The notes under the pieces: model-generated
Databases searched by the model: none
Seen by the model: only the letters and a program-made list of their open reading frames with translations
What the model was told of the DNA's origin: nothing
IMG/VR virus record: IMGVR_UViG_3300027659_000234
Coordinates: 1-22,244 of that record
Reading direction: 5' to 3' (one strand)
DNA length: 22,244 bases
Origin: a virus
Program-made: the position numbers and the translations under genes
Shown here: piece after piece, positions 1 to 22,244 of the stretch
Layout: each line of letters begins with the position of its first letter
How positions within the stretch are numbered: position 1 is the stretch's first letter

Positions 1-3000
1 GGTATAGCGTACGAGAAGAGCAAAGTATCTCGCTCGGAAAAGACCGGCAAAGCTGGTCGGCCAGATGAAGGATTCTCCAAAGCCACCAACGGGGTGCAAG
101 CTCTTGCACGAGTCATAAAAACCGGCAACGCATTCCAGAAGTTTATTGCCCAGCGTCTGCGCAACTTTGTTAAAGACGTAGAGTTTATCGTTGTTGAAAA
201 AGGCGACCCCATACCTGAGCAGTTGCAGCGAAACATAAACGACTGGAACGCCGCACGGGGGTTGTTCATTGAAGACCTACCTGCTAAAACTCGCAGGGTC
301 TATGTGCGCGGGGCTAGCTTTGGGGTTGACCAAGGCGTCAATAATATTACGGTGCTGCACGAGTTGCTGCACGCTGCTACAAACCAGAAGCTGTCTTTGG
401 GTCTGACGGCTATTGCTAATGGTTTCTCTAGTGATGCGCTGCTGACTAGGGCTACGCGAGCGTTTACCCGTGTGATGATGAACGCAAGTGATGCGTACGA
501 AGCTATGGATGCAGCGGGTAAAGTGCCCGATGATCTTCGTGCGTTGGTGGAGTCCACACTCGATATAGACGAGAACGGCAACCCATACTTCAAGATTTTT
601 GAACTGCATCAGGAGTTCTTGGCCTACGGCATGACCGAGCCCGTAATGCAAGAGTTCTTGATGGCTGTGGATGCTACGCAAGCTAAGGGCTCGGCGTTCA
701 ATCGCTTTGTTCGCGCCATCATGGAGTTCTTTGGGGTCGGCGAAAAAGACTTCAGCGCCATGACCGACTTGGTTTTGATTACCGACAAGATTTTGTCCGC
801 GCAGAAAACACCCACCATGCGCAAGCTGGAACGAGTCGAACGCGGGGAGAGCTACGAACAAGTCTTTGCCTCGGCCAAACAGACTCGTAAAAAAGTTGAT
901 AAAGTCGCCGAAAAATTAGGTAAGGGTAATTTCCGTGACGACATCAAGCCTAGTGGTTTGATTGAGCAGTTGATACGCATGCGTAGCATGGAGGAATTTC
1001 TTGAAGCGCTTACGCAAGGCAAAGTTCAACTCAAAGACGCGGTAATGCAGCAACTGCTTCCGGCGTTACAAACAGGGGCTCTTGTACGTTGGGCAGGCAA
1101 GTTAGGTGTTAAAGGCATGAACACAGCGTGGGCAAACATCGAGAAGATGAACGCCATGCGTAACAAGGCTAACAACGATCTGTTTGAGATTGCTGAAGAC
1201 TTGCGAAAGCTAGGGGCCAAAAACGCTAAACAGTACAAAGCACTTGCCGATGTAATGCACTACTCGACCCTTGTGTCGAAAGACCCAAACACAGATACCT
1301 CAAACAAAGGGCTGGTTGAACTGTGGAGCCGACTGCTTCCAGAAAACAAAGCGTTGTACAACAAAGTCCGTCAGTACTACGAAGACAACCACAAGGCATA
1401 CCACGAAGTTCTCCAAGAGCAGATTGATGCGTCCGACCTGCCCGGTAGCGCTAGCGACCCTAAGTCACCAAAAGGCAAGCTAATTGCGTCTATCAAGCAG
1501 ATGTACGAGGACGGCAAGAAGCGCTATCCGTACTTCCCCCTCATGCGCTATGGGCAGTTCTGGGTTCGCGTGGGCAAAGGGCAAACTCGTGAGTTCCACA
1601 TGTTTGAAAAGCAGATAGACCGTGATCGTTTTGTTAAAGAGCGCGTAAAGCAACTGAACGCTGAAACCGGCAACACACGCACTAAAGACGAGATGATGCA
1701 GGGTGGGGATATTGACGAGGGCAATAGCCTGTCTAACGCACGTAAAAAAGATGTAGCCGCCAGTGAAATGCTGAAGGAAATATTTAATAACATCGACTCT
1801 AGCAAGCAAGGCAACACACTTGACGCCGACAAGCTCAAGGATGACATCTATCAGATGTACTTGCAGACTCTTCCAGACCGCAACTTCCGTCGGCAGTTCT
1901 TGACTCGTCAAGGCATTGCTGGTTTTTCAGGGGACATTAACCGTAACCTTGTGACCACCGGCACGAACATGGCAAATCAGATTGCGCGTATCAAGTACGG
2001 CCCTGAGATCATGCGCAACCTTGAGAGCGCTTCAGCTTCCTTAGAAGGGAACCCAAACAAAGCTAGATTGGGCGACTTCGTTGCTGAAATGACTATGCGT
2101 GCAGAGAAACAGATTCGCCCAACCGCCGAGGACTCAATCGGTTACGAAGCCTCAAGGTTTGTTACTACTGCGGCCTTCTTGTGGATGATGACTTCCATCA
2201 AGACTATGGTGGCCCAGCTTACTGCTGTGCCTGTGTTCGTAGCCCCAGTACTTGCGTCTCATCATGGTGTGGCTAAAACTGCCGCCGCTCTTGCTTCGAC
2301 CTTGAATGTATTTAACGGACTCGGCGTAACCAAGACCAATCCCGACGGGTCTACTAGCTATACCATGCCTAGTATGGAGAACCTTAAAGGGCTGACCGCA
2401 GATGAAAAATTAGCCGCTCAGTACATGCGAGACACCGGTATCAGCGACACCACGATGGCCTTTGATTTGGGCAACCGCCGCAACGTACCAACCGCAGAGG
2501 CGCGTAGTGCTTTTGCAAGGGGGCGTAAGGCTACGTCTGACGCAATGACTGCGCTGTTTCACCACGCCGAACGGATGCTTCGTGAAGTGACTTTTATGAC
2601 TTCGTATCGGCTGAACCGCGACAAAGGGTTGACGCACGAAGCAGCTTTGAGCGCCGCCGCCGCTGAATCTCACGAGGCGTTAGGTAACTACCATGCGTCT
2701 GAAAGACCTCGGGGTCTTGCAGCAAATAAAGCGGGGGAGGTAGGACTCAGCGCCGACAGCCCAATTGGTCGCGCCATCTTGCAGTTCAAGATGTTCCCTG
2801 CGTTTGTTACCACGTACTTCATACGCAATGCGTACAACATGTTCAAGGGTTTGACTCCTGAAGAGCGCAAGCAAGCCAAAATTCAATTCTTGGGTTCGCT
2901 CGGCATGTCGTACGCGCTTGCTGGGTATGTCGGCATACCCGGTATCAGTATGGCTATGGGTGTCATCCAAGGTGCTCTGAACGCGCTTAACAAAATGAGC

Positions 3001-3822
3001 GGTGACGATGAGGATGACCCGCTTGAAGGCCGAGACTTTGAGTTCTGGTTCCGCAACATTTGGCTCCCACAGACATTCGGCAACGTAAAGATTGGCGGCT
3101 ATACGCTTGATGAGTTCCTTGATAAAGGTTTGATTGCTGGTTTGACTGGCTACGACATCAGCAGCAGCATGTCCATGAACAACATGTGGTTCCCCGAAGT
3201 AAAAGACCAAGCCACTGCCCAAGCTGAGATGATGGACTACTTGCTTTCTTTGGGAGGTCCGGGTGTTTCCCTTGTCAAGCAGACTGGTCGGGCTATTGAC
3301 TTTTTCAATCAAGGAAAGATTCTTCAAGGTATGGAGCAACTGGCCCCGGCCCTGTTCCGTGCGCCACTGACTGCGTATCGGTATTCTCAAGAAGGTGCGC
3401 AGACTACAACCGGTGCATCTATCAAAGACGCGGAAGAGTTCACCATAGGTCAGATTCTGGCGCAGGGGGCTGGCTTTGCTACTGACGGGCTCCAAGCTCG
3501 CCGAGAGGCTATCTTCAAAATCCAAGGGTTGATTCTGGAAGCTAAGCGTGATCGCTCCAGCGCGTTGGCTAGGTTGGACTTGGAGATCACCAAGGGTTCT
3601 GACAACGACGTTGAAAAGTCTATTGACAAAATCATCAAGTACAACGACAAGAACTATTGGGACCCAATCACAAGCGCTCAGATCAATGAGTCTTTGAAGA
3701 AACGCATAGAGCGTAGGCTGATGTCTGATCGCGGGTTCCCGATTGACAAGAAGTACTATCCACAGGTCATGGACTTGCTGGAGCCAAGCTACAAGAAACT
3801 GGAACGCGAAGCCCAGAAATAA
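1..3822 (+). CDS. Giant internal virion / ejection-type protein, 5'-partial, with HExxH protease-like motif
   Basis: The frame is open from base 1, so the 5' end lies outside the window; a GTG at 94 is only an internal candidate start. At least 1,273 residues are visible. Counting from the GTG, a zincin motif HELLH sits at residues 89-93 (nt 358-372), followed by an EFLAYGM segment near residue 174 that could supply a third metal ligand. The middle is long, charged and helical. Hydrophobic stretches occur near residues 690-735 and 935-965, and an SPIGRAILQFK segment near 889 recalls the PLxRFG/LPD38-type C-terminal regions of very large phage polyproteins. Such proteins are packaged in the virion and enter the cell with the DNA. 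It is the only + strand gene here and likely ends a late (structural) module. The virion role and LPD38-like assignment are inferred from size, motif and memory of the family; protease activity is unproven. Confidence 0.82.
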   Translation, partial: GIAYEKSKVSRSEKTGKAGRPDEGFSKATNGVQALARVIKTGNAFQKFIAQRLRNFVKDVEFIVVEKGDPIPEQLQRNINDWNAARGLFIEDLPAKTRRVYVRGASFGVDQGVNNITVLHELLHAATNQKLSLGLTAIANGFSSDALLTRATRAFTRVMMNASDAYEAMDAAGKVPDDLRALVESTLDIDENGNPYFKIFELHQEFLAYGMTEPVMQEFLMAVDATQAKGSAFNRFVRAIMEFFGVGEKDFSAMTDLVLITDKILSAQKTPTMRKLERVERGESYEQVFASAKQTRKKVDKVAEKLGKGNFRDDIKPSGLIEQLIRMRSMEEFLEALTQGKVQLKDAVMQQLLPALQTGALVRWAGKLGVKGMNTAWANIEKMNAMRNKANNDLFEIAEDLRKLGAKNAKQYKALADVMHYSTLVSKDPNTDTSNKGLVELWSRLLPENKALYNKVRQYYEDNHKAYHEVLQEQIDASDLPGSASDPKSPKGKLIASIKQMYEDGKKRYPYFPLMRYGQFWVRVGKGQTREFHMFEKQIDRDRFVKERVKQLNAETGNTRTKDEMMQGGDIDEGNSLSNARKKDVAASEMLKEIFNNIDSSKQGNTLDADKLKDDIYQMYLQTLPDRNFRRQFLTRQGIAGFSGDINRNLVTTGTNMANQIARIKYGPEIMRNLESASASLEGNPNKARLGDFVAEMTMRAEKQIRPTAEDSIGYEASRFVTTAAFLWMMTSIKTMVAQLTAVPVFVAPVLASHHGVAKTAAALASTLNVFNGLGVTKTNPDGSTSYTMPSMENLKGLTADEKLAAQYMRDTGISDTTMAFDLGNRRNVPTAEARSAFARGRKATSDAMTALFHHAERMLREVTFMTSYRLNRDKGLTHEAALSAAAAESHEALGNYHASERPRGLAANKAGEVGLSADSPIGRAILQFKMFPAFVTTYFIRNAYNMFKGLTPEERKQAKIQFLGSLGMSYALAGYVGIPGISMAMGVIQGALNALNKMSGDDEDDPLEGRDFEFWFRNIWLPQTFGNVKIGGYTLDEFLDKGLIAGLTGYDISSSMSMNNMWFPEVKDQATAQAEMMDYLLSLGGPGVSLVKQTGRAIDFFNQGKILQGMEQLAPALFRAPLTAYRYSQEGAQTTTGASIKDAEEFTIGQILAQGAGFATDGLQARREAIFKIQGLILEAKRDRSSALARLDLEITKGSDNDVEKSIDKIIKYNDKNYWDPITSAQINESLKKRIERRLMSDRGFPIDKKYYPQVMDLLEPSYKKLEREAQK

Positions 3823-3850
3823 AAAAGCCCCCGGTGTTTAAGCCGGGGGC
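3821..3850 (-). terminator. Rho-independent terminator of the leftward operon
   Basis: An 8-bp GC-rich perfect stem (3827-3834 paired with 3843-3850, 8-nt loop) is followed on the - strand by six T residues (3826-3821). On the + strand the hairpin is followed by GAGCATGG with no T-tract, so as an intrinsic terminator it works only for leftward transcripts. It lies just past the 64-residue gene that closes the replication operon and touches the stop codon of the + strand virion gene. Confidence 0.85.
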
Positions 3851-3854
3851 GAGC

Positions 3855-3870
3855 ATGGCTGCAAAGCCAT
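3855..3870. other. Small GNRA-loop hairpin between the convergent genes
   Basis: ATGGCT and AGCCAT (6 bp) flank GCAA, giving a stable tetraloop hairpin on the + strand (TTGC loop on the - strand). It sits 4 bp from the terminator stem. It could protect the 3' end of the virion-gene mRNA, which has no U-tract terminator of its own here, or help pause leftward RNA polymerase. No function is shown. Confidence 0.5.
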
Positions 3871-3882
3871 CAAGGAGAGCAA

Positions 3883-3895
3883 CTAACATTGTTAG
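3883..3895. repeat. Palindromic repeat CTAACATTGTTAG, copy 1 (intergenic)
   Basis: Six-bp inverted repeats CTAACA/TGTTAG around one central base; the flanking A and T extend the palindrome to 15 bp. This is the only one of four exact copies that is intergenic. It lies between the last leftward gene (stop at 3902) and the terminator. The other copies are at 13057, 20033 and 21829. A protein-binding site or RNA element is possible. Confidence 0.7.
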
Positions 3896-3901
3896 TGTAT
3901 T

Positions 3902-4096
3902 TCAAGTTCTCCAGACCCGCAATCCTTTGATGCCCTCTTCGATGGTTACTTTCGTAACAGTGCTGATTTTCAGTCGGCGCGTCACTGCGGCTAGGGTTTT
4001 CCTAGCCTCCTCGTGGTCTATGCAGGGTATGAAGATCGAGTACCCCGTACGAAACCTTTTCCAATCAACTCGGTAAGTTACCGTCTCTATCTTCAT
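3902..4096 (-). CDS. Small conserved phage protein, unknown function (64 aa)
   Basis: Last gene of the leftward operon, overlapping the 3' end of the primase-helicase by 32 nt. The ATG at 4096 is the only ATG in frame and its Shine-Dalgarno is weak, so translation probably depends on coupling to the upstream gene. The product is basic, with a TYRVDW start, an IPCIDHEEA segment, and a KVTIEEGIKGLRVWR end, consistent with a small alpha/beta fold. I recall similar small proteins beside phage replication genes but no assigned function. The terminator follows about 50 nt downstream. Confidence 0.75.
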   Translation of the reverse strand: MKIETVTYRVDWKRFRTGYSIFIPCIDHEEARKTLAAVTRRLKISTVTKVTIEEGIKGLRVWRT

Positions 4097-6926
4097 TGGT
4101 CAGCGTGTCCAGTGGCACGAGATTTTCAAACTTCTTGGCGTCGAAGTGCAGGGCACGGACGGCTGGGGAAACCATCTTCATGCCCTTTGACATGCGCTTG
4201 TTGATTGCGTCGATGAACGCGCCCTCATCTTTAAGCTGCTTGAGTGCGTCTTTGTAGTGGATTTGTAACTTTACGCAGTAGTCTTTGAACGCCTTGGCAG
4301 CAATAAACAGGTGGCCGGTATCCGGCTCGTAGCGCAGCAGCAACTCACCTTTGGGCTCGGAAGTCGGCAGGGATTCCATCTTTGTCCGTGCGTCAACCGT
4401 ACCATTCACGATCAACATGTTGTGGACGTGGGCGTTCATAAACTCGCCGAGCATGACTTTGGGGTCTGATGCAGGTGGGGCTACTTCGTCGCGCATCTCG
4501 GCCAGCATGCCAACCATCCACTTGTAAATTGCCTTCATGTCGTAGTCGTGCAAGCCAAGTTCTTTGGCAATCAAACCACCAGCTATGTTGATAGCCGCAG
4601 CCGCCGACCAGAAGCGCTCCCGTGCGGTGAACTGGACTTCTTTGTCGATTCGGGCTTGGATACTACGAACCAGACTGACCGCCTCTTCCAAGTTGTTCAC
4701 GAGCCACTGGGCATAAATGTCACCGGCATGGCCGTAGTTCTCAAACATTTGATGGTCAAACATCTGCTTGCCTTCTTCAACGCTGATGATCGTACTCGGC
4801 GAAATCTTGTACTCCAGCAAACGCATGGACTCGCCGTCTGGGGAGTTCTTTGCCGCACCGAGTTTTTCGTAAAAGCTGGCGTTCGATGAAGCCAGAGTCA
4901 TGTTGTTCCACTTGGTATGGTTGGCGCGAAGTTCATTGGTCTGGGACTTGGCTCGGTCTTTGCCCCTACCCTGAGATATGCTGTAGGCCAAGTCAGAGAA
5001 CTCCATCGGGGTGGTGTTCGTAATCTCGTCGATGGTATTGGGCAGGTTGTTCATCACACCGAGGCGCATCATCTTGGCATTGAGTGTGTCCTTCCACATG
5101 GACGACAGGTCTTTGGGGTGCCCCCATACGCTATTGCACATGAACAACGCTGTCGATTTGCCTGAACCTGACGTCTTGTGGATGACGTTGATAATCGCGC
5201 CGCTCAAACCAGTGAACTTCAACAATGGCGAGCCAAACGCCGTAAGTGCAGCGAACGCATGGGGCTCAAGGCCGGGACGTCCGTACATATTGAACACCTC
5301 TTTCCACTTCTCGAACGTGCCTTTGGTCACGAGCTTCTCGGCGAAACTTCGCGTGGCAGCCGATGGTGGGCTGTAAAACACCCCGTCTTTTGTAATCTCT
5401 CGGTCGCCGACAATGAACTTGCTGTCGTTGTCTACCCATCCAAATTGTGTTCTCATAACTTCTGCCTTTCTTACGTACTGTAAATTTTTCATGGACGCCA
5501 CGACGAAGATCGCCAGTAGCTCATGTTGCTTTTGCGTGGCCATCACACCGTGATGCGATAGCTGTTTGCGTAACTCATCTTTCGCCGAAATTGACGTAGC
5601 TGGGATAGAGAACTCCTTTACCCCATCGTGCGGCAAGTGCAGCCGGAACAACGCAACTTCACCCGCTTCAGGGTCGGTCATGCGCTTAACCACATACAAG
5701 TCGTGCTCGTACACCAGCACGGATTCGTCTTCGTCGGTTACCCCCTTGCGCCAGATGCCGCCCCCCTTAGCCCGAAAGAAAGGGAATGGATACTCTGGAA
5801 TACGGTAGTGCTCTTTCGCCGGGGTTTCGTTTTCAACTTCCGGTATTTCAGCCTCCACTACGTACTCGCCGTCCTCAACTTCAGCTTGGGCTATCTCCAT
5901 GCCCAAAACAATTGGGGATTTAATCCTGCCTTTGTGGGGGCAACCTACGCAGCCAGTTGGGTTGATCTTCTCGAATGTCAGGCAGTGGTGGGGGCCAGCG
6001 CTTGCAACCAACTCGGCGACCTTTTTGTCCACCTCCGCTGGGTTGTACCCGGGGTACTGACTCGACATCATGTGCGCGGCTTTGTCTTTGTCCACGCAGA
6101 ACGCAGCAATAGACAGGGCCGAGCGCCACAACGGTTCCTCAATCGAATCTTGGTTTTGAAAGCAGTAGTTAAGCTGGGCGCAGCCGTTCTCCGCTTTCAT
6201 CATAATGGTCTTAAACCGCTTGACCTTGTTCTGCATCAAGGCTTCCATCATTGGGCTGATGGACGGTAAAAAATCAGGTTTGTCGTCAATGGGTTCGGCA
6301 GCGCCGAGCAGTTCTTTCCATTGGGTGTACGTCAGAGTCTGTGTGTTCTCGTTGAGAACTGTGACTTCCATCGGTTCGGCTTGCTTAAAATTCAACGTGC
6401 CGGGGATACGCAGTACTCGTGCTGCTTCAAATACGGAAGAATCCACAATGAGACCGTGCTCAACACACAGTTCACGTAGGCGGTTTGCAAGGGGGAGCCA
6501 GTCGCGGCGCTCAATAGTTTCGTCAATCAGCCAGTAGGCGTGTACGCCGTAACCTGAACTGACCATGATCGGGCGGGGCATACCTGCGGCTATGCAGAAC
6601 TTCTTTAGCTCATCCAAGCCGATTTGCTGCGTGAGATACCCTTTGATAATGCCCTTCTCATCAGGTACGCCCTTGGTCGGGCCGCAGTCAATGTCCATCC
6701 ACAGTGCGCGGAAATGTATGGCGTTATCTGCTGTGCGTTTGTTCAAGGGGCCGTACTTAGCGCACCCAAAATACACATCAAATCCGTTGTTCACCAGCTT
6801 CTTAGCCTGTGCCTCTACCTCTTCCCTCGTATCAAAAAACTTCTGGTCTGCGTATTTCCCAAGCCCAAGCACAGAGTACCGGCCAGCGGCTGGCAGTACA
6901 GTGTCGAGAAGGTCAAAGTTAGACAT
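4065..6926 (-). CDS. Primase-helicase: AEP-like primase fused to DUF927-like ATPase (953 aa)
   Basis: Predicted to synthesise primers and unwind DNA at the phage fork. The N-terminal part carries archaeo-eukaryotic primase signatures: WMDIDCG (residues 76-82, metal-binding D78 and D80), SSGYGVHAYW (123-132), and RVLRIPGTLN (170-179). A Cys/His cluster at 313-331 (HHC, C326, C329, H331) could bind zinc. The C-terminal half is a helicase-type ATPase: Walker A TSGSGKST (585-592), Walker B-like TIDE (631-634), and sensor-like TLASSN (677-682), matching the layout of DUF927 phage helicases. The start is the ATG at 6926, whose Shine-Dalgarno is weak. A strong UUCG hairpin lies just upstream in the mRNA. 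Domain calls are by motif reading; the primase/ATPase assignment is firm, the DUF927 name slightly less so. Confidence 0.9.
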   Translation of the reverse strand: MSNFDLLDTVLPAAGRYSVLGLGKYADQKFFDTREEVEAQAKKLVNNGFDVYFGCAKYGPLNKRTADNAIHFRALWMDIDCGPTKGVPDEKGIIKGYLTQQIGLDELKKFCIAAGMPRPIMVSSGYGVHAYWLIDETIERRDWLPLANRLRELCVEHGLIVDSSVFEAARVLRIPGTLNFKQAEPMEVTVLNENTQTLTYTQWKELLGAAEPIDDKPDFLPSISPMMEALMQNKVKRFKTIMMKAENGCAQLNYCFQNQDSIEEPLWRSALSIAAFCVDKDKAAHMMSSQYPGYNPAEVDKKVAELVASAGPHHCLTFEKINPTGCVGCPHKGRIKSPIVLGMEIAQAEVEDGEYVVEAEIPEVENETPAKEHYRIPEYPFPFFRAKGGGIWRKGVTDEDESVLVYEHDLYVVKRMTDPEAGEVALFRLHLPHDGVKEFSIPATSISAKDELRKQLSHHGVMATQKQHELLAIFVVASMKNLQYVRKAEVMRTQFGWVDNDSKFIVGDREITKDGVFYSPPSAATRSFAEKLVTKGTFEKWKEVFNMYGRPGLEPHAFAALTAFGSPLLKFTGLSGAIINVIHKTSGSGKSTALFMCNSVWGHPKDLSSMWKDTLNAKMMRLGVMNNLPNTIDEITNTTPMEFSDLAYSISQGRGKDRAKSQTNELRANHTKWNNMTLASSNASFYEKLGAAKNSPDGESMRLLEYKISPSTIISVEEGKQMFDHQMFENYGHAGDIYAQWLVNNLEEAVSLVRSIQARIDKEVQFTARERFWSAAAAINIAGGLIAKELGLHDYDMKAIYKWMVGMLAEMRDEVAPPASDPKVMLGEFMNAHVHNMLIVNGTVDARTKMESLPTSEPKGELLLRYEPDTGHLFIAAKAFKDYCVKLQIHYKDALKQLKDEGAFIDAINKRMSKGMKMVSPAVRALHFDAKKFENLVPLDTLTNEDRDGNLPS

Positions 6927-6953
6927 ATCTTTTCTTTTAGGGACGGCTACGCA

Positions 6954-6980
6954 GGGGGCCGAAGCCCCCGTGCGCGCACG
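6954..6980. promoter_or_regulatory. Leader hairpin with UUCG loop plus abutting 12-bp palindrome
   Basis: On the - strand a six-bp stem GGGGGC/GCCCCC encloses TTCG (6954-6969), an exceptionally stable tetraloop hairpin. It shares base 6969 with a perfect 12-bp palindrome CGTGCGCGCACG (6969-6980). Both lie in the 56-nt gap between the HTH gene (stop at 6983) and the primase-helicase start (6926), in an operon where gaps are otherwise very short. There is no T-tract after the hairpin on the - strand, so it is not a standard terminator there. It could be an RNA processing or attenuation element, or an operator. Confidence 0.55.
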
Positions 6981-6982
6981 GA

Positions 6983-7222
6983 TTATTTTTTCGCCTTGAG
7001 GCGCGGAAGCAAACGCTCAATTTTTTCGCAGTGAGCGCGGCTGGGGGAGGTTGTCCCCCAGAACCAGTTGTAGATAGTGGCTCGACTCACGTCAAGTTTC
7101 CCAGCTATCTCGCTCACAGGAATGTTGAGTTTTATGCAAGTACGCCCAAGGACAACGCCCCACGACTCATCGTCTGCCGATTTATTGGCTTCAACGAGTT
7201 GGAAGCTGTATCCGTAGCTCAT
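6983..7222 (-). CDS. Small HTH DNA-binding protein (79 aa)
   Basis: Probable transcriptional regulator. Residues about 35-58 (VSEIAGKLDVSRATIYNWFW) form a clear helix-turn-helix with the A-x3-DVSRATIYNW recognition pattern seen in Cro/XRE-like or resolvase-like HTHs. The C-terminus is basic (RLLPRLKAKK). The start at 7222 has a GGAG Shine-Dalgarno and lies three bases past the stop of the SSB-like gene. It sits inside the replication operon just before the palindromic gap at 6954-6980, so autoregulation or control of the primase-helicase is plausible. The regulated target is inferred. Confidence 0.8.
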   Translation of the reverse strand: MSYGYSFQLVEANKSADDESWGVVLGRTCIKLNIPVSEIAGKLDVSRATIYNWFWGTTSPSRAHCEKIERLLPRLKAKK

Positions 7223-7225
7223 CGC

Positions 7226-8110
7226 TTACTCCTCGTCAGACCAAGCCTTAACCACGTCATCCAGACCCTTCTTCACAGTGGAGGTAGGTGTAGCAGCTTT
7301 AGTGCTTTCTCGTTTGACCGGCTCGGCAACCGCTGCGGCAGCAGCTTTCGGAACAGGAGCGGCCAGAGCAGGAGCACGGCCAGCCATATCCGCTTGGTAC
7401 GGAGTCATGGTGACCATCTTCTGCACTTCTGGTTTCTTGGCAACTTCGCTTGTCACCGCGTACTGGTCTTTGTTGATGAACCGAGCAGGTGTAAACAAGA
7501 TGGACTGATTGTCGTTGTTCTCGTTAAAGCTCAACGTGGTAACAACGTAGTCCAAGCTCTTGCCGTTGTTGGCCAAGTACTTGGTGTAGTTCTCAAAGGT
7601 GTGGGTGTTGTCGGCAGTGCCGTCACCGAACAAGGACTTCGAGGCTAAGTTCAGTTGATAGACCTCGCCTTCCAAGGAAGTACCAAAGTCTTCCACCAAG
7701 TTCACAGCAATACGGCGTGAGTAGCGACAAGCCTTAGAAGTGCCTTGGCCCGAACCTTTAATGTTCTGACCGCAGGTGTCGCAGCGGCTAGCTTGCGGAG
7801 AAACAGAACCAGCGTCAGGCGCTACGCCGTCATTAGAGAAGCAATCTGGGGCGCTCGGCTCAGCGTCTGGAGTCCACGGCTTTAGATAAAAGATACGACC
7901 GACTTTAGGCGATGCGCTCACGATGACAACTTCAAGGTCGCCTTTAACTTTACCCATCTCTTCGCCGCCGACCATCTTGCGGAAGATACCGTTCTTAGGC
8001 ACGATGCGTTTGATGCCGCTCTTGCCAGCAAGGGCTTTGGTTAAATCACTGACGCCAGCAGTTTGCAGGAAGTCAGGCAGGTCTTGGTTCAAAAGTGCAA
8101 TGTTGCTCAT
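7226..8110 (-). CDS. Putative ssDNA-binding protein with zinc site and acidic tail (294 aa)
   Basis: The protein has four cysteines (C90, C110, C113, C128), with CDTCGQN and CRYSRR blocks likely forming a zinc site, in a core that looks mostly beta (GRIFYLKPWTP, VYQLNLASKSLFG). A low-complexity Ala/Pro linker (about 243-265) precedes an acidic C-terminal tip (DDVVKAWSDEE). An acidic tail after a flexible linker is a hallmark of phage and bacterial SSBs, where it recruits replication partners. The position between a coiled-coil protein and the primase-helicase fits. The start at 8110 has a GGAG Shine-Dalgarno. I infer SSB function from architecture and context; no direct homolog was identified by name. 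Confidence 0.6.
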   Translation of the reverse strand: MSNIALLNQDLPDFLQTAGVSDLTKALAGKSGIKRIVPKNGIFRKMVGGEEMGKVKGDLEVVIVSASPKVGRIFYLKPWTPDAEPSAPDCFSNDGVAPDAGSVSPQASRCDTCGQNIKGSGQGTSKACRYSRRIAVNLVEDFGTSLEGEVYQLNLASKSLFGDGTADNTHTFENYTKYLANNGKSLDYVVTTLSFNENNDNQSILFTPARFINKDQYAVTSEVAKKPEVQKMVTMTPYQADMAGRAPALAAPVPKAAAAAVAEPVKRESTKAATPTSTVKKGLDDVVKAWSDEE

Positions 8111-8125
8111 TTTTCAATTCTCCGT

Positions 8126-8545
8126 TTAAGATTTTGCGCGTCGGACGACGACTGTGTATTCGTTCTCAATGTTCAAGCCCATAGGCATGACGTTGGGATT
8201 TTCGGCTAGGAAATCTTTCATGTTGGTTTGGTGCAAGCGCTTCTCAAGCAAGCCAAATGCACTGTGTTCCTTGATGAAAGAGTACATGGAGTCCCAGTCG
8301 CCAGTCCAGTATTTCGACTTGACTGAACGAATGATCGTTCCGTGTGGGGTACGGATGCTGTCAGCACCCATCTCTTTGCAGGTATCGAGCATCTGCTCGG
8401 CCAGCATCTGCTGCTGTGCTTCGAGGTCTTTATCGACGTTCTCAAACTCACGTTTGTTCTCGGCGCGTTTGTCTCGAATCTTCAGGTAGACAGCAGTAAG
8501 CTGATCTAGGTCTGGCCGTTCGGCCCCTTCGTTCTCTTCACTCAT
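8126..8545 (-). CDS. Coiled-coil phage protein of unknown function, promoter-proximal (139 aa)
   Basis: The N-terminal half (about residues 10-60) is a charged coiled coil (LKIRDKRAENKREFENVDKD). The C-terminal half is globular, with GADSIRTPHGTIIRSVKSKYW and a DFLAENPNVMPMGLNIENEYTVVVRR ending. Proteins with this two-part layout are common beside phage replication and recombination genes; I recall no proven function, and a Gam-like end-binding role cannot be inferred safely. It has a strong AAAGGAG Shine-Dalgarno and is the first gene after the promoter at 8575-8602, with a short leader of about 20 nt, so it likely leads the operon ending at 3821. Confidence 0.8.
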   Translation of the reverse strand: MSEENEGAERPDLDQLTAVYLKIRDKRAENKREFENVDKDLEAQQQMLAEQMLDTCKEMGADSIRTPHGTIIRSVKSKYWTGDWDSMYSFIKEHSAFGLLEKRLHQTNMKDFLAENPNVMPMGLNIENEYTVVVRRAKS

Positions 8546-8574
8546 CTAACACTCCTTTGGTTGAAAGAAACCCG

Positions 8575-8602
8575 ACTATAACACATCTTTAGACATTGTC
8601 AA
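8575..8602 (-). promoter_or_regulatory. Sigma70-like promoter for the SSB/primase operon
   Basis: On the - strand a perfect -35 TTGACA (8602-8597) and -10 TATAGT (8580-8575) are separated by 16 nt, with TG-T immediately before the -10 (extended -10). Transcription would start near 8568, giving a leader of about 20 nt to the ATG at 8545. The -35 lies within the last codons of the helicase gene. The arrangement matches the promoter at 17830-17857, including CTA before TTGACAA. Confidence 0.72.
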
Positions 8603-9986
8603 TAGCTTCTGAAGAAATTTCTTGTCGGTACAAATCGATGATTTGTTGGTGGTTGGTCACGTTCCCCCGAAGCATCGAGTAGACTCGGCGCTCGGTTTGG
8701 CTCCCACAGATATGCACGATGGTCATTGGGTTGACCTGACCGGGGCGGTCAATACGTGCGTTGGCTTGGAGGTAGGTCTCCACGCTGGTACAGGGAGCGT
8801 ACCAAATGATTGTGTCGGCTGCTGTAAGGGTAAGCCCGTGTGACGCAGCTTGCGGTTGGATGATAAGCACTTTGATGGTCGGCTGCTCTTGGAAGTTCTT
8901 CACGATGTCCGAGCGGCGGTTCACAGACACGGCTCCGTTAATCACTTCACACGTTATGCCGTTCTTAATCAGGTGGTTCTTGAGCATCTCGATGGTGTGC
9001 GTGAACGGAACAAACACCAGCACCTTGTTGCTGCTCTCGTCAATGACTTCCTGCACCACGTTCATGCGGTTGGACACATCAAACTCCAGCACCTCATGGG
9101 TGTCGGTGTAGACCGAGCCACAGGAAATCTGAAGCAGCTTGCTCATCTTGGTCGCAGCGTTCACAGCGGAGACTTCTTCGCCTGCTGCCTCTAACAGCAT
9201 CTCCTTCTTGAGAATGTTGTAGTACTTGGTTTGCTGCGGGGTCAGGGGGGCGTCACGATCAATGTAGGTCAGAGACGGCAAGTCAATGCAGTCCTTCTTC
9301 TCGAAACGAATTGCCGGTTGCAAGATGCTGTGTACTGTGTGCTTGGCTGTCGGCTTCGGAATCCACTTGAACTTGGTTAGCTGTTGCATCACCAAGTCGC
9401 GGTACTGGCCGTGGAACATCGGCACGCCCTTGGGGTTAATCAGCTTAGCCAAGCCATACGCATCCATTGGAGACTGCGCTGCTGGCGTACCCGTCAGCAT
9501 CCACAAGCCCTTCACAACTTTGTTAATGTCGCGCAGTGTTTTCCAGCGGGTCGTCTGTGCGTTCTTGTAGGCCGAGGCTTCGTCCACAACGATGAGGTCG
9601 AACCCACCATTGATGATTTCGTTCTTCACGATATCCACGCCGTCAAAGTTGATGATGACAAACTCAGCGCCAGCGTTGATGATTTCTTTGCGCTTGTTGG
9701 CACTGCCGTGGGCTATCGATACCGTGCGATGGATAGCAAATTTAAATAGGTCCTGCTGCCATGCTGACTTCATTATCGACAACGGGCAGATGACAAGCAC
9801 TCGTCTCACAATCCCGCGCTGTATCAAATAATCGACCGCCCAGATGACTGAAGCTGTCTTGCCTGTCCCCTGCTCGTTGAAGCAGAACGCCTTGCGGTTG
9901 GTTGTTAAGAACTGGGCCGTTACCTTCTGATGGTTGAATGGCTCAAACCCGTAAGGGCGCGGCCACTCGTAATTTTCTAAACTCAT
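8589..9986 (-). CDS. SF2 DNA helicase/translocase, SNF2-like (465 aa)
   Basis: ATP-driven DNA translocase likely acting in phage replication or recombination. Motifs in order: Walker A NEQGTGKT (37-44), Walker B VVDEAS (133-138), motif III LTGTPA (164-169), motif V AASHGLTLTAAD (380-391), and motif VI QANARIDRPGQ (407-417). The Q-x-R-x-x-R-x-GQ pattern and LTGTP favour an SNF2/Rad54-type helicase over DEAD-box RNA helicases. It starts at 9986 by ATGA overlap with the 54-residue gene upstream. Its last codons contain the -35 of the next operon's promoter. It comprises both RecA-like lobes with no accessory domain. Confidence 0.93.
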   Translation of the reverse strand: MSLENYEWPRPYGFEPFNHQKVTAQFLTTNRKAFCFNEQGTGKTASVIWAVDYLIQRGIVRRVLVICPLSIMKSAWQQDLFKFAIHRTVSIAHGSANKRKEIINAGAEFVIINFDGVDIVKNEIINGGFDLIVVDEASAYKNAQTTRWKTLRDINKVVKGLWMLTGTPAAQSPMDAYGLAKLINPKGVPMFHGQYRDLVMQQLTKFKWIPKPTAKHTVHSILQPAIRFEKKDCIDLPSLTYIDRDAPLTPQQTKYYNILKKEMLLEAAGEEVSAVNAATKMSKLLQISCGSVYTDTHEVLEFDVSNRMNVVQEVIDESSNKVLVFVPFTHTIEMLKNHLIKNGITCEVINGAVSVNRRSDIVKNFQEQPTIKVLIIQPQAASHGLTLTAADTIIWYAPCTSVETYLQANARIDRPGQVNPMTIVHICGSQTERRVYSMLRGNVTNHQQIIDLYRQEISSEAIDNV

Positions 9987-10147
9987 TGTTGCTCTTTCAA
10001 TCTAACGCACTCAAAATTTTTGTTTATTTCTAACTTTTTAGCTTTGGCAAGGTTGGTAAAGACAGGGTCGAGTTTTTCTAGCTCTATAGCTTCAAGCGAC
10101 ACCCACTTTCTGCCGAACACCAAAAGCCAAATGCCTTCGTCTGTCAT
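9983..10147 (-). CDS. Short unknown protein between HNH and helicase genes (54 aa)
   Basis: A small ORF that begins MTDEGIWLLVFGRKW and ends ECVRLKEQQ. It is supported mainly by its fit: its ATG (10147) overlaps the stop of the HNH gene by 4 nt (ATGA), and its own stop overlaps the helicase ATG by 4 nt (ATGA), the same coupling used throughout the operon. Without it there would be a roughly 155-nt gap, unusual in this compact region. The product is small, with a hydrophobic start and a Lys/Glu-rich second half; no family recognised. Confidence 0.75.
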   Translation of the reverse strand: MTDEGIWLLVFGRKWVSLEAIELEKLDPVFTNLAKAKKLEINKNFECVRLKEQQ

Positions 10148-10422
10148 TTTTTCTTGGGCTTGTTGACTTTGACTGTGTGGTCAGAGTTGCGGCTGAACGA
10201 ACGGTTGGCGCTCGGAGACTTCAGCTTCAAGTTGCTCGGCGCGTTAGTGCCGCCCTTGCTCAATGGCACGGCGTGGTCAATGTCTTTGCCTGTGCGGTCA
10301 ATACCTTTTTTGTCCATCTCGTTACGAGCACGTTGGCGCTCCATGCGGTCAGGCAATTCGCCTCGCTCAACTTGTTGGGCGTACTCTTTTTTATAGGGAC
10401 GGGGTTTGTTCACGTATGGCAT
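10144..10422 (-). CDS. HNH endonuclease (92 aa)
   Basis: A compact HNH nuclease domain: catalytic DH (D49, H50) in KDIDHAVPLSKGGTN, the central Asn (N64) in SNLKL, and a further Asn (N73) in the SANRSF segment. There are no Cys zinc ligands. The N- and C-termini are strongly basic, which suits DNA binding. Stand-alone HNH proteins of this kind are frequent in phages and may aid packaging, act as nicking or homing enzymes, or attack host DNA. Here it sits between a Cas4-like nuclease module and a helicase, so a role in DNA processing is plausible. Start at 10422 with GGGAG upstream. Confidence 0.88.
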   Translation of the reverse strand: MPYVNKPRPYKKEYAQQVERGELPDRMERQRARNEMDKKGIDRTGKDIDHAVPLSKGGTNAPSNLKLKSPSANRSFSRNSDHTVKVNKPKKK

Positions 10423-10424
10423 TT

Positions 10425-10631
10425 TTAGCTCCCTGTTTTAAATTTTTCCCATGCGACGACTGTTTTGACCATCATGGAATTTTGTGCGCCCGATGTGTAC
10501 GGGCAGTAGGTTGACTCAATGAACTGATTTATCTTGCCAATCCACTTCAACGAATCCTCGTGGTCTTGGGCTTGCTCCATGTACGGAAAGATTTTTCCGT
10601 CGGACGTTTTGTACGCTTTAACTTCTTCCAT
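10425..10631 (-). CDS. Small hypothetical protein (68 aa)
   Basis: The product begins MEEVKAYKTSDGKIFPYMEQAQDHE, a pattern of short phage proteins in which a beta strand with K-x-SDG is followed by an acidic helix. No catalytic motif is visible and no function can be given. It has a good Shine-Dalgarno (AGGAG before the ATG at 10631) and gaps of only 2 nt on either side, between the Fe-S nuclease and the HNH gene, which supports it as a real gene of the operon. Confidence 0.8.
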   Translation of the reverse strand: MEEVKAYKTSDGKIFPYMEQAQDHEDSLKWIGKINQFIESTYCPYTSGAQNSMMVKTVVAWEKFKTGS

Positions 10632-10633
10632 CT

Positions 10634-11299
10634 TTAACTCCTGTTGTACTCACACTGCTTCACTGCGCAGAATCGGCAGAGAGGGCCGCTCACTGGATTC
10701 CACACCCCATTTTCTAACGCCGCCTCGATTCGTGCAACATCTCGGCTAGGCGCTTCCATGTACTTGGCTACCATCTCGGCATGGTGCGTAGCCTTTACGA
10801 ACTCTTTGCTCACCACGAATAGCAGGGCCGACTTGATCTTCTTGATCTTGGGGTACTTCTTGAAGATGGCCGTGGCCACCAAATCAAGCTGCTTTACGTC
10901 AGCATAGCGAGCGTTCTTGCTAGTCTTGTAGTCCACTGACCACGCTAGCTCTTTGTCCTCGTCCAGCACAACCAAGTCGGCGATGCCACGCCACCACGCT
11001 TCAGGTGCGTCAAACGCGCATGGCTCAAGGTCTTTGGTCAAGCCAAGTTGTTCTTCACAAAGTTTGATCCCGGGAATGGAAGCTAGAGCATCCAGCGTAT
11101 CCTTAAGATATTCAAACGCGGGAGGGATCGGAGCTTTGTTGCTCATGTATTCTTCCGCAACTGTATGCGCCGACTTGCCGTACAGCGTAGCCGTAGTGTC
11201 TGACTCCTTGATGTCCTTGGCTACCTTGGTGTGGTAGTACTTCTTCGGGCACTGTTGGAACGTCTTCAGGCTACTGAAAGACCATTTAATCGGCTGCAT
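10634..11299 (-). CDS. PD-(D/E)XK exonuclease, Cas4/RecB-like with Fe-S cysteines (221 aa)
   Basis: Predicted DNA exonuclease for recombination or end processing. From the ATG at 11299: GKSAH (catalytic-region H45), RGIADLVV (D108), and SVDYKT (D123, K125) give the RecB/Cas4 nuclease core. C17 in FQQCPKKYY together with C208, C211 and C216 at the C-terminus matches the four-cysteine 4Fe-4S pattern of Cas4 and AddB nucleases. I chose 11299 (MQPIKWSF) because AAGGA lies upstream and the overlap with the previous gene is then 14 nt, an overlap size recurring in this operon; an ATG 18 nt further upstream (11317) is possible. There is no nearby cas1 or repeat array, so it acts as a phage nuclease rather than a CRISPR gene. 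Confidence 0.9.
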   Translation of the reverse strand: MQPIKWSFSSLKTFQQCPKKYYHTKVAKDIKESDTTATLYGKSAHTVAEEYMSNKAPIPPAFEYLKDTLDALASIPGIKLCEEQLGLTKDLEPCAFDAPEAWWRGIADLVVLDEDKELAWSVDYKTSKNARYADVKQLDLVATAIFKKYPKIKKIKSALLFVVSKEFVKATHHAEMVAKYMEAPSRDVARIEAALENGVWNPVSGPLCRFCAVKQCEYNRS

Positions 11300-11516
11300 T
11301 TTTTTCCTTGATCGCATCCGCTAGGTAAATGATTGCGTCGGCGATACCGTTGAGAGAGTGCGCAACTTCGTCTAAAGAATTACTTATGCCCTGCGCACCC
11401 TCAAACGATTTCATCCCGTGCGCTTCTATCGCTCCCATAGGAGTTGAGGCGTTGCCGTTACCCAGCATAGACGCCGCTCTTAAGATTGCGGCTCCGAGTG
11501 TTTCATCTACTTGCAT
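11286..11516 (-). CDS. Small helical hypothetical protein (76 aa)
   Basis: The product (MQVDETLGAAILRAASML ... ADAIIYLADAIKEKNAAD) looks like two amphipathic helices with a heptad-like C-terminal part (LDEVAHSLNGIADAIIYLADAI), suggesting oligomerisation. I use the ATG at 11516 because AAAGGAG precedes it at good spacing. An earlier ATG at 11543 would add nine residues and give a 4-nt ATGA overlap with the 312-residue gene, so the start remains open. No family recognised. Confidence 0.72.
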   Translation of the reverse strand: MQVDETLGAAILRAASMLGNGNASTPMGAIEAHGMKSFEGAQGISNSLDEVAHSLNGIADAIIYLADAIKEKNAAD

Positions 11517-11539
11517 ACTTTCTCCTTTAAAAATCTTGT

Positions 11540-12478
11540 TCATGCTGTTTCTTCTACTAAGTAGGCTTCGCGTTTACGGGGTTCCCCGTTACCGCGCACA
11601 AATGAATTCCACCAATAGACACCGCTCCTGCGCTGTTTAAAGTGGCCCCGTACGTAATGCGCTGAAATGTCTGAGCGGCGACTGACGACACCCTCAGTGG
11701 TGACGGTCTCAATTTCTTTTAAATGCAACAATGTGTACGAGCTTGCAGAATACGCCTTCTGTTTTCTACCGCCAAGCTTCATGCCTTTGGGTGGTACTCG
11801 TGCGGGAACTTTAGTCCGACCTACTCCGCTTTTGCAGCTAAGCAAGAGATAGGAGGCAAACATAAGGCACGGAATTTCTGTGGCGGCTTCTCTGATGTGC
11901 TGGCGTGCTTCAGGCGTCTGTAATATCTGCCACAAATGTTCGGGTGGAACTTTTGCTTCCTGCGAGGCCATGATGAGCGATTGGCATGGCATGAGGTTGG
12001 CATCAACAGCGCCGTCCCCATTGACGTTAACACTGAGTGATATTTTTAACGTGGTCGGCCAGTCCGTACCAAACAAAAACATGACAATACTGTGTTGCAT
12101 TCTGCCGTCAACTAACTCCCAATAAGGTAGGCAAGAGAACATTCCTTCGCTTACCTCTTGGATGTACGCTCCGATGCGTGATATTTCAACAGTGCCGTTG
12201 ACAGTGCCGTTGCGCCGCAGCTTACGAATCTCTTCGGTCATCGGGTACTCAATCGCCGTATACGGGTACGGCATGTGCAACTCGTCGAGGGTTGGCATCT
12301 TAAAAGACTTAGAACGCACAAGCATCTCGGCGCTTAATGCAACCTCGGGCGACAGCACAAATGTCTGCACTTCATTTTTTGGTACGTTGTTCTTAAAATC
12401 AGTCGGCAACCCGTAGTCATTAGATACGCCACGGTCAAAGAACCTATCCAGCAGTGGTTTGTTGCTAGCGCCTTTCAT
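11540..12478 (-). CDS. Unknown phage protein, candidate AcrVA2-family relative (312 aa)
   Basis: No catalytic motif is visible. A mixed alpha/beta body (ISRIGAYIQEVSEGMFSCLPY, QHSIVMFLFGTDWP, LPCQSL-like segments) is followed by a helical stretch (EIPCLMFASYLLLSC), a basic linker (RTKVPARVPPKGMKLGGRKQK) and a C-terminal signature HYVRGHFKQRRSGVYWWN with a second FVRG. This order (surface-aromatic body, helix with Leu/Cys, basic linker, terminal RGH-x-aromatic block) resembles what I remember of AcrVA2 anti-CRISPRs (about 322 aa), which end in a HIRRGHW segment. The start at 12478 overlaps the upstream stop by ATGA. Similar proteins are widespread in phages without type V CRISPR hosts, so the role may be broader. 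The family link is a memory-based inference. Confidence 0.6.
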   Translation of the reverse strand: MKGASNKPLLDRFFDRGVSNDYGLPTDFKNNVPKNEVQTFVLSPEVALSAEMLVRSKSFKMPTLDELHMPYPYTAIEYPMTEEIRKLRRNGTVNGTVEISRIGAYIQEVSEGMFSCLPYWELVDGRMQHSIVMFLFGTDWPTTLKISLSVNVNGDGAVDANLMPCQSLIMASQEAKVPPEHLWQILQTPEARQHIREAATEIPCLMFASYLLLSCKSGVGRTKVPARVPPKGMKLGGRKQKAYSASSYTLLHLKEIETVTTEGVVSRRSDISAHYVRGHFKQRRSGVYWWNSFVRGNGEPRKREAYLVEETA

Positions 12479-12651
12479 CTTTGGCGCTCCTGCATGTCTC
12501 TGATCGAGTTAATCATCAGCTTTGTCTCCGCAAGGGCAATGAAGCCCTGTTCAATCGCCTCTTCGTAGTCCTTCTCCAGCATCGCGTCATGCGCCGCTTT
12601 CAGCGCGTTCTCGGCCAGCATGCAAGGCCGTGCGTAATCAACAATCGCCAT
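12475..12651 (-). CDS. Small hypothetical protein downstream of DNA polymerase (58 aa)
   Basis: Start chosen at the ATG of MAIVDYARPC (12651), six bases after a GGAG Shine-Dalgarno; this gives a 14-nt overlap with the polymerase 3' end. A longer reading from 12729 would overlap the polymerase by 92 nt and lacks a convincing ribosome site. The product is two charged helices (ALKAAHDAMLEKDYEEAIEQ, FIALAETKLMINSIRDMQE), TPR-like in character but too short to call. Its stop overlaps the next ATG by 4 nt. Confidence 0.75.
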   Translation of the reverse strand: MAIVDYARPCMLAENALKAAHDAMLEKDYEEAIEQGFIALAETKLMINSIRDMQERQR

Positions 12652-14458
12652 ACGATTCTCCATATCCAGATTCACAGTTAAGGGGTAGCTCCAGACCCCA
12701 CTTGGGTCTAAGGCGCATGCAGATTTCAACGTATTCTTGCGCGGTAGCGACCTCGGCGGTTGGCACGATACAGGCTATGGCATCATGCACAGTCATCACG
12801 ACTCGGTACTTCTTTGCAATCATCAACATCTGGTCACCAATGATAATTCGGGCCAAGGCTTGGCACACGTTCTCGATCAGCTTCCCGCCGTAGATGCGGT
12901 TGGGGATGATAGCTCGGCCTTTCTTTGTGTCGTACACAACCTCGACCCTGTCTGTTTCTTCGTCAGTTTTCTGGCGCAAGTTGGGGTAGCGGATGTACAG
13001 GCCGTTGGGCAAGCGAACGCCGTCTTTGCCTTCGATCTTCAGAACACCGCCGCGTCCTAACATTGTTAGCTGCCCCCTCAGAATTGCTTCAATCGCGGTA
13101 TTCGCCTCTTTCCAAAGTGCAGTAATTTTCGGGTAAGTATCTCTGTACGTATCGATAATTCGCTTTGCTTCTTCAATCGTAATTTCAACACCAAAATTCT
13201 TAAGTTGTGCCTGAAACTTCGCCGCTCCCATGCCGTAACCGCAACCAAGAATCGTAGTCTTGCCGACGAATCTTTCATCCTTCGTGATGTCAGCCGCTGC
13301 TTTTCCGTAAATTGCCGACGCCATAATTTTGTAGACATCTTCACCCCTATCGAATGCGTCAACTAAATCGTCTTGGCCAGCTAACCATGCCAGCGTACGT
13401 GCTTCAATCTGCGATGAGTCGGAGTCGATCATCATGTACCCCGCAGGTGCGAGGATTGCTTTCTTCAGCGGGGAAATGCGCGGAAGGTTCTGGAGGTTTA
13501 CGTTGTCGGCCCCGCCCCATCGCCCAGTGTGGGCAGCGTAGTAGCGCAGGGGAACTGGCATTGGCCCTCGCCGAGCAATCCCAATAAAACGCTCTGTTCG
13601 GCTCTCCTCAATCGTAGACTTCGTACCCAGCCGTGCGGCGACCAATGCTTGTACCTCCAAACTTTCGTGCCCAAGAAGTTCTTTAAACTCCTCATCCGTC
13701 TTTGAGAAGGCATAGGTTTCCTTTCCTGTGGTGACGCTCTTCTTCATCGGTGGGCTAACCCCAAAGGCTTCAAGCAACTTAGCAAACCGTGGGTTGCTCA
13801 TCAAGTCGTCTTTGTCGTACTTCGCCAGAATGTTGGCCTTGCGCTGCTGCTCCCAAACCAAGTGCCTCTCAAGCATATCTTCGTTCAGTTGCAGTACCGG
13901 CTCGGTGAACATCTTGATCGTCAAGTCAATCAGGCGCAACTCAGTCGGCGGGAAGTCTTGGCTCATGCAGTTGAACAAATCCCACGTTAAGCGGACGTCG
14001 TTCTTACAGTACTCACCATACTGAGCTAGCTGTTGTGCAGGGAAGTCCGTGCGGCGCAACCCCTTCGCATCGTTGACCTCAGTGCCCTTCTCACCGATGT
14101 TGTAGAACTCGGCCAAGACTTTAAGACTCCCGCCTACGTTCGTACCGTGAAGCGCTCGGCCCATCGACAACGTATCCAACCAGCCTTTGGGTTTGATTTG
14201 GAAGTGCTCAGACAGAATGAACCCGTCGAACATAGCGTTGTGGGCTAAGGCGAGGGACTCACTCCATTTATATTTACCCAAAAACTCCGCAGTCTCAATC
14301 ATGGTTCCCGTAAACCACTCGGGCTCACCGTCATTGATCTGCACAGCAACACCGATCACTTCAAAGCGGGGGTCGCGTACGTATTCCTCAGTAGTCTGTT
14401 TAGAGAACCCGAGATCAGCGGAGTAGTAGGACTCAAAGTCCACCGTGATGATGTTCAT
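12638..14458 (-). CDS. polA: Family A DNA polymerase with 3'-5' exonuclease (606 aa)
   Basis: Replicative phage DNA polymerase. The exonuclease domain has exo I VDFES (D7, E9), exo II HNAMFD (73-78), and exo III YCKND (Y150, D154). The polymerase domain has TGRWGG (311-316), motif A DSSQIEAR (347-354, catalytic D347), motif B R396-x3-K400-x3-L404-G-x2-Y408-G, and motif C HDA (558-560, catalytic D559). It lacks a 5' nuclease domain, as usual for phage enzymes. Two deviations stand out: Leu404 occupies the position of E. coli Pol I F762, and Ala560 replaces the Glu of the usual HDE. The start at 14458 overlaps the upstream stop by ATGA. Gene symbol is used in the generic family sense. Confidence 0.97.
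   Translation of the reverse strand: MNIITVDFESYYSADLGFSKQTTEEYVRDPRFEVIGVAVQINDGEPEWFTGTMIETAEFLGKYKWSESLALAHNAMFDGFILSEHFQIKPKGWLDTLSMGRALHGTNVGGSLKVLAEFYNIGEKGTEVNDAKGLRRTDFPAQQLAQYGEYCKNDVRLTWDLFNCMSQDFPPTELRLIDLTIKMFTEPVLQLNEDMLERHLVWEQQRKANILAKYDKDDLMSNPRFAKLLEAFGVSPPMKKSVTTGKETYAFSKTDEEFKELLGHESLEVQALVAARLGTKSTIEESRTERFIGIARRGPMPVPLRYYAAHTGRWGGADNVNLQNLPRISPLKKAILAPAGYMMIDSDSSQIEARTLAWLAGQDDLVDAFDRGEDVYKIMASAIYGKAAADITKDERFVGKTTILGCGYGMGAAKFQAQLKNFGVEITIEEAKRIIDTYRDTYPKITALWKEANTAIEAILRGQLTMLGRGGVLKIEGKDGVRLPNGLYIRYPNLRQKTDEETDRVEVVYDTKKGRAIIPNRIYGGKLIENVCQALARIIIGDQMLMIAKKYRVVMTVHDAIACIVPTAEVATAQEYVEICMRLRPKWGLELPLNCESGYGESYGDC
13057..13069. repeat. Palindromic repeat CTAACATTGTTAG, copy 2 (inside polymerase)
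   Basis: Exact copy within the polymerase gene, read there as Leu-Thr-Met-Leu with the codons CTA ACA ATG TTA. Identity with the copy at 20033 extends to 17 bp (13055-13071). It is in the same codon phase as that copy but in an unrelated protein. Confidence 0.7.
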
Positions 14459-14952
14459 TTGATTAGGTTCTTCAGTTTCTTGAGCATGCCGCTGTCGAGA
14501 GTCTCACCACCCACGGATAGAGTTCCTGCCGTGCCCGTAGAAGCCGTAGCGCAAATGCCCGTACCGCCGCTGCCAATGCTTAAGCTATTTTGGTAGAGAT
14601 TTTGGAGAATAGCGGCTTGTTGCATCCCCGCTATAGCTTTTTGTTCCTGTTGTTGCATAGCGGCTTGTTGTTGACCCAGCATCGGTGAAGAACCCCAGTT
14701 TTGCGTTTCGCTTTCGGTTACAGTTTCTTTTGGCATCACTGTCTCTATCGCCCTATGAGTAATCATCAAGCGGCGAACCTTCTTTATGCCTTCGTAGAGA
14801 GCGGCCTTCTCAGACTCGGTCATAACCTCACGCACATTCTCGTCAAAAATCCAGCGCCACGGGTTGTATTCTTTATGCACCGTAAAGAAATCTTCGGGGT
14901 TGGTCTCCATACGGGCCAAGATAATTTTTACGCCTTCGTTTAATTCGCTCAT
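14455..14952 (-). CDS. Hypothetical protein with Gln-rich middle and Gly/Thr-rich tail (165 aa)
   Basis: The N-terminal half (about 1-75) is globular and charged, with a WRWIFDENVREVMTESEKAAL segment. Residues about 90-115 are Gln/Ala-rich (GQQQAAMQQQEQKAIAGM) and the tail is Gly/Ser/Thr-rich before a basic helix (LKKLKNLIK). Such low-complexity linkers suggest a flexible scaffold or adaptor. It sits between the VRR-NUC nuclease and the polymerase, overlapping both by 4 nt (ATGA), so it is made in step with replication proteins. It has an AAGGAGAG Shine-Dalgarno. No family recognised. Confidence 0.8.
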   Translation of the reverse strand: MSELNEGVKIILARMETNPEDFFTVHKEYNPWRWIFDENVREVMTESEKAALYEGIKKVRRLMITHRAIETVMPKETVTESETQNWGSSPMLGQQQAAMQQQEQKAIAGMQQAAILQNLYQNSLSIGSGGTGICATASTGTAGTLSVGGETLDSGMLKKLKNLIK

Positions 14953-15251
14953 TTTGTTCTCTCCTTACATTCGGCTATGACTTTTTCTAAGTAGTCAAGG
15001 TTGTTTTCGTTGATGACACAGGAGTAGCCCCCTGCGGTGTTTATGTCTCGCATGTTCTTCTCTTGCAACGCTGTCGGTACGTTCTTACCTGCCTTGGCTT
15101 CGATGCCCACAAAGTATCCGTTCACACAGCACAGGAAGTCAGGCACTCCACTACTGCCGTACCCCGTGCCCATAGGCATAGCGTAGTACGCGCCGTGTTC
15201 TTTCAGAATCTTCTTTATCTTCTCTTTTACTTTTGACTCAGGGGTTGCCAC
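14949..15251 (-). CDS. VRR-NUC domain nuclease (100 aa)
   Basis: A minimal PD-(D/E)XK nuclease of the VRR-NUC family. Catalytic pattern: GVPDFLCC (D38), then GIEAKAG (E51, K53), followed by LQEKNMRDI and a YSCVI strand, the order typical of stand-alone phage VRR-NUC proteins. Family members cut branched DNA and are proposed Holliday-junction resolvases in phages. The start is a GTG at 15251 with AAGGAG nine bases upstream, overlapping the zinc-ribbon gene by 14 nt. It is followed by ATGA coupling to the 165-residue gene. Confidence 0.93.
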   Translation of the reverse strand: MATPESKVKEKIKKILKEHGAYYAMPMGTGYGSSGVPDFLCCVNGYFVGIEAKAGKNVPTALQEKNMRDINTAGGYSCVINENNLDYLEKVIAECKERTK

Positions 15252-15420
15252 TAGATTGCTCCTTGGTTTTCTTGGGTCGTCCGCGCTTCTTGTCAGGGAC
15301 TACTCGCTCTTCGGTTGTGAATGTGTGGTTGTTGGCACATCTGCGTCTACGCTCTACAAAACCACCCAAGTTCTTTGTCTGCTCGACTGTCGTCCACTCG
15401 TTACAGGTTGGGCACTTCAA
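15238..15420 (-). CDS. Zinc-ribbon DNA-binding protein, NrdR-like, TTG start (60 aa)
   Basis: The product starts MKCPTCNEW and has CPTC (C3, C6) and RRRRCANNHTF (a C-x3-H pair), a zinc ribbon like the N-terminal domain of NrdR, then a FTTEERVV strand and a basic tail with an AT-hook-like KKRGRPKK. DNA or RNA binding is likely. The start is inferred as TTG at 15420: the preceding GGAGAAGAACAC is identical to the ribosome-site cassette before the ATGs at 15725, 16335 and 16550, at identical spacing, and TTG overlaps the upstream TGA. The frame also extends to an ATG at 15468, but that would overlap by 52 nt and precede the zinc ribbon with an unrelated 16-residue leader. Confidence 0.8.
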   Translation of the reverse strand: MKCPTCNEWTTVEQTKNLGGFVERRRRCANNHTFTTEERVVPDKKRGRPKKTKEQSSGNP

Positions 15421-15725
15421 GTGTTCTTCTCCATGTTTGCGGGTAGCCCCGTGTCTTTCCAAACCCAACCAATTCGGTGCGGAGGGTTAGGGTAGCGCCC
15501 CAAGGTAATCTCTCTGCCGTTGAGCACCTTAGTTAAACCCTGTTTCATTAGGTCTTCTAGCGTTGGCTCTGGGTCACGCCAAATGTCAGGTGTTGCCCAT
15601 GCAAATAGGGCCATCCACATAGTTGCGGATTTGTTCCCAGAGACTTCGTAGTGAAGTTTGGCAAAGTCAAGCTGGTTCTCACGCTCTTGCAGCCACCACT
15701 CATGTGCGGTAGTTGGTCTGGTCAT
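15417..15725 (-). CDS. Hypothetical protein, Trp-rich (102 aa)
   Basis: The product MTRPTTAHEWWLQERENQLDF ... ends GRYPNPPHRIGWVWKDTG followed by NMEKNT. It is rich in Trp and aromatic residues with no recognisable catalytic motif. The first ATG at 15725 overlaps the upstream stop by ATGA and is preceded by GGAGAAGAACAC. The final EKNT is a by-product of the next gene's ribosome site, as in neighbouring genes. No family recognised. Confidence 0.8.
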   Translation of the reverse strand: MTRPTTAHEWWLQERENQLDFAKLHYEVSGNKSATMWMALFAWATPDIWRDPEPTLEDLMKQGLTKVLNGREITLGRYPNPPHRIGWVWKDTGLPANMEKNT

Positions 15726-15746
15726 GTGTTCTTCTCCTTGAGTTTG
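15721..15746 (-). repeat. Start/stop cassette repeat, copy A
   Basis: A 26-bp sequence identical to 16546-16571; 19 bp of it (ending at the ATGA) also occurs at 16332-16350. On the - strand it reads AAGGAGAAGAACACATGA, so it encodes the C-terminus KEKNT-stop of one gene, the Shine-Dalgarno of the next, and the overlapping start codon. Degenerate versions are at 15417-15435 (TTG start) and 15970-15983. Confidence 0.85.
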
Positions 15747-15973
15747 TTGTTGATGTTCTCGTAGGTTGCCCGTAACGATACCTCCATGCTGCCTACATGC
15801 TTAACTCCGTCTTTGTCGGTGTATGGCGGGTCATACTCAAACCGTTTAAACACTGTGCATTCCATAATCTCCGCATCCGTCAGCCCTGCCCACTTCTCGC
15901 AGTTGTGTACGCTTTTAAGCCCCATCGCGTTGGCTACGGCTCGGTCAAGTGCGGCTCCTGTCAGTTTGCTCAT
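15722..15973 (-). CDS. Hybrid small phage protein, DUF2591-like N-terminus (83 aa)
   Basis: The start MSKLTGAALDRAVANAMG resembles the N-terminus of DUF2591-type phage proteins. The rest has WAGLTDAEI and ends NINNKLKEKNT, the same C-terminal module as the protein at 16547-17059. I chose the ATG at 15973 because it overlaps the upstream stop (ATGA) after GGAGAAGAC; an ATG at 16000 is weaker. The protein looks like a recombination of two small-gene modules. Function unknown. Confidence 0.8.
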   Translation of the reverse strand: MSKLTGAALDRAVANAMGLKSVHNCEKWAGLTDAEIMECTVFKRFEYDPPYTDKDGVKHVGSMEVSLRATYENINNKLKEKNT

Positions 15974-16335
15974 GTCTTCTCCGGTCTTTGTTCGTAGCAA
16001 CTCATCCCCATAAAGTCATCGGGGTGGAACAGTAAGTTGGGCATAGTTTGGCACTCGCCCCGTAACATGCCATCTTTTCTTGGCTCATGCTTTACACGAA
16101 CAAGATGCTTGCAGGTATTGCAGTTAGCCTCGCTCTCGTCAAAATTGCGCTTGGACTTTTTAAAGAATGGCAGTGCAGTCGGGTGGCACACGTATGTACC
16201 GTTGACCTGTGGTACGCATGCCCCCAAGAAGATGGCCTCTTCCCGTGACACTCTCAGCCCCGTGTACTGGCAGGTGTACAACCCTTCAGCGTCCGGTTCG
16301 TTAAGTATCGGCTTGCCGTTTGGTGCTCGTATCAT
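15970..16335 (-). CDS. Cys-rich zinc-ribbon-like hypothetical protein (121 aa)
   Basis: Cysteine positions suggest two metal sites: CQYTG near residue 22, C40 (GACVP), C50 (YVC), then NCNTCKH around 72-76, and C97 and C112 near the end. The NCNTCKHL-type knuckle is common in small phage proteins. The middle is basic (FKKSKRNF, RVKHEPRK), consistent with nucleic acid binding. The start at 16335 carries the AAGGAGAAGAACAC cassette with ATGA overlap. No exact family recognised. Confidence 0.8.
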   Translation of the reverse strand: MIRAPNGKPILNEPDAEGLYTCQYTGLRVSREEAIFLGACVPQVNGTYVCHPTALPFFKKSKRNFDESEANCNTCKHLVRVKHEPRKDGMLRGECQTMPNLLFHPDDFMGMSCYEQRPEKT

Positions 16336-16550
16336 GTGTTCTTCTCCTTGTTAGGCCACTGCGCCCAAAAAACAGGCTCGCCAATAATTTCTTCTTTGCC
16401 CGTAACCCGTGTCACAAACTCAAGTGGTGACACCTGAACAGTGTCTGGCTGTGCCAAAGCATCTTTAATCGCCCATCGAACACACCTACGCTCATGTGCA
16501 TTTGTTTCAATGTACTCAAGGCACATCTGTAGTGCTTCTTCTTTGGTCAT
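16332..16550 (-). CDS. Small array protein with N-terminal EALQMCLE module (72 aa)
   Basis: Begins MTKEEALQMCLEYIETN, nearly the same N-terminal module as the next-upstream protein (MTKDEALQMCLEALE), and ends NKEKNT from the shared cassette. The middle is unrelated (AIKDALAQPDTVQVSPLEFVTRV), with an IKDALAQP segment like the AIKEALAQP seen in many small phage proteins. The start codon at 16550 overlaps the previous stop (ATGA) after GGAGAAGAACAC. Apparently a shortened module-shuffled relative of its neighbour. Function unknown. Confidence 0.8.
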   Translation of the reverse strand: MTKEEALQMCLEYIETNAHERRCVRWAIKDALAQPDTVQVSPLEFVTRVTGKEEIIGEPVFWAQWPNKEKNT

Positions 16551-16551
16551 G
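16515..16551 (-). repeat. 37-bp direct repeat, copy 1 (N-terminal module)
   Basis: Matches 17024-17060 at 34 of 37 positions. It spans the start codon and first 12 codons of the 72-residue gene, so the duplication encodes MTK-x-EALQMCLE. Confidence 0.8.
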
Positions 16552-16571
16552 TGTTCTTCTCCTTGAGTTTG
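16546..16571 (-). repeat. Start/stop cassette repeat, copy B
   Basis: Identical to the 26 bp at 15721-15746. It joins the KLKEKNT-stop end of the 170-residue gene to the ATG of the 72-residue gene. Adjoins the 37-bp repeat at 16515-16551. Confidence 0.85.
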
Positions 16572-17059
16572 GCTTCAATGCCTCTAAAAAATTCACGCCA
16601 AAAACTATCGGTCGGGTCTGATGCTTCCATTTTTTCAGCGCAATCTGCAATCTCCTCATCTGTCAGCCCTACCCATGTGCGCTGTGGTGGATGTGTATAA
16701 AACGAGCCAGCCATGTGCTCATGAAACTGCTCCCACGCCACAGCCTCTTTTGCTGGCTTTGGCTTACAGGCATCATTGAACCCTTCTGCATAGCCCAACG
16801 CATAGTCTCCCGATGTTGGCTGTACCGTCAATTCTTCAATGCGTTTTTCCAGCCTTTTGATTGTCATTTCGTGGTATCGAATGATGAGTTCATCTTCATC
16901 ACACTCGTCCAAGGCTTCTTTGATGGCGGTGATGGCATCTCGGCATTGAACCACCTCATACAAGCCGCCCGAAATAGACGCATCCAGCACTTTTGGAGAA
17001 TTATCTAAAACCCCCTCCAACGCCTCAAGACACATCTGTAGTGCTTCGTCTTTAGTCAT
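16547..17059 (-). CDS. Modular small-array protein with both shared ends (170 aa)
   Basis: The protein has three parts: an N-terminal helical module MTKDEALQMCLEALE ... CRDAITAIKEALDE, a coiled middle (IIRYHEMTIKRLEKRIEELT), and a C-terminal module VAWEQFHEH ... FYTHPPQRTWVGLTDEEI ... IEAKLKEKNT. Such EAL / AITAIKEAL / YTHPP / LTDEEI proteins are recurrent, functionally unassigned phage proteins that I associate with Burkholderiales phages. I chose the ATG at 17059 (GAGGACGAGC upstream, 8-nt overlap); the open frame continues to 17116 but that would overlap the 52-residue gene heavily. Its two ends recur in the neighbours at 16332 and 15722. Confidence 0.8.
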   Translation of the reverse strand: MTKDEALQMCLEALEGVLDNSPKVLDASISGGLYEVVQCRDAITAIKEALDECDEDELIIRYHEMTIKRLEKRIEELTVQPTSGDYALGYAEGFNDACKPKPAKEAVAWEQFHEHMAGSFYTHPPQRTWVGLTDEEIADCAEKMEASDPTDSFWREFFRGIEAKLKEKNT

Positions 17060-17060
17060 G
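17024..17060 (-). repeat. 37-bp direct repeat, copy 2 (N-terminal module)
   Basis: Matches 16515-16551 with 3 mismatches, and likewise spans the start codon of its gene. Here the upstream flank is GCTCGTCCTC rather than the KEKNT cassette, so the repeat boundary falls at the start codon. Confidence 0.8.
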
Positions 17061-17210
17061 CTCGTCCTCATTTGCTTCGTCAATAAGCTGCTGTTTAACA
17101 AACTCCAAGCAGCCAATCACAGTCGCCATGTACAGTGAGTCATCGTATTCGTGAATCGCTCCGAGTAGGTCTTCCACCAAGCCGTCTATAAGTTTCTTTT
17201 GGTCGGTCAT
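17052..17210 (-). CDS. Small acidic hypothetical protein (52 aa)
   Basis: The product MTDQKKLIDGLVEDLLGAIHE ... LIDEANEDEHD is acidic and helical. The ATG at 17210 overlaps the stop of the membrane-protein gene (ATGA) with GGAG nine bases upstream. A longer frame to 17315 would run through the membrane-protein gene in another frame and is rejected. No family recognised. Confidence 0.75.
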   Translation of the reverse strand: MTDQKKLIDGLVEDLLGAIHEYDDSLYMATVIGCLEFVKQQLIDEANEDEHD

Positions 17211-17386
17211 ATCAGCAAACTCCATATCCAAAGCCCCGTAAAAAACACCGCAAAGCAGATCACCATCAGCACCACCAGCGCAGCGCCGACCAAGACGCTG
17301 CCGATCACCTGCCAAGACTGAGGCACTGGCTCGATGTCATCGGGCACTGCCGGATACGGTTTGACTTTGCGAACTTCTTCGTTCAT
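17207..17386 (-). CDS. Single-span small membrane protein (59 aa)
   Basis: A short ORF with a soluble, Pro-rich N-terminus (MNEEVRKVKPYPAVPDDIEP) followed by a strongly hydrophobic C-terminal helix from about residue 27 to the end (VIGSVLVGAALVVLMVICFA ... WSLLI), which should span the inner membrane once with the N-terminus likely cytoplasmic. Both ends fit the operon: ATG overlaps the previous stop and its TGA overlaps the next ATG, each by 4 nt. Roles such as superinfection exclusion or a holin-like activity are possible, but no lysis genes are nearby and nothing decides it. Confidence 0.8.
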   Translation of the reverse strand: MNEEVRKVKPYPAVPDDIEPVPQSWQVIGSVLVGAALVVLMVICFAVFFTGLWIWSLLI

Positions 17387-17604
17387 GCTCGCCTCGCTTC
17401 CAGCATGGCGTCTGCTTGTTTGTAGGAAGCCTCAGCAATAGCATCAAAAATATGCGCGTCTTCGTGCTCATGTTCGGTGTTGGATGCCAATATTCCTTGC
17501 ATCGCCTTGGCCGCGAAGTAATCGCGCAGGGTCATGCCGTCATAGATTGGGTTTTCAATGCCGGGGTGGCACGGAAACGCTGGCCCACCTGTGTTTTTAG
17601 TCAT
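17383..17604 (-). CDS. Conserved phage protein, GMTLRDYFAAKAMQ family (73 aa)
   Basis: The product begins MTKNTGGPAFPCHPG and has the block GMTLRDYFAAKAMQGIL, then an acidic region and a helix ending YKQADAMLEARRA. This order (TGGPAFP, GMTLRDYFA-x-KAM, AD-x-ML-x-AR) is a very common small phage and prophage protein of unknown function. ATGA overlap at both ends and a GAGGAG Shine-Dalgarno support the start at 17604. Confidence 0.88.
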   Translation of the reverse strand: MTKNTGGPAFPCHPGIENPIYDGMTLRDYFAAKAMQGILASNTEHEHEDAHIFDAIAEASYKQADAMLEARRA

Positions 17605-17807
17605 GTCGGCTCCTCAGTTTTGCCCAAGTACGCCTTCAAGCGCTTGACTCGTTGCTTGTTGTACGTCACTAGGGCTTGTGCGTATTCGACACCACTCTCA
17701 GCTTGCAGAAGCTCGTGCTCTGCGTGAAGTAGTTCGTGTGTGACGGCCTGTACAGGCGTCACCGTTTTGAGCATGAGCCTTAGCTCTGTCCACATGTATT
17801 TCCACAT
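17601..17807 (-). CDS. Small helical protein, first gene after promoter (68 aa)
   Basis: Start at 17807 (MWKYMWTELRLMLKTV) with AAGGAA upstream. The longer frame to 17927 runs back through the promoter and looks unlike coding sequence, so it is rejected. The product is helical (HELLHAEHELLQAESGVEYAQAL), ending basic (YNKQRVKRLKAYLGK). HELLH here matches the HExxH pattern by sequence, but in a short amphipathic helix with no other protease feature, so I do not call a metalloprotease. Confidence 0.72.
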   Translation of the reverse strand: MWKYMWTELRLMLKTVTPVQAVTHELLHAEHELLQAESGVEYAQALVTYNKQRVKRLKAYLGKTEEPT

Positions 17808-17829
17808 CGTTTTTTCCTTCGTTAAATTC

Positions 17830-17857
17830 ACTGTAGCACAACATTGTACTTTGTCAA
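17830..17857 (-). promoter_or_regulatory. Sigma70-like promoter for the small-gene array
   Basis: On the - strand a perfect TTGACA (17857-17852), a 16-nt spacer and TACAGT (17835-17830) with TG-C just before the -10 (extended -10). Transcription would start near 17823, about 16 nt before the ATG at 17807. CTATTGACAA and the spacer length match the promoter at 8575-8602. It lies in the largest leftward intergenic gap (17808-17947). Confidence 0.72.
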
Positions 17858-17947
17858 TAGGTAAAAGTAGAGGTGGGGGTACTCGCTGCGTCTGTCTTCG
17901 GCATTTCAGCCCGCACAAGTTCAGCATCCGCTTTCCCCCCGAAACTT

Positions 17948-18181
17948 TTAAGCGCGTGTCCTAGTAGGGTAAGGCACTATGAACCCCGCACTGGGTACGC
18001 TCTGGCGCGGCTCGTTGTAGAACACCCGCAACTCAACGGACTTGCTGTCGTGAAACCTTTGAGGCGAGACCTCGCGCATCTCAGAAGCAACCTTGTCAAT
18101 CTCCGGAATGCCGCCTTTGACGGCGTCCATCAGGAACTTCTGCATGTACGTTGGAAGCAGTGTGTGGTACGGGTGCTTCAT
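17948..18181 (-). CDS. Small hypothetical protein (77 aa)
   Basis: The product MKHPYHTLLPTYMQKFLMDAVKGGIPEIDKVASEMRE ... ends YPTRTRA. It is basic with a helical first half and no recognised motif. The start at 18181 overlaps the DUF3310 gene stop by ATGA. Its stop begins the 140-nt gap that carries the promoter at 17830. In the +1-shifted frame an open stretch (LKSFGGKADAEL ...) continues past the stop up to the promoter. Confidence 0.72.
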   Translation of the reverse strand: MKHPYHTLLPTYMQKFLMDAVKGGIPEIDKVASEMREVSPQRFHDSKSVELRVFYNEPRQSVPSAGFIVPYPTRTRA

Positions 18182-18696
18182 GCCGCACCCTTGTTAGTGA
18201 ACTTCTCAATCTCGCGGCCCAGATACCACTGCGCTTTGAGCAGGTCTTCCTTGCGGTTGCCTTTGTTGTCGGCTCGTGCGATGTACTTCACTACGTTACC
18301 AAGGTGATAATTCAACTGCTTGGCTTCTATGAAGTCGATGGTCTCGATTCCACCTACTTTGTAATGGGCAGGTTGATTGACGTTGTCGGCTTGTGGCTCA
18401 GCCGCTTGCATACGGATACGTGGCTTGGTCAGGTTGTAGACCATACGCGCCGTCTGCTCGTCTGTTAGCTCAGTCACCTCGTCTTTCACCATAGTCGCGC
18501 CAAGGTGCTTGACTATCGACTGATTGCTTGTGCCCACGGAAACGGTTTTCCACTTCGGGTTATTAGTTCGTACAACGTATACGTACGCAGCGCTTGTCCC
18601 ACACGCTTCTGCTACTTGCTTGGCACTCGCAGTGGGGTGCTTTGCTTGGTATGCGCGTACACGGGCTGATACATTTTGCTTCTTAGATTTTGCCAT
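18178..18696 (-). CDS. HTH plus DUF3310 protein (172 aa)
   Basis: Two parts. Residues about 22-43 (TASAKQVAEACGTSAAYVYVV) look like an HTH after a basic start (MAKSKKQNVSARVRAYQAKH). Residues 104-166 are a DUF3310 domain (NVNQPAHYKVGGIETIDFIEAKQLNYHLGNVVKYIARA ... DLLKAQWYL), a small helical module common in phages and sometimes described as nucleotide-kinase-like, without firm function. The combination suggests a DNA-tethered version. The start at 18696 has AAGGAG and gives a 14-nt overlap with the RHH gene. Confidence 0.85.
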   Translation of the reverse strand: MAKSKKQNVSARVRAYQAKHPTASAKQVAEACGTSAAYVYVVRTNNPKWKTVSVGTSNQSIVKHLGATMVKDEVTELTDEQTARMVYNLTKPRIRMQAAEPQADNVNQPAHYKVGGIETIDFIEAKQLNYHLGNVVKYIARADNKGNRKEDLLKAQWYLGREIEKFTNKGAA

Positions 18697-18895
18697 TGTT
18701 AGCTCCTTGCTGTTGGCTGTTTAGGTACTCAGTAAGAACTTCTCGGATTTTGACTTGCTTGTTGGGAAAGGTATCGAAGTACTCGACCACCTCTCGCGGC
18801 AAACGCAAGCTCGTATTGACAAGAGTCGGCTTCTTACTAGGGCCGCGACCTCGTCTTTTTTTCTCTACTTTAAGATATTCAATTCCTGTTGTCAT
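18683..18895 (-). CDS. Ribbon-helix-helix-like DNA-binding protein (70 aa)
   Basis: After a basic arm (KKRRGRGPSKK, about 12-22) the segment TLVNTSLRLPREVVEYFDTFP then KIREVLTEYLNSQ has the beta-strand, helix A, helix B pattern of RHH (MetJ/Arc-type) repressors, with the strand VNTSLRLP as the DNA-contacting ribbon. RHH proteins dimerise on DNA, often on palindromic sites. A regulatory role in this operon is plausible. Start at 18895 by ATGA overlap with AGGGGGA upstream. Confidence 0.8.
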   Translation of the reverse strand: MTTGIEYLKVEKKRRGRGPSKKPTLVNTSLRLPREVVEYFDTFPNKQVKIREVLTEYLNSQQQGANNGKI

Positions 18896-19119
18896 TGCTG
18901 TTTCCCCCTATGCTCAGCCGCCATTCGGCGGTATATAGAAATGTTGTTCTTGATAGCTCGTGGTTCGGAACTTGAGTTCTTGCTTACGATTTGAGGCTGC
19001 GGGAACTCGGCGAACACAATCAAGAAATGCGAACCGCTACGTGGTTCAATCTCAGTTATTGTGAAGCCAGCCTTCTCGTACTCAATTAGCTGCTTGCGTA
19101 GCGCTCTAGGGAAGTGCAT
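18892..19119 (-). CDS. Small conserved phage protein (75 aa)
   Basis: The product MHFPRALRKQLIEYEKAGFTITEIEPRSGSHFLIVFAEF then PQPQIVSKNSSSEPRAIKNNISIYRRMA. The order helix, G-F-x-strand, GSHF-strand, P-x-x-V strand and a final helix is reminiscent of the small dsRBD-like fold of HicA, but the HicA catalytic His context differs and no HicB partner is adjacent, so a toxin call is not justified. The start at 19119 has AGGAG and a 14-nt overlap with the upstream gene. Confidence 0.78.
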   Translation of the reverse strand: MHFPRALRKQLIEYEKAGFTITEIEPRSGSHFLIVFAEFPQPQIVSKNSSSEPRAIKNNISIYRRMAAEHRGKQQ

Positions 19120-19930
19120 TGCCCTTCTCCTCGTCCAACATCACCACAAAAATTTCACTAGACACTCGGCAACCTATGCCAGTTACCATCGCCTCGTCCT
19201 CTACCAACTTGAGCATGCCCACCTTGGCGCGTAGAGCATAAGGCAAGTCGGTGTCACCGTACAGTTGTACATTGTCGCGTATCTTAACAATATATTTCCC
19301 GCTTTCCAACACCACCAGTGCAAATTTTTCATCGTCCATGCACTGCGTTACCTCTTTGATAGTCCTCATGTCAAGCTGGGCTTCTCCTAACTTTGTTAGA
19401 TGCTCAAGCGTTTCTGCATCATGCGTGTCCTTCAACCACTGCGTGTACTGACTTATGTGTTGCCTACCGTAATTCACCATGCTTTTGTTGATAGGGTCGC
19501 TATGATTCCTTAGCTCCAGTTGCTTTTTGTACCCCTGCTCATTCATACACTCTTTTGCTTTCTGCACCGCCTTGCCCATACGCTCGGCTAGCACCATTGG
19601 GCCAAAGTTCTTCTTCACTTTGAGCAACGCTTTGTCTACCTTGTCGGTGTGGTAAGCGCTCTTGCGGGTGCTGTTCATACCAATGCGGTCGTTACGCACA
19701 AACAACTTTTGACTACTGCCATGCCATTCGGAACCGATGATGCCTAGCTGCTCCCTATCACATAGCACAAGGAAAGTGCGTGGGCTCGTCACTTCAATAG
19801 TCCACAGTGGGTTCTTGGTCGCTACCTCCCACGCCAATCTCTTAGCGTCTGCCATCATCCTGTCTTCAGATATAGTCCCAGAGTCTTTACCCATACGCAC
19901 GTTGGGCAACTTCAATAATTCATAGCTCAT
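19106..19930 (-). CDS. Conserved phage protein of unknown function near VWA gene (274 aa)
   Basis: No enzyme motif recognised. The N-terminal half has strands and charged helices (LWTIEVTSPRTFLVLCDREQ, RIGMNSTRKSAYHTDKVDKALLKVKKNFGPMVLAERMG), then a long helical part, and the C-terminus has YIVKIRDNVQLYGDTDLP and VSSEIFVVMLDEEKG. I chose the ATG at 19930 (GGAG six bases upstream); the frame is open to 19969. The fixed context, next to the 284-residue protein and the VWA protein, suggests a shared pathway. Confidence 0.8.
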   Translation of the reverse strand: MSYELLKLPNVRMGKDSGTISEDRMMADAKRLAWEVATKNPLWTIEVTSPRTFLVLCDREQLGIIGSEWHGSSQKLFVRNDRIGMNSTRKSAYHTDKVDKALLKVKKNFGPMVLAERMGKAVQKAKECMNEQGYKKQLELRNHSDPINKSMVNYGRQHISQYTQWLKDTHDAETLEHLTKLGEAQLDMRTIKEVTQCMDDEKFALVVLESGKYIVKIRDNVQLYGDTDLPYALRAKVGMLKLVEDEAMVTGIGCRVSSEIFVVMLDEEKGNALP

Positions 19931-19940
19931 CATCTTCTCC

Positions 19941-20795
19941 TTACCACTCAAACTTCTGCAAGATTGCATCTACCTTGTTCTTCATAGACTCACGCGCATG
20001 AAAACTCTCTTTGATTGTTTCAATGTCAGCTCCTAACATTGTTAGCTCTAGCTGCTTACGTGCTTCCTCCAGCTTGGGGTCGTTCGTAATGTTCATCTTG
20101 TCCAGCAAGCCAACCAAGTCCTGTGCATTGGTTACCAGTGAATCGTGGTAACGCTTCTTCGAGTCCACACCATCCTCGTCTTTCAGCTTCTCAGACATGG
20201 AAGTCAGCACAGTGTGCAGTCGCTCCCACGGCGTACGCATAGCCTCGGCCAACCGCTCGTCGAACTTCGCTTCGTAGCCTGCCTTCACTTCTTCTAAGTC
20301 CTGCGCTGATACATCCAAGCGGAAGTCACCAGACTCAGGTATCGGGTCGAACGCCTTGCGGAACCCAAACTTCATCCGCACATCTTCCAACTCGGGGTAG
20401 TCCTCGGCTCGGTACATCGTGCCCAAGTGCTGTTGTGCCTCGGCTACTAGGCGCGGGTACTCCACGAAAAAGTTACTGCACAGTTGGGAGAACTGCACCT
20501 CGTAGTTGTTCATCGTCTGCTTGTACTCCATGAACAACTTAGTCGGCAACAGTCGCTGTCCCTTGTCAGCCCACGGCAATGTGTTCTGGTTGTGATAGAG
20601 GCGTATCCGTGCCGCCAGCTTCTCAATGTCTTTGCGTAGGCTAGTACCCGCAAACAGATTCTTCCGCGTCTGTGACGCATCCCGCACCGCTGATGCGTTG
20701 GTGTTCACTGTCTCGGTCATCTCTCGGTCAACCTTGTTGGCTGGCCACACGCTGATGTTTAGTTCTACTAGAACTGCGCTTGATGCAATGCTCAT
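19941..20795 (-). CDS. Conserved helical phage protein, VWA-associated (284 aa)
   Basis: Begins MSIASSAVLVELNISVWPANKVDRE and continues mostly as helices: RKNLFAGTSLRKDIEKLAARIRLYHNQNTLPWADKGQRLLP, then a coiled C-terminal region. I recall homologs of this N-terminus adjacent to VWA and AAA-ATPase genes in several phages, where they are annotated only as hypothetical. The start at 20795 has GGAG and overlaps the upstream stop by 4 nt. The palindrome copy at 20033 lies in codons for LTML in its C-terminal helix. Function unknown, but linkage supports a joint VWA complex. Confidence 0.82.
   Translation of the reverse strand: MSIASSAVLVELNISVWPANKVDREMTETVNTNASAVRDASQTRKNLFAGTSLRKDIEKLAARIRLYHNQNTLPWADKGQRLLPTKLFMEYKQTMNNYEVQFSQLCSNFFVEYPRLVAEAQQHLGTMYRAEDYPELEDVRMKFGFRKAFDPIPESGDFRLDVSAQDLEEVKAGYEAKFDERLAEAMRTPWERLHTVLTSMSEKLKDEDGVDSKKRYHDSLVTNAQDLVGLLDKMNITNDPKLEEARKQLELTMLGADIETIKESFHARESMKNKVDAILQKFEW
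20033..20045. repeat. Palindromic repeat CTAACATTGTTAG, copy 3 (inside VWA-associated gene)
   Basis: Exact copy; the 17-bp stretch 20031-20047 is identical to that at 13055-13071 in the polymerase gene. Read as CTA ACA ATG TTA (LTML), again using CTA and TTA leucine codons. Confidence 0.7.
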
Positions 20796-21136
20796 TTCAT
20801 TTCTCCTTTAGCTTTAGCTTCTGCTGTTTCTTTTCTATGCCACCACATCCATGTGGTCTCATCTTTATCCTCAAGGGCTTCTTCAAACGCATACTGCACA
20901 TTCCTTTGTAGGTCTTGCAGTTGGTCGTGGCGCAACACTTGGAACGCTCCATCGCCAGAAAGAGGATGCGCCTCTGCCGCTGCCCAAACTTTCTTCCAAC
21001 CCTCATCCCAGTCAGTCATGTCGTGCCAACCAAGGTAGCCAAACACACTTTCTTCATAGCCTATAAAGTAGAACCGCACAAAGCCGTTCTTGTGTGGGAC
21101 TCCGTCTTTGTCATCCATCCAGTTATCTGTGCTCAT
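20792..21136 (-). CDS. Hypothetical protein, acidic and Trp-rich (114 aa)
   Basis: The product has GFVRFYFIGYEESVFGYLGWHDMTDWDEGWKKVW and ends ETTWMWWHRKETAEAKAKGEMK, acidic in the middle and basic at the tip. No catalytic motif and no family recognised. The start at 21136 has AAAGGAG, 4 bases after the upstream stop; ATGA overlap with the next gene. Position in the VWA cluster is the only functional hint. Confidence 0.78.
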   Translation of the reverse strand: MSTDNWMDDKDGVPHKNGFVRFYFIGYEESVFGYLGWHDMTDWDEGWKKVWAAAEAHPLSGDGAFQVLRHDQLQDLQRNVQYAFEEALEDKDETTWMWWHRKETAEAKAKGEMK

Positions 21137-21140
21137 CTCT

Positions 21141-21386
21141 TCACTCCTTTAAAAGTTTCATAAAGTTCTTCATCTCTCGCTCATTCAATCGTCCCGCTAT
21201 CCGCATGCCGTCCTTGTCGTAGATAGCCCACTTCCCATGCTTGCGTCTGGCGTAGTAGTCGGGCTTGTCTTTGCCGTCCATAATCATTTGGTAAATGCTC
21301 GTGCCCTGCACACGGATAGAAGCCGCAAGATTTTTTGTGTAGTGGTCGCTAATGTCCTTGAACACTTCTTCTTGTAAGCTACCCAT
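21141..21386 (-). CDS. Small hypothetical protein (81 aa)
   Basis: Start at 21386 (MGSLQEEVFKDISDHY) after a strong GGAGG; the longer frame to 21440 would overlap the upstream gene and is rejected. The product has a helical first half and a second half with YYARRKHGKWAIYDKDGMRIAGRL, which looks like a short beta-sheet domain, then a basic-acidic helix (EREMKNFMKLLKE). No family recognised. Confidence 0.75.
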   Translation of the reverse strand: MGSLQEEVFKDISDHYTKNLAASIRVQGTSIYQMIMDGKDKPDYYARRKHGKWAIYDKDGMRIAGRLNEREMKNFMKLLKE

Positions 21387-21387
21387 A

Positions 21388-21609
21388 TCAATCCTCCGGT
21401 TTACCCGCCAGCTTAGCCATGCGGTACAAATCAGTGCCAATCATCTTCGCCTCGAAAGTCGTATCGTTCGGCCACACATGGTGAGTGCTCGCGTCACTCG
21501 CCCGATACTTGAGCACATACCGCTCGGCATTCTCAAGAATCTCCAGTAACCGCACCGCGTCCGCAGTCTGCATCACATAGTGGGAATATCCCAAGGTAAC
21601 AACCATCAT
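21388..21609 (-). CDS. Small hypothetical protein downstream of VWA gene (73 aa)
   Basis: Start at 21609 (MMVVTLGYSHYVMQTADAVRLL) after GGAGG; it begins two bases past the VWA stop. The longer frame to 21699 is an overprint of the VWA gene. The product has a beta start (VVTLGYSHYVM), a helix (AVRLLEILENAERYVL), and an alpha end (DLYRMAKLAGKP). Unknown function. Confidence 0.75.
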   Translation of the reverse strand: MMVVTLGYSHYVMQTADAVRLLEILENAERYVLKYRASDASTHHVWPNDTTFEAKMIGTDLYRMAKLAGKPED

Positions 21610-21611
21610 GC

Positions 21612-22244
21612 TCACACCTCCAGATAGATAGTCTTGCCGTTGTCTGATACCGCATCGGTGTTGCCACCGCTGATGACCCACATGGTCGGCGCTGTCCACT
21701 CGCTACCCCAGTTCGGTACATAGCCATCGGTCAGCACAATGATTGCCTCGGGCTTGATGTTCTCGTTCTTCAGGTACTCCGATACACAGCTTGGGTCTGT
21801 ACCGCCACCACCCTTGGGCTTGGTAGAACTAACAATGTTAGACACCGCCGCACCCTCGTACTTCTCATGCGCGGCAACCTCGCCGTCCCAATAGATTAAG
21901 TCCACCACCTCGGGGCTGACCTCCTCGGCGATACCCTGCACTTCGCTCAGGAACTCGGCAAGCTCGGGCCCGCCAATGCTTCCTGATGTGTCAATAGCCA
22001 CAACCAAGTGCCCGACCTTCTCGCCAATCATGCTCGGCATGTACACGCCCGTAGATAGAAACCGGCGGTTAACCCGCCGCCATGAGCTTGCGTCTTTGTT
22101 GGAACATGTAGTCTTGACGAACTCGCGCAACACCTCACGCCAGTTAATCTTCGGGGCTAGCAAGTCCTCAAGCTCTCGGTCTAACCCACCGCCGCCCTTG
22201 CCCACATTCTTCTGGTGTGCAATCAAGCCTTGACGAATCGCTTG
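21612..22244 (-). CDS. VWA-domain protein, DUF2201-like, 5'-partial
   Basis: The frame is open to the window edge; a TTG at 22226 is not a convincing start. The visible part has a Gly-rich stretch then INWREVLREFV and SSWRRVNRRFLSTGVYMPS, and a von Willebrand A-like domain: MIDAS DTSGS (nt about 21992-21978), GGGGTDP and LTDGY. This layout matches the C-terminal VWA-like domain of DUF2201 proteins, whose N-terminal part has a metallopeptidase-like domain; that part would be outside the window. VWA proteins often pair with MoxR-type AAA ATPases, which would be expected just upstream. In phages they are conserved (N4-like phages also carry a VWA/AAA pair) but their target is not known. Confidence 0.88.
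   Translation of the reverse strand, partial: QAIRQGLIAHQKNVGKGGGGLDRELEDLLAPKINWREVLREFVKTTCSNKDASSWRRVNRRFLSTGVYMPSMIGEKVGHLVVAIDTSGSIGGPELAEFLSEVQGIAEEVSPEVVDLIYWDGEVAAHEKYEGAAVSNIVSSTKPKGGGGTDPSCVSEYLKNENIKPEAIIVLTDGYVPNWGSEWTAPTMWVISGGNTDAVSDNGKTIYLEV
21829..21841. repeat. Palindromic repeat CTAACAATGTTAG, copy 4 (inside VWA gene)
   Basis: Same sequence as the other copies in reverse-complement orientation (central base A on the + strand). Here it encodes SNIVS in another codon phase, so conservation is at DNA rather than protein level. Confidence 0.7.

Follow-up and report, generated by a model that had tools for sequence, protein, structure and literature searches.

It has long been asked whether the mosaicism of phage genomes arises by random recombination followed by selection or by homologous exchange at boundary sequences. 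The boundary-exchange idea has so far lacked a test sequence that is shared widely enough. An array of small genes with similar ends in a 22,244-nucleotide stretch of viral DNA (IMG/VR record IMGVR_UViG_3300027659_000234, hereafter the window) bears on this question. A preliminary description of this sequence proposed five neighbouring genes with interchangeable ends. The shared ends are borne out, and the genes number six rather than five: all lie on the minus strand, chained by 4-nt overlaps, with the Zn-ribbon gene joining the chain because the TTG start in the joint at 15417-15434 places its beginning at 15420 (Table 1). The 18-mer AAGGAGAAGAACACATGA, here called the cassette or joint A, is exact at three of the five joints (around 15725, 16335 and 16550, as first described), and near copies occupy the two sites that had been listed as variants (15420 and 15973). 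Joint A encodes the last residues ..EAKLKEKNT of the upstream protein, a Shine-Dalgarno sequence and the ATGA stop/start overlap, and is often extended upstream to about 45 nt as TTTGCCCGAGCCATYGAAGCCAAACTCAAGGAGAAGAACACATGA. At the 121/83 variant joint, the sequence in relatives is ccggagaagaacacATGA, with a PEKNT end. The TTGA overlap of the Zn-ribbon gene recurs in three other loci (L125, L126 and L127); its product has a weak NrdR-like Zn-ribbon match that falls below the cut-off.

Table 1. Genes, modules and joints of the small-gene array in the window.
Feature	Position	Strand	Description
170-aa gene	16547..17059	-	MTKDEALQMCLEALE module at N-terminus; variable central part; hairpin module at C-terminus, last residues GIEAKLKEKNT
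72-aa gene	16332..16550	-	N-terminal module as in 170-aa gene, other body, ends NKEKNT, without hairpin module
121-aa gene	15970..16335	-	Varied neighbours elsewhere
83-aa gene	15722..15973	-	Half-gene chimera at module start
102-aa gene	15417..15725	-	Half-gene chimera
60-aa Zn-ribbon gene	15238..15420	-	TTG start; conserved right-hand anchor of array
N-terminal module, copy 1	16515..16551	-	Start of 72-aa gene
N-terminal module, copy 2	17024..17060	-	Start of 170-aa gene
C-terminal hairpin module	16550..16681	-	44 aa as folded
Intragenic second joint, 170-aa gene	16652..16675	-	TGGGTAGGGCTGACAGATGAGGAG, encoding WVGLTDEE at hairpin module start
Intragenic second joint, 83-aa gene	15869..15892	-	WAGLTDAE
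Cassette joint 170/72	16547..16564	-	AAGGAGAAGAACACATGA: KEKNT stop, Shine-Dalgarno AAGGAG, ATGA overlap
Cassette joint 72/121	16332..16349	-	Exact AAGGAGAAGAACACATGA
Cassette joint 83/102	15722..15739	-	Exact AAGGAGAAGAACACATGA
Variant joint 121/83	15970..15987	-	ccggagaagacATGA, PEKT end
Variant joint 102/Zn-ribbon	15417..15434	-	atggagaagaacacTTGA, TTG start

Sharing extends into the genes themselves. The two copies of the 37-bp N-terminal module agree at 34 of 37 positions (92%), as described earlier, and the C-terminal module reported for the 83- and 170-aa genes is likewise present, its start being 81% identical over 36 nt (15857-15892 versus 16640-16675). More than 15 IMG/VR loci match the 170-aa gene only at residues ~119-170, at 90-100% identity and with different N-termini. 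Matches of relatives to the 83-aa gene span either residues 1-28 or residues 28-83, and matches to the 102-aa gene either residues 1-53 or residues 55-100. These one-part matches sustain the proposal that half-genes are swapped, and the breakpoints within genes cluster at a second, intragenic joint (joint B): homology starts peak at -10 to 0 nt, and ends at +20 to +30 nt, of the tryptophan codon that opens the C-terminal module, which are the bounds of joint B. This joint comprises about 24 nt, TGGGTWGGGCTGACGGATGAGGAA, encoding WVGLTDEE. An independent scan found its 18-mer core in at least 120 IMG/VR stretches, and 95 of 99 new copies among the matches listed are in the same frame after W. 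About half of the copies listed end in the cassette; the others end in KEKN plus other residues.

The DNA of the C-terminal module is thus bounded by joint B at its start and by the cassette at its end. The module runs from W-x-G-L-T to the end of the protein (median 39 aa) and, with a mean pLDDT of 92 (AlphaFold2, 113-sequence alignment), is confidently predicted to be a helical hairpin of two helices. It occurs in 111 of 168 cassette-upstream gene families versus 4% of the families upstream of other ATGA joints; the remaining third or so of cassette-upstream proteins are without the module motif, and for most of them the KEKNT tail is nearly all that they have in common. Searches of Pfam and PHROG gave no described family and only scattered weak matches, and searches of the PDB gave no convincing match by sequence and nothing significant by fold. 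In BFVD, the best fold matches are uncharacterised proteins of uncultured Caudovirales. A similarity to calmodulin was rejected (PDB sequence E value of 0.035 at best), as it reflects a resemblance to the helix cap LTDEE.

The preliminary description had allowed that the cassette might be confined to this one locus. An 18-mer scan found AAGGAGAAGAACACATGA in at least 120 IMG/VR stretches. Each of the 143 copies among the IMG/VR matches listed reads as KEKNT-stop in one frame and as ATGA in the following one, and almost every copy is flanked on either side by an open frame of substantial length. Bacterial and archaeal genomes totalling 257 Gb yielded 59 matches, mostly chance occurrences at normal ribosome sites preceded by a short frame; two or three appear to be genuine joints, in a betaproteobacterial MAG (L221), a Rhodoferax MAG (L247) and perhaps one more. 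Among named complete genomes the cassette is exact in DSL-LC04 and MW202879 and has one or two changes in MW202701 and MW202674. A search of named phages with the 4.2-kb DSL-LC04 array gave one match other than itself, 45 bp in DSL-LC05 exactly at the joint; both genomes come from one lake, Dishui Lake, and terminase groups them with different phages (PMC10611076). The cassette phages are many unrelated tailed phages, mostly from uncultured aquatic samples. To judge from the few named records, most of the source waters are probably fresh, and the two MAG contigs together with the predictions for the Dishui Lake phages point to Pseudomonadota as hosts.

What flanks the cassette varies greatly. 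The loci fetched hold 1534 unique Shine-Dalgarno-containing ATGA joints, of which 236 are cassettes. Tabulating the flanking genes, as had been suggested, showed that these 236 link 168 upstream with 176 downstream gene families, where up to one mismatch was allowed in a cassette joint, families were delimited by simple clustering thresholds and the locus sets include one chosen by cassette. Most cassette families with at least two members have multiple partners on the other side of the joint: 25 of 30 downstream families and 29 of 32 upstream families do. The non-cassette ATGA joints of these arrays give 93 of 136 downstream and 91 of 137 upstream families. The cassette precedes 134 distinct downstream genes, versus 7 for the commonest other 14-mer before ATGA, and 47 of the 176 cassette-bearing downstream families use other joints elsewhere. 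The 121-aa gene exemplifies this behaviour: at 86-100% identity it has at least six upstream and at least seven downstream neighbours in other loci, always with a 4-nt overlap.

Close relatives gain, lose or replace whole genes, with breakpoints exactly at the joints, so the unchanged gene order that would have spoken against swapping was not seen. With the Zn-ribbon gene and a 59-aa gene as fixed anchors, the set of small genes in between differs among them, and gene maps differ by whole genes at joints in the relatives whose polymerase is 98-100% identical and in L271. In L271 the 121-aa gene directly adjoins the relative of the 102-aa gene, the 83-aa gene being missing exactly between joints. 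The partners with which cassette joints trade are preferentially cassette or near-cassette joints themselves. Under label shuffles that ignore relatedness among loci, cassette traded with cassette in 13 of 18 new-upstream pairs versus 7% by shuffling in the polymerase-selected set, and in 88 of 222 and 115 of 145 cases versus 13% (0 of 1000 shuffles) in loci not selected by cassette. Thus the swapping proposed for this array is real, although it belongs to many phages in common and not to one.

Homology between loci begins just left of the cassette and stops just right of it. The mean share of broken alignments at cassettes was 0.79 on the downstream side and 0.76 on the upstream side, compared with 0.53 and 0.38 at other Shine-Dalgarno-containing ATGA joints, 0.23 and 0.25 at other Shine-Dalgarno starts, and 0.29 and 0.20 at random nearby positions. 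In 27 cases a gene had acquired a new upstream neighbour and both joints were cassettes; the shared tract left of the ATG was 10-14 nt, the cassette itself, in 18 of them, and otherwise 20-40 nt. Non-cassette swaps shared a median of 2 nt. We consider it likely that whole genes and half-genes move by recombination between these short boundary sequences held in common, with stop, Shine-Dalgarno and start staying in register. When two phages occupy one cell, recombination between copies of joint A would swap whole genes, and recombination between joint B and joint A would swap half-genes or the hairpin module. An exchange inside joint A would leave these three signals aligned, and the new neighbour would then be translated by coupling; translation across the existing joints is probably coupled as well. 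Because non-cassette ATGA joints also swap, though less often, we only infer that short homology promotes the exchange, probably by way of a single-strand-annealing phage recombinase or host RecA. A length of 18 bp is short for RecA, and the window yielded no identifiable annealing recombinase. The exchanged small genes may serve host takeover or counter-defence. Among 143 downstream genes scanned there were 11 matches to ten Pfam families, including HTH/Cro/CI, sigma-70 region 4, integrase, PD-(D/E)XK and YdaS, with no common function.

The same data can be read as illegitimate recombination occurring anywhere, with selection for an intact stop, Shine-Dalgarno and start, the cassette hitchhiking as the tail of a successful C-terminal module. 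Since non-cassette ATGA joints swap with almost no shared sequence, homology is not required for shuffling, and random recombination with selection surely operates here as well; two thirds of the cassette-upstream families do carry the module. As the full account of the cassette, however, this process seems unlikely to us. Against it, cassette joints are broken more often than other ATGA joints, and both partners of a swap, on either side, tend to carry the cassette. Also against it are the roughly one third of upstream proteins with little in common except the KEKNT tail, and DNA conservation that extends well past the Shine-Dalgarno sequence. We find it decidedly doubtful, at the opposite extreme, that joints A and B are active recombination sites preferred by a phage or host recombination function and used for public gene-trading among unrelated phages of the same waters.

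Conservation at the DNA level bears on a further possibility, namely that AAGGAGAAGAACAC-ATGA is purely a translation element, a particularly effective site for coupled initiation that arose by convergence or is maintained by selection, without a role in exchange. Every joint has AAGGAG at normal spacing together with the ATGA overlap, and AACAC-ATGA (..NT) ends are common even without the full cassette. Against this, the 17-mer AAGGAGAAGAACACATG occurred 22 times in 965 kb, comprising the window and 80 loci selected by DNA polymerase similarity and not by cassette, whereas 167 permutations of its 8-nt spacer, which keep Shine-Dalgarno, spacing and composition, were almost absent from the same 965 kb (mean of 0.006 occurrences, maximum of one). 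Synonymous conservation reaches about 25 nt upstream of the Shine-Dalgarno sequence. Among families with the module, taken from loci chosen without regard to the cassette, codon shares before the Shine-Dalgarno were 0.94 for GAA, 0.96 for GCC, 0.90 for AAA and 0.65 for CTC, versus backgrounds of 0.45, 0.26, 0.37 and 0.13, respectively. Joint B shows the same pattern (GGG 0.82 versus 0.16, CTG 0.79 versus 0.23, GAT 0.97 versus 0.42), and breakpoints cluster there as they do at the cassette, although joint B has no translation signal. Recent spread of the DNA accounts for the near-fixed codons before the Shine-Dalgarno, for which ribosome binding and protein function offer no simple explanation. 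A role in translation alone is accordingly very improbable.

Apparent swaps could also be created by chimeric assembly at short repeats, as most loci are metagenome assemblies and one (L127) contains an odd 91-aa fusion. This we regard as scarcely credible, given that identical neighbour arrangements recur in different IMG samples (e.g., L267, L272, L273 and L296) and that the same joint is present in the Dishui Lake genomes, for which PCR and mate-pair mapping served to verify the assembly. A single recent tandem duplication within this genome would account for the repeat inside the window, which measures 28 bp (15719-15746 and 16544-16571) and not the 26 bp first noted, but is rejected, as the cassette is widespread outside the window, at 236 unique joints on many contigs and in unrelated named genomes.

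Several known systems resemble the exchange of genes through joints A and B that we favour. Integron arrays also hold interchangeable small genes, but the joints here have no palindromic attC-like site, none having been found there, and on this ground identity with an integron was rejected; IntI integrase had no match among the window proteins scanned, a subset of the open reading frames of an incomplete genome. In T4-type phages, the PeSL of Arbiol et al. (2010) is reportedly an intergenic early promoter plus stem-loop repeated between swapped small genes. The cassette is likewise repeated between swapped small genes, but is fully coding and has neither promoter nor stem-loop: a single sigma-70-like match was found in 2.8 kb, away from the joints and below the shuffle mean, fold z-scores ranged from +0.6 to -1.2, and a search for inverted repeats of at least 12 nt found none. 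Identity with PeSL was therefore rejected. The ninR region of lambda, said by Kroeger and Hobom in 1982 to be a chain of ATGA-interlinked genes, has 4-nt overlaps with the Shine-Dalgarno inside the upstream gene, as does the array here, but its sequences differ, and we know of no description of exchange across unrelated phages through one joint in ninR.

The SAS/ESAS of cluster K mycobacteriophages is a short Shine-Dalgarno-containing repeat that precedes the starts of genes of many families and is conserved beyond the needs of ribosome binding (PMC3203893). The cassette shares these properties, but SAS has another sequence, is essentially limited to one cluster, is not linked to an ATGA overlap together with a C-terminal module, and exchange has not been demonstrated for it. 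Its consensus GGGATAGGAGCCC matched only with three mismatches, at chance level and nowhere in the array, so identity with SAS was rejected. The adjacent genes 67 and 68 of mycobacteriophage Island3 share 18 C-terminal residues as well as nucleotide sequence, and recombination at their common 3' ends was proposed (PMC3029335); that is a single instance, whereas the present joint is repeated and widespread. The open-licence literature searched contained nothing on the same joint in phages. Two short DNA patterns give a handle on hundreds of unnamed small accessory genes, some of which are omitted from the annotation of complete genomes.

The closest parallel lies in the lambdoid phages, for which conserved boundary, or linker, sequences were proposed to serve module exchange, as far as the papers citing that work relate it (refs 21-22 in PMC3029335; ref 9 in PMC2327257). 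Common to both, by those accounts, are a short conserved sequence at the boundaries of different genes and the proposal of homologous exchange. In the arrays studied here, a conserved sequence indeed lies at the boundaries of otherwise different genes, and homology between genomes begins or ends at it. What is unusual here is the spread, one 18- to 45-nt sequence linking no fewer than 168 upstream families to 176 downstream ones across unrelated phages, and the position inside coding DNA, with a translation overlap and a second, intragenic joint. With an exact sequence at hundreds of joints in unrelated phages, other ATGA joints of the same arrays as natural controls and an exact scramble test, the cassette offers a rare instance in which the building of phage genomes from parts with standard connectors can be tested.

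In loci chosen without use of the 18-nt cassette sequence, AACAC immediately 5' of ATGA, encoding a C-terminal ..NT, was the most frequent end at ATGA joints even where the rest of the cassette was lacking; it preceded 56 downstream families versus 24 for the runner-up. At the opposite end, many array genes that otherwise differ open with an N-terminal module, M-x-x-EAL-x-x-ALEALE, which may be a third joint. Joint-bearing genes with the C-terminal hairpin module also occur, without annotation, in the complete phage genomes MW202701 and MW202879.

The Zn-ribbon gene at the right-hand end of the array most likely starts at TTG 15420 rather than ATG 15432, with a TTGA overlap that relatives L125, L126 and L127 share. 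L127 also carries a 91-aa frame (210-485) in which the 83-aa gene contributes its N-terminal end, fused to part of the 102-aa MTRPTT gene, representing either an assembly chimera or a real deletion.

Coordinates of array-related features and other window genes
Feature	Locus	Position	Strand	Remark
Module gene with joint, unannotated	L264 (MW202701)	4001-4498
Module gene with joint, unannotated	L436 (MW202879)	~1760-2274
N-terminal module	window	16515-16551; 17024-17060		gene starts
N-terminal module, downstream-gene example	L439	2542-2889
N-terminal module, downstream-gene example	L113	10286-10642
Zn-ribbon gene	window	15238-15420	-	most likely TTG start at 15420, with TTGA overlap
1242-aa protein gene	window	94-3822	+	DarB-like antirestriction PHROG
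Replication-cluster gene	window	8129-8545		PHROG 'minor head protein', 2.8e-23

Elsewhere in the window, one gene of the replication cluster matches a 'minor head protein' PHROG, and that family name looks misleading. The DarB-like antirestriction PHROG is matched by the C-terminal ~750 residues of the 1242-aa protein.

Follow-up and report, generated by a model that had tools for sequence, protein, structure and literature searches.

The gene p284 of the phage DNA analysed here (the window; 22,244 bases, which make up one entire IMG/VR record) encodes, judging from its homologues, a distant DUF3150 protein, and in phages as well as on plasmids genes of this kind accompany genes for a MoxR-like AAA ATPase and a DUF2201 VWA protein (together, the trio). 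Gene content, gene order, domains, conserved motifs and the co-occurrence in phages and plasmids were observed directly. On balance, we lean towards an ATP-driven protein-remodelling machine in which p284 would be a dedicated third subunit and whose client would not be a part of the virion. A wider proposal, which we put forward tentatively as possible rather than probable, is that AAA, DUF3150 and VWA constitute an undescribed three-part remodelling machine of mobile elements, which in phages and plasmids alike acts on one kind of target inside the cell during replication or establishment in a newly entered cell, and does not build virions; it stands beside a PRTRC (ThiF, ParB) cassette and conjugation genes in Burkholderiaceae plasmids, with related sets in a MinM2-type phage and an alphaproteobacterial plasmid.

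The VWA gene at the window end

The 3′ part of a VWA co-chaperone gene (21612..22244, minus strand; 210 aa) lies in a frame that stays open up to the window end, and the gene is incomplete because the record itself stops there. Two Pfam families score above cut-off on this fragment: DUF2201, for the VWA domain (3.6e-18), and DUF2201_N, of which only the end is present (1.4e-10). A second contig (L002), identical over 8,630 bases, extends the gene by some 390 bases, and in a further relative (L004) it is whole and encodes 404 aa (Pfam: DUF2201_N, 4.3e-26; DUF2201, 1.5e-17). From these annotations, the window fragment is the C-terminal 210 aa of a predicted protein of about 404 aa, which combines a metallopeptidase-like DUF2201_N domain with a DUF2201 VWA domain carrying an intact MIDAS. 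An earlier note on this DNA had already recognized a VWA (DUF2201) protein and expected its remainder beyond the window; the call proved correct, and the remainder is present in L004.

The MIDAS (DxSxS, T, D) is complete, and its residues are invariant across 33 aligned representatives (alignment A2). The codon of its first aspartate (D of DTSGS) is located at 21990-21992, and the T and D codons at 21798-21800 and 21726-21728, all on the minus strand. Counting ORFs that are closed at both ends and reach the length limit, an HExxH pattern occurs in 67/67 complete VWA proteins of the lineage; the motif belongs to the N-terminal domain, outside the window, and its H, E and H are invariant in 33 aligned representatives. 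Going by the motif, this site may cleave the client or have a structural role. A sequence comparison of the VWA protein with solved structures returned nothing useful (best E 0.019).

The label "HNH endonuclease" that PHROG 1314 would give to the VWA protein was rejected, as Pfam at E ≤ 1 yields only DUF2201_N and DUF2201 for the 404-aa protein and no HNH. The same label is attached to this VWA/metallopeptidase family in phrog_1314 and in many of the phage records listed, including N4, K479, and phiAxp-3 (L172, L173, L175).

The AAA partner and the neighbourhood in related phages

Relatives were collected by an IMG/VR scan for the VWA protein (best 80 of 100 kept) and by a scan anchored on p284 (best 80 of 496 relatives), plus further scans; locus counts refer to loci with enough flank and exclude the window itself (L001). 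An AAA gene lies upstream of the VWA gene in 44/44 relatives with at least 3.5 kb of upstream sequence, which bears out the earlier prediction of a MoxR-type AAA gene just right of the window. The encoded protein, read from L004 because the gene falls outside the window, matches Pfam AAA and AAA_5 above cut-off, and the motif GEPGIGKS is present in 53/53 complete AAA proteins. Pfam AAA_3 is absent from the matches of the L004 protein and stays below cut-off on the AAA proteins of Synechococcus phage MinM2 and Variovorax; the designation "MoxR-like" is thus a putative one that rests on AAA_5, on matches to annotated MoxR-like proteins and on context. By sequence, the AAA protein matches midasin among solved structures (3.1e-6). 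The AAA gene is itself preceded by a gene for a protein of about 340 aa in 36/38 loci. The VWA gene therefore does not head the cluster, as had been assumed, since these two genes come before it.

Downstream of the VWA gene, p284 (19941..20795, minus strand) is present in 75/76 and p287/p274 in 67/67 VWA-anchored loci with room for them. This fourth gene, p274/275 (19106..19933, minus strand), is conserved in the lineage; read from its first ATG, at 19969, it would encode 287 aa, while the most likely start is at 19930/19933, and its Shine-Dalgarno-like sequence overlaps the p284 stop codon. The association of the 284-aa and 274-aa proteins with VWA/AAA phage loci was accordingly well placed. 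Of the five proteins following the VWA protein that had been described as a conserved cluster, these two are conserved, while the other three are small proteins found in 38, 7 and 2 of the 55 loci with 5 kb downstream: one of 73 aa from its likely ATG (21388..21609), one of 81 aa from its likely ATG (21141..21386) and one of 114 aa (20792..21136), all on the minus strand and listed in the order of these counts. Nor do the six genes co-occur across named phages. Among 50,697 named phage records, the VWA protein matches 736 (E ≤ 1e-5), p287/p274 none (E ≤ 1) and p284 only three (E ≤ 1e-3), each of 65,014 bases and with identical DUF3150 proteins.

When loci are anchored on p284 instead, VWA is found in 61/62, AAA in 42/42 and p287 in 76/76. 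The sole p284 locus without VWA (L168) is on a contig of the MinM2 type, which stops 163 bases past the gene. The anchored sets overlap and come mostly from one freshwater lineage, so they show conservation and not independent association. One locus (L008) keeps AAA, VWA and p274, while its p284, at about 7490-7590, retains only some 30 codons of the two termini, joined in one frame; the loss is a genuine deletion or else reflects collapse during assembly. Pairwise distances among the four proteins correlate after accounting for DNA polymerase (partial r 0.57–0.69; 0/500 permutations as high for each pair) over the 23 of 80 loci that have all five proteins at sufficient length, which is weak evidence because linked genes share history.

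p284 as a distant DUF3150 protein

The DUF3150 profile (PF11348) does not match the p284 of the window; it matches one of 22 relatives, at 0.0014, and returns nothing even at E ≤ 1 in 12 long relatives. The assignment comes instead through homologues. p284 matches a MinM2 protein annotated as DUF3150 (tblastn 6e-26 over 99%; hhalign 99.7%) and a protein from a Candidatus Manganitrophus plasmid (tblastn 9e-14 over 98%), the latter of which passes PF11348 with 35.3 bits against a cut-off of 24.9. By way of such homologues over the Pfam cut-off, p284 is classified as a distant DUF3150 protein, and we propose it as the dedicated third subunit.

Structure models offered no functional clue. The p284 model (pLDDT 79, pTM 0.57) has no fold match in the PDB at E ≤ 0.001, and its VIA-align matches, mostly helical bundles (best Z 9.5, rmsd 3.1, 92 aligned), fall short of the level of about 13 that is informative for such folds; the sequence gave nothing useful against solved structures either (best E 0.3). 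Similarly, p287 has no PDB fold match at E ≤ 0.001, and its best VIA-align result, a YdhG-like protein (Z 6.2, rmsd 4.0, 98 aligned), is not informative. Five viral-library folds match p287 at E ≤ 0.001, all of them uncharacterised phage proteins.

A single scan of genome contigs retrieved two contigs, which are perhaps phage sequence that had been binned. PF11348 matches nothing in the 21 genomes surrounding one of the two, in a setting where the control also lacks any match. DUF3150 is not named in the openly licensed PubMed Central literature searched, and DUF2201 appears in no title or abstract there.

The trio in phage MinM2 and on plasmids

In MinM2, a MoxR gene, a DUF3150 gene and a DUF2201 VWA gene lie within 4.5 kb in the order AAA-(1 gene)-DUF3150-(3 genes)-VWA, and the gene separating AAA from DUF3150 is small. 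The window lineage has the order AAA-VWA-DUF3150, whereas plasmids have AAA-DUF3150-VWA; membership of the trio is kept while its order varies.

On plasmids, p284 as query finds 44 records at E ≤ 1, with 25–30% identity in the 30 matches listed out of these 44, and a Cupriavidus DUF3150 query finds 42 at E ≤ 1e-3. VWA is present on 41 of these 42 DUF3150-like plasmids, and AAA on the same 41. The DUF3150 and VWA genes are at most 150 bases apart in 40/41 (2.8 kb in CP015038), and the AAA gene ends less than 200 bases from DUF3150 in 39/41; the gap is about 3.7 kb in Simplicispira, and CP126319, whose AAA gene spans the record start, stands outside that count. In agreement, in the six plasmid neighbourhoods read first, VWA adjoins DUF3150 in five and AAA directly precedes it in four. 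As 34 of the 41 plasmids belong to Burkholderiaceae, they are not 41 independent cases; the more distant ones are four from Variovorax, one from Simplicispira and two from Rhodovastum.

Four plasmids with 14-kb flanks, from Cupriavidus, Caballeronia, Burkholderia contaminans, and Robbsia (L181-L184), show the surroundings of the trio. A PRTRC cassette with genes E, C, F, B, A and ThiF lies a few kb upstream in 4/4, with a ParB gene in view in three, and type IV secretion (conjugation) genes follow downstream in 3/4.

The exception among the 42 is the Candidatus Manganitrophus plasmid, which is not among the matches listed for VWA or AAA and has no annotated VWA gene within 8 kb of DUF3150, in an annotation table that is itself incomplete. 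On this plasmid (L086), a different AAA gene and genes for DUF1257 and DUF2997 proteins precede DUF3150, and a JAB-domain gene lies close by. The set is perhaps another DUF3150 machine.

AAA-VWA pairs without DUF3150

The pair is more widespread than the trio: VWA matches 119 plasmid records against 42 for DUF3150-like proteins. Whole-record profile searches of eight AAA-VWA phages (LUZ7, phage G, phiFa, N4, K479, S-TIM5, phiAxp-3, and PT15-A5) found a DUF3150-like gene in 0/8; all seven records that did match had supplied rows of the alignment used (A6), so a very divergent third protein could have been missed. On Sphaerotilus and Synechocystis plasmids, MoxR adjoins VWA with no DUF3150 gene annotated nearby. 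Since most VWA phages have no p284 match and none of the eight has a DUF3150-like gene, not every AAA-VWA pair requires p284. A hidden DUF3150-like gene in N4-type phages was considered and rejected: 21 candidates from eight phages and five plasmids, most of them encoded near the pair, scored below 4% in hhalign against alignments A1, A6, A3, and A4, and the MinM2 DUF3150 protein alone exceeded 4% (against A1 and A6).

In the VWA and AAA trees, the freshwater phages form one group (100/100 in both), and MinM2 groups with a Rhodovastum plasmid (96/92 and 98/91, respectively), a placement that points to kinship between the set of a phage and that of a plasmid. Other trio plasmids stand apart, with several long branches and weak deep forks. 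Read from these trees, the trio may go back to an old set that some lineages lost, or may have come together on more than one occasion. Across a mixed panel of 26 VWA proteins, the MIDAS D.S.S is kept in 26/26 and HExxH in 24/26; the plasmid proteins of Variovorax and P. dioscoreae have lost it.

Comparison with known systems

The AAA-VWA pair itself has been published. In jumbo phages, a MoxR AAA+/vWA-metallopeptidase pair has been described and proposed to act in virion assembly (Iyer et al, 2021; PMC7824862), and the same source reports a MoxR-vWA system for tail assembly in Acidianus two-tailed virus; its main text does not name DUF3150 as a third member (0 occurrences). The jumbo-phage pair resembles ours in that a MoxR-type ATPase adjoins a vWA protein whose N-terminal part is a metallopeptidase domain. 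The same pair is found as gp24/gp25 in N4 and as homologues in Schitoviridae, with identities of about 30–34% for VWA and 23–27% for AAA among the N4-type matches listed. Unlike the window lineage, N4, LUZ7, phiAxp-3 and PT15-A5, and also K479 from the same group in the trees, yielded no DUF3150-like gene. The closest parallel in content is provided by the DUF3150/AAA/VWA plasmids of Burkholderiaceae and others, which have all three proteins and differ in their gene order and, in the four with 14-kb flanks, in the upstream PRTRC cassette.

Other pairs differ from the window set in their clients, and we know of no DUF3150 partner for NorQ/NorD, CbbQ/CbbO, or RavA/ViaA. The latter two are named beside NorQ/NorD in work on that pair (PMC9976466), which found that the MIDAS of NorD is needed for the client enzyme and not for NorQ binding and which modelled the VWA domain as plugging the NorQ ring. 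The likeness lies in the proposed principle, in which a MIDAS grips the client and an AAA ring pulls, and in the MIDAS kept in the window protein. MoxR-vWA ternary conflict systems likewise add a third protein to the two, namely VMAP, iSTAND, FtsH or a beta-propeller (Kaur et al, 2020; PMC7159879); the main text of that paper contains 0 occurrences of DUF3150. Pfam detects no VMAP, iSTAND, FtsH or beta-propeller match in p284, p287 or the upstream protein of about 340 aa, although remote versions are possible.

A proposed machine and its alternatives

We infer the ring, the gripping, the third-subunit role and the class of client. The parts of the machine would be the MoxR-like AAA ATPase, the DUF2201 protein with its metallopeptidase-like and VWA/MIDAS domains, and p284, with p274 added in this lineage. 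By analogy with NorQ/NorD, the AAA protein would form a hexameric ring on which the VWA protein docks; the MIDAS metal would grip an acidic patch on the client, and ATP turnover would pull on it. Gripping and pulling rank above cutting, because D.S.S is more widely kept than HExxH in the mixed VWA panel. p284 may choose or hold the client, or may itself be the client, and p274 might adapt the machine to this lineage. The client would probably be a replication, establishment or host complex and not a virion part.

This proposal has to be weighed against a chaperone-protease for virion assembly, in which the AAA-VWA proteins and the metallopeptidase domain would fold and trim structural proteins, with p284 and p274 as scaffold or substrate. 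Jumbo phages are the case for which such a role has been put forward (Iyer et al, 2021; PMC7824862), the Acidianus two-tailed virus system offers an analogy, and the HExxH pattern of the lineage (67/67 complete proteins; H, E and H invariant in 33) would suit it. Yet two of five trio-plasmid VWA proteins have lost HExxH, with the MIDAS kept in all five, and plasmids, which have no capsid, keep the trio, so that the client is probably not a virion protein. Among 11 longer relatives, five yielded a terminase gene, and in each of these it is encoded on the other strand from the trio; the match is strong in L016 (PHROG 38, 6.4e-110) and weak, below the PF03237 cut-off, in G002, G004, G006, and G012. 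In the window, the strand of the trio also carries genes for a DUF927 protein, an SNF2 helicase, a PD-(D/E)XK nuclease and DNA polymerase A, and our best reading is that the trio is encoded on the replication strand. Moreover, N4 gp24/gp25 are core genes described as having middle transcripts and are absent from the virion table of PMC4193335. Virion assembly is thus less likely as a general role, given the plasmid trio and the opposite strand of the terminase, and we regard it as rather unlikely here.

That the trio is common to phages and plasmids would equally be expected of a conflict module, one that inactivates a defence complex of the host or keeps competing phages and plasmids out. Its layout of MoxR, vWA and a third protein is that of the published ternary systems (PMC7159879), and a plus-strand gene of the window matches a DarB-like antirestriction PHROG. 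We nevertheless consider this reading improbable: neither p284 nor p274 nor the upstream protein of about 340 aa shows a known effector domain in Pfam, and PADLOC on seven proteins gives only short, weak AAA matches (best 0.0012). The genes are also steady within the lineage (VWA 61/62, AAA 42/42, p287 76/76), unlike patchy counter-defence genes, and the plasmid trio follows a PRTRC cassette (4/4), with conjugation genes after it in three. An activase similar to NorQD, inserting a cofactor or metal into a phage or plasmid metalloenzyme, would draw on the finding that the MoxR-VWA pair NorQ/NorD is required for enzyme iron insertion (PMC9976466); by annotation and position, however, no metalloenzyme gene was seen as a common neighbour of the trio across the phage and plasmid loci inspected, and we give this possibility very little weight.

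If the remodelling machine is as we propose, the third protein, as a companion of the pair on both phages and plasmids, provides a handle on the client, and the search for that client shifts from virion assembly to an intracellular complex common to both kinds of element. This bears on N4-like phages, in which MoxR-VWA pairs are core genes and for which the literature consulted does not give a client. Plasmids of harmless Cupriavidus would be convenient test systems.

Further genes and related records

Beyond the fourth gene, on the minus strand, the window encodes a DUF3310 protein (18178..18696) that is found in 52/55 loci with 5 kb downstream; the replication genes, including that for DNA polymerase A, come after it along this strand. 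It is accompanied by a 70-aa protein (18683-18895, minus strand) that is present in 51/55 relatives with 5 kb downstream and has a weak antitoxin PHROG match (2.6e-4). At the other end of the window, positions 1-3822 on the plus strand hold the C-terminal part of a very large protein that runs off the left record end and matches the DarB-like antirestriction PHROG (4,647 positions, 4.1e-73) and Pfam LPD39. Lastly, in the IMG/VR record behind L070 (65,223 bases), the VWA gene is split between both contig ends on the same strand, which suggests that a circularly permuted phage genome of about 65 kb is here nearly complete.
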